A DNA stretch of 64,000 nucleotides, taken from NCBI GenBank assembly GCA_017628205.1, contig JAGBZO010000020.1, forward strand, positions 89,935-153,934, written 5' to 3'. The notes below the pieces were generated by a model, which had not been told where the DNA came from, made no database searches, and worked only from the letters and a program-made list of their open reading frames with translations. How positions within the stretch are numbered: the first letter of the stretch is position 1; each line of letters opens with the position of its first letter. The position numbers and the translations under genes were made by a program. Below, one piece after another: positions 1 to 64,000 of this stretch. The DNA is from Duodenibacillus sp. (GTDB lineage: Bacteria; Pseudomonadota; Gammaproteobacteria; Burkholderiales; Burkholderiaceae_F).

Positions 1-1
1 T

Positions 2-856
2 ATGATCGCCTTCGCCTCCAGTTTGGATACGGCCGGCTTGATGGCGCACACCGTAGAAGATATTGCATGGGTTTTGGGGGACATGGTTGGTCACGAGCCC
101 TGGGATTCGACGAGTGAAAACTTGCCTGCGGAAGATTTCACGCGCGATTTGACGCGCGGCGTCAAGGGAATGCGTATCGGCGTTCCGCGCGCTTGGTTTA
201 CCGAGGCTTTGGATCCGGAAGTGGCCGCCGCCGTCAATAACGTTATTGAGGAGTATCGTCGTCAGGGCGCGGAAATCGTCGACGTCGAGTTGCCTAGCGC
301 CGATTTGGGTGTGTCCGTTTACTACGTCGTCGCTTGTGCCGAAGCCAGTTCCAATCTCTCTCGTTTCGACGGCGTTCGCTACGGCTATCGTGCCAAGGAA
401 TACACGGATATTCAGGACATGATCAAGAAGAGCCGCAACGAAGGGTTTGGCGCCGAGCCCAAGCGTCGCATTTTGATCGGTACGTACGTGTTGTCTCACG
501 GTTATTACGACGCCTACTACTTGAAGGCTCAGAAGGTTCGCCGTCTGATTTCTCAGGAATTTGATCAGGCCTTTACAAAGGTCGACGCCATCATCAGTCC
601 CGTTACGACTGGTACGGCGTATGACTTCGGTGCAAAGAAGGATCCGGTTCAGGCTTACCTCGGCGACTTGTACACGGTGCCCGCTTCGTTGGCCGGTTTG
701 CCCTGCATGAGCATGCCGTGCGGCGTCCACAGCAACGGTCGTCCTATTGGCGTTCAGCTGACGTGCGCCCGTTTCGAAGAGGCCAAGATGCTCGGTATCG
801 CCAATGCTTGGCAGCAAGTTACCGATTGGCATCAGCGTCATCCCAAGGGTTATTAA
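2..856 (+). CDS. gatA: Asp/Glu-tRNA(Asn/Gln) amidotransferase subunit A, 3' part
   Basis: C-terminal 284 or so residues of the glutamine amidase subunit of GatCAB, which supplies ammonia to convert Glu-tRNA(Gln) or Asp-tRNA(Asn) to the correct amidated form. The window opens inside the gene, just past the catalytic Ser-Ser-Lys region, so the active-site residues are not visible. What can be seen is the family block SSLDTAG followed by the TVED helix, the ASSNLSRFDGVRYG motif and the C-terminal GLPCMSMPCG-type segment. The first ATG at position 2 is internal and not a start. gatB follows after 11 bases, so the two are co-transcribed; gatC would be expected upstream. Confidence 0.95.
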   Translation: MIAFASSLDTAGLMAHTVEDIAWVLGDMVGHEPWDSTSENLPAEDFTRDLTRGVKGMRIGVPRAWFTEALDPEVAAAVNNVIEEYRRQGAEIVDVELPSADLGVSVYYVVACAEASSNLSRFDGVRYGYRAKEYTDIQDMIKKSRNEGFGAEPKRRILIGTYVLSHGYYDAYYLKAQKVRRLISQEFDQAFTKVDAIISPVTTGTAYDFGAKKDPVQAYLGDLYTVPASLAGLPCMSMPCGVHSNGRPIGVQLTCARFEEAKMLGIANAWQQVTDWHQRHPKGY

Positions 857-867
857 TAAGGTGAGAG

Positions 868-2325
868 ATGAAAATGGAATGGGAAGTCGTTATCGGTCTT
901 GAGACCCACGTCCAGTTGTCGACGGAATCGAAAATTTTTTCTGGTGCATCCACGACGTTCGGTGCGGATGCGAACACGCAGGCTTGCTACATTGATCTGG
1001 CATTGCCCGGAGCGCTTCCGGTGTTGAATCGCGGTGCGGTGGAACGCGCCATTAAGTTCGGGTTGGCCATCGGTGCCGAAGTCGCCGAAAAGTCCGTCTT
1101 TGATCGTAAAAATTATTTTTACCCCGATCTCCCGAAGGGGTACCAGATCAGTCAGTTTGAGTTGCCGACGGTTAAGGGCGGTCAGGTTACGTTTACGGTC
1201 GAACCCAAGAACGGCGAATCGTATGTCAAAACGATCGATTTGACTCGTGCTCATTTGGAAGAAGATGCCGGCAAAAGCAACCACGGGGTTTTGCGCGGTC
1301 AGTCTGGTATCGACCTGAACCGTGCCGGCACGCCGTTGCTTGAAATCGTGACCGAACCGCAATTGCGTAGTTCCGCCGAAGCGGTCGGTTATGCCCGCGC
1401 TTTGCACGCTTTGGTCGTGTGGCTCGGGATTTCGAATGGCAACATGCAAGAAGGCAACTTCCGTTGTGACGCAAACGTGTCCGTTCGTCCGAAGGGACAG
1501 GAAGCGTTCGGTACGCGATGCGAGATCAAGAACCTCAATTCGTTCAAGTTCTTGCAAGACGCCATCGACTATGAAGTACAACGTCAGATCGAGTTGATTG
1601 AATCGGGCGGCAAGGTTGTGCAGGCGACCCGTTTGTATGATCCTGACGCCAACGAGACGCGCGAAATGCGAACCAAAGAAGATTCGATGGATTACCGCTA
1701 TTTCCCGGATCCGGATTTGATGCCCGTCTATATTTCCGAAGACTGGAAGCGGGAAGTTGCCGCCTCGATGCCCGAACTGCCGGGGCAGATGCGCGCTCGC
1801 TTCGTGAATGACTTCGGTTTGAGCGAGTATGACGCCGCCGTACTGACGGCCAATCGCGATGTGGCCGATTACTTCTGCGCCGTCGCCGCCACGGTTAAGG
1901 ACAAGAAGATTGCCGCCAACTGGGTGATGGGGGAAGTTGCCGCCAACGTCAACGCCACCGAAGGCATGACGTATCGCGAATGCCCCGTACAGGCCGCCGT
2001 ATTGGCCGGTATTTTGGGACGCATGGCCGACGGCACGATTAATGCCAAGGGGGCCAAGCGTATCTTCGCTCTCGTTTGGGATGGTGCTCAGGAAACGGTC
2101 GATCAGTTGATCGAGAAGGAAGGTTTGAAGCAGATCTCCGATACCGGCGCCATTGAAGCTATCATCGACGAGATTCTCGCCGCCAACGGCAAGATGGTCG
2201 ACGAGTTCCGCGCCGGCAAGCAAAAGGCGTTCAACGCATTGGTCGGTCAGGCGATGAAGGCCACTCGTGGCAAGGCTAATCCGCAGCAAGTCAACGAAAT
2301 TCTTCGTAAAAAGCTTGAAGCGTAA
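868..2325 (+). CDS. gatB: Asp/Glu-tRNA(Asn/Gln) amidotransferase subunit B
   Basis: tRNA-binding and kinase subunit of GatCAB; it activates the misacylated tRNA and receives ammonia from GatA. The 485 residues match the normal length. The N-terminus carries the family signature [10 protein letters not shown], the middle has the DFNR-type block read here as [18 protein letters not shown], and the C-terminal YqeY-like tail domain ends with the [10 protein letters not shown] segment. The start is supported by an AAGGTG-like ribosome site 7-10 bases upstream; the ATG two codons later is an alternative. A strong terminator follows at once, closing the gat operon. Confidence 0.97.
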
Positions 2326-2336
2326 TTGCTAGCGAT

Positions 2337-2373
2337 AAAAAACGCGGCTCCTTAAAAGAGCCGCGTTTTTTTT
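2337..2373. terminator. Bidirectional intrinsic terminator, gatB/pyrE
   Basis: The stem ACGCGGCTC / GAGCCGCGT encloses a short A-rich loop and is flanked by an A-run on the left and a T-run on the right. It can therefore stop transcription of gatB on the plus strand and of pyrE on the minus strand, which converge here. Confidence 0.9.
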
Positions 2374-2411
2374 GCCAAAGTGGCGTCCGTTCGTCTTGGA
2401 ACGTGCGTCGA

Positions 2412-3089
2412 TCAAGCGCCGTACATGTTACGGTAGTTGGCGACGGCATCGCGATAGGCGCGGGCTGCTACGGCGGCAGGGCTGTCTCCGTCCATGAACG
2501 TCAACAAGTTGGCCAAATTGGCAATGGAGACAACGGGGATGCCCAACGTTTTTTCGACGTCCTGTACGGCGGACGTTTCCGTCAATACTTCCGCGTTGCC
2601 GCCTTTTTCCATTCGATCGAGAGCAATCAGCACGCCGGACGGCGTGGCATTTGCCGCATTGATCATGGCGAAAGATTCGCGAATGGACGTGCCGGCACTG
2701 ATGACATCGTCAATGATGACGACGCGCCCCTTCAAGGGAGCGCCGACAATCGTACCGCCTTCACCGTGGTCCTTGGCTTCCTTGCGATTGAATGCGTAGG
2801 GAAGGTCGACGCCCATGCGCGCCAGGTTCATGGCAACCGAAGCGACAAGCGGAATGCCTTTGTAAGCGGGACCAAAGAGCATATCGAATTCAATGCGGCC
2901 GGAGTCGCGAGCTTCCAGCAAAGCGCGCGCATAAAAAGCCCCGAGTTGATCCAGCAATGCACCGGTGTTGAACAGACCGGCATTGAAGAAGTAGGGGCTC
3001 ATGCGACCTGCTTTCGTTTTGAATTCGCCGAAGCGAAGGACGTTGGCGTTCAGTGCGAATTCGATAAATTGAGAGTGGTTTTCGGACAT
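2412..3089 (-). CDS. pyrE: Orotate phosphoribosyltransferase
   Basis: Converts orotate and PRPP to orotidine 5'-phosphate, the fifth step of UMP synthesis. The 225-residue product has the type I PRTase PRPP-binding loop [13 protein letters not shown] at about residues 122-134, and upstream the AYKGIPL segment and the flexible catalytic loop with [11 protein letters not shown]. It is monocistronic: it converges on gatB and is divergent from xthA. No pyrimidine-type attenuator was recognised in the 110-base upstream gap. Confidence 0.95.
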
Positions 3090-3201
3090 GATTCAACAGG
3101 TATGAAAACGGTGATAGATAAAGTTAATACGGTTTTGCCGATCTTATAAATTTTAGCGAAAATTCCCAGACATTAACCAGTTTTATTCAGAGAGACAAAC
3201 G

Positions 3202-3981
3202 ATGCTTCGGGTAGTGACTTTTAATGCCAACGGTATTCGTTCCGCGACCGACAAGGGCTTTTGGGAATGGTTTGATCAGCAAGACATCGACATTTTGTGC
3301 GTGCAAGAATTGAAAGCGCAGCACGCGGACATTCGAGATGAAATCGCAAAGCGTCCCGGCTACGAGTCGTGGTTTCATTGCGCTCAAAAGAAAGGGTATT
3401 CCGGTTGCGGAATTTGGAGTCGCCTGCCCGTCCAGAACGTGACGATTGGCTTTGGTGTGAAGGAATTCGATGATGAAGGGCGATACGTTCGCGTCGATTT
3501 TCCGAACTTGTCGGTCATTTCCGTCTATTTCCCTGCCGGTACGTCGGGAGATCATCGACAAGAAGCCAAATATCGTTTTTTAGATGCTTTCTTGGATCAT
3601 ATGGAAGAACTCAAGGCCCAAGGACGCGAAGTATTGGTTTGTGGCGACGTTAATATCGCACATCACAACATCGACATTAAGAATTGGCGCGGGAATTTGA
3701 AAAACACGGGCTTTTTGCCGGAAGAACGTGCGTGGTTGACAAAAATTTTTGACGAATACGGTTGGGTTGACGTATTTCGACGCCTCGACAAGCGTCCCGA
3801 TCAATATACTTGGTGGAGTCAGCGCGGACAAGCGCGTGCCAAAAATGTTGGGTGGAGAATTGACTATCACATCTCGACTCAAGACATCGCTTCGGCCGCT
3901 CAGTCCGTTCGGATTTACAAAGATGAAAAGTTTTCGGATCATGCTCCGGTCATCTTTGATTACGACTGGAAGGTAAGTTAA
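3202..3981 (+). CDS. xthA: Exodeoxyribonuclease III (AP endonuclease)
   Basis: DNA-repair nuclease that incises at abasic sites and trims 3' ends. The 259 residues contain the endonuclease/exonuclease/phosphatase signatures: the metal-binding Glu in CVQELK (residue 36), YFPAGTSG, GDVNIAHHNID with the catalytic Asp-x-Asn, WRIDYH, and the C-terminal SDHAPV with the catalytic Asp-His. A GAGAG ribosome site precedes the ATG. rsuA starts three bases after the stop and the AmpG-like gene follows, so the three form a probable operon. Confidence 0.95.
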   Translation: MLRVVTFNANGIRSATDKGFWEWFDQQDIDILCVQELKAQHADIRDEIAKRPGYESWFHCAQKKGYSGCGIWSRLPVQNVTIGFGVKEFDDEGRYVRVDFPNLSVISVYFPAGTSGDHRQEAKYRFLDAFLDHMEELKAQGREVLVCGDVNIAHHNIDIKNWRGNLKNTGFLPEERAWLTKIFDEYGWVDVFRRLDKRPDQYTWWSQRGQARAKNVGWRIDYHISTQDIASAAQSVRIYKDEKFSDHAPVIFDYDWKVS

Positions 3982-3984
3982 AGA

Positions 3985-4680
3985 ATGCGTTTGGAACAGG
4001 TGCTGTTTAGTCAGGGGTTTGGAACTCGTCACGAGTGTCGCGGGTTGATTTCTCTCGGTCGAGTTACTTTCGACGGAGAATTGATCGATGATCCCGATGC
4101 GGAAGTCGTCCCCGAGGGCAAAGTGTTTACCGTTGACGGAAATCAGTGGCCTTACTTTGAGAAAGCGTTGATAGCGTTGCATAAGCCCGCCGGCTACGAG
4201 TGTTCTCAGAAGCCGTCGTTTCATCCGAGCGTCATGACGTTGTTGCCTGCGCCTCTGCGTGTCAGAGGGATGCAACCGATCGGACGTCTTGATGAAGACA
4301 CGACGGGGCTGTTGCTGTTTACCGACGACGGCGCTTTGCAGCACCGACTGATCCATCCGAAACGTCATGTGGCGAAGGTCTACGAAGTGACGTGCAAACA
4401 CCCCGTCAATCAACAGACGTGCGACAAGTTACTGGCCGGCGTACGCTTGGTTGACGAGTCCGTGGACGTCAAGGCTCAAGCGTGCGAGCTGACAGGGCCG
4501 TCCAGTATTCGAATGACCATCACGACGGGTAAATACCATCAGGTCAAGCGTATGTTGGCCGCTGCCGGCAATCGTGTCGACGCTTTGCATCGTTCGGCTT
4601 TCGGCAAATTCGTGATGCCTCAGGAACTGCGTGTGGGTCAGTGGATGTGGTTGAACGGAAGGCAGGACGTTTTGGGGTGA
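3985..4680 (+). CDS. rsuA: 16S rRNA pseudouridine(516) synthase (RsuA family)
   Basis: RNA modification enzyme with an N-terminal S4 RNA-binding domain (about residues 1-55) and a pseudouridine synthase domain. The catalytic Asp lies in IGRLDEDTTGLLLF, and the C-terminal GKYHQVKRMLAAAGNRV block is typical of the RsuA/RluB/E/F group. At 231 residues it matches RsuA. Assignment to position 516 comes from overall resemblance; an RluE or RluF activity cannot be excluded from sequence alone. It lies between xthA (3-base gap) and the permease (9-base gap). Confidence 0.85.
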   Translation: MRLEQVLFSQGFGTRHECRGLISLGRVTFDGELIDDPDAEVVPEGKVFTVDGNQWPYFEKALIALHKPAGYECSQKPSFHPSVMTLLPAPLRVRGMQPIGRLDEDTTGLLLFTDDGALQHRLIHPKRHVAKVYEVTCKHPVNQQTCDKLLAGVRLVDESVDVKAQACELTGPSSIRMTITTGKYHQVKRMLAAAGNRVDALHRSAFGKFVMPQELRVGQWMWLNGRQDVLG

Positions 4681-4689
4681 TCAGGTCGC

Positions 4690-6003
4690 ATGATGCCGGG
4701 AGAGAAAACGTTGAACAATTGGAGAAAATCGTTGTCGGTTTACAAAGAACCGGCTGCAATCCGTTTGTTTTTTCTTGGTTTTTCATCCGGCGTGCCGTTA
4801 TTGCTCGTTTTTGGCACTCTGTCTTTCTGGATGCGTGAGTCGGGGGTCGATCTCAAAACCATCGGCTTCATGAGTTGGGTCGGGCTATGTTGGGGGTTCA
4901 AGTGGGTTTGGGCTCCTTTGGTCGATCGATTGCGGCTGCCCGTACTAACGAGACTCTTGGGGCGTCGACGAGCCTGGTTGTTTTTATCGCAAATCGGCTT
5001 GATCGGAACGTTGAGCGCCATGGCGTTTACGGATCCGGCCCAAAATCTGCGTCAAATGGCCTTGTTGGCGTTGATGACCGCTTTTTTCGGGGCGACACAG
5101 GACATAGCGTTGGATGCGTTCCGCATTGAAAGCGGTTCACCTGAGCAACAAGCCGCTTTTGCGGCAACCTATCAGACCGGTTATCGCATCGCCATGATCT
5201 GGTCGGGCGCGGGCGCGCTTGCGATTGCGGCAGCCGCTCAGGACAGCGCGTTGGGGGCTTGGACCGTTTCCTATCTATGTATGGCGGTCAGCATGCTCGT
5301 CGGGCTGTTGACCGTGTTGTTCAGTCCGAATACCGAAACGGAAACGATGAGTTCGAGCCGACCCAAGGTCGGCTTCGCTGCGTGGCTTTATGAAGCGGGA
5401 GTTCGACCGTTTACCGAATTTTTCCAACGTTTCGGCGTTTGGGCGATTGTCATTTTATTGTTGATCGCGACGTATCGAATCAGCGATGTGGTGATGGGGG
5501 TGATGGCCAATCCTTTCTATCAGGATATGGGCTTTACCAAAGAGGAAGTGGCCGCCGTCAGTAAGGTGTTCGGCGTTGTCATGACGTTGTCGGGGGCTAT
5601 CATCGGGGGCGTCATCGCTTCTCGCATCGGCGTTATGAAAACATTGTTGATCGGTGCGGCTCTGTCGGCCGTGACAAACATTTTGTTTGCAATGTTGGCT
5701 CTCATCGGACATGACCTCGGCTTTTTGATCTTTACTGTTAGTGCGGATAATTTGGCCGGAGGGTTGGCTTCCGCGGCTTTCGTCGCTTATCTGTCCGGAT
5801 TGACTACCTCGGCCTATACGGCTACGCAGTACGCCCTTTTCTCGTCGGTCATGTTGCTCTTGCCCAAGTTTTTGGCGGGGTTTTCCGGCTTGTTGGTCGA
5901 AGCCGTCGGGTACTCCGCTTTCTTTTTGGGGACGGCCTGTCTCGGCGTCCCCGTTGTCGTACTCGTGCTTTTGGCGATGAGGGTTCTCGCTCAACGACAA
6001 TAA
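4690..6003 (+). CDS. AmpG-like muropeptide MFS permease
   Basis: Inner-membrane transporter of the major facilitator superfamily, about 12 hydrophobic helices in 437 residues. The N-terminal block IRLFFLGFSSGVPLLL...LSFWMRESGVDLKTIGF and the ATQDIALDAFRIE motif are characteristic of AmpG, the importer of anhydro-muropeptides for cell-wall recycling. The start could be either of two adjacent ATG codons at 4690 or 4693; the ribosome site is weak, suggesting coupling to rsuA nine bases upstream. No ampC/ampR-like genes are nearby, so a link to beta-lactamase induction is not indicated. The gene converges with the next one without a visible terminator. Confidence 0.85.
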   Translation: MMPGEKTLNNWRKSLSVYKEPAAIRLFFLGFSSGVPLLLVFGTLSFWMRESGVDLKTIGFMSWVGLCWGFKWVWAPLVDRLRLPVLTRLLGRRRAWLFLSQIGLIGTLSAMAFTDPAQNLRQMALLALMTAFFGATQDIALDAFRIESGSPEQQAAFAATYQTGYRIAMIWSGAGALAIAAAAQDSALGAWTVSYLCMAVSMLVGLLTVLFSPNTETETMSSSRPKVGFAAWLYEAGVRPFTEFFQRFGVWAIVILLLIATYRISDVVMGVMANPFYQDMGFTKEEVAAVSKVFGVVMTLSGAIIGGVIASRIGVMKTLLIGAALSAVTNILFAMLALIGHDLGFLIFTVSADNLAGGLASAAFVAYLSGLTTSAYTATQYALFSSVMLLLPKFLAGFSGLLVEAVGYSAFFLGTACLGVPVVVLVLLAMRVLAQRQ

Positions 6004-6660
6004 TTATTTACGCGCGTGAAACGTCCCGTCGTTGTCTTTTTGACCCTTGTAGGAAATCAGGAGCAACTGTTTGTGCCAACAGAACATGCGAATGGCGATG
6101 ATGAGAATGGAAGAGACCCAAATGCACGCGGTCTGAGGCAATTCGAGCGTGATTAATCCCAGGTACACCCACGAGCCGAGAAATGCGGCGGAAGCGTAAG
6201 GTTCTCTATCCGACAGAACCATAGGAACTTTGTTCAAGAAGACGTCTCGAATCAAACCGCCGAAGACACCCGTGCAAACGCCCAACATGGTGGCGGGCAA
6301 CATAGGAAGGCCTGCGGTGTACGACAATGCGGTTCCGCTGACAGCAAACACCCCGAGACCGATCGCGTCGGCCCAAATAAAGACGGAGAAGGGGAAAAAC
6401 TGACGGAATCGGCGAATGACGCGGGGAGCGAGCAAGGCCATGACCAAAACGATCCACACGTAGTGTTCGTGCGAAACCCAATAAAACGGCCGATTGTCAA
6501 TAATCAGGTCACGGATCAGTCCTCCGCCGAAAGCGGTGGTGAAAGCCAATACGAATACGCCGACCGGATCGACTTTCTTCCCTTCGGCGGCCAGAATGCC
6601 GGCCAAAGCAAAAGCCAAGATACCTAAAAAGTCAGCGGCGGCTAGAAGTTGCGAAGACAT
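6004..6660 (-). CDS. TRIC-family (UPF0126) cation channel protein
   Basis: Small membrane protein of the YadS/YicG group, related to trimeric intracellular cation channels. About 218 residues hold two repeats of a three-helix unit, each ending in a glycine-rich GGLIRD motif (FGGGLIRDLIIDN and FGGLIRDVFLNK). The ATG at 6660 gives MSSQLLAAAD; an upstream TTG at 6684 is the only longer option and has no ribosome site. The physiological substrate in bacteria is not established. It stands alone, convergent with the AmpG-like gene and divergent from queA. Confidence 0.85.
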   Translation of the reverse strand: MSSQLLAAADFLGILAFALAGILAAEGKKVDPVGVFVLAFTTAFGGGLIRDLIIDNRPFYWVSHEHYVWIVLVMALLAPRVIRRFRQFFPFSVFIWADAIGLGVFAVSGTALSYTAGLPMLPATMLGVCTGVFGGLIRDVFLNKVPMVLSDREPYASAAFLGSWVYLGLITLELPQTACIWVSSILIIAIRMFCWHKQLLLISYKGQKDNDGTFHARK

Positions 6661-6804
6661 GGTAAAAACAGTTGGGCAAAGCAAAAGAATGGCGGATTGT
6701 AGAGGAAAAATCCGATGCGCCTCATTTCATCATGGAAGTCAGAGCTTCGCAACAAAACAGGGTAAAATTTCGCATTCCGATTTTTTGGCCAGTAAAGCCA
6801 GCTT

Positions 6805-9023
<2,219 letters not shown>

Positions 9024-9033
9024 ATCCTGATAA

Positions 9034-9849
9034 ATGAAAGCATTCCTGACCAACATGATCGAGGGGTTGTTATTGGCCCCCGATCGACACACGTATTGGA
9101 ACTTCCGTCATTTTGGATTGGCGGGGGACGAATTCGTGTGTTTGGGAACGAATGGAAAGACAATTTCCGGGTTAATGTTGCCGGGGCAGCCTGATCAGAA
9201 CGGCGCCATTTTGGGAACCGTTCTGTACTGTCATCCCTGTGATCACAACTATCAGTACTATCTGCCCCAAATCTCTTGGTTGATTCCGGCCGGATACAAC
9301 GTGGTTTTGTTTGACTATCGAGGTGCCGGAAAAAGTCAGGGAGAGATGACGTTGGCCGGTAATGTCGAGGACGCTTTGTCGGTGATGCGTTATTTGCGCA
9401 CGCGTCGCGACATCGACCCGGAACGTATCGTCATGTTCGGACAAGCAACGGGAGCGGAGGTTGCTCTCAATGCGGTTAATCGCGATAAACGGGGTGTTGT
9501 CGCCTTGATCGTCGAGTCGTTATATTCGTCGCATCAAAATTGGCTGAGCAATCGATTTGGTCCGGGAGTTGGGTATTTGTGCAGTGCATTCTTATCCAAG
9601 GTGTTGCCCGAGCCTCAGGAGGTTATTCGTCAGGTGAGTTTGCCTTTGGCGATTGTTGTACCGGACAGAGATAAAACCGTTTCCAAAAAACAAGCCAAAG
9701 AGCTTATCGAGCAAGCGCCGAAACAGCGTGAGGTTTGGAGGGCCGAAGGCGTTGGTTATCTGGGTGTCTTCGTCTATCCGTGTGTATGGCGTTCGCGTTT
9801 CCTGGAATTCGTACAAGATGCACTGACACGAAAAGTCGCGTTTGAGTGA
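9034..9849 (+). CDS. Alpha/beta-hydrolase fold protein lacking the nucleophile Ser
   Basis: 271-residue protein with the alpha/beta-hydrolase core: CHPCDHNYQYY in the oxyanion-loop position, VVLFDYRGAGKSQG, and a nucleophile elbow FGQATGAEVAL near residues 135-145. The expected G-x-S-x-G reads G-Q-A-T-G, so the catalytic serine is replaced by Ala138. It may be a non-catalytic paralogue or a binding/scaffold protein; no function is assigned. It follows tgt by ten bases without a clear ribosome site and is probably read through from queA-tgt. A terminator follows immediately. Confidence 0.7.
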   Translation: MKAFLTNMIEGLLLAPDRHTYWNFRHFGLAGDEFVCLGTNGKTISGLMLPGQPDQNGAILGTVLYCHPCDHNYQYYLPQISWLIPAGYNVVLFDYRGAGKSQGEMTLAGNVEDALSVMRYLRTRRDIDPERIVMFGQATGAEVALNAVNRDKRGVVALIVESLYSSHQNWLSNRFGPGVGYLCSAFLSKVLPEPQEVIRQVSLPLAIVVPDRDKTVSKKQAKELIEQAPKQREVWRAEGVGYLGVFVYPCVWRSRFLEFVQDALTRKVAFE

Positions 9850-9850
9850 T

Positions 9851-9886
9851 AAAAAAGCCGTTTCCAATGAGGAAGCGGCTTTTTTA
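9851..9886. terminator. Intrinsic terminator after the 9.0-9.8 kb hydrolase
   Basis: The stem GCCGTTTCC / GGAAGCGGC (one wobble pair) is flanked by A6 and T6, so it works on either strand. It ends the queA-tgt-hydrolase transcript and can back up the end of the leftward porin operon. Confidence 0.88.
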
Positions 9887-9888
9887 TA

Positions 9889-9921
9889 TGCTTGCTTCGG
9901 AAAGTTACTCAGAAGCAAGCA
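9889..9921. repeat. Inverted repeat downstream of porin gene
   Basis: Ten-base arms TGCTTGCTTC / GAAGCAAGCA separated by 13 bases. On the minus strand it lies downstream of the porin stop and just before the bidirectional terminator. It has no T-run of its own, so it may be a 3' stabilising hairpin of the porin mRNA. Confidence 0.5.
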
Positions 9922-10028
9922 CAATCGTTTCGGATCATCGGTTGCCGCCTTGCCCTACGGAGGACGACATCGGAGAGGTCGATCCGCAATGGGCGTCCGA
10001 GGCGGGTTAAACCATGTTCACGGCACGA

Positions 10029-11117
10029 TCAGAACTTGTGCGTCAGACCAAGATAAACCTGAGTGACTTTGTTTTCATAGGTTCCTTGTTGGGACGACAA
10101 GAAGTCGCGCTCGAACTGTTGATACCCAACCCCGGTATAAAGAGCCGTCTTCTTGGAGAAGGGGTACCAATAGCGAACGCCAAGACTCCAAGCGGACAAG
10201 TCAAATTGCTTGCCTTCACCAACGACGGGGGCAGCGTATTCACCGTCGGCATAACCGGCCATTACATACAGCAACCCGCCTCCCAACGGAGTTGTGTTAC
10301 CCAGTTGGACGGCCCATCCGTCAAAGCCCTTGCCGATCCAGTCGTTGCCGAGATTGTCGGCGCCCTTCATCCATTGCGCGATCATTTGCAATTTGGTGAC
10401 CTGCAAATCGTAGCTGCCGGCAAAACTCACGACCGTTTTATCGTCAAAGTTGAGATTGTTCTCCATGCTGGGGTTGTCGGCGTACCGAACGTGTTCGTAT
10501 GTCAAAGCGCTGTCCAAGGCGCCGTTGGTGTAACGCAACCCGACGCCCATGTAGCGTTCGTTTTGGCTCGATTGCTCGCTTTCGCTTTTTTGACCAAACG
10601 AATACTCGAGGTAGCCTCTAAAGCCGGAGAGATTCGGCGATGCGTAAATGACCATGTTGTCACGGCGACTTTCGTAGGAGAGCACGCCGGGAACGGCGCC
10701 GTCGCCGCCGTCGACGGGGTCGCCGATGCCGAAGATGACGTCATAAGTGCCGGCAGCAGAAGATAACGTGCCCACACGTCCGAACATCATCGTCCCGTAG
10801 GGACCGCTTACGTGGACGGTCGATTGTCTATGAAAGAGCAATCCCTTGCGCAAAGCCCCGGTGTCGACGTCATATTGGTTTTCGAGCTGAAAACCGACGC
10901 TCCAGCCGTTACCAAGCGCTTCGGTTCCTTTAAAACCGAAACGAGATCCGGCATTTTGCCCCGACATCATCTGTAGTTGATTAACGTCTTGTTTTCCCGT
11001 TTCACTCTGATGAGTAAAACGCAGGCCCACGTCCGCGACCCCGTAAAGGGTAAAGTCGGCGGCCGTAAGGGTGCCGCTCATGCCGGCAATGGTCAGGGCA
11101 AAGAGAGTTTTTTTCAT
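10029..11117 (-). CDS. Gram-negative general porin (betaproteobacterial type)
   Basis: Outer-membrane beta-barrel porin of about 362 residues. It has a cleavable signal peptide (MKKTLFALTIAGMSGTLTAA), begins the mature barrel with DFTLYGVADVGLRF, contains the GNGWSVGFQLENQY region seen in Burkholderiales porins, and ends in Phe as needed for BAM-dependent assembly. The ATG at 11117 follows an AAGGA site by nine bases; an upstream TTG in frame is less likely. It is the last gene of the leftward metal/peptide-uptake operon, 47 bases after the deacylase stop, which suggests it supplies the outer-membrane step for that importer. Which solute it passes cannot be read from the sequence. Confidence 0.88.
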   Translation of the reverse strand: MKKTLFALTIAGMSGTLTAADFTLYGVADVGLRFTHQSETGKQDVNQLQMMSGQNAGSRFGFKGTEALGNGWSVGFQLENQYDVDTGALRKGLLFHRQSTVHVSGPYGTMMFGRVGTLSSAAGTYDVIFGIGDPVDGGDGAVPGVLSYESRRDNMVIYASPNLSGFRGYLEYSFGQKSESEQSSQNERYMGVGLRYTNGALDSALTYEHVRYADNPSMENNLNFDDKTVVSFAGSYDLQVTKLQMIAQWMKGADNLGNDWIGKGFDGWAVQLGNTTPLGGGLLYVMAGYADGEYAAPVVGEGKQFDLSAWSLGVRYWYPFSKKTALYTGVGYQQFERDFLSSQQGTYENKVTQVYLGLTHKF

Positions 11118-11164
11118 GCGATTTTTCCTTTCATGGAACAAAAAAATCCATACAACACAAGGGC

Positions 11165-12067
11165 TTAATAAGCGATCAAATCAACGCCGACGGGGGCAAA
11201 CAGCGTTCCCGTCATGTAAAGGACGCATCCGTCTTTTTCGGCTCGGACAACTTGAACTTCCTCACCGTCAAAATTGTGCAAGACGCCTAAAAGTTCGCCT
11301 TTGCTTACGTTTTGGTCAGGGGTAACGGACGGATACCAGAGCCCGTCGGCTTGTGCTCCGACGTACAACGCCGAGATTTCCCGCTGTTTTCGGGCCTGGT
11401 TTATGTCCGTTCGATCGGACGGATGTAACGCGCCCAAATGCGCGAGCACGGAGACAATATCTTTTCGGTACGCGTTGACTTCCTCCTCCGACCAACGACC
11501 TCCGTGACCGCGTTCGATGAGGATCGAGGGCGTACCTCGAGCGGCGGCGCTGTTATACGCTCCGGTTAGTGCGTCCGATAACACGCGAACAGGGACATCC
11601 ACGTAAGAGGCGGCATCTCGGGCGATGGCCGTGATATTCGGCTTGCAATTTCCGGGGACGTAGACGTAGGGAGACAGTCGTTCATGTAGATCCCCTCCGT
11701 GCATGTCGATATAGAAGTCGCTCTCATCCTGCAACTGTGTGATCATGGCGGCAAGAATGTGAGATGCGGATCCGGACGTGGATCCGGGAAAGACTCTGTT
11801 GATATTGAGACCGTCGTTCGGATTTAGCGCAGGCACGCGGGCATAAAAGGCTTCACGGTTGACGCAGGGAATAATCGTGATGCAACCGCATACGCGATGA
11901 GCGTTGTTGCTGAGTTCCATCGACAGCCTTTTTGCCGTTTCAATACCAACGTATTCGCAGCCGTGGATGCCGGCCGTGATGAGAATTTTCGGTCCCGGTG
12001 TGGAACCTTGAATGGTGCAGATCTCCAAGATCTGACCGTTGCAGGTGTGTGTTTTATAAAGTGTCAT
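11165..12067 (-). CDS. Succinylglutamate desuccinylase/aspartoacylase-family zinc deacylase
   Basis: 300-residue cytoplasmic metallohydrolase of the M14-related ASTE/AspA family. Zinc ligands are visible in GIHGCEY (His and Glu) and in the downstream DMHGGD histidine; the ERGHGGRW block supplies the likely catalytic Glu region. Known members remove acyl groups from amino acids such as N-succinylglutamate or N-acetylaspartate. There is no signal peptide. It sits 12 bases behind the NikE-like ATPase, so its substrate is probably what the ABC transporter imports: an N-acyl amino acid, a dipeptide-like compound or a metal chelator. That link is inference. Confidence 0.82.
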   Translation of the reverse strand: MTLYKTHTCNGQILEICTIQGSTPGPKILITAGIHGCEYVGIETAKRLSMELSNNAHRVCGCITIIPCVNREAFYARVPALNPNDGLNINRVFPGSTSGSASHILAAMITQLQDESDFYIDMHGGDLHERLSPYVYVPGNCKPNITAIARDAASYVDVPVRVLSDALTGAYNSAAARGTPSILIERGHGGRWSEEEVNAYRKDIVSVLAHLGALHPSDRTDINQARKQREISALYVGAQADGLWYPSVTPDQNVSKGELLGVLHNFDGEEVQVVRAEKDGCVLYMTGTLFAPVGVDLIAY

Positions 12068-12079
12068 GTCGTTTGCGGG

Positions 12080-12985
12080 TTAAAAGTAGACGCGCGTGTC
12101 GGCGTGTTTCACATCGCTTGTATTCGGGATCGTTTCCATATCACGTTCGGCCGCCTCAAGCTCGGCCAGCGAATCGATTTTGGGGATTCCAATACTGCTG
12201 ACGGCGTGTAGCAATTCCCGTGCATAGGCGTTTTTAATTTGATGAATCTTGGAGATGTCGTCGACGGATTCAACAAATCGACCACCATGCATGAACCGAA
12301 CTCGATCACAGAAGTAAGTGATGGCCGTCAGATCGTGGGTGATAAACAAGTAGCTCAGCGAATGTTCTTTGGCCAAATCCTTGAGCAGATCCATGACTTG
12401 AACCTGAGTGGCGGCATCTAGCGAACTGACGGCCTCGTCAAGCAGGATGATCTGCGGCTTGAGGGCTACGGCGCGGGCGATGCAGACACGCTGAAGTTGC
12501 CCACCGGAGAGTTCGTGCGGATATCGTGTCATGAACGCGGCGTCGAGGCCGACCCGTTCGAGTAGTTCGCAACTGCGGCGGTACTCCTCTTCGGAGGAAA
12601 TTTGAGCGCCGGCAAGTCGTAACGCCCTAAACGACTCGTGCAAAATCGATTGAACGCGAAAACGCGGGTTGACGGACGTCGAGTAATCTTGAAAAACAAC
12701 GGCCATTTTGTTGCGGACAAGGCTGTTTCCCTGCTTCGTTCGTCGACCGTACAACTCGACGCCATTGATCAAAACGCGCCCCGAATCCGGGGCGAGCAGG
12801 CCGCAGAGTACACGGCCGAGGGTGCTTTTCCCTGATCCGGACTCGCCGATAATGCCCAGACATTCGCTTGTGTTGAGTTCCAAGTCAATACCATGCAGAA
12901 CGGTTGTTCGTTCTTGACCGAACAACCGACGTTGTTGCTCCTTTTTGAAAGAAAGGACAATGTTTTCAGCCTTAAGTAGCGTCAC
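12080..12985 (-). CDS. ABC transporter ATPase, NikE/DppF-like
   Basis: ATP-hydrolysing subunit of the nickel/peptide importer family. Walker A is GESGSGKST, the signature is LSGGQLQR, Walker B is IILLDEA, and the H-loop is FITHD. A GTG at 12985 lies seven bases after a GGAG site and gives 301 residues; an upstream ATG at 13015 would overlap the NikD-like gene by 44 bases and lacks a better site. The C-terminus carries the extension usual for oligopeptide/nickel ATPases. It pairs with the NikD-like ATPase just upstream. Confidence 0.88.
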   Translation of the reverse strand: MTLLKAENIVLSFKKEQQRRLFGQERTTVLHGIDLELNTSECLGIIGESGSGKSTLGRVLCGLLAPDSGRVLINGVELYGRRTKQGNSLVRNKMAVVFQDYSTSVNPRFRVQSILHESFRALRLAGAQISSEEEYRRSCELLERVGLDAAFMTRYPHELSGGQLQRVCIARAVALKPQIILLDEAVSSLDAATQVQVMDLLKDLAKEHSLSYLFITHDLTAITYFCDRVRFMHGGRFVESVDDISKIHQIKNAYARELLHAVSSIGIPKIDSLAELEAAERDMETIPNTSDVKHADTRVYF

Positions 12986-13808
12986 TGTTGACTCCGATTT
13001 GCGTGGCGGCGGCAAAAGCTTTCATGACCTCGTGGTGCCGGTCAATGAGTTCGCGAGTGTAGGGATCCCGAGCATGTTCGAAAATCTCCGCCGGGGTTCC
13101 GCTTTCGGTGACACGACCTTGATGCATGACGATGAGTTCATCGGAAATCATGTTGAGAATGTCCAGGTCGTGCGAAATGAAAATCATGGCCGCGGATGTA
13201 CTGCGCTTGATGCGGAGAAATTCCTGCATGATGGCGTATCGACTGATCGAGTCGATCGCTGTCGTCGGTTCGTCACAGACAATCAGATCGGGTTTGAGTG
13301 TGATGGCAAGTCCGATCATGATGCGTTGCAACATGCCGCCCGATAATTGGTGCGGATATTTGTGTAGCACCTCTTGAGGGTGATGGATGCGCATGAGCTC
13401 AAGCATCGCGACGGATTGCTCTCGGATTTGTGCTGCGGACCAGTCGGTATGCGAACGCAACGTTTCAGCTATTTGCTCGCCGATGCGATATAGCGGATCA
13501 AAGCAATTCATGGGGTTTTGCAACACCATGGTGATGCGACTGCCTCGCATGCGCCGGATCTGTTCATTGGATTTGGCAAGAAGATTCTGACCTTGAAATT
13601 GAATGTTCCCGCTGACTTCGAAATTTTTATCCAATAGGCGAAGGAAGGCTTTGCACGTCATCGATTTGCCGGAGCCCGACTCGCCCAAAATCCCCAAACA
13701 ACGCCCGGCATGCACGGAAAAACTGACGTTGTGCACGATATGGGCCTTTTTGGGTTCCTGATGAAAGACAACGTTGAGATTCTTAACGCTGAGAACGGGA
13801 GTGCTCAC
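12972..13808 (-). CDS. ABC transporter ATPase, NikD/DppD-like
   Basis: 278-residue first ATPase subunit of the importer, with Walker A GESGSGKSM, signature LSGGMLQR, Walker B LIVCDEPTTAID and switch histidine in FISHDLD. The start is GTG and overlaps the TGA of the NikC-like permease (GTGA), showing translational coupling. It forms the nucleotide-binding pair with the NikE-like protein. Overall it resembles NikD/DppD equally; the operon context and NikA similarity favour the Nik group. Confidence 0.88.
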   Translation of the reverse strand: MSTPVLSVKNLNVVFHQEPKKAHIVHNVSFSVHAGRCLGILGESGSGKSMTCKAFLRLLDKNFEVSGNIQFQGQNLLAKSNEQIRRMRGSRITMVLQNPMNCFDPLYRIGEQIAETLRSHTDWSAAQIREQSVAMLELMRIHHPQEVLHKYPHQLSGGMLQRIMIGLAITLKPDLIVCDEPTTAIDSISRYAIMQEFLRIKRSTSAAMIFISHDLDILNMISDELIVMHQGRVTESGTPAEIFEHARDPYTRELIDRHHEVMKAFAAATQIGVNSDAT

Positions 13809-14629
13809 AATCGAACCTCCTTGGGATCAAGTGCGTCTCGGAGACTGTCTCCGAGCAGGTTGAAGGCCCCCACGAGCACGACGACGGCAATGCCGGGAAC
13901 GAGCATTTGTTCCGGGTTGGAGACCATGACATTCTTTGCTTCGTTGAGCATGGCTCCCCATTCGGGAGTCGGTGCCTGGATGCCGAGACCGAGAAAACTG
14001 AGCGTAGAGATGTTTAGGATGGCCCACCCCGTATCCAGGCTAGCCAAAACAGCCAACTCAGCTGAAATGCAAGGCAACATGTGACGGGTCATGATGTAGA
14101 GGTCGCCGGACCCGATGGTGCGTGAGAATAGAACGAAATTGGCGCCCGTGTATTTCACCACGGCCGTTCGAATCATGCGTGCGTACCACGCCCATTTGAT
14201 AAAAATGTTCGCAAGGATGACGTTCTGAATATCCACCCCCAAGAGCGCGACGACGGCAAGGATCATGATTTGGGAGGGAAATGACAGCATTACGTCGACA
14301 ACGCGCATGATGATTTCATCAACTTTTCCTCGCATATAACCGGCCAACACGCCGAGCGTAAGCCCCAGACCGATCGTTCCCAACATAGTCAGGATCGCCA
14401 GAAACAGAGTGGGACGGATACCGTAGAGCATGCGAGAAAAAACGCAGCGGCCGAGTTGATCCGTGCCGAGCCAATAATCCCAGCTCGGCGGTGCGAATTT
14501 CATGAGGATGTTGTTTTCGTAAGGATCGTATGGTGCGATCCAAGGGGCAAAGATGCCCAACAGTGCCGTACCGACGATGATGAACAGACAAAAACGCGAT
14601 ACCGGGTTGCGCAGAAAAACGTTGAGCAT
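13805..14629 (-). CDS. ABC transporter permease, NikC/DppC-like
   Basis: Inner-membrane permease of about 274 residues starting MLNVFLRNPVSRF. It has the N-terminal OppC-like segment with WIAPYDPYENN and LGTDQLGRCVFSRMLYG, then a BPD-transport domain with a SFLGLGIQAPTPEWGAML block. The ATG at 14629 shares its A with the TAA of the NikB-like gene (TAATG), so it is translationally coupled; longer upstream in-frame codons run into the preceding gene and are not used. About five or six hydrophobic helices are visible. Confidence 0.9.
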   Translation of the reverse strand: MLNVFLRNPVSRFCLFIIVGTALLGIFAPWIAPYDPYENNILMKFAPPSWDYWLGTDQLGRCVFSRMLYGIRPTLFLAILTMLGTIGLGLTLGVLAGYMRGKVDEIIMRVVDVMLSFPSQIMILAVVALLGVDIQNVILANIFIKWAWYARMIRTAVVKYTGANFVLFSRTIGSGDLYIMTRHMLPCISAELAVLASLDTGWAILNISTLSFLGLGIQAPTPEWGAMLNEAKNVMVSNPEQMLVPGIAVVVLVGAFNLLGDSLRDALDPKEVRL

Positions 14630-15573
14630 TAGCGATTCTCCTCTTGACGCAAGCGAGGATCCGCCATGCATTGAATGATGTCGAAAAATAAATTGAAGAT
14701 GACAAAGAGCACGCCGATCAGTAAAACGTAAGCCTGAATGACGGGGTAATCGCGATTGAAAATGGAGGTGATGCAAAGCTTGCCCAGTCCCGGCCAAGCA
14801 AATACGTTTTCAACGACAATGGTTCCCGCGATGAGTTGAGGAATGCTCATGCCGATAGCCGTGACGCAACTCTGAAGCGAGTTTTTCAGCACGTGACGAA
14901 CCAAAATCGAGCGTTGTTTAAGTCCTCGAACATTGGCGTAGAGCACGTAGTCTTCCCGCATGTTCTCCAGCATGTTGTTGCGAATCAGGCGAATATAAGT
15001 GGAGATATAGGAGAGCGCGACGGTAAAAGCCGGAAGAATGAGATGTTTAAAGCTACCGGCGCCTGACGTGGGCAGTAAATTCCATTTGATCGAGACGAGC
15101 CAGATAAGCAACAAGCCGATCCAGTAAACGGGCATGGCCGTGGTGGCAAAAACGATGCCTCGCATAATTCGGTCGAACCAGCTGTCTTTGTAAACGGCGG
15201 ACAGAAATCCTATGGGCAAGCTCAAGACGATGACATAAACGAGCGACATCGACGCCAAAGCGAGCGTATCCGGCAGACAGCGAGTGAGTTCGCCCAGAAC
15301 AGTACGGGCGGGATTGGTGTAACTAACGCCGAAATCTCCTCGGAGGCAGTCCCAAAGCCAGTAAAAGTAACGAATGAAAAAAGGTTGATCCAGGCCGAGT
15401 TCTTTTCGTACCTCCGCGATGGCTTCAGCAGTGATGATGGGCGTTTGACGAACGCGAAGCGCTACTTCCGCCGGGTCAGACGGAATGAGGTTGATGAAGC
15501 AAAAGCACAGAAAAGAAATAACGAGCAAAAGCGGAATCGTTGCCAAACACCGCTTGATGACGTAATGCCTCAT
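14629..15573 (-). CDS. ABC transporter permease, NikB/DppB-like
   Basis: 314-residue inner-membrane permease with the N-terminal OppB/NikB signature (first helix, then LIPSDPAEVALRV and the LGLDQPFFIRYFYWL block) and the coupling-helix region ending in VENVFAWPGLGKL. It pairs with the NikC-like permease. The gene is 109 bases after the binding-protein stop, in the same direction, so it belongs to the same transcript. Confidence 0.9.
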   Translation of the reverse strand: MRHYVIKRCLATIPLLLVISFLCFCFINLIPSDPAEVALRVRQTPIITAEAIAEVRKELGLDQPFFIRYFYWLWDCLRGDFGVSYTNPARTVLGELTRCLPDTLALASMSLVYVIVLSLPIGFLSAVYKDSWFDRIMRGIVFATTAMPVYWIGLLLIWLVSIKWNLLPTSGAGSFKHLILPAFTVALSYISTYIRLIRNNMLENMREDYVLYANVRGLKQRSILVRHVLKNSLQSCVTAIGMSIPQLIAGTIVVENVFAWPGLGKLCITSIFNRDYPVIQAYVLLIGVLFVIFNLFFDIIQCMADPRLRQEENR

Positions 15574-15682
15574 GATGAGTAAATGGACAAAGAAGAGTGT
15601 AGTTTTGTTTTATGCCGAGGCTGGGGGGCAGACGAGTGGCCTTTGCCGATGGGAAGGCAAATGCCACGCAGGCCGGCTTCGG

Positions 15683-17290
15683 TTATTTTCTGGGCGTCAT
15701 ATCGACAAAGGGCACTTCGTACTGGTTGGACAAGAAGCCGACGTTGTCGATGCGCTTGTGATACAGCGCTTTATTGGTTTCAAAGGTGATCGGGATGTAG
15801 ACGGCGCCATCATGCAGTCGCGTAAGAACGTCTCGGTAAAGCTCTTGTCGAGTCGCTTCATCGGTCGACACGAGAATTTGCGTGATGCGTTCGTCGATTT
15901 GCTTCTTATCGGGCAAGCCGAGTTGCGCTGCATAGTCCCCATAAACGCGTTGACGCATGGCGGCAAGAGACGACTGAGGATCGTACGGCGTGCCCCAACA
16001 AATGTTGAAGACCATATCGAAGTCGCCGTTTTTCATGTTGTCTCGGTAAGACTGTTCCTCTTCTCCTCGAATGGAGAGTTTGATACCGAGTTTGCCGTAT
16101 TCGCTCTGCAAGTATTCCGCAATCGTTTTTTCCGGTACGGAGTTGGCGTTGTACAAAAGAGAGAGTTCGAGCTTGTTGCCGTTTTTGGTTAAAGGGGCTC
16201 GTTTGCTTTGACGCGCGTAGCCAGCTTGTGCAAGCAAGTCGGCCGCCTTTTTCATGTCGTATTCGTAAGGTTTCAGACCGATGTTGCAATACGGAAGCGT
16301 CGGCGCATAGAGCGTGTCGGCAGGCGGCTCGAAGCCGTGGAAAACCCCTTGAGAAATCGTTTTTTTATTGGTGGCGTGTTGCAGCGCCTTACGAACCAAC
16401 GGATCGGACAAGTGTTGTCTGTTCGTATTGAGAACGATTTGTCGCGTCGACGTAGGATCGGACACGGCAATGCCAAACTTTTGACTGTCGCGGTACTTGT
16501 TGAGAGCATCGGAGTCAACCATATTTTTGCCCCAGATCAGGTCGGCTTCGCCTTTCTCCAATGCGAGAATACGCGTTTGATTGTCGGGAATGACCTTGAC
16601 GACAATGCGACGGAATGCAGGCTTTTTACCCCAATAATTCTCGTTGCGCTCGAAGATTGAGTATTCGTCGATGACGTGTTTTTTCAGAATCCACGGGCCG
16701 GAACCGACAAAGGACGTCACGCCGTCTTTGGTGGTGCCGTTTTTCATAACCTTCGGGCTGACGAAGGCAAAGGGACGCGTGACGGCCAGTTCCGTGAGCA
16801 TCGGGTAATAGGGCTTGCTCATGCGCATCACGAAGGTATTGGCATCCGTCGCTTTGGCCGAGACGAGAAGTCGCATCATCTCGAGCCAGGTGTGACGTTT
16901 CTTGTTGTCAATGATGGCGTCGAAATTTGCCTGTACGGCATAGGCGTCCAATTTCTCGCCGTCGCTGAAGGTGATGCCGGGACGAATCTTGAACGTATAG
17001 GTAAGTCCGTCGGGAGAGATCGACCAACTTTCCGCAATGGCGGGATGGTAAGAGCCGTCATTTCCAAGCGTGACGAGCCCCTCGAAAAGCATTTCCTGCG
17101 CGAACATTTCTCCACCGTACAAATGCGGATTTAAATCGCGAAGATCGCGAAAGTTGAGAAACACGACGGTGTCAGCGCTTGGAGCAATGTCCGATGCCAA
17201 AGCCGGGAGGCTTCGCAGGCCCAAGGCGGTAGCGAGAAAGGCGGAACCGACACCACCGAGAAGGTGGCGGCGAGAAATGGTCGTCATCAT
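15683..17290 (-). CDS. NikA-like Tat-exported ABC substrate-binding protein
   Basis: About 535-residue periplasmic binding protein of the SBP-5 family. The N-terminus has a twin-arginine signal (ISRRHLLGGVGSAF, then an ALA cleavage site). The best start is the ATG at 17290, nine bases after GGAG; the ATG at 17305 overlaps that site. Similarity to E. coli NikA as I recall it is extensive: LNPHLYGGEMFAQ, RHTWLEM, YYPMLTELAVTRPF, GSGPWIL, and NICWGTPYDPQSSLAAMR. NikA binds Ni(II) complexes and also Fe-chelates. A Fur box overlaps the promoter, so iron or another metal chelate is a reasonable substrate; a heme- or peptide-type substrate remains possible. Confidence 0.87.
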   Translation of the reverse strand: MMTTISRRHLLGGVGSAFLATALGLRSLPALASDIAPSADTVVFLNFRDLRDLNPHLYGGEMFAQEMLFEGLVTLGNDGSYHPAIAESWSISPDGLTYTFKIRPGITFSDGEKLDAYAVQANFDAIIDNKKRHTWLEMMRLLVSAKATDANTFVMRMSKPYYPMLTELAVTRPFAFVSPKVMKNGTTKDGVTSFVGSGPWILKKHVIDEYSIFERNENYWGKKPAFRRIVVKVIPDNQTRILALEKGEADLIWGKNMVDSDALNKYRDSQKFGIAVSDPTSTRQIVLNTNRQHLSDPLVRKALQHATNKKTISQGVFHGFEPPADTLYAPTLPYCNIGLKPYEYDMKKAADLLAQAGYARQSKRAPLTKNGNKLELSLLYNANSVPEKTIAEYLQSEYGKLGIKLSIRGEEEQSYRDNMKNGDFDMVFNICWGTPYDPQSSLAAMRQRVYGDYAAQLGLPDKKQIDERITQILVSTDEATRQELYRDVLTRLHDGAVYIPITFETNKALYHKRIDNVGFLSNQYEVPFVDMTPRK

Positions 17291-17318
17291 CGTAATTAAC
17301 TCCATAGTTTTTTGGGTA

Positions 17319-17337
17319 CGTAATGATAATCATTCTC
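17319..17337. promoter_or_regulatory. Fur box in front of the Nik-like operon
   Basis: The 19-base site CGTAATGATAATCATTCTC matches the classical Fur consensus GATAATGATAATCATTATC at 16 of 19 positions. It lies about 30 bases upstream of the binding-protein start on the minus strand and overlaps a possible -10 (TATCAT) preceded 18 bases earlier by a weak -35 (TTTCAC). Repression by metal-loaded Fur is the expected effect. Confidence 0.8.
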
Positions 17338-17353
17338 ACATAAACGGTGAAAA

Positions 17354-17365
17354 GGGATATCCCTG
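17354..17365. repeat. 12-bp perfect palindrome upstream of Fur box
   Basis: AGGGATATCCCT is a perfect dyad located 16 bases upstream of the Fur box with respect to the leftward operon, near where a -35 or activator site would lie. It may be a second operator; no regulator is assigned. Confidence 0.35.
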
Positions 17366-17719
17366 TAAGATAAAAGTCGTATATGCAATCAGTCATTGCC
17401 CACGACTTCGGCCGATTTTCTTTTCTTGTGGAGCCGAAGGTTCGAGCTTATTGTGTTTAAGTTACGATTTGTTCGAAAGGTTTGAAGTGTTTTTTCAACA
17501 CACGAGAAGAGGGTTCCGATAAATTCTCTTGCTCTTTGTCGGGGTTGGAATTCGGATGCGTGCGTCATGCTGCATGCCTCGGCAGGAGGATGGACGTTCG
17601 TTTTCATCCGACAGAAAGTAGAGACGCAATCAACCGGCGTCATGCATGTCATGACGCCGGTTGACGTTTATGTGGACAAGAATGGAGAGGGCGAAGCGAG
17701 CCGTCTCCCGGCAAGAAGC
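17366..17719. other. Intergenic region between Nik-like operon and aroG
   Basis: About 350 bases between the promoter side of the leftward importer operon and the 3' end of the leftward aroG gene. Apart from the strong inverted repeat at 17630-17664 I see no credible gene: short open frames here lack ribosome sites and recognisable protein features. Confidence 0.5.
17630..17664. terminator. Strong hairpin downstream of aroG (terminator-like)
   Basis: Perfect 14-base arms TCAACCGGCGTCAT / ATGACGCCGGTTGA around a 7-base loop, 56 bases past the aroG stop on the minus strand. The following bases are only moderately T-rich, so it is either a weak intrinsic terminator or an mRNA-stabilising hairpin. 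Confidence 0.55.
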
Positions 17720-18781
17720 TTAGATGTTGCGGCTGCGGCGATTACGGACGGCATGGGCCAGCTTTTGAAGCAGTACCACGCTGTCTTCCCATCCCAAGCA
17801 CGCATCAGTAACGGATTGTCCGTAGGTGAGCGCTTTTCCGTCGACGATGTCTTGGCGGCCTTCAACCAAGTGAGATTCGATCATGACGCCGAAAATGGCG
17901 GAATTGCCGTTGCTCACTTGTTCGCAAATGTCTTCAACAACCGCGATTTGGTTTTTGCAAATCTTACGGGAGTTCGAGTGTGAAGCGTCGATCATAATCG
18001 CTTCGCGATGACCGGCAGATCGCAACATTTCCTGGGCCTTGGCAACGCTTTGTGCATCGAAATTCGGCTCCTTGCCTCCGCGCAGAATGATGTGGCAGTC
18101 TTCGTTGCCCGAGGTGGTGACAATGGCGGAAATGCCTCCCTTAGTGACGGATAAGAAGGAGTGGTGGTGTTCAGCCGCGCCGATGGCATCGACGGCGATT
18201 TTGATGTCGCCATTGGTTGCGTTTTTAAATCCGACGGGGCAAGACAAACCGCTGGCCAATTCGCGGTGAACTTGACTTTCGGTCGTTCGGGCGCCGATGG
18301 CCCCCCAGCTGACCAAGTCGGCGATGTATTGCGGGGTGATCATGTCGAGGTATTCGACGCCGGTCGGCAATTCCATATTGTTGATGTCGAGAATCAACTG
18401 ACGGGCCACTCGCAAGCCGTGATTGATACGGCAGGATCCGTCGAGATCGGGGTCGTTGATCAGTCCCTTCCACCCGACGGTCGTACGCGGTTTTTCAAAG
18501 TAGACGCGCATCACGATTTCCAGTTCTCCCTGCAGTTTGCGACGCAGTTCGCTCAAACGGGTGGCGTATTCGATCGCCGCCTTCGGGTCGTGAATGGAGC
18601 ACGGACCGATGACGACGACCATGCGATCATCTTTGCCGTGCAAAATGTCGTGAATAGCGGAACGGCAACGATAAACGGTGGAAGCGGCTGCATCGTCACA
18701 AGGGAACTCACGGATGAGATGGGCCGGGGGAGTCAATTCACGGATCTCTTTGATTCGAGTGTCGTCAGTGGAGTAACGCAT
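17720..18781 (-). CDS. aroG: 3-deoxy-7-phosphoheptulonate (DAHP) synthase, class I
   Basis: First enzyme of the shikimate pathway, joining phosphoenolpyruvate and erythrose 4-phosphate. About 353 residues starting MRYSTDDTRIKEI, with the type I-alpha signatures VIGPCSIHDP, MRVYFEKPRTTVGWKGLINDP, VGFKNATNGD and the C-terminal metal region. The ATG at 18781 follows AAGGAATCC. Sequence alone does not show whether it is the Phe-, Tyr- or Trp-sensitive isozyme, but the leader upstream encodes a Phe/Tyr-rich peptide, so control by those amino acids is likely. Gene symbol aroG is used for the family (aroF/aroH are possible). Confidence 0.93.
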   Translation of the reverse strand: MRYSTDDTRIKEIRELTPPAHLIREFPCDDAAASTVYRCRSAIHDILHGKDDRMVVVIGPCSIHDPKAAIEYATRLSELRRKLQGELEIVMRVYFEKPRTTVGWKGLINDPDLDGSCRINHGLRVARQLILDINNMELPTGVEYLDMITPQYIADLVSWGAIGARTTESQVHRELASGLSCPVGFKNATNGDIKIAVDAIGAAEHHHSFLSVTKGGISAIVTTSGNEDCHIILRGGKEPNFDAQSVAKAQEMLRSAGHREAIMIDASHSNSRKICKNQIAVVEDICEQVSNGNSAIFGVMIESHLVEGRQDIVDGKALTYGQSVTDACLGWEDSVVLLQKLAHAVRNRRSRNI

Positions 18782-18835
18782 GGAGGATTCCTTTGTCGTA
18801 GCGAGTCGTTGAGGAGTCAAGATCGGCGTGGTTAC

Positions 18836-18869
18836 AAAAAAACCGCCGAGCTATGACGCCTGGCGGTTT
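18836..18869 (-). terminator. Attenuator terminator in the aroG leader
   Basis: On the minus strand an AAACCGCC arm, a 14-base loop and GGCGGTTT form an 8-bp stem directly followed by a T-run, 55 bases before the aroG start and 20 bases after the leader-peptide stop. Being between promoter and gene, it would abort transcription unless an upstream alternative pairing forms. A GGCGG stretch in the leader-peptide coding region can pair with the CCGCC arm, and AGCTTTTA in the Phe/Tyr codon run can pair with TAAAAGCT just after the stop codon. Those pairings are read by eye. Confidence 0.8.
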
Positions 18870-18889
18870 GTTTGGTTCCGTAAGAGCTT

Positions 18890-18967
18890 TTATTCGTACG
18901 CGCTTACCCCTTCCGCCGACGAGCAGAAATACAAGTAAAAGCTAAAGCTAAATCGTACGTGGGTCAT
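18890..18967 (-). CDS. Phe/Tyr-rich leader peptide of aroG
   Basis: 25-codon open frame (ATG at 18967, TAA at 18890) encoding a peptide that starts MTHVRFSFSFYLYFC. Residues 6-14 contain four Phe and two Tyr; a third Tyr is at position 24. A GAGAG ribosome site lies six bases upstream. Together with the terminator immediately downstream this is the layout of an amino-acid attenuator of the pheL type, sensing Phe/Tyr-tRNA charging to set DAHP synthase expression. The peptide has no function of its own beyond translation. It is too short for routine gene finding. Confidence 0.78.
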   Translation of the reverse strand: MTHVRFSFSFYLYFCSSAEGVSAYE

Positions 18968-19023
18968 AAAGCTCTCGTGTTTTAATGCGAAACGGATGCC
19001 GATTTGACATCGATCGTCCGTCT

Positions 19024-19052
19024 ACTCTAGCGGTAACTTTCAAAGAATGCAA
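19024..19052 (-). promoter_or_regulatory. Candidate promoter of aroG leader
   Basis: On the minus strand TTGCAT and TAGAGT are separated by 17 bases, about 57 bases before the leader-peptide start. Both hexamers are imperfect. The surrounding AT-rich divergent region (18970-19140) must also hold the promoter of the rightward hydrolase gene. Confidence 0.35.
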
Positions 19053-19140
19053 ATAAATTTAACCCCTAAATACAAGTGCTTAGGTTGTTTTTTATAGATG
19101 AAACGGACTTAAAATAATCACTGTTGAAAGGAATACTTAT

Positions 19141-20118
19141 ATGCCGTTGGTAGAGTCTGAATACAGGGCCCCTAGATGGTTGCGCGGCGGACATTTGCAA
19201 ACGATCGTTCCGGCCAAGTTTTTTTCAAGACCGAGCGTCGAGTATCGTCGAGAATTGGTGGAAACGCCTGACGGTGACGTACGGGCGTTTGATTGGGTGC
19301 AAAACGAACCGTCGGATCCGTCGGCTCCCGTTCTAGTGCATTTTCACGGGCTGGAGGGGTCGAGTCGAAGTCACTACGCCGAGATGTTGATGCATTCCGT
19401 CGCCCAAAGAGGATGGCGCGGCGTGGTCGCGCAGTTTCGAGGGTGTGGCGGAGTTTCCAACCGTTTGCCTCGAGCCTATTTTGCCGGGGATGTCGACGAC
19501 GCTCAATGGGCTCTCGATTTAGTGCACGATCGATTTAAGGACGCGCCGATTTTTGCTGTTGGGGTGAGTTTGGGAGGCAATCAACTGGCCAAACTATTGG
19601 GCGATCGACCGACTCAAATATCGTATGTGCAAGCGGCGGCCAGTATTTCGGCGCCGGTTGATTTGGTTGCCGGCAGCGAAAATTTGCGAGACGGTTTCAA
19701 CCGACTGTATGCGGCCAACTTTTTGTCAACCTTGCGGGAGAAAGTCAAAGAGAAGGCCGCGCTTTTTCCCGGATTGATTGATTATGCGGCTGCTCTCAAG
19801 AGCAAAACGTTGTATGAGTTTGACGAAGCGTTTACGGCGCCTCTTCACGGTTTTTCCACTGCCATGGAGTATTGGACGGCGTGTTCCGCAAAACAGGTAT
19901 TAAAAGATGTTAAAACGCCTCTTTTGTTGTTAAATGCGAAGAATGATCCATTTCTCCCTGCTTGGGCGTTGCCAACGCTGGACGATGTCAGTGAAAGCGT
20001 TTGGTTGGAACAACCCGAAGAGGGCGGCCACGTCGGTTTTCCAACGGGAGGATTTCCTGGCGAAATGAACTTCTTGCCCAACAGAGTTTTGAGTTTCCTC
20101 GAGCGTTTTTTGCCCTAG
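19141..20118 (+). CDS. YheT-family alpha/beta hydrolase
   Basis: 325-residue hydrolase of the YheT/ABHD group. It has the N-terminal RAPRWLRGGHLQTIVPAKFF block typical of YheT, the oxyanion segment FHGLEGSSRSHY, the nucleophile elbow VGVSLGGNQ, and late in the protein the Asp of LLLNAKNDPFLP and a His in GGHVGFP. All catalytic residues are present. The ATG follows AAGGA by eight bases. Substrate unknown; related proteins act on esters. It is monocistronic with a strong terminator. Confidence 0.88.
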   Translation: MPLVESEYRAPRWLRGGHLQTIVPAKFFSRPSVEYRRELVETPDGDVRAFDWVQNEPSDPSAPVLVHFHGLEGSSRSHYAEMLMHSVAQRGWRGVVAQFRGCGGVSNRLPRAYFAGDVDDAQWALDLVHDRFKDAPIFAVGVSLGGNQLAKLLGDRPTQISYVQAAASISAPVDLVAGSENLRDGFNRLYAANFLSTLREKVKEKAALFPGLIDYAAALKSKTLYEFDEAFTAPLHGFSTAMEYWTACSAKQVLKDVKTPLLLLNAKNDPFLPAWALPTLDDVSESVWLEQPEEGGHVGFPTGGFPGEMNFLPNRVLSFLERFLP

Positions 20119-20133
20119 AAGGGGAGGGCTCAT

Positions 20134-20174
20134 AAAACAAACGGATTGACGTCTAAGGTCAATCCGTTTGTTTT
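20134..20174. terminator. Bidirectional terminator, YheT-like/YecA-like genes
   Basis: Perfect 17-base arms (AAAACAAACGGATTGAC and its complement) around a 7-base loop, between two convergent genes, with A- and T-rich ends serving both strands. Confidence 0.92.
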
Positions 20175-20193
20175 GGTATGTCACTGCATGAAG

Positions 20194-20859
20194 TTAGCGA
20201 CGCTTGTTCGAGCGGGGACGCTGTTGTTTTTGTTGCGCGGCAATGTCTTCGGCGCGCGTGACTTCGGCAATTTCTTGAACACAGGCTTCAAGATCGGCCA
20301 CGGCTTCGTCCAAATTTAAAAAGGCGACGGATTCGTCAATATCGCTGAGAATCGAGTGCGTCTCTTCATCGGCGTCTTCTTCGTCTTTGGTTTCGTAACG
20401 AAGAATGCCGACCAAGGCGGCCTGAACGGCTTTACTTTGGTTCTTGAGTAACTCGGGCCACATGGAGCAAGCGGCGGAGAAGCCGTTGGAAAAGCTGCTC
20501 AACGCTTCGATGCTTTCGGGGCCGTCGACGGGATTGCCTTCGTCGTCTTCCGCTTCGTAAATGATCGGATCAATCGGCTTTTCGTTCAAAATGGCGGCCT
20601 CGAGTTGGCCCCCTCGACGCAAAATGAGTTTGCGAAGCTCGCTTTGTTCCGGCTCTTTCAAATGAGCACGTTCACGCCCTTCCATATCGAAAATCAAGGG
20701 CATCCAATCTTGCTGCTCGGGAGGGTTCTTCATCAGCGCCAAGGCGGTCAGATAACCGTCTAGCATGTCCGCTTCCATAGGGATGAAGGGTTCGGGAATC
20801 TTTGCAAGAAGCTCGCCCAAACGATCGATTTCATCAAGAGAAAGAGTCGCGAGAGCCAT
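20194..20859 (-). CDS. YecA/YgfB-family (UPF0149) protein
   Basis: 221-residue protein of the UPF0149 group. The hallmark is the N-terminal helical region with PMEADMLDGYLTALALMKNPPEQQDWMPLIF and the central ALSSFSNGFSAACSMWPELL. It ends in a Gln/Arg-rich basic tail (KQQRPRSNKRR) instead of the SEC-C zinc motif found in some members. Molecular role is unknown. It starts 26 bases after ptsI and is probably the last gene of the PTS operon. Confidence 0.82.
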   Translation of the reverse strand: MALATLSLDEIDRLGELLAKIPEPFIPMEADMLDGYLTALALMKNPPEQQDWMPLIFDMEGRERAHLKEPEQSELRKLILRRGGQLEAAILNEKPIDPIIYEAEDDEGNPVDGPESIEALSSFSNGFSAACSMWPELLKNQSKAVQAALVGILRYETKDEEDADEETHSILSDIDESVAFLNLDEAVADLEACVQEIAEVTRAEDIAAQQKQQRPRSNKRR

Positions 20860-20885
20860 AAATGTCGTATTCCTATAAAGATGTA

Positions 20886-22745
20886 TTAGTTGCAGGGCGT
20901 CGCACTCACCACGTCATGGATGTGCTGCAGGTTGGTCATGCGATGGACGCGGGCGACAAGCGCCTTGGCTTTGGACGCGTCCACGTTGAGCAACGCCTCT
21001 TTAATGGGCAAAATGCGTCCGCTTTCCATAGAGAAGGAACGTAGCCCCATCCCGAGCAATAATCGGGCCATGACGGGGTCGCCGGCAATTTCACCGCAAA
21101 CGCAGACCTCTTTCTTGGCGCGAATGGCGGTCTGAATCGTTTTGTAGAGTAACGACAGCACGGCCGGATGCATCGGATCGTAGAGTTCGCTGACTTCTGG
21201 ATCATGACGGTCCACAGCCAAGGTGTATTGCACCAGGTCGTTCGTACCGATGCTCACGAAATCCAGTTTTTTCAAAAAGGCCGAAATCATCAACGCGGCG
21301 GCAGGAACTTCAATCATTCCGCCGATGCGAATGTGCTCCGCATAGGGAACGCCTTTTTCTTTCAACTCTTGTTGTGCTTGGGCGATATAGGTGCGCGTGA
21401 TGTCGATTTCGGTCGTTCGCGTCAACATGGGCAGCAAAATACGCACGTCCGCATCAACCGCAGCTCTCAAAATGGCTTTGAGCTGATCGATGAAAACGCG
21501 CGAGTGCGCCATGCTGAAACGAATGGCACGCAAGCCCAATGCAGGATTGGGGGCCGGTTCGGTGCTGGCGCCCATCGATTCGAGAGCTTCGTCCGAAGGG
21601 AGTTTGTCACCGCCCAAGTCCATGGTTCGAATCGTAACGGGTTTGCCTTTCATCGCGCGAATGACGCGAAGGTACGTTTCGTATTGCTCGTCTTCGCTAG
21701 GCAAACTGGGGCGATTCATGAACAAAAATTCGGAGCGAAACAGACCGACGCCATTGGCTTGCACGTGAACGGCATCGAGCACGTCTTCGGGCAAGGCGAT
21801 GTTGGCCAACAGCTCGAACGGTTGCCCGTCCAAGGAAACGTTTTTCTTGTTGCGCAAACGACGTTGACGGTTTTTGGTTGCCGTCAACTCGCGAATGCGG
21901 GTGGCCACCGTCGGAAGCGATGTGGAATCTGGGTGAGCGATCAAGATGCCTTTGTCCGCATCCAACAAAACAACGTCGTCGTTTTGAATGTGTTCGGTGA
22001 CTCCGGGGACGCTTACCAACGAAGGGATTTCGAGCGATCGGGCCAAAATGGCGGTATGCGATGTTTGCGAACCCGTTTCCGTAATGAGTCCGGCAATGGA
22101 AACGTCGCGACGACGCTTCAAAATCAAAATGTCGGTCGGATTCAAATCGCGGGCGATCAAAATGATTTTGCCTTCGCTCATGGTGCGAGACAGCGTATCG
22201 GCGGGACGGCGGCGGCCGCTCAATTCGCGCTGGATACGTTCAATAACCTGAGCAATGTCCTCCACGCGTTCGGCCAAATATTCGTCGTCAATGGCTTCGA
22301 AGGCTTTGCGAATTTCTTCAAGTCGTATGGCCAACGCCCATTCGGCGTTAATCAAACGTTCGCGAATGATGTTTTGCGTTTCGCTGATTAACGATTCGTC
22401 ATTGAGAATTTGGCGATGCAGATCGACAAAGGCCAGGGCTTCCGTCATCGCATCGGAGAAAGAGGCGTTGTTCGCTAATTCGTCCAATTCTTTGGACACG
22501 CGAGAAATAGCGGCGCGCAAACGCGTGAACTCCGCTCGCGTTTGAGGCTTGTCGATTGAAAAGTGAGGAACTTCGAGTTCGCCCTCGGACAGAATTTGGG
22601 CTTGACCGAGCGCCACCCCGTTAAAGACTGTTACGCCGCTGAATTGAATGGGGGGTTCGATCTCGTGTTCTGCTTGTTCCGGAGGCAAGGCGTTTTCATC
22701 AGAGGTGCCGCGGGCATCGCTTTCAGAGTCGACTACCATCATCAT
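20886..22745 (-). CDS. ptsI: PTS enzyme I (PEP-protein phosphotransferase)
   Basis: Takes phosphate from phosphoenolpyruvate and passes it to HPr. The 619 residues are about 40 longer than usual because of an acidic N-terminal extension of roughly 33 residues before FSGVTVFNGVALG. The active-site histidine lies in GSQTSHTAILARS; the PEP-binding arginines are in the RTMDLGGDKLPSDE and ALGLRAIRFS blocks; the catalytic Cys is in CVCGEIAGDP. The ATG overlaps the HPr stop (ATGA), with two further in-frame ATGs just after it. No sugar-specific EIIB/C genes are in the window, so a regulatory PTS is likely. Confidence 0.95.
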   Translation of the reverse strand: MMMVVDSESDARGTSDENALPPEQAEHEIEPPIQFSGVTVFNGVALGQAQILSEGELEVPHFSIDKPQTRAEFTRLRAAISRVSKELDELANNASFSDAMTEALAFVDLHRQILNDESLISETQNIIRERLINAEWALAIRLEEIRKAFEAIDDEYLAERVEDIAQVIERIQRELSGRRRPADTLSRTMSEGKIILIARDLNPTDILILKRRRDVSIAGLITETGSQTSHTAILARSLEIPSLVSVPGVTEHIQNDDVVLLDADKGILIAHPDSTSLPTVATRIRELTATKNRQRRLRNKKNVSLDGQPFELLANIALPEDVLDAVHVQANGVGLFRSEFLFMNRPSLPSEDEQYETYLRVIRAMKGKPVTIRTMDLGGDKLPSDEALESMGASTEPAPNPALGLRAIRFSMAHSRVFIDQLKAILRAAVDADVRILLPMLTRTTEIDITRTYIAQAQQELKEKGVPYAEHIRIGGMIEVPAAALMISAFLKKLDFVSIGTNDLVQYTLAVDRHDPEVSELYDPMHPAVLSLLYKTIQTAIRAKKEVCVCGEIAGDPVMARLLLGMGLRSFSMESGRILPIKEALLNVDASKAKALVARVHRMTNLQHIHDVVSATPCN

Positions 22746-23011
22746 TCATCCTCGCCAAAACGCGATTGGATCAAAGCTACCAGAGAGTCCAGAGCCGCCG
22801 CTTCGTTAATGCCGTCGGTCACGATCGTAATTTCGTCGCCACACTTGGCGGCGATCGTCATGACGGAAAGGATGGATTTTGCATCAATCGTTTTATCTCC
22901 CTTGGTGATCGTACACGAGCACTCGAATAAGGAAGCCGTTTTGGTTAACAGGGCAGCCGGTCGGGCATGAATGCCCAACTTATTGCAGATAGTTACGGTA
23001 CGCGTCAGCAT
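22742..23011 (-). CDS. ptsH: Phosphocarrier protein HPr
   Basis: 89-residue HPr with the phosphorylated His in GIHARPAA and a serine in DAKSILSVMTIAA that matches the HprK-type regulatory Ser46 environment. Betaproteobacteria usually encode HprK, so serine phosphorylation is possible, although hprK is not in this window. It lies nine bases after the EIIA gene and overlaps ptsI. Confidence 0.95.
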   Translation of the reverse strand: MLTRTVTICNKLGIHARPAALLTKTASLFECSCTITKGDKTIDAKSILSVMTIAAKCGDEITIVTDGINEAAALDSLVALIQSRFGEDE

Positions 23012-23020
23012 AAGGCGATA

Positions 23021-23416
23021 TCAAGAAGCGGTTTTTTCGGCAATGCTGCTGATGCCGGCATTTTTAACCAGATCGACGAGTTCGGACAGATCGGCATCGG
23101 AGTGGCACACGGCGGTCAACAACATCGCTAAATTGACGCCGGCGATGACGACCGTATTGGCATGAACCAACATGCGATGTGCGATATTGCTCGGAGTTGC
23201 GCCAATGACATCCGTCAAAACCAACGTCTGAGCACCCTGAGAGGGCAGGCGAGCGCTAACCATGCTACTGACGGCATCGATATCGGCATCCGGCTGAACG
23301 TCAAAGGCCAAAATACGACCCTCTACGCGACTGTCGCAGGCATAGACATGCTGAGTGCATTGTTTCAATGCGCTGGCAAGGGGCGCGTGAGCAATCACGG
23401 CGATGGTAACGGACAC
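23021..23416 (-). CDS. PTS EIIA, mannose family
   Basis: 131-residue EIIA-Man-type domain protein. The phospho-accepting His is in VIAHAPLASAL near residue 9, and the LVLTDVIGATPSNIA segment is typical of the fold. Start is GTG, eight bases after AAGG. There are no EIIB, EIIC or EIID partners nearby, matching the 'manX-ptsH-ptsI' regulatory phosphorelay of Betaproteobacteria rather than sugar uptake. First gene of the operon. Confidence 0.88.
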   Translation of the reverse strand: MSVTIAVIAHAPLASALKQCTQHVYACDSRVEGRILAFDVQPDADIDAVSSMVSARLPSQGAQTLVLTDVIGATPSNIAHRMLVHANTVVIAGVNLAMLLTAVCHSDADLSELVDLVKNAGISSIAEKTAS

Positions 23417-23585
23417 AATGGAGACCTTAAAAAAACTTGAACGTTACACAGTCTACCTGAGACGGTGCTAAGCTGAAAATAATTGACCGAAAAGATCCGA
23501 GATGTTTGAGTCAAACGTTGGACGAAGACGAAAATTAATCTCTTGATGCGGCGCAATAAGTAGTACTACGAAGAGGAGGCTAAAG

Positions 23586-23960
23586 ATGGGATTGCTCGAG
23601 TTCAGATCGCCGGCTGCCGGCGGGTTTTTCATGATGCCCGATACGTTTCGAGCGGTGTGCAAAGTGTTGGATAAGGACTACGCTGCCGAAGGGTGTTGGC
23701 TCCCGGAAGATCTGCCGAAAATTTTGCAACTGATCGAGCAAGAGGTCGCCCGCGAAAAAGTGTTGCTCGACGCTCAAAAAGCAAAGAGAGAAGAACGGGA
23801 ACGGGCAGGCCGCTCGGCCTTCCTTTCATATGAGGAAGAAGAAGAGGAAAAGAAGCTCATGCAGCGCGTCAGTTTTGCCATGCGGGTCTTTCCTCTCACC
23901 GAAATGTTGCGAGCGGCCATCAAGAAGGAGGCCAAGGTGATGTGGGGCGTTCCGTATTGA
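23586..23960 (+). CDS. DUF1840 domain-containing protein
   Basis: 124-residue cytoplasmic protein recognised as DUF1840 by the N-terminal pattern LLEFRSPAAGGFFMMPDTFRAV and the following KDYAAEGCWLPEDLPKIL...EQEV helix. The centre has a highly charged stretch (YEEEEEEKK). A strong GGAGG ribosome site precedes the ATG. Function unknown. It converges on trkH with no gap and no terminator between. Confidence 0.8.
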   Translation: MGLLEFRSPAAGGFFMMPDTFRAVCKVLDKDYAAEGCWLPEDLPKILQLIEQEVAREKVLLDAQKAKREERERAGRSAFLSYEEEEEEKKLMQRVSFAMRVFPLTEMLRAAIKKEAKVMWGVPY

Positions 23961-25433
23961 TTACAGACGCCAAAAAGCTCTCGTAAACAGAACGAATACG
24001 GTCATCATTTCCAAACGACCGACCAACATGCAAAAAGAGCATAACCAGAGTTGGAAGTCGGAGAGTTGCGCGAACGTGCCGGTCGGGCCTACCACGCCCA
24101 GACCCGGCCCCGTATTCGTCAGGCAGGCGATGATGGCGGACGTAGCGGTCACAAGATCCAACCCCGTAGCCATCATCACGATGGCCCCCAAAAGGATCAG
24201 CACGATCCAGAGCTGAGAGTAGGCAACAGCCTGAGAAACAACGCGATTCGAGATGGAACCGCCGCCGATGGAAAGAGGAACTACGGCCTTCGGGTGTAAA
24301 AGCAAGGTGAATTCGCGCAACGTTTGCTTGAGCAAAATGATGGAGCGAAGCATTTTGATGCCGCCGCCGGTGCTTCCGCCGCATGTTGAGAAACACGCGC
24401 AAGCCAACATCAGAATCGGGGTGGCGATGGGCCACAGGTTGTAGTCCGACGTAGAAAAGCCTGTCGTCGAAATGGTACTGATCACGTTGAAAGCGGCGTG
24501 TCGCAATGCAACGTCCCAACTTGAGTAGTACGCACTGTCCCACAAGATCAGTGTGACAGTGCTGACCGCCACAACGCAAATGCCAAGCCAGCAAAGAAAC
24601 TCGACGTTATGCAGATAAGGAATGACGGAGCGCTTTCTTAGAGCGACAAAGTGCAGGGAAAAGCTGGCTCCGCAAATGAACATGAAGAAAATGGCAACGC
24701 ATTCGATTGTGTCGCTGTTCCAGTACCCGAAACTGGCGTCGTGCGATGAGAAACCACCCAAGCTGACGGTAGTGAAGGCATGTAAAAGGGCGTCAAAGAC
24801 GCTCATGCCGGCGATGATATACGCTAGCACGCAGGCGACGGTAAGCGTCAAATAGATCCACCACAGGCCTTTGGCAGTATCGGCAATACGGGGTGTCAAC
24901 TTGCTGTCTTTCATCGGGCCGGACGCTTCGGCTTTGAAGATCTGAGCTCCCCCGACGCCTAACAGCGGCAAAATGGCGACGGCCAACACCAAGATCCCCA
25001 TGCCGCCGATCCAACTCAAAAAACAGCGCCAAAAATTAATGGATTGGGGCAAAGTGTCCAGACCGGTCAAAACGGTGGCGCAGGTGGTGGTCGTTCCGCT
25101 GATGGCCTCAAAATAGGCGTGCGTAAAACTCAAACCGGGCAGACTGACATACAGCGGAATGCTGGCGAACAATGGAATGCAGGCCCAAATGATGGTGGCC
25201 AACAAAAAACCGTCGCGAGCTACAAGCTCGCGTTTGTTTTTGTTTGTCAAGAAAAACAAAAACACGCCGACAATAAAGGTTACGAACGCACCATATCCGA
25301 ATCCCGTCACGCTCGGTTCGTCGTTGACGACGGCCAAGGTCAGAGGCAATAGCATGATGACAGCAAATGCCGTCAGTACGGCCCCCGTGATGTTGAGAAC
25401 AGGAAATAGGATATATCGTAGGTTGGAGAACAT
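23961..25433 (-). CDS. trkH: Trk potassium uptake, channel subunit
   Basis: Potassium-translocating membrane protein of about 490 residues. Four pore-loop motifs are visible in order: TTTCATVLTGLD, TTVSLGGFSSHD, STISTTGFSTSDY and CLTNTGPGLGVVGP, each supplying the conserved filter Gly. The ATG at 25433 (MFSNLRYILFPVLN) lies seven bases after the trkA stop; an upstream ATG at 25478 would overlap trkA and is less likely. Forms the Trk system with TrkA, encoded just before it. Confidence 0.94.
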   Translation of the reverse strand: MFSNLRYILFPVLNITGAVLTAFAVIMLLPLTLAVVNDEPSVTGFGYGAFVTFIVGVFLFFLTNKNKRELVARDGFLLATIIWACIPLFASIPLYVSLPGLSFTHAYFEAISGTTTTCATVLTGLDTLPQSINFWRCFLSWIGGMGILVLAVAILPLLGVGGAQIFKAEASGPMKDSKLTPRIADTAKGLWWIYLTLTVACVLAYIIAGMSVFDALLHAFTTVSLGGFSSHDASFGYWNSDTIECVAIFFMFICGASFSLHFVALRKRSVIPYLHNVEFLCWLGICVVAVSTVTLILWDSAYYSSWDVALRHAAFNVISTISTTGFSTSDYNLWPIATPILMLACACFSTCGGSTGGGIKMLRSIILLKQTLREFTLLLHPKAVVPLSIGGGSISNRVVSQAVAYSQLWIVLILLGAIVMMATGLDLVTATSAIIACLTNTGPGLGVVGPTGTFAQLSDFQLWLCSFCMLVGRLEMMTVFVLFTRAFWRL

Positions 25434-25440
25434 AGGGCGA

Positions 25441-26835
25441 TTAGAAGAAACCGACGTCCACGGTAAAGAGCGATTCAACCTTGGGAATGAGTCGCTTGTT
25501 CGATACGAACAAAATGACGCGATCGTCCGTTTGGATTTCCAACGAGGGTTCGCCCATCAAGACGCGAGGTTCATCTACGCCGACCTCACGCACGATGGCG
25601 GCGACGGAAACGCCGTCGGGCAGTTGCAATTGTTTGATTTTGCGACCGACGACTTTGGAACTCTTTTTGTCGCCGTGCGCAACCATTTCAAGAGCTTCGG
25701 CAACGCCACGACGGAGACTGTGCGCGGCGATCACGTCGCCGCGTCGGACATGTTTGAGCAGTTCCCCGTGCGTGGCTTGCGTCATCGAAACGGTGATGTC
25801 GATTTGAGTGCCTTGCATCAGGTCTGCATAAGTTTGTCGGTTGATTAGGGCGATAACGCGACGAGCCCCTAATTTCTTTGCCAATAATGAGCTGAGAATG
25901 TTGTTTTCGTCATCTCGTCCAAGGGCAATGAAAAGATCGCACGTGTCGATCCCGGCTTCGTCGAGAATCGTTTCGTCGGTAATCGAGCCGGTCAAAATAA
26001 TCGAATTTTCAGGGATTTTTTCCGCCAGATTGCGACTGCGCTTGTTGTCAGATTCGATGATTTTGATGTTGACAGCACGAGACGGGATGACACGGGCCAG
26101 TTGCAAGGCCAGTTGCAAATTGCCGCCGATAATGATGTTTTTGTTCGGTCTCTCGTTGCGACGGAACTCGCCTGCAACTCGTCGAATATCTCGCGTTGCG
26201 GACAAAACGATCACTTCGTCACCGCTTTCGATAACGGTGTCGGCGGAAATGTCCAAGTGACGATTGCGTCGGAAAACAGAGACGATTCGGGCCGGAACAT
26301 TGGGGAGGTGCACGGCCAGTTCTCGAATCGGGCGACCGACCAAGGGACTGCCGGCAATTGCACGCACGGCGATCAACGAGGCTTTTCCATCGGCGAATTC
26401 AATGATTTGCAGCGCTTCGGGGAAGTCGATCAAATGTTTGATGCTGTTCGTAATGGCTTCTTCGGGCCAAATGGCGCTCGTAATTTCAAAGCCTTCTTCA
26501 GCGAGCAGGCGAGGATATGCGCGCAACTCGCTGTTACGTACGCGAGCCACTCGAGTCGGAATGTTGAATAGACGAGCGGCCAGCAAACTGACCACCAGAT
26601 TTGTTTCGTCGCTGGCCGTTACGGCAACCAACATGTCCGCATCGGCAGCGCCGGCATCTGCCAAAATACTGGGAGATGTCGCGTCACCGATGATGCCTCT
26701 TAAATCCAGAGTGTCTTGAAGTTGTTCAATGCGACGGGCATCACGGTCGATCACCGTAATGTCGTTCGCTTCACTCACGAGACTTTCGGCAACGGAAGAT
26801 CCGATGCGTCCGGCCCCGATAATGATGATATGCAT
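25441..26835 (-). CDS. trkA: Trk potassium uptake, NAD-binding regulatory subunit
   Basis: 464-residue cytoplasmic ring protein with two RCK modules: GAGRIGSSVAESL with VIDRD in the first half and GGNLQLALQLARV with KIIESD in the second, each followed by an RCK_C lobe. It gates TrkH in response to nucleotides. It starts six bases after the NtrX-like regulator, so the pair of signalling genes and the potassium genes form one transcriptional group. Confidence 0.95.
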   Translation of the reverse strand: MHIIIIGAGRIGSSVAESLVSEANDITVIDRDARRIEQLQDTLDLRGIIGDATSPSILADAGAADADMLVAVTASDETNLVVSLLAARLFNIPTRVARVRNSELRAYPRLLAEEGFEITSAIWPEEAITNSIKHLIDFPEALQIIEFADGKASLIAVRAIAGSPLVGRPIRELAVHLPNVPARIVSVFRRNRHLDISADTVIESGDEVIVLSATRDIRRVAGEFRRNERPNKNIIIGGNLQLALQLARVIPSRAVNIKIIESDNKRSRNLAEKIPENSIILTGSITDETILDEAGIDTCDLFIALGRDDENNILSSLLAKKLGARRVIALINRQTYADLMQGTQIDITVSMTQATHGELLKHVRRGDVIAAHSLRRGVAEALEMVAHGDKKSSKVVGRKIKQLQLPDGVSVAAIVREVGVDEPRVLMGEPSLEIQTDDRVILFVSNKRLIPKVESLFTVDVGFF

Positions 26836-26841
26836 AAGCGA

Positions 26842-27561
26842 TTATGCGGCGGGATCCGAATGGCCGGCCGACGGTTCCTTTTCAGTGTGTTCTTTGTGAG
26901 ACACACGCGGGATTTCCATGTTGAGGGCCTTCAATTTGCGATACAGGTGGGTTCGTTCCAAGCCTGCACGACGAGCAACGCGCGTCATCTGACAGCCTTC
27001 ATAATTCATGATGGCGGTCAAATAGGCACGTTCGGCCGTTTCGCGGACTTCGCGCAACGACATGTTGAAGTCGATGACGACACCGGTATCGGGAACTTCA
27101 ATTTTTGGCAAAGAGACGGGGGCCGGAGCGACGGGCGGCGGTGCGGGCGGCGGCGGTTCCTCAACGGGTCGATAGCTGGCGAACGTTCGAATGCGTTGAT
27201 GTACTTCGAGGCCGTGTCGAACGGAATTGAGCAGGCGTTGCATGGAAATCGGTTTTTCCAAGAAAGCCAATGCTCCGAATTTTGTTGCTTCAACGGCGGT
27301 ATCGATGGTGGCGTGACCACTCATCATAATCACGGGGCAAGACAGCTGTTTCTTGACGCCCCACTCTTTGAGCAACGAAACGCCATCCGTATCGGGCATC
27401 CAAATATCGAGCAGGATCAGATCAAAGGATTCCTGACAAACGAACTTGCGAGCGGTTTCCGCATTTTCCGCTACGGTGACTGCATAGCCCTCATCCGACA
27501 AAATATCGGATAGCAGTTCGCGAATACCAACTTCGTCATCGACAACCAAAATCTGAGCCAT
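26842..27561 (-). CDS. NtrX-like response regulator lacking the AAA+ domain
   Basis: 239-residue regulator. Residues 1-120 are a receiver domain with the phospho-acceptor Asp52 in LILLDIWMPDTDG, the Thr/Ser in MMSGHAT and Lys in FLEKP. A proline-rich linker (about residues 132-150) leads directly to a Fis-type helix-turn-helix near residues 185-225 (NYEGCQMTRVARRAGLERTH). NtrX/NtrC proteins normally carry about 240 residues of sigma-54 AAA+ ATPase between these parts; here it is absent, without signs of frameshift. It is therefore probably a direct DNA-binding regulator. Partner is the NtrY-like kinase upstream. Confidence 0.85.
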   Translation of the reverse strand: MAQILVVDDEVGIRELLSDILSDEGYAVTVAENAETARKFVCQESFDLILLDIWMPDTDGVSLLKEWGVKKQLSCPVIMMSGHATIDTAVEATKFGALAFLEKPISMQRLLNSVRHGLEVHQRIRTFASYRPVEEPPPPAPPPVAPAPVSLPKIEVPDTGVVIDFNMSLREVRETAERAYLTAIMNYEGCQMTRVARRAGLERTHLYRKLKALNMEIPRVSHKEHTEKEPSAGHSDPAA

Positions 27562-27697
27562 TGCCTAGAACCCCTTCGGAGGAGCAAAAAATTGAGATAA
27601 GACAACGAATTTTACTCAAAAAAATCAGCAGACTATGACGGCAGTCGCGAAGTTTTGAGTAGAAAGCCTTGATACAGCTCAGTATTAGATAAAAAAG

Positions 27698-29890
27698 CTA
27701 GTGCTCGGACATCGAAATATGATCTACGGGGAAGATGATGGTTACGAGGGCGCCCAGTGTCGACCCCTGCTCGTCAACGCGGTTTTCGAGTGAGATTTTG
27801 GCTCGATGCTCTTCCACGATTTTCTTAACCATCGGCAATCCGAGCCCGGTTCCGGTCGCCTTCGTTGTAATGTAAGGTTCAAAGGCCTTGGACAAAATAT
27901 GCGATGGGAAGCCGGAGCCGTTGTCTTGGATTTCCAGTCGCAGGGCCACGACTTTGTCGTCGGACTGGCGTGTAACCAAACTCGTCGTCATGCCAATAAA
28001 CGGATCGGGCAGTTCGCTGGTTGCGTCCACAGCGTTGCCGATCAGATTGTGAATGATTTGACGAAGCTGAGTTTCGTCGCCGCGAATCAGCGGCGGGTTC
28101 GAGACGAAATGCGTTTCGATGTGCGTGCCGGCGGTATGGTAGAGGTTGACGACCTCTTCAAACAGATGGTTGACATTTAACGGTAGCAGGTTGGCCGTCG
28201 GCAATTTGGCGTAGTCTCGGAAGTCGTTCACCATTTGCTTCATCGAGTCGACTTGGTTGACGATGGTTCCGCAAGCGCGATTAAGCAAAGCGGCGTCTTT
28301 CTCGTCCAATCTGTCGGACAATTTCATTTGCAAGCGCTCGGCTGCCAAACGGATCGGCGTCAACGGATTCTTGATTTCGTGTGCGAGGCGGCGGGCGACT
28401 TCACCCCATGCCAACGCACGTTGAGCATCGATGACCGCACTCATATCGTCAAAGACGATGACCCACCCGTGACCGTTTTCAAAGTTGATGTGAGAACCGC
28501 GCACAAAGAGCGTGATCGGCGTTTCGGAATGCAACCTGGCGATGTCGACTTCGATGTGAATGTCGTTGTCATCGGCCACTTTCAACTCGTCGTTGATCAC
28601 ATTGGCCAGTTCCGGTTCGATGGATGCCAGACGTTGCCCCGGCGTCAATTGTGCGGGTGCCAAAATGGTGTTGGCACCCGAGTTCGCCATGATGATCGTC
28701 AGTTCTTCGTCGACAACGATAACTCCGGAGGACAGATTGCTCAGGATGTGTTCCAGATAGGAGCGAGCTCGTTCGGCCTTGGCTCGTTGGTTTTCTACAT
28801 TCGTTCGAGCTTCCGCAACCTGAGCGACCATGGAGTTGAAAGAGCGGGTCAACTCGTTGATTTCATTGTCGCCTTCAAACTCTTTAATCGGTGCCAAATC
28901 GCCTTCTGCCACTTTTTTCGTACCGTTGGCCAACTGCAAAATGGGCGCGGTCATCGTACGAGCCATATACAAGGCGATGGCTACGGCGGCGAAAACGGCC
29001 AACAACATCGTCAGCGTCAAAGTGATGCGATAAATCTGTTGCAGGGCTTCTCGGGTAAGCGCCAACTCTTGGTATTCACGATAACCGTTCAGTAAGCCAA
29101 CGGCATTTTTGGCCAATTCGGCAGGAACAGGCACGATCAGCTGCAAAAAGAGCTCATCTTTCGCTAAATAGTTCGATTTGAGGGGGACGATGGCACAGAT
29201 GCGCATGGGGGTTGTCGCGTCCGCGGTGTCACCGTGCAATTGACTGATGGCCCCTTGGTTGCGAGCCGTTTCGAACTCGTAGTCGCCCGGACGATCGTCG
29301 ATTTCTTGAGACGGTCCTTGCAATGCATTGGAAGACATCGAGCTGAACAGCCGTTTGCCGGACGCGTTCCAAATATAAGCGAAATCGACGGCGGCCGATG
29401 TGCGCAACATGTCCAAATCGTTTTGGAGTTGTTCGGCGGGCGTTTCCGACAAAGATGTGGCAATGCGCCGAGCCGTGACTTTGAGTTGCGTTTGCTCGCG
29501 ATCCATGATGTCGCTTGTCAACGAAACGCCCGCGTCAAGCGCGTGTTCGATGCGGATATCAAACCATGAATCGATGGATCGGCCGATGAACTGATTGGAA
29601 ATGAAGTAAATGAGGATGCAAGGAACGATGGACATGATCCCCATGGTCATTGCGAGTTTGCCCGTCATCCGGGACCCGTAAACGCCGTGACGCCATCGTT
29701 GAATGATGCGGTAAATGATGCTGCTGATGAAAATAAACAACGACAACGTGATGAAGACGTTGACGATCAGCAACAACGGAAAGTAGCGTTCGAAAACGCG
29801 GGAGCTTGCTCCGCCGACCGCCGTCAATACGAGTAAGACGACTCCCAAGAAAGTGAGGCCGAGGAAGATAACCCGTAACCAACGCGGCAT
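27698..29890 (-). CDS. NtrY-like membrane sensor histidine kinase
   Basis: 730-residue kinase. Three N-terminal helices and a fourth near residue 290 bracket an extracytoplasmic sensor region; then come HAMP (MTAPILQLANGTKKVAEGDL), a PAS domain, the HisKA motif RRLAHEIKNPLTPIRLAAERL with the phospho-His, and HATPase boxes NLIGNAVDAT, DNGSGF and GTGLGLPMVKKIVEEH. The layout is that of NtrY. It starts nine bases after DUF4390 and precedes its regulator by 136 bases. Confidence 0.92.
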   Translation of the reverse strand: MPRWLRVIFLGLTFLGVVLLVLTAVGGASSRVFERYFPLLLIVNVFITLSLFIFISSIIYRIIQRWRHGVYGSRMTGKLAMTMGIMSIVPCILIYFISNQFIGRSIDSWFDIRIEHALDAGVSLTSDIMDREQTQLKVTARRIATSLSETPAEQLQNDLDMLRTSAAVDFAYIWNASGKRLFSSMSSNALQGPSQEIDDRPGDYEFETARNQGAISQLHGDTADATTPMRICAIVPLKSNYLAKDELFLQLIVPVPAELAKNAVGLLNGYREYQELALTREALQQIYRITLTLTMLLAVFAAVAIALYMARTMTAPILQLANGTKKVAEGDLAPIKEFEGDNEINELTRSFNSMVAQVAEARTNVENQRAKAERARSYLEHILSNLSSGVIVVDEELTIIMANSGANTILAPAQLTPGQRLASIEPELANVINDELKVADDNDIHIEVDIARLHSETPITLFVRGSHINFENGHGWVIVFDDMSAVIDAQRALAWGEVARRLAHEIKNPLTPIRLAAERLQMKLSDRLDEKDAALLNRACGTIVNQVDSMKQMVNDFRDYAKLPTANLLPLNVNHLFEEVVNLYHTAGTHIETHFVSNPPLIRGDETQLRQIIHNLIGNAVDATSELPDPFIGMTTSLVTRQSDDKVVALRLEIQDNGSGFPSHILSKAFEPYITTKATGTGLGLPMVKKIVEEHRAKISLENRVDEQGSTLGALVTIIFPVDHISMSEH

Positions 29891-29899
29891 GAGAAATCC

Positions 29900-30493
29900 T
29901 TAAGAGGTTAATTGGTCGGCGGAAAGCGGAACGGATACCCAATCGCTGTCGAGTTCCCAGTCGGAGGATCCTCCGATGGACACTTGCAACGGTTTCGGAA
30001 GTTGTGAAAGATCAAGGCGAACACGGGTTTCGGCGATGTACGGATCGATGCTCTGGAAAGACATCAAATCAGCAACGTGCCAGTCTCGGACGTGTAGCAA
30101 CAGCGGAACGACCGACTCCAACGAGTCGAACGACTGAGTGAGCCCTCCGCGAGACAGTCGATACTGGCGAGAGAGCGGAGAATAACTAAGGCGCTGCACC
30201 AGTTGGGCTGAACTCAACTCCTTGTTCAACCAGTACCAACGACTTTTTTCAAGTCGAAACTCGTAGATGAAATACAAGGAGATCCCGCGACGTAGGCTGT
30301 CGAGCAACATGGTGGAGAGCTCGAACTCCCAGTCTACGGAAAGGTACAGGCCGGGGGGCGTGTTATTGGGATCTCTGTACAGCGAGGCGTGCTTCATGTT
30401 GACGTTGTTGTCCGCGGCCATGGCAAAAGACGGCACCGACGCAACAATCGGTGCCGTCAATGCGGCGGTGCAAAGACGACGACGAGAAATCAT
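29900..30493 (-). CDS. DUF4390 domain-containing exported protein
   Basis: 197-residue protein with a signal peptide containing three arginines (MISRRRLCTAALTAPIVASVPSFAMA). The mature part matches DUF4390: LSVDWEFELSTMLLDSLRRGISLYFIYEF, then WYWLNKE and YRLSRGGLTQSFDSLE. Its ATG overlaps the rsmB stop (ATGA) and ntrY follows nine bases later; this rsmB-DUF4390-ntrY-ntrX order recurs in Betaproteobacteria. Function unknown, but the setting suggests a cell-envelope role linked to the NtrY sensor. Confidence 0.85.
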   Translation of the reverse strand: MISRRRLCTAALTAPIVASVPSFAMAADNNVNMKHASLYRDPNNTPPGLYLSVDWEFELSTMLLDSLRRGISLYFIYEFRLEKSRWYWLNKELSSAQLVQRLSYSPLSRQYRLSRGGLTQSFDSLESVVPLLLHVRDWHVADLMSFQSIDPYIAETRVRLDLSQLPKPLQVSIGGSSDWELDSDWVSVPLSADQLTS

Positions 30494-31809
30494 GAGTGTT
30501 TTACGAGCAAAGCATAAAAAAATCCGTCATGCACTGCAGGTAAAGGGGAGTCTTGGCGCTCCATATTTTCCGTCGGTACGAGAGTCAACGAGGCCGGTAG
30601 GCCGGGGTAGATCTCGAGTTGTTCCGCGTCGGCATGACGATCAAGGAAGGATTTGATCTGTTGAGATCCTTCCTCCTCGAAAACCGAGCATACGACATAG
30701 AGTAACTTTCCGCCAACCTTTACCAAGGGCCAAAGGGCATCGAGCAAGTTTTTCTGTTGTAATGCAAGCGCATTGATATCTTCGGGTCTACGTGAAAAAA
30801 CGATGTCGGGATGACGGCGCACGATACCGCTGGCCGTGCACGGTGCATCGAGCAAAACGGAATCGAACGGTTTTCCGTCCCACCAGGCGTCCGTTTGTCC
30901 GGCATCCGTTGTGACGACATTTTGAGCGTTCAACCCTAAACGCGACAAATTGTCGTTGATGCGCTTGGCTCGAATCGGATCTTTTTCCAGAGCGGTAACC
31001 TCAACGTCCGCCAGTTCCAACAAATGCGCCGTCTTGCCGCCGGGGGCGGCACAGGCGTCAAGAATGCGTTCTCCGTTTTTCGGAGCCAAAATTTGCGCGG
31101 CCAGTTGCGCGCCTGCATCTTGAACGCTGACGATGCCGCTGCGGAAGCCCGGCAGGCGATCGACCGGCATCGGCGAGGAAAGCAGGATCCCGTCGGCTCC
31201 GATGGGAGTGGCGTCGATTCCTTGTTCCGCCACTTCCCGACACCATTGTTCATTTGTTGTTTTTCGACGGTTGGCACGCAAAATCATGGGTGGACGACGA
31301 CGTTGCAACTCCAGCATGGTCTGAGCCGTTTGTTCGCCCAACGTCTTGCTCATCTTGTTGATCCACCACATCGGCGCATTCAAACGGACGGCTTTGTCCT
31401 TGTACGCAAGTTTGAGCAAGGTTTCGCGCTCGCGACCGAAACGACGCAAGCAGGCGTTGATAAATCCGGAAGCGGACAAGGTCTGTTTGTGAGATTTAGC
31501 CAAGCACACCGCCTCATTGACAATGGCGTAGGACTTCTCGGGCTCTTCGATCAGCAAGCTCAGTACAACCAACAACAAGGCTTTGACCGGTTCGCTCGGG
31601 GAGCGGGAGGCCAATTTGCGCAAAAGGAATTCGGCGGCCATACAGTGACGGGTAGCCGTGTAAGTCACGGATTGTGCCGCCGCCTTTTCTTCAGGGTTGC
31701 ATCCGCGACAGACGATGTCCAGGGCTTTCTCCAAAGAGGCTCCCGCCTGCATTTGGGTGCGAACGTCAATGCCCAAAGCGATGGATCGGGATAACGCTAC
31801 GGAACTCAT
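30490..31809 (-). CDS. rsmB: 16S rRNA m5C967 methyltransferase
   Basis: About 439 residues: an N-terminal NusB-like RNA-binding domain (to about residue 140) and a SAM-dependent methyltransferase. Motifs are ACAAPGGKTAHLLEL (SAM loop), LLDAPCTASGIVRRHPD (first catalytic-region Cys) and VVCSVFEEEGSQ (second Cys). The ATG at 31809 overlaps the fmt TGA (ATGA), which fixes the start; longer frames run into fmt. Confidence 0.94.
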   Translation of the reverse strand: MSSVALSRSIALGIDVRTQMQAGASLEKALDIVCRGCNPEEKAAAQSVTYTATRHCMAAEFLLRKLASRSPSEPVKALLLVVLSLLIEEPEKSYAIVNEAVCLAKSHKQTLSASGFINACLRRFGRERETLLKLAYKDKAVRLNAPMWWINKMSKTLGEQTAQTMLELQRRRPPMILRANRRKTTNEQWCREVAEQGIDATPIGADGILLSSPMPVDRLPGFRSGIVSVQDAGAQLAAQILAPKNGERILDACAAPGGKTAHLLELADVEVTALEKDPIRAKRINDNLSRLGLNAQNVVTTDAGQTDAWWDGKPFDSVLLDAPCTASGIVRRHPDIVFSRRPEDINALALQQKNLLDALWPLVKVGGKLLYVVCSVFEEEGSQQIKSFLDRHADAEQLEIYPGLPASLTLVPTENMERQDSPLPAVHDGFFYALLVKHS

Positions 31810-32762
31810 GCCAAGATTTCTCCTTCGCTGATCGGGAAGCTTTGCAAGAACGGACCGACGTCCATGGCCGGTTTGCCCGCTTTTTGAAGTCGAGTGCACT
31901 CAATGGCTTTGTCACCGCAAGCAATGACAAGCTTTTTCTTCGAGCAAAGAACTTCTCCGGGGGCGCCTTTGCCGTCGCAGACGCGGGCAAACCAAATTTT
32001 GAAAGTTTCTCCGTTACGTTGCGCCGTAGCGGAGGGGAACGGATTGAACGCTCGAATACAACGACAGACTTCATCGGCCGAGGCGTTCCAATTGACGGGG
32101 CTTTCCGACTTCAAAATCTTTTCGGCATATACGACCCCTTCTTCGGGCTGTGCCGTGTATGTCAGTCGGTCGGCCCTGGTCAAGGCGTCGACGATGGCGT
32201 CCGCTCCCAGTTGGGACAAACGAGTCGTCAGCGTTTCCGCCGTATCGTCTTCGGTAATCGGGGTGGTGACCAGTTCGATCATGGGCCCCGTATCAAGACC
32301 GAGTTCCATTTTCATGAGCGTAACGCCAGTTTCGGCGTCACCGCTTTGAATGGCTCGTTGAATCGGGGCGGCACCTCGCCAACGAGGCAAAATGGAAGCG
32401 TGCAAGTTGATGCTTTTGATATCCTTGTTCACGCCGATGCCCTTGGCAGCTTCAAGCGCTCGCATCGGAAGGATCAAACCGTAAGCGGCCACGATCAACA
32501 CGTCGGACTCGGTCGCTTCCAACGCGGCGAGAGCTGTTTGTGCTTCTTCGGGCGATTTTTTGACGGATAAAGTCAAAGGACTGAGAACGGGAATGCCGTG
32601 AGCCAAGGCCACTTCTTTGACGGGCGAGGCTTTGAGTTTCAAACCGCGACCGCTCGGACGGTCAGGTTGCGTTAAAACAAGGGTGATTTCATGACCCGCG
32701 GAGATGAGTGCCTGCAAAGCAGTCGCGGCAAAAGGCGGTGTTCCTGCAAAAGCAATACGCAT
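31806..32762 (-). CDS. fmt: Methionyl-tRNA formyltransferase
   Basis: Formylates initiator Met-tRNA using 10-formyl-THF. About 318 residues beginning MRIAFAGTPPFAATAL, with the catalytic Asn-His in INLHASILPRWRGAAPIQRAI and the Asp in LGLDTGPMI, and a C-terminal OB-like tRNA-binding domain. The ATG at 32762 fits the family N-terminus; the in-frame codon 63 bases upstream is unlikely. Usually next to def; here an oppositely oriented hydrolase gene separates the two. Confidence 0.95.
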   Translation of the reverse strand: MRIAFAGTPPFAATALQALISAGHEITLVLTQPDRPSGRGLKLKASPVKEVALAHGIPVLSPLTLSVKKSPEEAQTALAALEATESDVLIVAAYGLILPMRALEAAKGIGVNKDIKSINLHASILPRWRGAAPIQRAIQSGDAETGVTLMKMELGLDTGPMIELVTTPITEDDTAETLTTRLSQLGADAIVDALTRADRLTYTAQPEEGVVYAEKILKSESPVNWNASADEVCRCIRAFNPFPSATAQRNGETFKIWFARVCDGKGAPGEVLCSKKKLVIACGDKAIECTRLQKAGKPAMDVGPFLQSFPISEGEILA

Positions 32763-32899
32763 GACAGATGGATTTCCGATAAAGTAGGGATTGATGCAAC
32801 TGTAATTCAGAGACGGTTGCTCCAACTATAACGTGCAATTGTACCTCTGCAATTTGCGCTGATCGATTTTTATAGACGAGATTCCCGTCCTTAGTCACC

Positions 32900-33799
32900 A
32901 TGCCACATAACGTCAACAAAACCATTCGCATATCGCATTACAGCTACGGCGACGCTTCGCTGCCGACGTTGATTTTGATTATGGGGTTGGGTATGCCGGC
33001 AGCGGCATGGCCGATGCGATTGATTCAAGAGTTGGTTCGCAAAGGCCTGCATGTGGTGACTTTGGACAATCGCGATAGCGGCCGAAGTGATATCTGCCAA
33101 GACGAAATGTCCTCGCTCAAGGTCATGGGGGCGATTGCCCGTTACGTTGCCGGAGGCAGCGTTAGCGCTCCGTATCGACTTGAAGATATGGCTTCGGATG
33201 TCGAACGGGTGATGGATGAATTGGGCATTGCCCGCGCCCATGTCGCCGGTATTTCAATGGGAGGCATGATCGCTCAGGTTCTGGCGACAACCGCGCCTCA
33301 TCGCGTAATAACGTTGACGTGTTTGTCCAGCGCGACGGGGAACCCACGTACCGGGTTGGGTAAGTTGTCGGCCATCAAGGCAATTTTGATGCCGCCGGGG
33401 AACGTAGAAACGGAAGAAGGGTTGCGAGAGCACTATCGCAACACGATGAAGGCCATCGGTACGCGTGACAACGAGTACGACAATCAGGATATTGACCGGG
33501 TGATTGCCGTACTGCGGGAGCATCCCGTTCCGATTCAGGCGACCGAACGTCAGTTGATGGCGATTTTAGCCAGCGGGGATCGACGCCAACAGTTGCGTCA
33601 GTTGTCGGTGCCTACGTTGGTGATTCACGGAAGGGAAGATCCCCTGTTGCCGATCAGTGCGGGACGGGAAATTATGGCGGCCATTCCCGGAGCGAAAATG
33701 ATGGAAATCGAGCGTATGGGGCATGATCTGCCCGACTTCGCCATTGATCAGGTGGCCGAAGCAATCGCCGCCCATTGCTATGCGGCGGCGATTCGATGA
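32900..33799 (+). CDS. Alpha/beta hydrolase
   Basis: 299-residue hydrolase with LILIMGLGMPAAAWP (oxyanion region), VTLDNRDSGRSD, nucleophile elbow VAGISMGGMIAQ, acid in IHGREDPLLP and catalytic His in MGHDLPD. The triad is complete. Similar to soluble esterase or haloperoxidase-like enzymes; the substrate is not deducible. No clear ribosome site precedes the ATG. It is inserted between fmt and def on the opposite strand, which breaks a normally contiguous block and may reflect a local rearrangement. Confidence 0.8.
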   Translation: MPHNVNKTIRISHYSYGDASLPTLILIMGLGMPAAAWPMRLIQELVRKGLHVVTLDNRDSGRSDICQDEMSSLKVMGAIARYVAGGSVSAPYRLEDMASDVERVMDELGIARAHVAGISMGGMIAQVLATTAPHRVITLTCLSSATGNPRTGLGKLSAIKAILMPPGNVETEEGLREHYRNTMKAIGTRDNEYDNQDIDRVIAVLREHPVPIQATERQLMAILASGDRRQQLRQLSVPTLVIHGREDPLLPISAGREIMAAIPGAKMMEIERMGHDLPDFAIDQVAEAIAAHCYAAAIR

Positions 33800-33802
33800 C
33801 GA

Positions 33803-34330
33803 TTACGCTTGTTTTTTTGCGTTTCGGGCTTCTTCCTTGCGTCGTTTGGCCAGTTTGGCCGTCGCACGGGATTTTTTCAGTTGGCTGAGATGATCGACGA
33901 AGACTTTGCCGTTCAGGTGGTCTACTTCATGTTGAATACAAACGGCCATGAGTTCGTCGCATTCCATTTCGAAGGGCTGTCCGTCCAGATCTTGAGCCTT
34001 GACCAAAACGCGGCTGGGACGTTCAACCTTTTCATAAATGCCGGGCAGAGAAAGGCAGCCTTCCTCGCACGTCGTAGCCTCTTCGGTCAGCGGCGTTAAA
34101 ACGGGATTGACGAAGACCTTGAGTTGATTTTTTTCTTCGGAAATGTCCACGACGACCATTCGAATGCAACGACCGATTTGCGGAGCGGCCAAACCGACGC
34201 CGGGAGCGTCGTACATGGTGTCAGCCATGTCCGCGGCCAATGTCTTGAGGTCTTCGTTGAACTCCGTTACGGGTTCGCAAACGCGGGACAAACGGCTGTC
34301 GGGGTACTGAACGATGGGCAAAATGGCCAC
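33803..34330 (-). CDS. def: Peptide deformylase
   Basis: Removes the N-formyl group from nascent proteins. 175 residues with all three metal-site motifs: GVGLAAPQIG, EEGCLSLPG (Cys ligand) and QHEVDHLNG (two His and the catalytic Glu). The C-terminus has a Lys/Arg-rich tail. Start is GTG, eight bases after GGAG. Divergent from the DprA-like gene and convergent with the hydrolase, three bases apart. Confidence 0.95.
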   Translation of the reverse strand: MAILPIVQYPDSRLSRVCEPVTEFNEDLKTLAADMADTMYDAPGVGLAAPQIGRCIRMVVVDISEEKNQLKVFVNPVLTPLTEEATTCEEGCLSLPGIYEKVERPSRVLVKAQDLDGQPFEMECDELMAVCIQHEVDHLNGKVFVDHLSQLKKSRATAKLAKRRKEEARNAKKQA

Positions 34331-34414
34331 GAGGAGCTCTCCAAAAGATAGAAAAAAGTATGGAACAATTATTCAACGATGAACTATATCGCGTTTGGTC
34401 GGAGTGTAAAGGAT

Positions 34415-35284
34415 ATGTGTGTAAAAGGCGATGAACGTTTGGCTTGGTTACGTTTTGCCTGTGTTCAGGAGTTTCCCGTATCGCTTCTGTTGGCTTTGTT
34501 GCAAGAGTTCCAGTTGCCCGAGACCGTCTTCGAGGTGCCGCAACGACTGTTGGTCAAGTCGGTCGGCGAGAAATGGGCTCGTGAACTGCAATCGCATGAC
34601 GTGTTGGACAAGGCGAAAGAGTGCGAGCGATGGTTGGACAAAACGCCCAATGCGGGCATTGTGACCATTACCGATCCTGATTACCCCCGCCTGCTGTTGC
34701 AAGCCGGTGTCGCGCCGGCCGTGTTGTTTTACCGGGGGAATCGTTCTTTGATGAGTCGTCCAAGTCTCGGGATTGTCGGGACGCAAGCGCCCGATCGCGA
34801 GGGAACCGACAACGCTTGGAACTTTGCCAAAGCGATTGGCTCTCGCGGGATCTCCGTCGCGACGACCCTCAACGCCGGCGTCGCTCAATGGGCCGCTCAA
34901 TCGGCGTTGAAGGCGGGCGTCGGTACGATCGGCGTAGCGCCGTGCGGTATTGACCGGTGTTTTCCGACTGCACAAAAGACCTTGTATCAACAAGTCTCCA
35001 AAGAGGGGCTCGTCATATCGGCATTTGCTCCCGGACGGGAGTTTACGGAAGATAACGCGCGCAATCAGGCTGAGCTGTTGGTCGGATTGGTCGGTGGTAT
35101 TTTGGTCGTGCAAAGCCAACCCCACGACGTCAATGCGCGAATAGCGAAACTGGCCGGGGAATGGGGCAGGGACGTATTTGTCATTCCTGGCTCGATTCAC
35201 TCGCCTCAATACAAGGGTAACCACCGATTGATACGCCAAGGGGCAACGCTTGTGGAAAGTGTGGATGATCTCTTGGAGAGATGA
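34415..35284 (+). CDS. dprA: Divergent DprA/Smf-like protein
   Basis: About 289 residues with the Rossmann-like DprA domain. The ATG at 34415 lies ten bases after GGAG; one at 34379 has no site. DprA loads RecA on incoming single-stranded DNA in natural transformation. Here several normally strict motifs are altered: the GSR-type start is GIVGTQAPDREGTDN, the SGLARGID loop reads TTLNAGVAQ, and the FPRRNRIIAGLS region reads FTEDNARNQAELLVGLVG. The C-terminal VIPGSIHSPQYKGNHRLIRQGA block is retained. The DprA winged-helix tail is absent. Its place next to def supports orthology, but activity is uncertain. Confidence 0.75.
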   Translation: MCVKGDERLAWLRFACVQEFPVSLLLALLQEFQLPETVFEVPQRLLVKSVGEKWARELQSHDVLDKAKECERWLDKTPNAGIVTITDPDYPRLLLQAGVAPAVLFYRGNRSLMSRPSLGIVGTQAPDREGTDNAWNFAKAIGSRGISVATTLNAGVAQWAAQSALKAGVGTIGVAPCGIDRCFPTAQKTLYQQVSKEGLVISAFAPGREFTEDNARNQAELLVGLVGGILVVQSQPHDVNARIAKLAGEWGRDVFVIPGSIHSPQYKGNHRLIRQGATLVESVDDLLER

Positions 35285-35447
35285 GTCAACGTTGTTTTTT
35301 CAGAAGTTTTTCAATCTTTCAACGGAAAATACGTTGATAGGAGGAAACAGAAAAACGGCGTGAGTTTTTCTTTTTTGCTCAAGTGTTGATATTCTGAAAA
35401 AAGAAAGCGTGCTCGAAAGAGCCTAAGAACCAAGAGAACTAGAAAAA

Positions 35448-37919
35448 ATGAAGACGTTGATCATCGCGGAAAAGCCATCGGTAGCGACGGATATCGCCCG
35501 TGTTCTGGGGGGGATGAAAAAAACGGCCGACTACTACGAAGGTGCCGATTATGTTGTAGCCAATGCACTGGGGCACTTGTTGGAACTGGCTTGTCCCGAG
35601 AAGTACGAGGTTAAGCGAGGCAAGTGGACGTTCGCGCATTTGCCTGTGCTGCCGCCCACCTTTGATCTGAAACCGATCGCCCGCTCCGGAGAAAAACTCA
35701 AGAACTTGCAGAAGCTGATTCGACGCAAAGACATCGATCTGATCGTCAACGCATGTGACGCGGGGCGCGAGGGCGAGCTCATTTTCCGCTACATCATTCA
35801 GGCGACCAAAGCAAAGCAGCCGCTCAAACGATTGTGGTTGCAATCGATGACTCCCGGCGCGATTAAGGAAGCTTTTGAGAATCTGCGTTCGGACGAAGAA
35901 ATGCATTCGTTGGCCGAAGCGGCGAAAAGTCGTTCGGAAGCCGACTGGCTTGTCGGCATTAACGGAACGCGTGCAATGACGGCCTTCAACAGTTTGGACG
36001 GCGGCTTTTTCCTGACTACCGTCGGACGCGTTCAGACGCCGACTTTGACGATCGTCGTTCGCCGTGAAAACGAGATTCGTCAATTCAAGCCGAAAGATTA
36101 TTGGGAAGTCCATGCGGATTTCGCGTTGAGCAACGGATCCTACGTCGGTCGCTGGTTTGATCCCTGGTTCAAGAAAAACGCGGCGGCGCCAGAACTCAAA
36201 GCGGAGCGCGTTTTTGATCGAGATCTCGCCGAACGGATCGTCGAGCGTTGTCAGGGACAAACGGGAAGCGTCAGCGAAACAAGTAAACGCAGCACGACGA
36301 TCTCGCCGCAGTTGTTTGATTTGACCAGTCTTCAACGTGAAGCCAACACCAAGTTCGGATTCTCCGCAAAAACGACGTTGTCGATCGCTCAGGCATTGTA
36401 TGAAAAGCACAAGGTGTTGACGTATCCGCGTACCGATTCCCGCGCCTTGCCCGAGGACTACTTGTCTACGGTGCAAGAGACGTTGAGCATGCTCGAAGGA
36501 GTTGATCGTTACGCGCCGTTTGCACAAACCATTTTGCAAAAGCAATGGGTTCGTCCCAACAAAAGGGTGTTCGACAACTCGAAAATCAGCGATCACTTTG
36601 CAATTATTCCGACATTGCAACTTCCCAAGAGCGTGCTGTCCGAAGCCGAAGCAAAGGTGTACGACTTGGTCATCAAGCGCTTTTTGTCGGTGTTCTATCC
36701 GGCCGCCGAGTTCGACGTGACGACGCGTATTACGACGGTCGGCGAAGATCACTTCAAGACCGAAGGGAAGGTGCTCGTTTCCGCTGGCTGGATGGCGATT
36801 TACGGCAAGACGGAAGAGACGGAAGGCTCGTTGATTCCCTTGAACGGCGCCTCTCAGGCGCAAGTCGAAGCGGTTCGATCTCAAGCCTTCCAGACAAAGC
36901 CGCCCGCCCGTTTCACCGAAGCGACGTTGTTGTCGGCCATGGAAGGCGCCGGGAAGTTGGTGGAAGAGTCCGAGTTGCGAGACGCCATGTCGGAAAAGGG
37001 CTTGGGTACGCCGGCGACGCGCGCTTCGATCATTGAAAACCTGATTGATCAGAACTACATGCAGCGCGAGGGACGCGATTTGCGTCCCACGGCCAAAGCA
37101 ACGCAGTTGCTGGCGCTGATCAAGGGGCTGGGCATTGAAGCCCTGTCCGACCCCAAATTAACGGGGGAATGGGAATACAAGTTGGCGCAAATGGAAAAGG
37201 GCTTGTTGTCTCGCGACAGTTTCATGCAAGAAATTCGCGACATGACGACCCGTATCGTGGCTTCGGCCAAGCATTACGAGGGAAATACCGTTCCGGTCGA
37301 AAATCCCGCGCATTTGACGCATCGTTGCCCGAAATGCGGTGGTGAAATTGTAGAAAACTACCGTCGCTATGCCTGTACGACAGAGGGGTGCGACTTTAGT
37401 TTGCCCAAGCACCCCGGCGGCAGAACGTTTGAGGTGGATGAAGTCGAGGAACTGCTCGGCAAGGGGCAGATCGGTCCCTTGACCGGGTTCATCAGCAAAA
37501 TGGGGCGTCCGTTTGCCGCCTCCATGCGCATTAACGATGAGTATCGGTTGGAGTTCGACTTCGGCGAATCCAAAGAAGATTCCGCGGAAGAGCAGGATTT
37601 GTCCGCTCTGGAACATATCGGAACGTGTCCGAAATGCGGCGGGCGCTTGTTGGAAGGGCCGACAACGTATTTTTGTGAAAATACCGTCGGCAAGCGTACG
37701 TGCGATTTTCGTAGCGGGCGCGTGATTTTGCAACAACCGATTGAGCGGGCGCAGATGGTGAAGATTTTGACCGAAGGTCGAAGCGATCTGTTGACTCAGT
37801 TCGTTTCCAATCGCAACCATCGTCAGTTCAAGGCCTTTTTGGTCTTGGATCCCAAAACGCATAAGTTGGGATTTGAGTTTCCTCCGCGAGAAGCTAAGAC
37901 GACGAAAACGAAAAAATAA
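35448..37919 (+). CDS. topB: DNA topoisomerase III (type IA)
   Basis: 823-residue type IA topoisomerase. The N-terminal Toprim domain has IIAEKPSVATDIARVLG and NACDAGREGELIFRYI; the catalytic Tyr is in VLTYPRTDSRALPEDY; the C-terminal part has two Cys4 zinc-finger-like repeats (CPKCGGEIVENYRRYACTTEGC spans the first, CPKCGGRLLEGP begins the second). The DAGREGE variant of the Toprim acidic motif is seen in many TopB proteins. In Betaproteobacteria a topoisomerase gene commonly follows dprA. Confidence 0.94.
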   Translation: MKTLIIAEKPSVATDIARVLGGMKKTADYYEGADYVVANALGHLLELACPEKYEVKRGKWTFAHLPVLPPTFDLKPIARSGEKLKNLQKLIRRKDIDLIVNACDAGREGELIFRYIIQATKAKQPLKRLWLQSMTPGAIKEAFENLRSDEEMHSLAEAAKSRSEADWLVGINGTRAMTAFNSLDGGFFLTTVGRVQTPTLTIVVRRENEIRQFKPKDYWEVHADFALSNGSYVGRWFDPWFKKNAAAPELKAERVFDRDLAERIVERCQGQTGSVSETSKRSTTISPQLFDLTSLQREANTKFGFSAKTTLSIAQALYEKHKVLTYPRTDSRALPEDYLSTVQETLSMLEGVDRYAPFAQTILQKQWVRPNKRVFDNSKISDHFAIIPTLQLPKSVLSEAEAKVYDLVIKRFLSVFYPAAEFDVTTRITTVGEDHFKTEGKVLVSAGWMAIYGKTEETEGSLIPLNGASQAQVEAVRSQAFQTKPPARFTEATLLSAMEGAGKLVEESELRDAMSEKGLGTPATRASIIENLIDQNYMQREGRDLRPTAKATQLLALIKGLGIEALSDPKLTGEWEYKLAQMEKGLLSRDSFMQEIRDMTTRIVASAKHYEGNTVPVENPAHLTHRCPKCGGEIVENYRRYACTTEGCDFSLPKHPGGRTFEVDEVEELLGKGQIGPLTGFISKMGRPFAASMRINDEYRLEFDFGESKEDSAEEQDLSALEHIGTCPKCGGRLLEGPTTYFCENTVGKRTCDFRSGRVILQQPIERAQMVKILTEGRSDLLTQFVSNRNHRQFKAFLVLDPKTHKLGFEFPPREAKTTKTKK

Positions 37920-37933
37920 CGACGTTAGATAAA

Positions 37934-37974
37934 AGAACAGAGGCATGGTCCGCCGACCATGCCTCTGTTTTTTT
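37934..37974. terminator. Terminator between topB and corC-like gene
   Basis: The stem AACAGAGGCATGGTC with its complement encloses a 4-base loop and is followed by T7 on the plus strand; the A-rich left flank lets it also serve the convergent leftward gene. Confidence 0.92.
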
Positions 37975-37984
37975 GTGAACGCAC

Positions 37985-39337
37985 TCAAGCCGTTTGTGTT
38001 TCGTCAGCCTGCGGCTGAGGGCCTGTACCGCCGGAGGCAGTGGGTTTGTCGCCCAGAATGCGGGTGACCAAAACTTGGTCGATCTTATTGGCATCGACGT
38101 CGAGCACTTCAAATCGATAACCGCCCCAGTCGATTTTGTCCATACGCTTGGGGATTTTGCGCAACATGTACATCATGAAGCCGGCGACGGTTTCATATGC
38201 TTGTGCTTCGGGAAGTTCGTCCAATTCCAAAGCGTGAATGATGTCGACGGTCGGTGTGGCACCGTCAACCAGCCAGCTGTTCTCGTCGCGCTCGATGATT
38301 TGAGACTCTTCGGGGGTCAAAACCAAATCGCTCATGACAGTGCTCATCACGTCGTTGAGGGTGATGATGCCGACGACCAATGCGTATTCGTTGAGAATGA
38401 CGGCAAATTCAGAGCGCGTGCGCTGGAAGTTGTCCAAAATTTCCGACAAGGTGAGCGAATCGGGAACGAATTGAACGGGTTGGATCAATCCCTTTTCCGT
38501 CAAGGAGATGGTTTTGCGATCGAGCAGGCGACGCAAAATATCCTTGGTGTCGATAAAGCCAATGACGTTGTCGAGACTGGTATCGCATACCAAGAAGTGA
38601 TTGTGGGGCGTTTCGGTCAGCTTCTTGTGGATCTCTTCTTCCGTTTCGTCCAATCGGAAGTACACGATCGATTCGCGGGCCGTCATGGCGGAGGGAACGA
38701 GTCGATGTTCGAGGTCGAATACGTTTTCGATGACGGATTGTTCCGCCGTATCGATCACGCCGGCAGCGGCACCGGCGCCGACGCTGGCGAGAATGTCGTC
38801 GCACGTGATGTTGTCACGCGAGTCGGGGGACGTGCCGGCCATCCGCATGATGGCGTTGGAGAAAGCCTCGAGGACGAATACGATCGGGGTCAACAACTTG
38901 ATCAAAAGGATCATGGGGTTGACGCACATCATCGCAATGCGTTCCGGATAATGAATGGCAAATCGCTTGGGCAGCAGATCGGCAAAGATCACGAAGGAGA
39001 AAGTGACGATCAGGAACGAAGTGATGAACCCTGCGTTTTCAGCCATCTGTTCCGGCAGGAACATGGCGTAGCACCAGGTGAAGAAGGGGGAGAACGCGGA
39101 TTCCCCGACGATACCGCCGAGAATGGCGACCGTGTTGATGCCGATTTGAATAACGGAGAAGAACTTTCCGGGTTTGTCCTTCATCTCCATGACGCGTTTG
39201 GCGCGGATGTTGCCTTCGTCAATGAGAGTTTGCAAGCGGGACTTTCGGGATGCGGCCAGACTGATCTCGGAAAAAGCGAAAAAGCCGCTAAAGATGATGA
39301 GCAGACCGAGATAGAAAAGCTGGGTGTATAGAGACAT
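37985..39337 (-). CDS. CNNM/CBS/CorC-domain (HlyC/CorC family) membrane protein
   Basis: About 450-residue inner-membrane protein. The N-terminal CNNM domain has FSGFFAFSEISLAASRKSRLQ and roughly three or four helices, followed by a CBS pair (AMTARESIVYFRLDE onward and FLVCDTSLDNVIGFIDTKDILRRL) and a C-terminal CorC_HlyC FAD-like domain (LVDGATPTVDIIHALELDELPEA). The family is linked to Mg2+/Co2+ efflux or resistance; the old name hemolysin is misleading. The ATG at 39337 gives MSLYTQ; a longer in-frame start at 39367 is less likely. Confidence 0.88.
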   Translation of the reverse strand: MSLYTQLFYLGLLIIFSGFFAFSEISLAASRKSRLQTLIDEGNIRAKRVMEMKDKPGKFFSVIQIGINTVAILGGIVGESAFSPFFTWCYAMFLPEQMAENAGFITSFLIVTFSFVIFADLLPKRFAIHYPERIAMMCVNPMILLIKLLTPIVFVLEAFSNAIMRMAGTSPDSRDNITCDDILASVGAGAAAGVIDTAEQSVIENVFDLEHRLVPSAMTARESIVYFRLDETEEEIHKKLTETPHNHFLVCDTSLDNVIGFIDTKDILRRLLDRKTISLTEKGLIQPVQFVPDSLTLSEILDNFQRTRSEFAVILNEYALVVGIITLNDVMSTVMSDLVLTPEESQIIERDENSWLVDGATPTVDIIHALELDELPEAQAYETVAGFMMYMLRKIPKRMDKIDWGGYRFEVLDVDANKIDQVLVTRILGDKPTASGGTGPQPQADETQTA

Positions 39338-39586
39338 AAAATTGTATATAAAACAAAGGTTTCTCATTATACCATGGGGCTGAAAGTCAAAAACCTAGGA
39401 CTTTTGAGGGGAATATGGGGAAAACGCGATTAAGGTGAATTGATCAGTTGTTTTGATGAAAACCAACGACAAAGAGGTAAGTGTTGAAAAACTGGCGTCG
39501 GCTTTAGGAAAAACGGTACACTCAACAGCGGTAAAAGCGTTTTGCCGAGCAAAGCGTTGTTGTTTGACAAATAGGAGGTTGTGTTT

Positions 39587-40603
39587 ATGAATTACAAGTC
39601 CATCACTTGCGCCGTCGCCTTGGCAACGGCTGCGCTGACTGTTCAAGCCGGTCCCGTTCTTGACGCAGTCAAAGCGCGTGGACAATTGGTTTGTGGCGTA
39701 AATACAGCAGCTCCGGGGTTCTCTAGTGTGGACAGCCAGGGTAATTGGTCCGGGCTGGACGTAGACACTTGCCGTGCTGTTGCTGCTGCCGTACTGGGTG
39801 ACGCACAGAAAGTTAAATTTGTACCCTTGTCTTCTCCGCAGCGATTTACTGCTTTGCAGTCCGGCGAAATCGACATGTTGGCTCGCAACACGACGATGAC
39901 GTTGACGCGTGACGCCAGCTTGGGCGCCGTTTTTGCAGCAATCAGCTATTACGACGGTCAGGGCTTTATTGTTCCCAAGAAGTTGGGCGTCGACAGCGCC
40001 AAGAAGTTGAACGGCGCAACGGTGTGCTTGCAGGCCGGCACGAGTTCCATTCAGGCGATGGCCGATTACTTCGCCGCCAACAAGATGAAGTACAAGCCCG
40101 TTATGTACGATACGACCGAAGCGACGCAGAATGCTTTCTTGTCCGGTCGTTGTCAGGTTTACACGACCGACATGAGCGACTTGGCCGGTGCTCGTACGCG
40201 TGCTCGCAATCCGCAGGATTACGTGATTTTGCCCGAAACGATTTCCAAGGAACCGTTGGGTCCGTCCGTCCGTCGCGGTGATGACGAATGGTTCCAGATC
40301 GTGCGTTGGTCCTTCTACGCCATGGTTGAGGCGGAAGAAAGCGGCTTGACCCAGGCCAACGTCGATGAAATGAAGAAGACGAGTACCGCTCCGCAAGTGA
40401 TGCGTTTGGTTGGTACCGGTGATGACATGGGCAAGTTGCTCGGCTTGGATAAGGATTGGTCTTATCGCATCATCAAGCAGGTCGGCAACTACGGTGAAAG
40501 TTGGGTAAAGAACTTCGGCCCGAATACGAAGATGAATTTGCCCCGTGGCTTGAACAAGCTCTGGACCGAAGGCGGCTTGATGTACGCTCCTCCGATTCGT
40601 TAA
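39587..40603 (+). CDS. aapJ: General L-amino-acid ABC transporter, binding protein (AapJ-like)
   Basis: Periplasmic binding protein of about 338 residues with a signal peptide (MNYKSITCAVALATAALTVQA). The ARGQLVCGVNTAAPGFS, GLDVDTCRAVAAAVLGD and RNTTMTLTRDASLGAVF blocks are the AapJ/BztA subgroup of SBP-3. The ATG at 39587 lies eight bases after AGGAGG; an upstream GTG at 39581 is too close. Codon use (GGC, GAC, AAG, CGT) suggests high expression. A hairpin follows before the permeases. Confidence 0.92.
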   Translation: MNYKSITCAVALATAALTVQAGPVLDAVKARGQLVCGVNTAAPGFSSVDSQGNWSGLDVDTCRAVAAAVLGDAQKVKFVPLSSPQRFTALQSGEIDMLARNTTMTLTRDASLGAVFAAISYYDGQGFIVPKKLGVDSAKKLNGATVCLQAGTSSIQAMADYFAANKMKYKPVMYDTTEATQNAFLSGRCQVYTTDMSDLAGARTRARNPQDYVILPETISKEPLGPSVRRGDDEWFQIVRWSFYAMVEAEESGLTQANVDEMKKTSTAPQVMRLVGTGDDMGKLLGLDKDWSYRIIKQVGNYGESWVKNFGPNTKMNLPRGLNKLWTEGGLMYAPPIR

Positions 40604-40626
40604 TGGCTCGATTGTCCTGATTGACG

Positions 40627-40660
40627 GAAAACCGCGCGGTAAAACGCGCGGTTTTCTTTT
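40627..40660 (+). terminator. Hairpin between aapJ and the permease genes
   Basis: Perfect 12-base arms GAAAACCGCGCG / CGCGCGGTTTTC with a 6-base loop and a T-rich tail. It probably causes partial termination or protects the aapJ message, giving more binding protein than permease. Confidence 0.85.
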
Positions 40661-40801
40661 GGAATCAATCAAGTTCGAGAAGAAAAAACCGCATAATGAG
40701 TGGGCGCCAACCTATGCAATTCGAGGGGAAGAATTTATAATTCGCCAATTTACGACCATTTACAAATTGCCGAGTCCGGACACGCAACGCGTGATGACAG
40801 T

Positions 40802-41995
40802 ATGACGCAAGCACAATTAGACAACCAACAACCGCAAAAAGCCCCACAAGGAGACGACGCTTGGAGACGTCGCGAACAAGCACGCCGTCGTCGAGAATGG
40901 ACGATGCAGGCCGCCATGCTTGTTGTCGTCGTGGGGGTCGTATGGTTGTTGGCCGGTAATGTTTCCGAGAATTTGGCACAACGCAATATTCGCAGCGGGT
41001 TTGAGTTTTTGTTGAATTCGGCGGGGTTTGACATCGGTGAGTCGACCATCGCATTTTCGTCCAGCGACGAATTGTGGCGAGCTTTCTGCGTCGGGATTTT
41101 GAATACCGTGCGCGTCGCCTTGCTGTCGATTGCGACGGCAACGGTCTTGGGCGTGGTTGTCGGATTGATGCGTATTGCCCGACACCCGATTATCAATGGG
41201 TTAGGTACCGCGCATGTGGAGGTTTACCGCAATATCCCGTTGATTATTCAGCTGTTTGCGATTTATTTGTTGATCACCGAACTGTTGCCCATGAGTACGG
41301 AGGCGTTGAGTTTGGGATCGTGGGCTCTGCTGTCCAAGGCCGGGCTGCAGTTTGCCATTCCCGAACAGTATGGCTTGGCTTTGTTCGCCTGCATCGTCGA
41401 TTTCATGTTGGTCGTCTTGTGGATTCGAGAAAAGTATCGTCGACAGGTGACGGATCTGGTGGCCAATTTGCTCGGGGTGGGGATCGGTTTGGTCTTTGCC
41501 GTGTTCGTGTGGTTCGTTTTCGGTGGCTTGAGCGGTTGGAATAAGCCTGAAATTGCAGGTTTTTCCATTGAGGGCGGCGCATCGTTGTCGCCCGAGTTTC
41601 TCGCATTGTGGATCGGGTTGACACTGTTTACGTCGGCTTCGATTGCCGAAATCGTCCGAGCCGGCGTTCTGTCGGTAAACGTCAATCAAATGCATGCGGG
41701 TCTGGCTTTGGGCATGAGCAAGTTGCAGGTCATCAGCTACGTCGTCTTCCCGCAATCCATGCGCTTGTCGGTGCCGCCCTTGGCCAGTCAGTACATGAAC
41801 TTGACAAAAAACTCGTCGTTGGCCGTTGTGATCGGTTATCCGGATTTGGTGGCCGTCGGCAATGCTTCGATCAATATTACCGGCCAGGCTTTGGAAGTGA
41901 TTTGTTTGATCATGATCGTTTATCTGGTGATCAATTTGGTCATCGGTGGGTTGATGAACGCCTTAAACGCCCGCGTTGTTCGGGCGCCTCGATAA
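40802..41995 (+). CDS. aapQ: General L-amino-acid ABC transporter permease (AapQ-like)
   Basis: About 397-residue inner-membrane permease of the HisMQ type with the long, AapQ-characteristic insertion. A basic N-terminus (RRREQARRRREW) precedes the first helix. The coupling segment EIVRAGVLSVNVNQMHAGLALGMSKLQ and the MNLTKNSSLAVVIGYPDLV block match AapQ/BztB. The ATG at 40802 begins MTQAQLDNQQ; the upstream in-frame ATG lies in the intergenic region and lacks support. AapM follows. Confidence 0.88.
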   Translation: MTQAQLDNQQPQKAPQGDDAWRRREQARRRREWTMQAAMLVVVVGVVWLLAGNVSENLAQRNIRSGFEFLLNSAGFDIGESTIAFSSSDELWRAFCVGILNTVRVALLSIATATVLGVVVGLMRIARHPIINGLGTAHVEVYRNIPLIIQLFAIYLLITELLPMSTEALSLGSWALLSKAGLQFAIPEQYGLALFACIVDFMLVVLWIREKYRRQVTDLVANLLGVGIGLVFAVFVWFVFGGLSGWNKPEIAGFSIEGGASLSPEFLALWIGLTLFTSASIAEIVRAGVLSVNVNQMHAGLALGMSKLQVISYVVFPQSMRLSVPPLASQYMNLTKNSSLAVVIGYPDLVAVGNASINITGQALEVICLIMIVYLVINLVIGGLMNALNARVVRAPR

Positions 41996-42005
41996 GAAAG
42001 GACGA

Positions 42006-43088
42006 ATGGAAATGACGCTAGGAACGTGGGATCGAATTCGTTCGAAGTTCTTCTATTCGAGTACGGCAACCGGCATCACGGTTGTCGTCGGGTTCTTATT
42101 AGCCATTATTGCGATTTACTTGACGGACTGGGCCGTATTGAACGCCGTATACCGTGCGGATGCTCAGGCTTGTTATGAGTCCAGTGGCGCGTGTTGGGGG
42201 TTTGTTGCCGAAAAGTGGCGTTTGATCATTTTCGGTCGTTATCCTTTTGATCAACAATGGCGTCCCGCCGTCGGTACGTTGGCGATCGTGCTGATGTTGG
42301 TGGTGACGGCCTGCCCGCGTTTTTGGAATCGGAAGGGCGTCAGAGGCTTGATCGCCGGGTGGTGCGTGGCTTCCGCCGTGTTTTTCGGCTTGATGTACGG
42401 CGGTTTTTTCGGCATGTCTTTTAACGGCACCGATACGTGGGGCGGCTTACCCTTGACCGTCATTTTGACCCTGCTCGGCATGACGGTTTCGGCTCCTATC
42501 GGCATTTTGTTGGCTTTGGGGCGCCGCAGCAAAATGCCCTGCATTCGGGCTTTCTCCGTCGGTTACATCGAGTTGGTTCGCGGCGTTCCGCTGATCACGG
42601 TTTTGTTTGTAGCCAGTTTCGTATTTCCGCTGTTAATGCCGTCGGGCATGCGTATCGATCCGTTCTGGCGTGTGGCCGGCGGGATCATTCTGTTTCAGGC
42701 CGCGTATATGGCGGAAACCGTTCGCGGCGGTTTGCAGACAATCCCCAAGGGACAGTTCTTGGCTGCCGATTCGTTGGGGATGAATACGTTCCAGACCTAT
42801 TATTACGTGATCCTGCCGCAAGCATTGGTTGCCGTAATTCCCGCGTTCGTCAACAGTCTGTTGTCGACGTTTATGGATACGTCGTTGGTGACGGTCGTCT
42901 CCATGTATGACTTGACCGGTGCGTTGTCGCTGGCTTTGGGTGACGCCAATTGGCGCGACTTCTTCCGTGAAGGATACATTTTCATCGCTGCCATTTACTT
43001 TGTCGCCAGCTTCGTCATGAGCCGATACAGTCAGTGGTTGGAAAAGCGGCTGACAGGGAACAAGAAAAATTCGACGATCAGTATCTGA
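42006..43088 (+). CDS. aapM: General L-amino-acid ABC transporter permease (AapM-like)
   Basis: About 360-residue permease with GYIELVRGVPLITVLF, the coupling segment AETVRGGLQTIPKGQFLAADSLGM and a C-terminal LEKRLTG. The ATG at 42006 follows GGA of AAAGGACGA; a TTG 30 bases earlier lies within the aapQ end. AapP, the ATPase that completes AapJQMP in known systems, does not follow: a terminator closes the operon here. Confidence 0.88.
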   Translation: MEMTLGTWDRIRSKFFYSSTATGITVVVGFLLAIIAIYLTDWAVLNAVYRADAQACYESSGACWGFVAEKWRLIIFGRYPFDQQWRPAVGTLAIVLMLVVTACPRFWNRKGVRGLIAGWCVASAVFFGLMYGGFFGMSFNGTDTWGGLPLTVILTLLGMTVSAPIGILLALGRRSKMPCIRAFSVGYIELVRGVPLITVLFVASFVFPLLMPSGMRIDPFWRVAGGIILFQAAYMAETVRGGLQTIPKGQFLAADSLGMNTFQTYYYVILPQALVAVIPAFVNSLLSTFMDTSLVTVVSMYDLTGALSLALGDANWRDFFREGYIFIAAIYFVASFVMSRYSQWLEKRLTGNKKNSTISI

Positions 43089-43101
43089 CGAGTCATCTGT
43101 C

Positions 43102-43136
43102 AAACCCCTTCTCGAAATACCGAGGAGGGGTTTTTA
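43102..43136 (+). terminator. Terminator after aapM
   Basis: AAACCCCT-CTCG arms pair with CGAG-AGGGGTTT around a short loop and are followed by T5. It ends the aap operon without an ATPase gene. Confidence 0.85.
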
Positions 43137-43257
43137 GTTTGAGAGAAACGGATCGCTCGCGTTTTCAGGGACGCTCTAGGCGTGCAAGAACACTCCGCCC
43201 GCTCAAAACGTAGCCGGTCTCAGTAGAATAGAGTGCTCTTTTTGGAATAAAAACACC

Positions 43258-43746
43258 ATGACCGTATTGAATTTAGTTCATGAACACATCATCGAAATTG
43301 CCCGTGCCGAGCAAAACAACGGGTTGTTGACACGAGACGATTTATGGAGTCAACTCAAGGACTTCATTTGCTCGCCTCAGTCGTTTATCGAAAGCTTGGA
43401 AGCCTGCGCTATTTCGGCCGATTCGTCGCAGACGCATATCAGCCGTACGTTGGATTTCGGCGCTTTCAAGTTGAAGGATACGGTGGAGTTGATCGACGGA
43501 CGCCAAGTGATTACGCACGTGCCTGCAACGGACATGATTCCCGAATCCGAATTCACGATCACGATCGAGGAGCCCGAAAAAGGCTCGTTGTTCATGCGTT
43601 TTTGTTATAAGGAAGCCTATAAGCAAGGGCTGTCGGATAACGATCAAGTACAGGGATTGCGTAAAAAAGCCTGGGAAGACAAGGACCTTCGCGTAGTGGA
43701 AATGATGATGGAACGGCTCCTGAAGCAAAAGACGAACGCTCAGTGA
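43258..43746 (+). CDS. DUF1857 (AtaL-like, SRPBCC-fold) protein
   Basis: 162-residue protein matching DUF1857: VHEHIIEIARAE near the start, RDDLWSQLKDFICSPQSF, and the central TITIEEPEKGSLFMRFCYKE. The START/SRPBCC-like fold suggests binding of a small hydrophobic ligand, but no substrate is known. It lies 17 bases before tex and is probably co-transcribed with it. Confidence 0.75.
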   Translation: MTVLNLVHEHIIEIARAEQNNGLLTRDDLWSQLKDFICSPQSFIESLEACAISADSSQTHISRTLDFGAFKLKDTVELIDGRQVITHVPATDMIPESEFTITIEEPEKGSLFMRFCYKEAYKQGLSDNDQVQGLRKKAWEDKDLRVVEMMMERLLKQKTNAQ

Positions 43747-43763
43747 ATCGTTGAAAGGAAGAT

Positions 43764-46091
43764 ATGACGGATCAAAAGACACAGGCCGCGTTGCGTATTG
43801 CAAACCGTATTGCCGGTTTGATCGGCGCCCAATGCAAGCAGGTGGTGGCGGCCATCGATTTGTTGGATCAAGGCGCTACCGTGCCTTTCATTGCCCGTTA
43901 TCGTAAAGAAGTGACTGGCGGGCTCGACGACACGCAATTGCGTGACCTGCAAGAGAGCTTGATTTACGGACGTGAACTTGAGGAGCGCCGTCAGACGATT
44001 CTCGAATCGATTCAAACGCAAGGGAAACTGACGGACGAGCTGAAAAACGATATTCAAGCGGCTGAAACGAAACAGCGTTTGGAAGATCTGTATTTGCCGT
44101 TCAAGCCCAAACGTCGTACTCGAGCGCAAATAGCCAAAGAGGCCGGACTCGAGCCGCTTGCGCAAGCGCTGTTCGATGATCCGATGCTGGAACCGGAGCG
44201 TTGCGCCGTCGGTTACGTAAATGAAGCGCGCGGCGTCAAAGACGTTAAAGGGGCATTGGACGGGGCTCGCGATATTTTGGCCGAGCGCTTTGCCGAGAGC
44301 GCCGATCTTTTGACTGATTTGAGAGAGTATTTGTACGAGAGCGGATACTTGGTGGCGAAAGTGGTTCCGGAAAAAGAAAAGGATCCGGAAGCCGCAAAAT
44401 ACAAAGACTACTTCGACTACAGGGAGTCGCTCGATCTTGTTCCGTCGCATCGTGCGTTGGCCGTGTTTCGCGGGCGACAGGAAGGGGTGTTGACTGTCAC
44501 GGTGCAGTTGTCCGAGGAGCAGGAGTCGCTCCCGGTACATCCCTGCCAAGAGCGCATAGCCGCTTTTTGGAATTGCCGACCGTTGGGGCGCCCCGCGGAT
44601 GCCTGGTTGGCCGGTGTTGTTCGTTGGACATGGCGCGTTAAATGCATGACGCCATTGGAAACCGAGCTGTTTTCGCGCGTGCGAGACAGAGCGCAGGACG
44701 AAGCCATCGGCGTATTCGGAACCAACCTGAAGGATTTGCTGTTGGCTGCTCCCGCCGGCCGAAAAGGCGTGATGGGGCTCGATCCCGGCATTCGAACGGG
44801 GGTGAAGGTCGCAGTGATTTCCGATACGGGAGCGGTACAGGAAACGGGCGTTGTCTTCCCGCACGAACCGCGTCGGGAATGGGATAAGTCCATCGCCACG
44901 TTGGCCGCCTGGATTCGAAAGCACGGCACGAAATTGATCGCTATCGGCAACGGTACGGCTAGTCGTGAAACCGATCGGTTGGTGGGCGACATGATGCGTT
45001 GTCATCCGGAGCTCGGCGTGATGAAAGTCGTCGTCAGCGAAGCGGGAGCCTCGGTCTATTCCGCCTCGGCTACCGCGGCGGCGGAGTTGCCCGCATTGGA
45101 TGTCAGCTACCGCGGCGCCGTTTCCATCGCACGCCGTTTGCAGGATCCGTTGGCCGAGTTGGTCAAAATCGACCCGAAGGCCATTGGCGTCGGACAGTAC
45201 CAACACGATGTCAATCAGATGGATTTGGCCCGCAAACTCGATGCCGTCGTCGAAGACTGTGTCAATGCCGTCGGCGTCGATCTGAATACGGCTTCGCCGG
45301 CTTTGTTGGGACGTGTAGCCGGTTTAACGGAAACTCAGGCCAAAGCCATTGTTCGGTACCGGGATGAAAACGGAGCGTTCGGTAGTCGCAAAGACTTGTT
45401 GAAGGTGCCGCGCCTTGGGCCGAAAACTTTCGAACAAGCGGCCGGCTTTTTGCGTATTCCCCAGGGAGACAATCCGCTTGATGCGTCCGCCGTGCATCCG
45501 GAATCGTATTTCGTCGTCGAACGCATTGTCGAGAAGACGGGAAGGAGTATTCCCGAGTTAATCGGCAATCAAGCCGTTCTCTCTCGTTTGAATCCTGTTG
45601 ATTTAGCAGATGATAATGTTGGATTGCCGACAGTTCGTGATATTTTGAGCGAACTTGAGAAACCGGGGCGGGATCCTCGTCCCGAATTCAAGATGGCGAA
45701 GTTTGAAGAATCCGTTCAAGAAATTGCCGATTTGCGCGTCGGGATGCAACTGGAAGGTGTCGTCAGCAATGTGGCCGCTTTCGGCGCGTTCGTCGATATC
45801 GGCGTTCATCAAGACGGTTTGGTTCATGTATCCGAACTGGCGGATCGTTTTGTTCGAGATCCTCGAGAAGTTGTCAAGGTGGGCGACATCGTTCGTGTGC
45901 GTGTTGTGGAGGTTGACGTGGCTCGCAAACGCGTCGGCTTGTCGATGCGAAGCGAAGGCTCGAATCGTTCGACGGAGGCAGGTCAAAAGCGAGCCCGCGG
46001 TTTCAAGCCTGTTGCGTCGCGCGTCGCAGGAGCCGGTGCGATGGCCGATGCCTTGGTCGGAGCGCTCCAGAAAGGTCGCAGGGCGTTTTGA
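43764..46091 (+). CDS. tex: Tex-family RNA-binding transcription accessory protein
   Basis: 775 residues with the Tex domain order: N-terminal helical part ([23 protein letters not shown]), YqgF/RNase H-like domain ([17 protein letters not shown] from about residue 335), double helix-hairpin-helix ([17 protein letters not shown] to [17 protein letters not shown]), and a C-terminal S1 domain ([20 protein letters not shown]). Preceded by AAGGA five bases before the ATG. Tex is broadly conserved and affects transcription and toxin expression in Bordetella. Confidence 0.95.
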
Positions 46092-46225
46092 GTTCCTTGA
46101 TCGTTAATGTACGCAAACGACGTTGTTTTGATACAAACGAACGTAAATTTTCTAAGGTGGATTGCCTATTTGCGCAAGAATCGAGGTAAATTGTTCGAAT
46201 TGACAGTTCTTTCAGGAGAAAAAGA

Positions 46226-47494
46226 ATGGACATTAAGTCTTTGCCCCCTATTCAGGCCCATGTTCAGGCTGCGGCCGACGTTTTGAACGCCAATCCGATC
46301 GTTCAAGAGTGCTTGCAGGCTCTCAAGCGCGACGAAAAAGTGACGCTTGCCGATCAGATCGCCATTACTGAAATTGAGGCCCCTCCTTTCCATGAAGAGG
46401 TTCGCGGCAAGGATTTGATGCGTCGTTTCCAGGAATTGGGATTGACGGACGTCACGATGGATCCAGAAGGCAATGTCATTGCCGTTCGTCCCGGCGTTGG
46501 TAACGGTCCCCGCTTGGTCTTGGCTGCACATCAGGATACGGTCTTCCCTGCCGGTACGGACGTCAAGGTTCGTGAAATCGACGGCGTATACCATGCTCCC
46601 GGCATCAGTGACGACGCTCGCGGCCTCGCTGTTTTGTTGCAGGTCTTGCGTACCATGCAGGAATACAAGATCGAAACCGTGGGCGATTTGTGCTTCGTTG
46701 CCACCGTTGGTGAAGAAGGTAACGGTGATCTGCGCGGTTCCAAGTATCTGTTCCACAAGTCCGGCATGAAGATTGACGGTTTCATTTCCGTCGACGGCGT
46801 CAATATCGGTCGTTTGTTGTTTGCCGCAACCGGTTCCAAGCGCTATCGCGTTCACTTTGACGGTCCCGGCGGCCATTCTTGGAAGGCCTACGGCAATCCG
46901 TCCGCCATTCACGCCATGAGCCGCGTTGTTGCCAAGATCGGCGACGTCGTTCCCCCGGCCGAACCGCGTACGACGTTTACCATCGGTACCGTTGTTGGCG
47001 GCACGACCGTCAACTCGATCGCCAGCCACTGCGAAATGGAACTCGACATGCGCAGCGGCGGCGCCAAGGAACTCGAACTGCTCGAAGCGATGATCCTTCC
47101 TCTGATCGAAGCCGGTTGCAAGGAAGAAAACGAACGTTGGGGCGCTACGGGTGACAATATGGTTCAGGTTCGTCTCGAACCCATCGGTCATCGTCCGGGC
47201 GGTCAGCAGGATCACGGCGTCAGCGTATTGCAGGCTGCCCGCGCAGCCATGGGTGTTTGCGGTATCGAGCTCAAGAGCTACGATATGGCCTCCACCGACC
47301 ACAATATCGCCATCAACTGCGGCGTTCCCGCGACGACGATCGGCGGTGGTGGTGCCGAAGGTAACAACCACAACGTGAAGGAATGGTACGATCCTAAGGA
47401 CGGCTACCTGGGTTGTCAGTTGGCATTCTTCTCGGCCTTGTCTCTCTTGGGCATGAAGGATGTGACGGAACCGTTGCTCGTTAAGCGTGACTAA
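46226..47494 (+). CDS. M20-family metallopeptidase
   Basis: 422-residue cytoplasmic zinc peptidase/amidase of the peptidase T/CPG2-like M20 group. Zinc ligands and catalytic residues: the His and Asp in LVLAAHQDTVF, the Asp in GISDDARGLAVLL, the Glu-Glu in TVGEEGNGD, and a late His in GGGAEGNNHNVKEW. A dimerisation insert lies between. A strong AGGAG ribosome site and codon choice typical of abundant proteins suggest high expression. Probably hydrolyses di- or tripeptides. Confidence 0.87.
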   Translation: MDIKSLPPIQAHVQAAADVLNANPIVQECLQALKRDEKVTLADQIAITEIEAPPFHEEVRGKDLMRRFQELGLTDVTMDPEGNVIAVRPGVGNGPRLVLAAHQDTVFPAGTDVKVREIDGVYHAPGISDDARGLAVLLQVLRTMQEYKIETVGDLCFVATVGEEGNGDLRGSKYLFHKSGMKIDGFISVDGVNIGRLLFAATGSKRYRVHFDGPGGHSWKAYGNPSAIHAMSRVVAKIGDVVPPAEPRTTFTIGTVVGGTTVNSIASHCEMELDMRSGGAKELELLEAMILPLIEAGCKEENERWGATGDNMVQVRLEPIGHRPGGQQDHGVSVLQAARAAMGVCGIELKSYDMASTDHNIAINCGVPATTIGGGGAEGNNHNVKEWYDPKDGYLGCQLAFFSALSLLGMKDVTEPLLVKRD

Positions 47495-47517
47495 TCGGAA
47501 TTATTCCTGATGGAACC

Positions 47518-47555
47518 GACGCCCTCGACGCTTGTGTGATCGAGGGCGTTTTGTT
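47518..47555 (+). terminator. Terminator after M20 peptidase
   Basis: Arms ACGCCCTCGA / TCGAGGGCGT around an 11-base loop, followed by TTTTGTTT. Confidence 0.87.
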
Positions 47556-47723
47556 TGTCGGCTGTTTGATAATAAAAAAGAGTAAAAACAATCGGTTAAA
47601 TGAGAGGAGCTGTTGCCAATCAAGACGAAAATGGGCGAAAATACGCACTCTCAAAAATTAAAGCCGCAATGACGGCTGGTTCTCGTTCGATTTTTTTGTT
47701 ATCCCCGACCTTGGGGTTTGAGC

Positions 47724-49322
47724 ATGTCTAAGCAAGCTATTTTGAAAGAGGTAAAGCGTCGTCGTACCTTTGCCATTATTTCTCACCCTGACGCGGGTAA
47801 AACGACCTTGACCGAAAAGTTGCTGTTGTTCGGCGGCGCCATTCAGATGGCCGGGGCCGTCAAGGGTCGCAAGGCGGCTCGTCACGCAACCAGTGACTGG
47901 ATGGAAGTGGAAAAGCAGCGCGGCATTTCGGTAACGAGTTCCGTGATGCAGTTCGAGTACCAGGATCACATCATCAACTTGTTGGACACGCCCGGGCACG
48001 AAGACTTTTCGGAAGACACGTATCGCGTTTTGACGGCCGTCGATGCCGCCGTGATGGTTATCGATGCCGCAAAGGGTGTCGAAACGCAAACGATCAAGTT
48101 GTTGAACGTTTGCCGCATGCGCAATACGCCGATCATCACCTTTATCAACAAGTTGGACCGCGAAGTGCGTGATCCGCTCGAACTGTTGGGTGAAATTGAA
48201 GACGTCCTCAAGTTGCAGTGCGTGCCGATTACGTGGCCTATCGGCATGGGCAAGACGTTCCGTGGCGTTTACTCCATGCTTAACAATCGATTGAATCGCT
48301 TCGCCCCCGGCGGCGCTCGCGTGACCGACGATGCCGAGGTGATCGAGGGATTGGACAATCCTCGCTTGGACGAACTGTTCCCGTTGGAAATGGATGGCGT
48401 TCGTGAAGCTATCGAGTTGGTTCAAGGCGCAACCGAACCGTTTGATTTGGAAAAGTTTTTGGCCGGCCAGCAAAGTCCGGTGTTCTTCGGTTCCGGTGTG
48501 AACAATTTTGGCGTTCAGGATGTTTTGCAGGCATTGGTTGACTGGGCTCCCACGCCTCAGCCTCGCGATGCCGGCGTGCGTGCAGTCGCTCCGACCGAAG
48601 AGCCTTTTACCGGCTTCGTATTCAAGATTCAGGCCAATATGGATCCGCGTCATCGCGACCGCATTGCTTTCTTCCGCGTCTGCTCCGGTTGCTACGAGCC
48701 CGGGATGAAGGTGCGTCATTTGCGCGAAGGTCGCGAAATGAAAATTGCCAATGCGCTGACCTTTATGGCCAATGAGCGCGTGCAAATGCAGGAAGCGTAC
48801 GCAGGCGACATCATCGGTATTTACAACCACGGCCAATTGCATATCGGCGATACGCTGACGGAAGGCGAAACGCTCGGTTTTACGGGGATTCCGTTCTTTG
48901 CGCCGGAATTGTTCCGTTCGGCACGTGCTCGTGATCCTCTTAAGAGCAAGCAGTTGCATCAAGGCCTTAAGGAGCTCGGTGAAGAAGGCGCCATTCAGGT
49001 GTTTGAAGGAGAGTTCGGCAATTTGATGTTGGGCGCCGTCGGTCAGTTGCAATTCGAAATCGTGGCGCAACGTTTGTCGACCGAATACAAGGTGGATGCG
49101 ATCTATGAGGCGACCGACGTATCGACCGCCCGTTGGTTGGTGTTCCCCGACGAGCAGACCAAGAAGGATTTCTGTAATGAACAAGCCAATCGTTTGGCTC
49201 GAGATTGCGAAGGCAACTTGTGCTATATGGCGACTTCCATCTACAACCTACAAACGACGATGCGTCACTGGCCCAAGGTTCAGTTCTTGACGACGCGCGA
49301 GCAGGGGCAGAAGTTCGAATAA
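47724..49322 (+). CDS. prfC: Peptide chain release factor 3
   Basis: GTPase that recycles RF1/RF2 from the ribosome. About 532 residues with G1 [14 protein letters not shown], switch and RGIS motif [13 protein letters not shown]3 [14 protein letters not shown] and G4 FINKLDRE, then EF-Tu-like domain 2 and a C-terminal RF3 domain. The ATG at 47724 ([10 protein letters not shown]) is preferred over the in-frame TTG two codons earlier. Followed by a terminator that abuts the next gene. Confidence 0.95.
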
Positions 49323-49329
49323 TTGCATT

Positions 49330-49361
49330 CGTCAGCTCGGAAACGGGCTGACGATTTTTTT
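49330..49361 (+). terminator. Terminator after prfC, touching the gph start
   Basis: Arms CGTCAGCTCG / CGGGCTGACG (one wobble) with a 4-base loop, followed by a T-run whose end lies four bases before the gph ATG. It therefore separates prfC from gph or throttles read-through. Confidence 0.85.
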
Positions 49362-49364
49362 ATC

Positions 49365-50042
49365 ATGAAGACGACGGCGATTTTATTTGATTTGGACGGC
49401 ACGCTGATCGACGCCTTGCCCGATCTGGTCGAAGGGGTCAACGCATTGATGCGTCGGTACGAGTTGGCCGAGCTTAGCCGAGAGCAGATCTCGGAATTTA
49501 TAGGTAAAGGAGCGAGACACTTGATCGAGCGCGCGTTTGAGGCCCGAAAGAAGATCCTGAGCGAAGAAGAGCTCGATGCTATGGTTGAGGAATATGTAGC
49601 CGTCATGTTGGCCAACGACGGCGCGCATACGCGTGTTTTCGACGGTGTACCGGAGGCAATCGAACACCTCAGGGCTCGGGGGATTCGGGTTGCGTTGGTA
49701 ACCAACAAGGTGCGTGTCATGACCGAGCGCGTGATCGAGCGTCTAGGATGTGCCGAGTGGTTTGATGCGGTGGTTTGCGGTGATGACACGACTTGCCCGA
49801 AGCCGGCGCCGGACATGTTGCATTTGGCTTGCCGCAAGTTGGGGGTCGAGGCGTCCGAGTCCGTCATGGTCGGCGACTCGAGAAACGACGCTTTGGCCGC
49901 TCGGGCGGCCGGGATGCGGGTGTATTTGGTGAATACGGGCTACAACGAAGGAGAGCCCATCGATCGTTGGGCTCGGGCACAGGGCTTTTCGACACCATTC
50001 GACTCGATTTACACCCTTGTGACGGAGTCGGTGGCGCCGTAA
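49365..50042 (+). CDS. gph: Phosphoglycolate phosphatase (HAD family)
   Basis: About 225-residue HAD phosphatase with motif I DLDGTLIDALPDLV, motif II in VALVTNKV, Lys in KPAPDMLHLA and motif IV VMVGDSRNDALAARAAG. Overall it resembles Gph, which removes 2-phosphoglycolate formed during DNA repair. The ATG at 49365 has no ribosome site because the prfC terminator occupies the region just upstream; translation may be inefficient or start from an in-frame upstream TTG at 49323, which seems less likely. Other HAD substrates are possible. Confidence 0.83.
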   Translation: MKTTAILFDLDGTLIDALPDLVEGVNALMRRYELAELSREQISEFIGKGARHLIERAFEARKKILSEEELDAMVEEYVAVMLANDGAHTRVFDGVPEAIEHLRARGIRVALVTNKVRVMTERVIERLGCAEWFDAVVCGDDTTCPKPAPDMLHLACRKLGVEASESVMVGDSRNDALAARAAGMRVYLVNTGYNEGEPIDRWARAQGFSTPFDSIYTLVTESVAP

Positions 50043-50049
50043 TGCGCGC

Positions 50050-50083
50050 GGAGGTATCGGCGGGGATTGCCTCCGATACCTCC
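50050..50083. repeat. Inverted repeat between gph and hydF
   Basis: Eleven-base arms GGAGGTATCGG / CCGATACCTCC separated by 12 bases in the 50-base gap between two convergent genes. No T-run, so it is a weak terminator at best. Confidence 0.55.
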
Positions 50084-50093
50084 AACGATTGGG

Positions 50094-51380
50094 TCAACTT
50101 TTGGCGCCGTGGAGCTTTTCGAGTTTGGCGTAGGCTTCTCGGTAGGCCGCCAGTGCTTCGGGGTGCAGTTGCAACGCTCTCGGCAACACGCCTTGCAGGT
50201 AACTGATGGCGACGCCGTAGTTCGTCATGGGAATGTTTTGTTCCACGGCCTGCATGACGCGAGAAATCATGTGACGGCGAGTGACAACGCAACCGCCGCA
50301 TTGGATGATCATTTTGTAGGCGCTCAGGTCGGACGGGAAGTCTTTGCCGACCACAACGTCGATATCGAGTTCGCCGCCGACGACTTTTGCCAACCAACGC
50401 GGAATCTTTTTGCGACCGATGTCGTCCGGCTGCGGATGGTGCGAACAGGTTTCGCAAATCATCACTTTGTCGCCTGGCTTCAAGAAGGCCAGCATGGCGG
50501 CGCCTCGAGCCATTTCGGTTAAGTCGGACTTGCTGTAAGCCATTTGAATGGAGAACGTTGTGACGGGGATGTCCTGAGGCGTCTGCGCACACACGTTCAT
50601 GACGGCCTGACTGTCCGTTACCACGAATTTCACGGGCGTTTTTTCATTGGCCAACGTTTCGGCAACGCGATTTTCCTTGGCCACGATGCATTTGGCGTCA
50701 TTGTCCAGAATTTCTCGAATGGCTTGAACCTGAGGAAGGATCAGACGACCTTTGGGGGCGCCGGTATCGATCGGAGTGACGAGCAACACGGTATCGCCGG
50801 GGCTGACGAGATTGCCCATCAGAGGGCGATCGGGGTCGGTTTTTGTTTGTGCGACGGAGACGATGGCGGCGCGAAGTTCGTCCATGCCGCGACGGGCTGC
50901 CGCCGCCGTAATAACGACGGGGCAATCATAATGAGAGAGGCTCTCGATCAGTTCAGGCGAGGGCATTGCCACGTCCGACTTGTTCAGGACCGTCACACAC
51001 GGGATATTGTGTTTTTTCACATAGTCCAACAGCTGAATTTCGTATTCGGTCAATCCGCCGCAATCGCATACGATCAATGCGATATCCATCCAACCCAAGA
51101 CGGAAATAGAGCGCGCCGTACGCATGGCCCCGAGTTCTCCGACGTCATCGATGCCGGCCGTATCGATGAATACGACAGGCCCCAAAGGGGCGAATTCACA
51201 CGCTTTTTCAACCGGGTCTGTCGTCGTGCCCGCGACATCGCTGACAATGGAAATTTGTTGGTTCGTCAATGCGTTGACCAGCGAGGATTTGCCTGCATTG
51301 CGACGGCCAAACAAACCGATATGAAGACGCAACCCTTTCGGGGTTTCGATACGGGACGGGGTAGTCAAAGGAGAAGCCAT
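50094..51380 (-). CDS. hydF: [FeFe]-hydrogenase H-cluster maturation GTPase HydF
   Basis: 428-residue scaffold/carrier that delivers the di-iron subcluster to HydA. The N-terminal GTPase has G1 GRRNAGKSS (residues 25-33), DTAGIDD and LNKSD. The C-terminal iron-sulfur domain has Cys312-x-His314, then 45 residues, then Gln360-Cys361-x2-Cys364. The family pattern is CxH...HCxxC, so the histidine before the last Cys pair is Gln here. HydE and HydG, the other maturases, are not in this window. A terminator separates hydF from the structural genes. Confidence 0.93.
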   Translation of the reverse strand: MASPLTTPSRIETPKGLRLHIGLFGRRNAGKSSLVNALTNQQISIVSDVAGTTTDPVEKACEFAPLGPVVFIDTAGIDDVGELGAMRTARSISVLGWMDIALIVCDCGGLTEYEIQLLDYVKKHNIPCVTVLNKSDVAMPSPELIESLSHYDCPVVITAAAARRGMDELRAAIVSVAQTKTDPDRPLMGNLVSPGDTVLLVTPIDTGAPKGRLILPQVQAIREILDNDAKCIVAKENRVAETLANEKTPVKFVVTDSQAVMNVCAQTPQDIPVTTFSIQMAYSKSDLTEMARGAAMLAFLKPGDKVMICETCSHHPQPDDIGRKKIPRWLAKVVGGELDIDVVVGKDFPSDLSAYKMIIQCGGCVVTRRHMISRVMQAVEQNIPMTNYGVAISYLQGVLPRALQLHPEALAAYREAYAKLEKLHGAKS

Positions 51381-51457
51381 GATACGAGCGGAATCAAAAT
51401 TACGGAGTGAAGGACATTTTAATCGGAAACACTGTCGGACAAAAAGCCTTCAGGAAT

Positions 51458-51496
51458 CAAAAAACGCCCGAGGGTAAAACCGACGGGCGTTTGTTT
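51458..51496. terminator. Terminator of the hydrogenase structural operon
   Basis: ACGCCCG / CGGGCGT arms with A- and T-runs on both sides. On the minus strand it follows the cytochrome b stop and precedes hydF, so hydF must have its own promoter or depend on read-through. Confidence 0.85.
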
Positions 51497-51519
51497 TTAG
51501 CTCTCAAGCAATCGAAAAA

Positions 51520-52188
51520 TTACTTTTCGATGTTGGTGCGAATAACATCCTTTTCGAGCCAAACGGGAGAGTGGTGTTCGGCAGAGTGGTAGGTGATGTC
51601 ACCAGCACCGAGGCGCCAGATGCCGAGGAAGTGAGGCATGGAGCACAGGGCGAGCGGGATGTGAGCGCAAACCACGAGAACGGTGATGAGCAAGGAGCCC
51701 CAGACATGCAAGTAGAACATGAACTGGAAGGCGCTCTTACCGAGAGCCGGAGCGAAGAGCCACAACAAGATGCCGGTGACAACCAACATAACGATGGCAG
51801 CCATGAACATCAAGTAAGAGAGCTTCTGACCGGCGTTGTAGCGACCCTGAGGAGCAACTTCAACGGGACCGAAGGGGATCTTGAAGAAGCGACGGGGATA
51901 GCCACCGAAGTTCTTGAACCAAGCGAAGGTGTTGGCATCCCAGGTCGTGCAAGCATGAATCATGAGAGCAAAACGATCGGGAGCGAATACCAAGTAGGCA
52001 AGCAAGTTGAAGGAGAACAGGATGCCGAGCACAATGTGCCAGAACATCAAGTTTTCGCCCGTTGCGTTGCTAACGTCGGTCAGGTAAACGACACCGCCGG
52101 TGAAAACCAAGGCGAACCACAGAATGGCGTTCACACCGTGGAATACCTTGTCGGCGGTATGGAAACGAAGGATACGTGCGTCAGACAT
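51520..52188 (-). CDS. Cytochrome b561-type hydrogenase membrane subunit
   Basis: 222-residue di-haem cytochrome b of the FdnI/formate dehydrogenase gamma type with four membrane helices (about residues 17-36, 50-68, 122-145 and 158-178). Candidate haem ligands are the His residues in FHGVNAILWF, MFWHIVLG, LHVWGS and CAHIPLAL. It probably takes electrons from the periplasmic hydrogenase to the quinone pool. An AGGA site lies in front of the ATG. Last of three structural genes, 15 bases after the small subunit. Confidence 0.88.
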   Translation of the reverse strand: MSDARILRFHTADKVFHGVNAILWFALVFTGGVVYLTDVSNATGENLMFWHIVLGILFSFNLLAYLVFAPDRFALMIHACTTWDANTFAWFKNFGGYPRRFFKIPFGPVEVAPQGRYNAGQKLSYLMFMAAIVMLVVTGILLWLFAPALGKSAFQFMFYLHVWGSLLITVLVVCAHIPLALCSMPHFLGIWRLGAGDITYHSAEHHSPVWLEKDVIRTNIEK

Positions 52189-52203
52189 TGTTTATTTCCT
52201 CCA

Positions 52204-52545
52204 TTAACCGTGGTGAGAGGCCAACTGCGTACGCTGGTAGTAGTGCGTATGCAACAAGCGATACATCGTCTTGTCCATCGGACCGGCCTTCATGTCGGCG
52301 TAGATGCGAGCGACAACCGGGTTCTGGTGGGAGCTGGTCAGGTTCATAGCCTGGCAAAGCTTGTCGTCCTTGTACAAGCCGGCCTGACGAGTGAGCAAAA
52401 CTTCATTACGGTTGGCGATGATTTCGTTAACGGCCCAACCGGTGGCGCCAGCGGCGACAGCGCAGAGGCCGACCACCTTGAAGAGACCGCGACGGCCGAG
52501 AATTACGCCAGCCGGGCGTTCAGTATATTCATAAGTACGAGACAT
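52204..52545 (-). CDS. hydB: [FeFe]-hydrogenase small subunit with Tat signal
   Basis: 113-residue protein. A twin-arginine signal (GRRGLFKVVG, Arg18-Arg19, then a hydrophobic AVAAGATGWAV stretch) precedes the Fe_hyd_SSU domain, seen in NPVVARIYADMKAGPMDKTMYRLLHTHYY. Small subunits of periplasmic [FeFe]-hydrogenases wrap the catalytic subunit and carry it out by the Tat route, since the large subunit has no signal. Spacing to the large subunit is 21 bases. Confidence 0.9.
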   Translation of the reverse strand: MSRTYEYTERPAGVILGRRGLFKVVGLCAVAAGATGWAVNEIIANRNEVLLTRQAGLYKDDKLCQAMNLTSSHQNPVVARIYADMKAGPMDKTMYRLLHTHYYQRTQLASHHG

Positions 52546-52566
52546 TATTCAGTCCTCTCGAAAGGC

Positions 52567-53922
52567 TTAGATCTTGGTGGACAACGGGAACAAGGGCTTG
52601 AGCCATGCGGCACCAACGTTGTGGACCGGCTGGCCGCCACCGTTTACGCAACCGCCCGGGCAGTTCATCACTTCGATGAAGTGCCAACGGCCAGGATTGC
52701 TACGAACTTCGTCGAGAACCTTGTTCAAAGCCTGATTTGCACCGTTCACAACGCAAACCTTCAAATCGAAGGGCTTGTCGAGGCCGGGCAAGGGCAGCGG
52801 AATCGTAGCTTCAACAACGGAGTTGTCATAGCCGCGAACCGGGATGATGTCTGCCTTCTCGAGTTCCTTACCAACGAGAACGCGATAAGCCGTACGCAAA
52901 GCGGCTTCCATAACGCCACCGGAAGCACCGAAGATGGTGGCAGTGCCGGTGTAAACGTCGAGGTCCTTACGTTCACGGGTCTTGGGCAACTTGGTGGGGT
53001 CGATACCCTTGCGACGGAACAGTTCGGCGAGATCGCGAACGGTCAAAACGCAGTCGATATCGGGGTAGCTGGCGGAATCGGCCGGAATCTTACCGGTAGC
53101 TACGGCGTATTCGTGAGCCTGAGTGAATTCCGGACGGCTGGCTTCGAGGAGCTTGGCCGTGCAGGGCATAACGCCAACAACCTTAACCTTGCGAGGATCG
53201 CACTTGTAGAGGAATTCGGCGGCCCAGGTCTTGGCGAGAGCGCCACCCATCTGCATCGGGGACTTGGCCGTGGACAAGTGCGGGATCATGTCTGCGTGGA
53301 AGGTTTCGCAGTTGCGAATCCAAGCCGGGCAGCAAGAGGTGAAGTGGGGCAAGGGATGGTGAGCAGCCTTTTCCAGTTCGGGACCGCGCTGACCCAGTAC
53401 CCAGTACTGAACCTTGCGAACGAATTCCGTACCTTCTTCCATGATCGTCTGGTCAGCGGAGCTATTGACGTCGTAGGTCTTGAAGCCGCACTTTTCCAAA
53501 GCGCCCATGAGCTGATCGGTGGACAAAGAGCCGATGTCGGCACCGAATTCTTCAGCGATGGCAACACGAACGGCGGGAGCCGGGTGGGCAACAACGATGT
53601 TGTTGGGATCGGCCAACATGGCTTCGACTTCGCTGACGAAGGACATCTGTTCGACGGCGTTGAACGGGCAGGCGATCAAGCACTGACCGCAAGACAAGCA
53701 CTTCTGATCGTCGATGCGATGCTTGGCGCCGATACCGCCGATAATGGCATTGCTCGGGCAAACCTTGCTGCAGGTGTCGCAACCTTCGCACAAAGATTCG
53801 TTGATTTTGATGATACCGCGCAATTCGCCTTTGCGCAGATTACCGACAAAATCCGGACCGTTTTCGCCGCGAGCACCGGCCGGCGGGTTAAACGTCTTGA
53901 TTTTGATAGTCTTTCCAGTCAT
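52567..53922 (-). CDS. hydA: [FeFe]-hydrogenase catalytic subunit
   Basis: 451-residue catalytic subunit. N-terminal two [4Fe-4S] ferredoxin motifs: Cys45-x2-Cys48-x2-Cys51-x3-Cys55 and Cys75-x2-Cys78-x2-Cys81-x3-Cys85. H-cluster motifs follow: L1 TSCCPAW, L2 MPCTAKLLEA, L3 EVMNCPGGCVNGGGQP. All H-cluster cysteines are present. The compact domain order with a separate Tat small subunit matches periplasmic Desulfovibrio-type enzymes (group A1/A-like). With the cytochrome b subunit this looks like a membrane-attached H2-oxidising enzyme. GGAG lies ten bases before the ATG. Confidence 0.96.
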   Translation of the reverse strand: MTGKTIKIKTFNPPAGARGENGPDFVGNLRKGELRGIIKINESLCEGCDTCSKVCPSNAIIGGIGAKHRIDDQKCLSCGQCLIACPFNAVEQMSFVSEVEAMLADPNNIVVAHPAPAVRVAIAEEFGADIGSLSTDQLMGALEKCGFKTYDVNSSADQTIMEEGTEFVRKVQYWVLGQRGPELEKAAHHPLPHFTSCCPAWIRNCETFHADMIPHLSTAKSPMQMGGALAKTWAAEFLYKCDPRKVKVVGVMPCTAKLLEASRPEFTQAHEYAVATGKIPADSASYPDIDCVLTVRDLAELFRRKGIDPTKLPKTRERKDLDVYTGTATIFGASGGVMEAALRTAYRVLVGKELEKADIIPVRGYDNSVVEATIPLPLPGLDKPFDLKVCVVNGANQALNKVLDEVRSNPGRWHFIEVMNCPGGCVNGGGQPVHNVGAAWLKPLFPLSTKI

Positions 53923-54081
53923 TTTGACGGGTCTCCTGTTTACTTAGGGGCATTGCCAACCAGGAAAAGGGGGTGGGTTGGACAATGATGCGTAAAGCCC
54001 TCGATTCATCAAAAAGGTAGGGAGTTGCATCCATAGGGGAGGAGCAATCACCCGGTGTTTGAGGGCGCACTACACGAAATG

Positions 54082-54107
54082 ACGCATAGTTTCACGTCAC
54101 TACGCAT
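54082..54107. promoter_or_regulatory. Two 20-bp-phased repeats, candidate operator
   Basis: ACGCAT occurs twice with a 20-base period, and 11 of 16 positions match in the surrounding units. Such phasing (about two helical turns) is typical of tandem regulator binding in front of a gene. The regulator is unknown. Confidence 0.35.
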
Positions 54108-54181
54108 TGTAAAGAAATATTACTGAAAGAGGATACGTATTTAGTAGGTTTGATGTAGGAATATAGTTAGCCAAAAATAAC

Positions 54182-54197
54182 TACCCACTAGTAGGTA
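54182..54197. repeat. Imperfect 16-bp palindrome upstream of hydA
   Basis: TACCCACTAGTAGGTA is symmetric except for one mismatched base pair, a size typical of dimeric regulator sites. Confidence 0.35.
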
Positions 54198-54243
54198 TGT
54201 TCAGGGCGGCGTTTGAGTAATCGCAACCGCCCCGAAAAAAACA

Positions 54244-55554
54244 TTACATATCGGATTCTTTAAGCGGACGACGCAGCTCGGCACGAACGTTATCCATACC
54301 GGAGTAAAAGGCCTTCATCATCACGAGACCAAGGAACTTGCCCTTGTCTGTCACGATGACGTTGTCGGGATTCGTCGGATCGTTTCGAATGGCGCCGATT
54401 GCCTTGAGCGCCAACATTTCCTTGAACAAAGCGCGATCCAGGTTGACGCCGTGGACTTCTCGGAAATATTTGCGCGACAGACGGGCCGAGAAAAGGCCGA
54501 GTAACAGGCGGTACTGCAAAATCGCATGTTTGTCGAAGTTGCGCTGGCGTTCCACCCCGGTTTGTCCGTTTTCGATGCGTTTGCCATAACGGCTCAAGCT
54601 GAACGTGTTGACATACAGGTTCGTGCCCAAGAAAGAGAATGCACCGGAGCCGACGCCGAGATATTCGTCATGATCAACGACGTATTCGTCGAACCCTTCG
54701 TCATGCGTACGACCGAACGTCCAACTGGTCAGTTGACGATAGTGGGCGCCGAGCGTATTCATGATGATGCGGTACTGATCGGCCAGTTCGCTGCCGTCGG
54801 CCGCAATCGTTCCCTTGACGCTTTTGTTGGTTTGGCTTGTGACCATCAACGGGTAAGTCGTGATCTGGCGGGGATTTAAGTCGACCAACAAATCCATGTC
54901 GCGTTGCAACATTTCCAGACTCTGTCCTCGGAACCCGAAAATCATGTCGATGTTCGTGGTCGGGAACAATTCGAGAGCCTGGCCGAGTCGTTCGTAGATT
55001 TGCGCACCGGAGCCGAATTTGTCGTAACGCTCGGTGAGCTTGAGGATATTGTCGTCAAAACTCTGCACCCCGATGCTCATACGGTCGACAAGCCCCTTGA
55101 GGTTTTTGAATGCGGGCGTGACGATCTGCGCCGGATCCGTTTCACAGGAGACTTCCTTGATGCCGGGGAACAGCGTACGGGCGTGTTCGATCGTTTTGAT
55201 CAACTCGTCTTCGATGATGGTCGTCGTGCCGCCGCCGATGTACATGCTGGAGAAGTCGTAACCGAGAGCCTTGACGTAATCCATTTCCTTGCGCAGATTC
55301 ACGAAGTACTCGCGAGCCTTGTGCTCTTTGTACAAGAAACGATGGAAGGTACAGTAAGAACACAAGGTCTTGCAGAACGGAATGTGCGCGTACAGCAAAT
55401 ACTGATGACCGGGTTCCGGAGCGGGAGGACGATCAAGAATGACGGGGTCGCAATTGAGGTAACGCTTGATGTAGTACCCCATGATGCGATCGGTCAGATT
55501 GATCATCCAGTTGGGCAGCAATTCACCAACATGTTGTTGAGTTTTCACAGTCAT
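54244..55554 (-). CDS. HemN/HemW-family radical SAM protein
   Basis: About 436-residue radical SAM protein. The [4Fe-4S] motif is CKTLCSYC inside LYAHIPFCKTLCSYCTFHRF; unlike true HemN there is no fourth Cys two residues on, which is Phe as in HemW and ChuW/HutW. GGGTTTI and SIGVQSFDDNILK are further family blocks, and there is a C-terminal HemN-type domain. True coproporphyrinogen III dehydrogenase activity is therefore unlikely; haem trafficking or anaerobic haem breakdown are alternatives. The ATG at 55554 is preferred over a TTG at 55569. It lies upstream of the hydrogenase genes on the same strand and might supply haem-related chemistry for the cytochrome b subunit. Confidence 0.75.
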   Translation of the reverse strand: MTVKTQQHVGELLPNWMINLTDRIMGYYIKRYLNCDPVILDRPPAPEPGHQYLLYAHIPFCKTLCSYCTFHRFLYKEHKAREYFVNLRKEMDYVKALGYDFSSMYIGGGTTTIIEDELIKTIEHARTLFPGIKEVSCETDPAQIVTPAFKNLKGLVDRMSIGVQSFDDNILKLTERYDKFGSGAQIYERLGQALELFPTTNIDMIFGFRGQSLEMLQRDMDLLVDLNPRQITTYPLMVTSQTNKSVKGTIAADGSELADQYRIIMNTLGAHYRQLTSWTFGRTHDEGFDEYVVDHDEYLGVGSGAFSFLGTNLYVNTFSLSRYGKRIENGQTGVERQRNFDKHAILQYRLLLGLFSARLSRKYFREVHGVNLDRALFKEMLALKAIGAIRNDPTNPDNVIVTDKGKFLGLVMMKAFYSGMDNVRAELRRPLKESDM

Positions 55555-55636
55555 AGTCTTGCAGAACAAATAAGAAAAAGGTTTCGTATTTTACTTCTGA
55601 AATGACGGGATTCCTCAGTCAAAAGGGGTAATTCGT

Positions 55637-55670
55637 CAAAAAGAAGCCCGATGTCGAGAGAACATCGGGC
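55637..55670 (-). terminator. Terminator after acyl-CoA ligase gene
   Basis: On the minus strand GCCCGATGT / ACATCGGGC with a 7-base loop, followed by TTCTTTTT. It ends the acyl-CoA ligase transcript before the radical SAM gene. Confidence 0.88.
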
Positions 55671-55690
55671 AAACATGTCAAGAAGGTTCT

Positions 55691-57550
55691 TTATTTATGC
55701 GCCGCATACATGGCGTCGATTTGAGTTGCGTAGTGCTTGGACAGCGGCCCTCTCTTTAATTTGAGAGTCGGCGTCAAAAAGCCGTTTTCAATAGTCCAAG
55801 GCTCCAGCGACAATACGACGTTGCGAGGCAGGGCGTAATGAGGAAAGTCGGCGGCCGCGGTTTTTGCTCGTTTGACGATGGCATTGCGAACGACGGACGC
55901 GGTCAGAGACGCGGGGTCGTTAGGATCGACGCCGAGGTCTTTGGCCAGTTTTTCCCATTCTTCCTTTTTCAAGACGGCAACCAACGAAATGAACGGGCGA
56001 TTTTCGCCGACGACATAAGCCTGCTCAAAAAGAGGATCCGTTTCGATGGCCAATTCCAAATCGACCGGAGGGATCTTTTCTCCCGTACTGGTGACGATGA
56101 TTTCTTTAATACGTCCGCGGATGCGCAAAAGACCGTGATCGTTGATTTCTCCGACGTCGCCGGTGGACAGCCATCCGTCGGGTGAAAGTACGGCGGCCGT
56201 GTCTTCCGGTCGATTCCAGTAGCCCTTCATGATGGAGGGGCCGCGCACCTGAATTTCTTTGGTTTCGGGGGCCAACCGCAGTTCGATGTTTTTGTAGATC
56301 TTGCCAACCGTATCCGGTTGATTGATGTGCAAGCTGTTGCCGGCAATGATGGGCGATGCTTCCGTCATGCCGTACCCCTGAATGGGAGCCAAACCGAGGC
56401 CGGCAAACATGCGGGCGACTCGACCGTTCAGAGCTGCCCCGCCGGCAATGGCGATGGAAAGTCGGCCGCCGAATTGTTGAACGGCTTTGTCTGCGACGAT
56501 CTTTTTCAGCACGGGGCCGAATACGGGATCAAGAAACGCCCACGGAGACGAGGGAACGGGAAGTTTGTTCCGACGACAGAAATTGCGCCAGCCGATGCTG
56601 ACACACGCTTCGAAAAGCCATTTGACGACTTTGGAGCCCTTGTTCAATCGATCGTTGATTCGAGCGTAAATCGTTTCGTAAATACGAGGGACCGAGATCA
56701 AAACGTGCGGTTTGACGATACGGAAATCTTCGCTCAGAAGCATGATGGATCGATTGAATGTGATCGTGCAGCCCATGCCGAGAGCCAGATAGTAACCGGC
56801 CGTTCGTTCAAACGTATGCGACAGGGGTAAGAACGACAGGAAAACGGATCCGGGATGAGGTCCGGGGGCAATGTGCTCGCACGTCTCAATGACATTGGCG
56901 ACAATATTGCGGTGCGTCAGCATCACCCCTTTGGGGCGCCCCGTGGTTCCCGACGTGTACACAATGGCGGCCAAGTCCTCTGCGACCGGAGGCTCGGGTA
57001 ATTTGTCAACGGATCGAGCCTGCTCCAACCATGCGTTCACGTCCCAGATGCCGAGGCTCGGGCTGGACCCGAGGTCCGTGTCGGACTCCTCGTCGGTCAA
57101 AACGATGTTTTGAAGATCCGGCATGTCAACGCCGGTCGCGGCGATGCTTTGCCAACGACTCAGCTTGTTGGTGATCAGGCAGCTCGCTTGGCTGTCGATC
57201 ATGATGAAAGCGGAAGCCCCCGGCGTGTCGATCGCATGCAGAGGCACGGGAATCAACCCGTTTGCCAAGACGGCTTGGTCGGCCAAGACGGCATCGATGG
57301 AGTTGTTCAACAAGATGGCGACGCGAGAGCCTTTGGTCAAATTTAACGACACTAAAGCGCGACGCCATTGTTGAATTCGCTCGTTGAGCTCTTGATACGT
57401 AACATCCACCCAAGAAGATGATTTTCGGTCAAATTGTCGCAGTGCAACCGTATCCGGAATGTGTTTTGCGCGCAACGGAATAAAATCGACCAACGTTTGG
57501 CATTTTTTGAGATCGTCCAAACGCGTTTTCGAAGTATCAGTGCCAGTCAT
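55691..57550 (-). CDS. Long-chain acyl-CoA synthetase (AMP-forming)
   Basis: 619-residue ANL-superfamily ligase. The P-loop-like motif is VYTSGTTGRPKGVMLTH; YGMTEASPIIAG binds the adenylate; GWLSTGDVGEINDHG and RIRGRIKEIIVTSTGEKIPP contain the hinge and catalytic Lys regions. The length and the FNRSIMLLSEDFRIVKPHVLISVPRIYE block place it with long-chain (FadD15/FAA-like) ligases. It probably activates exogenous fatty acids. Monocistronic, divergent from the Rrf2 regulator. Confidence 0.9.
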   Translation of the reverse strand: MTGTDTSKTRLDDLKKCQTLVDFIPLRAKHIPDTVALRQFDRKSSSWVDVTYQELNERIQQWRRALVSLNLTKGSRVAILLNNSIDAVLADQAVLANGLIPVPLHAIDTPGASAFIMIDSQASCLITNKLSRWQSIAATGVDMPDLQNIVLTDEESDTDLGSSPSLGIWDVNAWLEQARSVDKLPEPPVAEDLAAIVYTSGTTGRPKGVMLTHRNIVANVIETCEHIAPGPHPGSVFLSFLPLSHTFERTAGYYLALGMGCTITFNRSIMLLSEDFRIVKPHVLISVPRIYETIYARINDRLNKGSKVVKWLFEACVSIGWRNFCRRNKLPVPSSPWAFLDPVFGPVLKKIVADKAVQQFGGRLSIAIAGGAALNGRVARMFAGLGLAPIQGYGMTEASPIIAGNSLHINQPDTVGKIYKNIELRLAPETKEIQVRGPSIMKGYWNRPEDTAAVLSPDGWLSTGDVGEINDHGLLRIRGRIKEIIVTSTGEKIPPVDLELAIETDPLFEQAYVVGENRPFISLVAVLKKEEWEKLAKDLGVDPNDPASLTASVVRNAIVKRAKTAAADFPHYALPRNVVLSLEPWTIENGFLTPTLKLKRGPLSKHYATQIDAMYAAHK

Positions 57551-57702
57551 GAGAGACGCAACCTAAAAAGGACTTACCGAAAAGAAAAACGAAGCTTAAG
57601 ACAACACCATCTCAAGCACAAGCCAAATTATGCCTATAACAGACCGAATATAACGAGCATCGGCAATATAATGAAAACGAAGCACAGCATAAGAGGTACG
57701 CA

Positions 57703-58149
57703 ATGAAAGTTTCGACCAAAGGACGATACGCTTTGAGACTGCTGGTAGATTTGGCGCGACACGAACAAGACGGCGTGATCGCGCTCAAAGACATCGCCGC
57801 ACGTCAGGAGGTATCCAAGAAGTATTTAGAACAGATCGTCCGCAGTCTGACCAAGGCGGGCATTCTTCGTACGACCCGAGGTTTCTTGGGCGGATACCAG
57901 TTGGCTCGAGCCCCCGCGGACATTACGCTCGGGGAAGTTTTGTTCGCCACGGAAACGGAAATGAGTGTTGTGGACTGTCTTAAACCCGGGCAAGAGTGTG
58001 GTCGTCACGATACGTGTGCCACTTTTGCTGTGTGGAAGGGATTGAACGACGTGATCGCCAACTACCTCAACTCGATTTCTTTGCAGACGATTTTGGACAA
58101 TAGCAAAGAAGTTTGGGGTGGCGGTTGCATGATCGACAAGACGCAGTAA
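57703..58149 (+). CDS. Rrf2-family regulator with Cys cluster (IscR/CysR-like)
   Basis: 148-residue transcriptional regulator with the N-terminal winged helix typical of Rrf2 proteins (STKGRYALRLLVDLA, then KDIAARQEVSKKYLEQIVRSL and TTRGFLGGYQLARAP). Three cysteines, Cys92, Cys99 and Cys105, sit where IscR binds its [2Fe-2S] cluster, although the first gap is six rather than five residues. There is no isc operon next to it; cysK is convergent downstream. It may be an IscR- or CymR/CysR-type regulator of cysteine or iron-sulfur metabolism. A TATAAT at 57667 is the likely -10. Confidence 0.85.
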   Translation: MKVSTKGRYALRLLVDLARHEQDGVIALKDIAARQEVSKKYLEQIVRSLTKAGILRTTRGFLGGYQLARAPADITLGEVLFATETEMSVVDCLKPGQECGRHDTCATFAVWKGLNDVIANYLNSISLQTILDNSKEVWGGGCMIDKTQ

Positions 58150-58176
58150 TCGCCAAAAACGCGACGCATTACGAAA

Positions 58177-58217
58177 AAAAACTCCGTTGACGGTACATCG
58201 CCGTCAACGGAGTTTTT
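58177..58217. terminator. Bidirectional terminator, Rrf2 gene/cysK
   Basis: Perfect 17-base arms (AAAAACTCCGTTGACGG and complement) around a 7-base loop, between convergent genes; its right end is three bases from the cysK stop. Confidence 0.93.
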
Positions 58218-58219
58218 GT

Positions 58220-59146
58220 TTAATCAAACAATCCCGATGACAAGTAGCGCTCGCCCGTGTCGGGCAAGAGAACGACGATTCGTTTGCCCTTGTTCGACGG
58301 ATCGGCGGCCAGGCGAGCGGCGGCGCTCAATGCGGCCCCGGAGCTGATTCCCACTAGAACGCCTTCCGTTTGTGCCAGCAGACGAGCCATTTCAAAGGCT
58401 TGGTCGGTGGTCGTTGTCATGACTTCGTCGAAGACAGCCGTGTCAAGGATGTCCGGAGCAAAGCCCGCGCCGATGCCTTGCAACTTGTGGGGGCCTGCTT
58501 GGCCTTGACTTAAAAATGGAGCGTCGGCCGGCTCTACGGCAACCACACGAATGGCCGCGGATTGTTCTTTGAGAAAAGAGCCGACGCCGGTGATCGTTCC
58601 TCCGGTTCCGATGCCGGCGACGAAGAAGTCCAACTGTCCTTGCGTGTCTTGCCAGATTTCCGGTCCGGTGCTTGAATAGTGGGCCGCCGGATTGGCAGGG
58701 TTGACGAACTGCCCGGTCACGATGCTGTTGGGAATCTCGGCGGCCAGTTCATTGGCTTTGTCAATCGCACCCTTCATGCCGAGAGACGCGGGCGTCAATT
58801 CGATCCTCGCGCCGTAAGCGGCCAAGAGCTTTCTGCGTTCGATGCTCATGCTTTCGGGCATCGTAAAGATGGTTTTGTACCCTCTTGCGGCGGCAATGCA
58901 GGCCAAACCGATACCCGTGTTGCCGCTGGTGGGTTCGATGATGGTGGCGTTGGGACCGAGAAGGCCGGCTTTTTCCGCACTGTTAATCATTGATAAAGCG
59001 GCGCGATCTTTCACGCTGCCGGCCGGGTTGAAGTACTCGAGTTTGGCAACGATTTGCGCTTCAAGCCCCAGCTTTTGTCCAAGGCGATCGAGAGACAGCA
59101 AAGGCGTACGTCCAATGAGTTCGGTGACGTTAGAGTAAATGGTCAT
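58220..59146 (-). CDS. cysK: Cysteine synthase A (O-acetylserine sulfhydrylase)
   Basis: 308-residue PLP enzyme forming cysteine from O-acetylserine and sulfide. The PLP-binding lysine is in PAGSVKDRAAL; TSGNTGIGLA binds substrate; GTGGTITGVG binds the cofactor phosphate. The ATG is eight bases after GGAG. The upstream 270-base gap carries a 12-base-arm inverted repeat that may be its operator; the Rrf2 protein encoded next to it is a candidate regulator. Confidence 0.95.
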   Translation of the reverse strand: MTIYSNVTELIGRTPLLSLDRLGQKLGLEAQIVAKLEYFNPAGSVKDRAALSMINSAEKAGLLGPNATIIEPTSGNTGIGLACIAAARGYKTIFTMPESMSIERRKLLAAYGARIELTPASLGMKGAIDKANELAAEIPNSIVTGQFVNPANPAAHYSSTGPEIWQDTQGQLDFFVAGIGTGGTITGVGSFLKEQSAAIRVVAVEPADAPFLSQGQAGPHKLQGIGAGFAPDILDTAVFDEVMTTTTDQAFEMARLLAQTEGVLVGISSGAALSAAARLAADPSNKGKRIVVLLPDTGERYLSSGLFD

Positions 59147-59237
59147 CCGTTATTCTCCAAAAGAATTAAGGCGACATAGTGCGTCGAAGTACTGTTAATC
59201 CTACCGAAATGATTGATCGGTCGTTTCCGTGAAAGGC

Positions 59238-59268
59238 TTTCATTTGCAACGAACTTTTGCAAATGAAA
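59238..59268. promoter_or_regulatory. Perfect 12-bp inverted repeat, candidate operator
   Basis: TTTCATTTGCAA and TTGCAAATGAAA are exact complements separated by seven bases, in the divergent promoter region of cysK (minus) and the 5-formyl-THF cyclo-ligase operon (plus). No T-run follows, so it is not an intrinsic terminator. It may bind a dimeric regulator. Confidence 0.5.
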
Positions 59269-59417
59269 TATCACTTGGACTCGGTTTTCTGGGATATCCT
59301 CAAAAAGGGCGATTTGATTGCCCGAACATGGACGTACGTCAACCAAGGTAGGGAGTTTGACGAAGAGGAAGATGTTTCGTTGAACCCTACAATCTGACAA
59401 AACAGCACTGGGACACG

Positions 59418-60002
59418 ATGCAGCAATTTGATTATCAAGAGGCGCGACGTAAATACAGAGCTCTTCGCGTGCAATTGCATGCGGAAAGTCAGCTCGACGC
59501 TTGTTTGGGTGATGCATTGATGCAGTGGCTGACGGAGCGTCGAGTCGAGTGCGTCGGTTTTTATTGGCCTGTCAAAGGGGAACCCGACTTGCGAGGCAAG
59601 TTGTCGGAGGCTGTGCAACAAAGAGTGATTGACGCATTGGCGATGCCCGTCATCCAGAGTTGCACGGAGGGAACCATGCGGTTTGCGTTTTGGACGCCGA
59701 CGACGCGAATGCACAAAAGCGTTTTTGGTTTGCAAGAAATTGCCGAACCCATCTTCGTGGAACCCGATGTGATCATAGCCCCTTGCGTCGCGATGAATTC
59801 ACAGGGGTTTCGTTTGGGTAACGGCGGGGGTTGTTACGACCGATATTTGGCCAAGGCGTATGGTAAGAGCGTAAAAGAAACGATCGCAGTCGGTTATGAA
59901 CAGTTGCTGCTTGAGGAGGCGTTTCAACGAGAGCATGACATGCCGTTTGACTGGCTGTTGACGGAAACGGGGATTCGGCGCACTCGCCGTCAGGTTTATT
60001 GA
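59418..60002 (+). CDS. 5-formyltetrahydrofolate cyclo-ligase
   Basis: 194-residue enzyme converting 5-formyl-THF to 5,10-methenyl-THF with ATP. The N-terminal basic helix QEARRKYRALRVQLHAESQ, the VGFYWPVKGEPD strand and the nucleotide-binding GNGGGCYDRYLAKAYG are the family hallmarks. It leads a probable operon with aroK (18-base gap) and aroB. No recognisable ribosome site. YgfA homologues are often downstream of 6S RNA, but no 6S-like structure was found here. Confidence 0.9.
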   Translation: MQQFDYQEARRKYRALRVQLHAESQLDACLGDALMQWLTERRVECVGFYWPVKGEPDLRGKLSEAVQQRVIDALAMPVIQSCTEGTMRFAFWTPTTRMHKSVFGLQEIAEPIFVEPDVIIAPCVAMNSQGFRLGNGGGCYDRYLAKAYGKSVKETIAVGYEQLLLEEAFQREHDMPFDWLLTETGIRRTRRQVY

Positions 60003-60020
60003 AGAGCATAGGGTTGTGTA

Positions 60021-60599
60021 ATGACGACGCGAACCGAAAAGAGAGCTATTTATTTGATCGGCATGATGGCCAGCGGGAAAAGTACCGTAGGCAAGGCGTT
60101 GGCCAGACAGTTGGAATGGGAGTTTTTCGATGTGGATAAAGAAATCGAAAAGCGTAGCGGCGTGCCTATTTCAGAGATTTTCGAACTGGAAGGAGAGTCC
60201 GGTTTCCGAAAACGTGAGACCAAGATGATGGACGAGCTGACTCAGCGCTCCCGCGTTGTTATCGCCATGGGTGGCGGGGCGCCGATGTTCGAGGCGAATC
60301 GACCGTTATTGAAACGGGGTCTTGTCATTCAGTTGGTTACGACAGTGGAAGACATCATAGAGAGAACCCGTTACGACACGGCCAGACCGTTATTGCAGTG
60401 CGACGATAAAGAGCAACGAATCGCGATGCTGTTGGAAGAAAGATCTTCCGTTTACGACCTGATGAGCGATCTAGTTGTCTCGACGGCGGGCGGGCACTTG
60501 CACTCCGTAGTCGATCGGATTTTGGAGGATCCGCAAGTTGTGGAGCTTGTGGATCGAGTAAATGTTGAGGAAAAAGACAATGTTGACATATACGGTTGA
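60021..60599 (+). CDS. aroK: Shikimate kinase
   Basis: Phosphorylates shikimate with ATP. 192 residues with Walker A GMMASGKSTVG, the DKEIEKRSG and FRKRETKMM shikimate-binding segments, the GGGAPM loop and the lid segment ERTRYDTARPLL. The C-terminus overlaps the aroB start by 20 bases. Confidence 0.94.
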   Translation: MTTRTEKRAIYLIGMMASGKSTVGKALARQLEWEFFDVDKEIEKRSGVPISEIFELEGESGFRKRETKMMDELTQRSRVVIAMGGGAPMFEANRPLLKRGLVIQLVTTVEDIIERTRYDTARPLLQCDDKEQRIAMLLEERSSVYDLMSDLVVSTAGGHLHSVVDRILEDPQVVELVDRVNVEEKDNVDIYG

Positions 60600-61668
60600 A
60601 TTGGGAGAGCGATCCTACCCGATAGTAATCGGCGAGGGAGCTCTGGAGTTGTTGGGAGAAGAGCTGATTCGTCTGCAAGCGACGCGAGTCTTGATCTGTA
60701 CGAATACAACGGTCGGCCCGCTGTATGTCAAACGGGTTTTGGATGCTATTCGGTCGCGTTTGCCGGAGTTGCCGGTCGGTGTCGTCACCTTGCCCGACGG
60801 GGAGAGTTATAAAAACTTGGAACACATCGAGAAGATTCTGGACGGAGCCGTTGAAATCGGATTGGATCGTCGCAGTGTCATGATCGCATTGGGTGGTGGC
60901 GTGATTGGCGATATGACCGGTTTTGCAGCCAGCATGTGGATGCGAGGTATCGAATTTGTTCAAATCCCCACGACCTTGCTGGCGCAAGTCGACAGCAGTG
61001 TCGGAGGAAAGACGGGGGTGAATTTACCGGCAGGAAAGAATTTGATCGGATCGTTTCATCAGCCCAAGTCCGTTTTGGTCGATCCCTCCGTTCTAAAAAC
61101 CTTGCCCGCAAGAGAGGTGAGTGCGGGTATTGCCGAAGTGGTCAAATACGGCTTTCTCGGTGACGAAGCGTTCATCGAGTATCTGGAAGAGAATGTTGAC
61201 CTGTTGCGGCAACTGAAACCCGATGTTGTTGCCCGAGTTGTGGCGCATTGTTGCCGAGTCAAGGCGCAGATCGTTAAACAGGATGAAAAGGAAGGCGGTG
61301 TTCGAGCCAAGTTGAATTTAGGACATACGTTTGCTCATGCGATCGAAAAGCTGTCGGGTTACGGTCTTTGGTTGCACGGCGAGGCGGTTGGTCTCGGCAT
61401 GATGATGGCGGCCGATCTCTCCCGGCGTTTGGGGTATCTGGACGAGGATGACGTGCAGCGCGTAAATGCGTTGGTGGAACGCAGCGGCTTGCCGGTTTCC
61501 GCGCCGAAATTGGATGCCGAGGCGGCTTATCGAGTCATGCAGTCGGACAAGAAATCGGTGGCGGGAGAAATTCGTTTTATTACGATGAAGGCGGTGGGAG
61601 AGTGCGACATAGAAACCGTTGATTCCCGCACCGTGTACGAAACCATGAATGCGTTTGGGTGGAATTAG
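60580..61668 (+). CDS. aroB: 3-dehydroquinate synthase
   Basis: Second enzyme of the shikimate pathway. About 362 residues with NAD-binding DGESYKNLEHIEKI and ALGGGVIGDMTGFAASMWMRG, the metal-site region FAHAIEKLSGYGLWLHGEAVGLGM with its histidines, and VDSSVGGKTGVN. The ATG at 60580 lies nine bases after GAGG inside the aroK end; an ATG at 60562 gives six more residues and is less likely. aroK-aroB is a conserved pair. Confidence 0.95.
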   Translation: MLTYTVELGERSYPIVIGEGALELLGEELIRLQATRVLICTNTTVGPLYVKRVLDAIRSRLPELPVGVVTLPDGESYKNLEHIEKILDGAVEIGLDRRSVMIALGGGVIGDMTGFAASMWMRGIEFVQIPTTLLAQVDSSVGGKTGVNLPAGKNLIGSFHQPKSVLVDPSVLKTLPAREVSAGIAEVVKYGFLGDEAFIEYLEENVDLLRQLKPDVVARVVAHCCRVKAQIVKQDEKEGGVRAKLNLGHTFAHAIEKLSGYGLWLHGEAVGLGMMMAADLSRRLGYLDEDDVQRVNALVERSGLPVSAPKLDAEAAYRVMQSDKKSVAGEIRFITMKAVGECDIETVDSRTVYETMNAFGWN

Positions 61669-61688
61669 TTTTGGGTAAGAAAAGAGAA

Positions 61689-61744
61689 ATGCCCGCTCTA
61701 CTCGAATCGGAAGACAACGATTCGAGTGGAACGGGCATTCGTTT
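61689..61744. terminator. Terminator between aroB and M61 peptidase
   Basis: A long imperfect stem joins AAATGCCCG...TACTCGAATCG with CGATTCGAGT...CGGGCATT, followed by a short T-stretch on the plus strand. It separates the convergent genes. Confidence 0.75.
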
Positions 61745-61763
61745 AGGTGGCTAGGATTCGGAA

Positions 61764-63554
61764 TTAACCTACCATCCAAGATTTGCCGAGATCCGGGAGT
61801 TTTTTCGCAAAGACCGCGGTGGACTTGATGGCGCTGCGTTGTCCCGACAGGACAACCCAGGCCTTAAGTTTGTCGTCGCGGAAAGCATGCACGACCATTT
61901 GGTCTCCGGCGCCATAACGGGTTAGAAGCGTTTCAATGTTGTCCCTCGTGATACGTACTCCGTCAATCGCGATCAGTACGTCGCCCGGAGCCAGACCTAC
62001 CCATTGAGCGACTTCGTGGTCGAAGACGTGAGTGATGACGAAACCGGCCTCGGAAGGTTTTCCGGCCAGACCGAGCATGGAACGGACGCGCGTGACGGGA
62101 GTTTCTTTCAGTTTGATGCCGAGCGGTTTGAAATACTTTGCGTAGTCGATCGGTTCCGTTGTTTTTGTCAACTGAACGATCAAATCGGTCAGGTCGATTC
62201 CCGTCGCATCCAAAACGGTTTCATAGAAAGACGCTTCCGTGATGCCCGCATAATGCTCTCCGCTGTTTTTGTATTGCTTCCACAGCAGTCGCATGACGTC
62301 GTCAAGGTTCTTTTTGCCTTTGCTGCGGTTTCTTAAAGCGGCATCCATCACAAAAGCGGCCAAAGCGCCCTGTTTATAGTAAGAGACGTTGGCATTGACC
62401 GTATTGGCGGTCGGTTTATAGAACTTGATCCAAGCATCAAAACTGGCTTGGGCAAGTGTTTGCGCCTCTTTGGCCGAGGTTTCCAAGACGGACTTTAAAT
62501 CGCGCGTCAGCAATTCCGCGTATTCGGACAAGCCGATTACGCCGGCTCGCAACAAGAACAAGGAGTCGTAATAGCTGGTGAAGCCTTCAAACAGCCAAAG
62601 CAAATTCGTCGGTGTTTCGCGTACGAAATCGATATTGATGAATTCGGCGGGTTTGATGCGTTTGACGTTCCAGGTATGGAAATATTCGTGTGCGCAAAGG
62701 CCGAGGAAGTCAACATAATCCTTGGAGCGTTCTTTGTCATGAACGCAAGGCAGGCTCTTAGCGGGAACAAAAAGCGCGGTGGAAGCGCGATGTTCGAGCC
62801 CGCCGTACTGATTGGACGTAACGTTGATCAAGAAGTTGTATTCCTTGACGGGAGCTTGAAGACTGTCCGGCTCAAAGAAAGCGATTTCAGCTTCGCAGAT
62901 GGCCTTCAAGTCGTCGGTTATGCGTTGGGCGTCGAAGTTGACGGGAACACAGGAGAAGATCGCGTTATGTCGAACTCCGTGAGCTTTAAAGGTCAAAACT
63001 TCAAAGTTGCCCAATTCGACGGGGTGATCAATCAATTCATCGTACGAAGAGGCCTGGTACAACCCCCAACCAAAGCGAGACGTCGCTTTGGCTCGAGGCA
63101 AACTGGTGGCGACTTGCCATTCATTGGCCTGTTCGTGCATTTCATCGACAGGCGGGGTGATGTTGACGAGAATTTTGTTGGGTGCGATGCCGAGGGCTTG
63201 CATGAAAACGCATCCGGGGTTGAAAAAACCGCGAGAATCATCCAAATAAGCCATGCGGACGGACTGATCGAAAGCCCAAACCTGATAGTAAACGTACAGA
63301 TCCTCGCCTTCTTTGCGACCGACAGTCGGAATGCGCCATGTACATTTGTCCACCTTTTCGATAGGAACGGAGCGATCGCCGATGTAGGCCTCCTCCTTGA
63401 GGATGTGCGCCGAGAAGTCGCGGATCATGTAGGAACCGGAAATCCAAGTCGGCAGACGCAAAAATTGCTCGCCGGGGGTGGGTTGCGGGATCGTTATGCC
63501 GACAATAAACAAATGGGCTTCAGGATCCAGAGGGCTGATGTCGTAACGTAACAT
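61764..63554 (-). CDS. M61-family (glycyl aminopeptidase-like) PDZ peptidase
   Basis: About 596-residue protein of the M61 group. The zinc motif is AHEYFHTWNVKRIKP, with a downstream Glu in WLFEGFTSYYDSLFLLRAG. A PDZ domain lies near the C-terminus (GFVITHVFDHEVAQWVGL then GDVLIAIDGVRI). No signal peptide is apparent from the ATG at 63554 (MLRYDISPL), which fits a cytoplasmic enzyme; the in-frame start at 63605 is unlikely. Prefers N-terminal Gly/Ala in known members. Monocistronic. Confidence 0.88.
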   Translation of the reverse strand: MLRYDISPLDPEAHLFIVGITIPQPTPGEQFLRLPTWISGSYMIRDFSAHILKEEAYIGDRSVPIEKVDKCTWRIPTVGRKEGEDLYVYYQVWAFDQSVRMAYLDDSRGFFNPGCVFMQALGIAPNKILVNITPPVDEMHEQANEWQVATSLPRAKATSRFGWGLYQASSYDELIDHPVELGNFEVLTFKAHGVRHNAIFSCVPVNFDAQRITDDLKAICEAEIAFFEPDSLQAPVKEYNFLINVTSNQYGGLEHRASTALFVPAKSLPCVHDKERSKDYVDFLGLCAHEYFHTWNVKRIKPAEFINIDFVRETPTNLLWLFEGFTSYYDSLFLLRAGVIGLSEYAELLTRDLKSVLETSAKEAQTLAQASFDAWIKFYKPTANTVNANVSYYKQGALAAFVMDAALRNRSKGKKNLDDVMRLLWKQYKNSGEHYAGITEASFYETVLDATGIDLTDLIVQLTKTTEPIDYAKYFKPLGIKLKETPVTRVRSMLGLAGKPSEAGFVITHVFDHEVAQWVGLAPGDVLIAIDGVRITRDNIETLLTRYGAGDQMVVHAFRDDKLKAWVVLSGQRSAIKSTAVFAKKLPDLGKSWMVG

Positions 63555-63704
63555 GGCAGACTCAAAATAAAAAAACACGTATAAACAACGCGAGCGTTGT
63601 TGCAATCAACGGATGACGCTGAAGCTAATATACGAGTCAGTCGGCAATATTGCAATTGAATCAATGCGGTGACGAAATAAGGGCTCTTTCTTTGCGTGAT
63701 AGTA

Positions 63705-63733
63705 TTGACAGCCCGAAAACGCCTGATTACAAT
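63705..63733 (+). promoter_or_regulatory. Strong promoter of an rRNA operon
   Basis: TTGACA and TACAAT are separated by exactly 17 bases and followed by a GC-rich discriminator (GCGCGTC), as expected for a stringently controlled rRNA promoter. It points rightward, out of the window. Confidence 0.85.
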
Positions 63734-64000
63734 GCGCGTCTCTTTCGAAAGTCGGATCGCCGAATGGCATGCCGAAATAAATCGAGAGAGACGCAAATTT
63801 AATAAATTTGCAAAATGAAGAAAGTTTGGATATACTTCTTCTTCTGTTCGCGATAAAAAGCGAATTGCTCTTTAAAAACTTGAAACGAACCGATAAGTGT
63901 GGGCGTTACGAATAATTCGAGTCGAAAACTCAAATTATTTTTAAGTGCTCGCACTTAGCAAAGAATGCAGATAGGAATACATATTCCAATCGATTCTAGC
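63734..64000 (+). other. rRNA operon leader region with boxA
   Basis: Transcribed leader before a 16S rRNA gene that must start beyond base 64000. The boxA antitermination element TGCTCTTTAAAA is at 63866-63877, followed by GATAAGTGTGGGCG, a stretch typical of the bases before 16S genes in Betaproteobacteria. Short inverted repeats near 63917-63939 and 63972-63985 fit RNase III processing stems. No 16S sequence itself is present. Confidence 0.82.

Follow-up and report, generated by a model that had tools for sequence, protein, structure and literature searches.

A probable ribosome-mediated attenuator ahead of the DAHP synthase gene aroG in Duodenibacillus and its relatives

The carbon destined for all three aromatic amino acids is committed at DAHP synthase, which E. 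coli controls through TyrR and TrpR. Both regulators are described as highly conserved in many gammaproteobacterial groups and absent in other classes (PMC5343134). How might the enzyme be controlled elsewhere? The question is raised by the aroG locus of Duodenibacillus sp., which we studied in a stretch of 64,000 nucleotides (the window) from contig JAGBZO010000020.1 of assembly GCA_017628205.1. A short leader and a switchable terminator very probably turn on this gene when Phe or Tyr run short, and we are confident in reading the aroG leader as a ribosome-mediated transcription attenuator that would respond to the supply of charged tRNA-Phe and tRNA-Tyr. In 24 leader-bearing genomes, we found no TyrR domain and no TrpR match over the cut-off (four matches below it came from one family), with E. 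coli as a positive control for both. The element offers an explanation for how DAHP synthase may be controlled without TyrR and TrpR in many beta-, alpha- and xanthomonad bacteria.

On the minus strand of the window, a 25-codon open reading frame (ORF) is followed by 20 nt, a stem-loop (18869-18840), a T run to 18836 and aroG, whose ATG at 18781 has AAAGGA upstream (Table 1). Codons 6-14 of the ORF translate as F S F S F Y L Y F, so that the candidate regulatory codons are F6, F8, F10, Y11, Y13 and F14. The original prediction for this DNA had placed here a 25-residue leader peptide with four Phe and two Tyr within nine codons, a ribosome site, and an intrinsic terminator 20 nt after the leader stop and ahead of aroG. 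The peptide, the aromatic run and the terminator are all present as described, and the leader's ribosome site, GAGAG, is weak. The CCGCC at 18866-18862 is able to pair either with the GGCGG at 18917-18913, within the leader ORF, or with the GGCGG at 18847-18843, and this alternative pairing, which had also been proposed, covaries across relatives, as discussed later. A simple terminator scan of both strands listed no terminator; it missed the one before aroG because only loops of up to 8 were allowed and the stem bears a mismatch after its first seven pairs. The fold of the whole leader has a z of -1.51, and 13 of 200 shuffles fold equally well. The next gene upstream of the leader, an alpha/beta hydrolase at 19141-20118 on the plus strand, is divergent from aroG, which leaves no gene directly upstream on the minus strand for the terminator to serve. 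At the far end of the hydrolase gene, between it and a convergent UPF0149 gene (20194-20859, minus strand), there is a perfect 17-bp inverted repeat with a 7-nt loop at 20134-20174 (AAAACAAACGGATTGAC / GTCAATCCGTTTGTTTT), which looks like a shared two-way terminator.

Table 1. Features of the aroG leader region, in coordinates of the window
Feature	Position	Strand	Details or basis
Candidate -35 of the leader promoter, TTTGCA	19048..19053	-	Weak alone
Candidate -10, TAGAGT, 56 nt before the leader ATG	19024..19029	-	Weak
Leader peptide ORF, MTHVRFSFSFYLYFCSSAEGVSAYE	18890..18967	-	ATG at 18967, stop ending at 18890; 25 codons
Putative protector hairpin 1:2, aromatic codons paired with GGCGGAAGGGGTAAG	18903..18939	-	Segment fold, -11.9 kcal/mol
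Region 2, GGCGG within the leader ORF	18913..18917	-	Alignment A1, columns 92-96
Inner antiterminator stem, GG-GTAAG with CTTAC-GGAA-CC	18874..18909	-	2:3 segment fold, -15.0 kcal/mol
Region 3, CCGCC, common to antiterminator and terminator	18862..18866	-	Alignment and covariation
Intrinsic terminator, stem-loop with T7	18836..18869	-	Stem-loop 18869-18840, seven T at 18842-18836; covariation
aroG, type I-alpha DAHP synthase, 353 aa, Ser211	17720..18781	-	NCBIfam NF006723, 593.8 bits (cut-off 568)

Taken alone, the leader ORF is only moderately surprising, since an ORF that is equally aromatic (F/Y/W in ten codons) turns up in 37 of 3000 dinucleotide shuffles of the intergenic region (359 nt), and upstream of aroG in the window the antisense strand has a count of five, against six in the leader. 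These shuffles are what speaks for a plain intrinsic terminator preceded by a chance ORF, which would give a constant reduction of aroG expression or insulate the gene. Such an arrangement is highly improbable, both because no gene directly upstream on this strand needs a terminator and because the leader and its helices are conserved and covary. In fact, it is by its conservation in relatives rather than by its own composition that the predicted leader peptide is made secure.

To follow this conservation, we took the best 80 AroG loci of a longer list from named genomes and 29 further best-match loci from 61 genomes of the window's family, and scanned 400 nt upstream for ORFs with five or more F/Y/W in ten codons. 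Such an ORF is found in 74 of the 110 assessed loci, while the antisense strand of the same regions reaches five in only 6 of 110. A terminator lies within the last 230 nt in 72 of 111 loci, nearly always written CCGCC...GGCGG (L056 and L048 differ slightly, and that of L068 is of another type). Across these loci, the one is rarely seen without the other: only L063, L079 and L082 among the 74 have the leader without the terminator, and only L052 among the 72 has a terminator with a leader below the threshold, at four. Among the 30 best-matching family loci (L001 and L083-L111), leader, antiterminator and terminator occur in all 29 that could be assessed, L084 being left aside because its contig ends after 37 nt. 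The named carriers include Burkholderia, Paraburkholderia, Caballeronia, Cupriavidus, Massilia, Janthinobacterium and Oxalobacter, as well as Xanthomonas, Stenotrophomonas, Rhodanobacter, Devosia and one Hyphomicrobiales MAG; leaders from xanthomonads, alphaproteobacteria and many betaproteobacteria also contain Trp codons. A terminator of this type was not found in the fetched relatives from Enterobacterales, Vibrionaceae, Pasteurellaceae, Shewanella and Colwellia, or in those from Azoarcus, Thauera, Rhodocyclus, Chitinimonas, Chitinilyticum and Ferrovum, and several betaproteobacterial relatives have no leader (for instance, Azoarcus L066, Thauera L070, Chitinimonas L060 and L069, and Ferrovum L077). 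Thus, the Phe/Tyr run and the terminator, whose absence from relatives the original prediction had named as refuting, are conserved.

For comparisons between leaders, we dropped five of the 74 loci by hand, namely the three without a terminator, L068, and L004, in which the terminator is present but the ORF continues through it as far as -37. Two more, L042 and L048, were lost because the terminator pattern missed both. The resulting set has 67 leaders (38 among the best 80 named relatives and 29 family loci), of which 63 form alignment A1, with the near copies L010, L088, L094 and L095 left out. The rows of A1 were selected by the aromatic threshold and the 3' arm of the terminator, and region 2 played no part. 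The GGCGG of region 2 is nevertheless almost invariant there, with G, G, C, G and G in 63, 63, 61, 61 and 63 of the 63 rows. The antiterminator, taken as this GGCGG and three flanking pairs with region 3, is paired in 88.0% of its cells and shows a double change in 33 cells, where shuffles give 15.3, with a covariation of 0.147 against 0.075, a value that none of 500 shuffles reaches. The terminator has 92.2% of its cells paired and a covariation of 0.140 against 0.070 (0 of 500 shuffles), with the limit that the rows had been selected in part by its 3' arm. In contrast, registers slid by 1-3 columns are only 17-54% paired. Two of the five covariation measures for the antiterminator are not above the shuffles (pairs with a double change, 395 of 500, and further pair types, 90 of 500), because five of its eight pairs are nearly invariant, and since the rows of A1 are related, the shuffles overstate significance. 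RNAalifold returns the terminator only, because one nested consensus cannot hold both exclusive helices. When the 2:3 segment is folded alone, the five core pairs form in 65 of the 67 leaders and four of the five in the other two (L040 and L075); the middle part of the segment also tends to pair internally, with a mean z of -0.70 against mononucleotide shuffles and negative values in 54 of 67.

The choice of codons points in the same direction. We recoded each leader synonymously with the codon usage of its own aroG, and this weakened the antiterminator in 65 of 67 leaders (mean z -1.77, 24 reaching 5%), so that in these leaders codon choice favours the antiterminator. The corresponding effect on the protector hairpin is smaller: recoding weakens it in 44 of 67 (mean z -0.85, 19 reaching 5%), with z at zero or above in 23 of 67. 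This signal comes mostly from the window's family, and the hairpin is present in most of that family and in the window, where its z against synonymous recodings is -1.47. In each of the 67 leaders, 8-17 nt separate the end of the last aromatic codon from GGCGG, which is about the reach of a ribosome stalled on that codon.

It could also be supposed that a free amino acid makes the nascent leader peptide arrest its own ribosome. TnaC is an arrest peptide of this sort, and many of the leaders share a PLAE(R)-like stretch downstream of the aromatic run. Nonetheless, the aromatic residues differ between leaders in both order and identity, and so does the frame in which GGCGG is read, which is frame 2 in 60 leaders, frame 1 in 6 and frame 0 in 1, giving, for example, HRRDE in L050 and NRRKM in L105. 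Given the changing frame, it is the RNA rather than the peptide that is conserved at GGCGG, and we consider control by an arrest peptide very unlikely.

By its sequence, the locus has an ORF with codons for products of the pathway, a terminator before the structural gene and a conserved, mutually exclusive antiterminator, three features of ribosome-mediated attenuators. The layout of ribosome-mediated attenuation that had been predicted is supported by the conserved run, the terminator and the covarying helices, and attenuation as a reading of the leader is well supported by anatomy, conservation, helices, codon choice and position before DAHP synthase together. In the mechanism that we infer, transcription would start upstream of the leader ORF. 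With plentiful charged tRNAs, the ribosome would run through codons 6-14 to the stop, where region 2 would be masked or back in the 1:2 hairpin, leaving region 3 to pair with region 4; this 3:4 pairing is the terminator, at which RNA polymerase would stop before aroG in the cell. If Phe or Tyr were short, the ribosome would be expected to stall within the aromatic run and break region 1, so that GGCGG would be free to pair with CCGCC and aroG would be transcribed. The response to Phe and Tyr, and which of the two might dominate it, are likewise inferred.

We represented these states by a model in which the ribosome footprint extends over 15 nt, counted from where the P codon begins; it provides an equilibrium estimate, not kinetics. 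For the window, the modelled antiterminator probability is 0.00 without a ribosome, rises to 0.26, 0.31 and 0.51 with the A site at F6, F8 and F10, respectively, and is 1.00 for codons 11-13, including Y11 and Y13. F14 scores 0 because the antiterminator is excluded by construction once region 2 is covered. The best aromatic position is above the ribosome-free value in 67 of 67 leaders. The ribosome-free mean is 0.20 in 28 family leaders and 0.39 in the other 39, and in L099, L106 and L108 the antiterminator is already formed without a ribosome in the model (0.98, 0.88 and 0.98).

For the start of transcription, the window offers the candidate TTTGCA-N18-TAGAGT, which has 8 of 12 matches and is weaker than the pattern of its relatives; the same-genus locus L087 carries identical hexamers 58 nt from its ATG. 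In 66 of the 67 leaders, we searched the 120 nt before the leader for TTGCC[AG]-N16-18-TAnnnT or TATAAA, and found it in 23, with none on the antisense strand and a mean of 0.06 in shuffles. In L050, L102, L103 and L104, the likely -10 ends 5-9 nt before the leader ATG, a distance so short that it suggests leaderless translation of the leader peptide in some lineages. By eye, a -10 likewise lies about 5-9 nt before the leader ATG in L032, L043 and L053.

An important question is whether both amino acids are sensed. The same attenuator may respond to Phe only, with the Tyr codons as tolerated bystanders, which we regard as possible though rather unlikely. In Corynebacterium glutamicum, the aroR leader, with Phe-Tyr-Phe, is described in the portion of the paper at hand as responding to Phe and not to Tyr (PMC11802643), and the AroG of the window carries Ser211, the residue assigned to Phe-type enzymes. 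The ribosome model of the window, on the other hand, is strongest at Y11 and Y13, and in a neighbouring genus (g2) the Tyr codons look selected because the copies of the enzyme with Gly211 have Tyr-dominated leaders. All five g2 genomes have two DAHP synthases of this type. One copy has a Tyr-rich leader, MLNHVYGAYYYYGFFRLPAERVLWCA in G045 and G019 and MSFASDFYYYGYYLYRPRGGRVRRI in G001 and G040, while the other copy in these four genomes has a Phe-rich one (MNYRARFYFTFNFFPC... or MIRSARFCFSFGFFRC...). Residue 211 has been assigned in yeast enzymes, by plate assays reported in the part of the source available, to Phe sensitivity when Ser and to Tyr sensitivity when Gly (PMC10349828); E. coli AroG has Ser and AroF has Gly. 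In all four genomes that hold two leaders, Gly211 goes with the Tyr-rich leader and Ser211 with the Phe-rich one. G031, the fifth genome, is different: its Gly copy (L157) has neither an aromatic-rich leader nor this terminator, and the Ser copy keeps a Phe/Tyr leader and the terminator. The two G001 copies are sisters in the tree (99/98) and the G045 copies are not; within the G001 and G040 pairs, identity is 92-100% in every block of 105 nt but the first, at 81-83%. Two histories would account for this, a second duplication or a gene conversion that left the leader and residue 211 untouched. Since this pattern comes from four genomes and one or two events, it is a strong hint, not proof.

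A bolder proposal is that leader codons and allosteric site are tuned together (Gly211 enzymes acquiring or keeping Tyr-rich leaders, Ser211 enzymes keeping Phe-rich ones, and a third type, Ala211, having Phe/Tyr/Trp leaders), to which we give even chances of being right. If it were true, transcription and feedback inhibition would listen to the same end products. Four of the seven Gly211 enzymes have a Tyr-rich leader, and three (the first copy of G031, L002 and L038) lack an aromatic-rich one. L002, on contig C50 of the window's own genome (85.66% complete), is a second DAHP synthase, 49% identical to the first and with Gly at 211, and is possibly a tyrosine-type isozyme under other control. 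In a table of residue 211 for 112 leaders, some of which may be one species in two collections, Trp occurs in the 12-residue leader core of 17 of 17 leaders with Ala211 and 33 of 92 with Ser; we set this link aside, as it is confounded by ancestry: L045, L142 and L147 have FYW leaders of this kind with Ser. Nor did we take Ser211 as proof of Phe sensitivity, given that E. coli AroH, annotated as Trp-sensitive, also has Ser. Genomes in which the enzyme is duplicated, with one Tyr-rich and one Phe-rich leader, offer a natural experiment on the reprogramming of sensor specificity through codon changes.

How widespread is the element? We ran a covariance model of the element (R1) on genome samples that overlap in part. 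At E 1e-3, it has matches in 60 of 200 genomes of the order, and in 47 of these the match spans the full model length and exceeds 38 bits; the shorter matches are probably ordinary terminators. The class sample has matches in 5 of 274 genomes and the phylum sample in 34 of 299, both at E 1e-5, and at 1e-4 the model matches all ten genomes of the window's genus once each. A DAHP synthase alignment starts 40-128 nt downstream of all 45 loci that we fetched from the order, class and phylum samples (five from genomes already used, and with lower-scoring matches outside the set); wherever its locus was read, then, the attenuator precedes a DAHP synthase of type I-alpha. Within the family, the enzyme is found at 60% identity or more in 41 of 61 genomes, and R1 matches 37 of these 41; the leader of G021, which gave no match, was seen directly as L109, and G003, G020 and G032 (3 of the 41) have the type I-alpha enzyme and no leader. 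As a separate observation, G058, a genome without a type I-alpha DAHP synthase match, holds a decayed R1 copy at L193:871-1007, in which the terminator is kept and the aromatic frame is broken, and which looks like a relic attenuator; the 219-codon ORF that follows it resembles, by eye, a response regulator.

A metabolite-binding riboswitch or a T-box, in place of a translated leader, could equally have a terminator and an alternative helix. Nevertheless, Rfam 15 gave no family at gathering score for the window or eight loci from the window and its relatives, and the best match below threshold is itself a leader-peptide family (RF01859, Phe_leader, model positions 1-125 of 125, E 0.23), so we hold a riboswitch or T-box to be extremely improbable. 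Overall, the chance ORF, the riboswitch or T-box, and the arrest peptide were rejected on conservation, covariation, the Rfam result and the varying GGCGG frame.

The original prediction had stressed an attenuator on the first enzyme of the pathway. We do find one before DAHP synthase, but it is not unprecedented, because the aroR-aroF attenuator of C. glutamicum, a leader peptide with stalling on regulatory codons before DAHP synthase, has already been described, as far as the passages available show (PMC11802643, PMC4046766). Both are Phe/Tyr leader peptides before this enzyme; the C. glutamicum one belongs to an actinobacterium and has one three-residue run, in contrast to 5-9 aromatic residues in ten codons (five being our threshold), conserved GGCGG/CCGCC helices, several proteobacterial lineages and some Trp codons here. 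The uORFC-13-1 motif before aroF, with 24 examples from Acholeplasma and environmental sequences, is also similar in the part of the source at hand, with a candidate uORF that has at least one Phe codon, a terminator and DAHP synthase downstream, and differs from the window leader in showing a possible Phe run only; the same source mentions that attenuation-like control of E. coli aroF was hypothesised earlier (PMC8632094). For Shewanella, regulatory RNAs have been predicted before aroF and aroH, and a table cites a tyr-tRNA-sensing attenuator for aroF (PMC2659441). RNA-level control of DAHP synthase genes was thus proposed there too, as a computational prediction with no leader peptide described in the passages at hand, and our Shewanella relatives L047 and L074 are without a terminator of the aroG type. 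Our literature search, within the texts available, found no aroG leader of these lineages, and older surveys could contain one.

Among classical systems, pheL-pheA (RF01859) shares the Phe-rich leader, the alternative helices and the terminator, and differs in that the gene here is aroG, Tyr codons are present too, and the window leader scores 22.1 bits against a gathering score of 55. In the ilvGMEDA and thrABC leaders, one leader carries codons for several end products of a branched pathway, a design that the aroG leader shares, although the pathways differ. Because attenuators of DAHP synthase have been described or proposed elsewhere, what is new is the family and the apparent tuning between leader and allostery; the aroG element is apparently a widespread and unregistered family of a classical mechanism.
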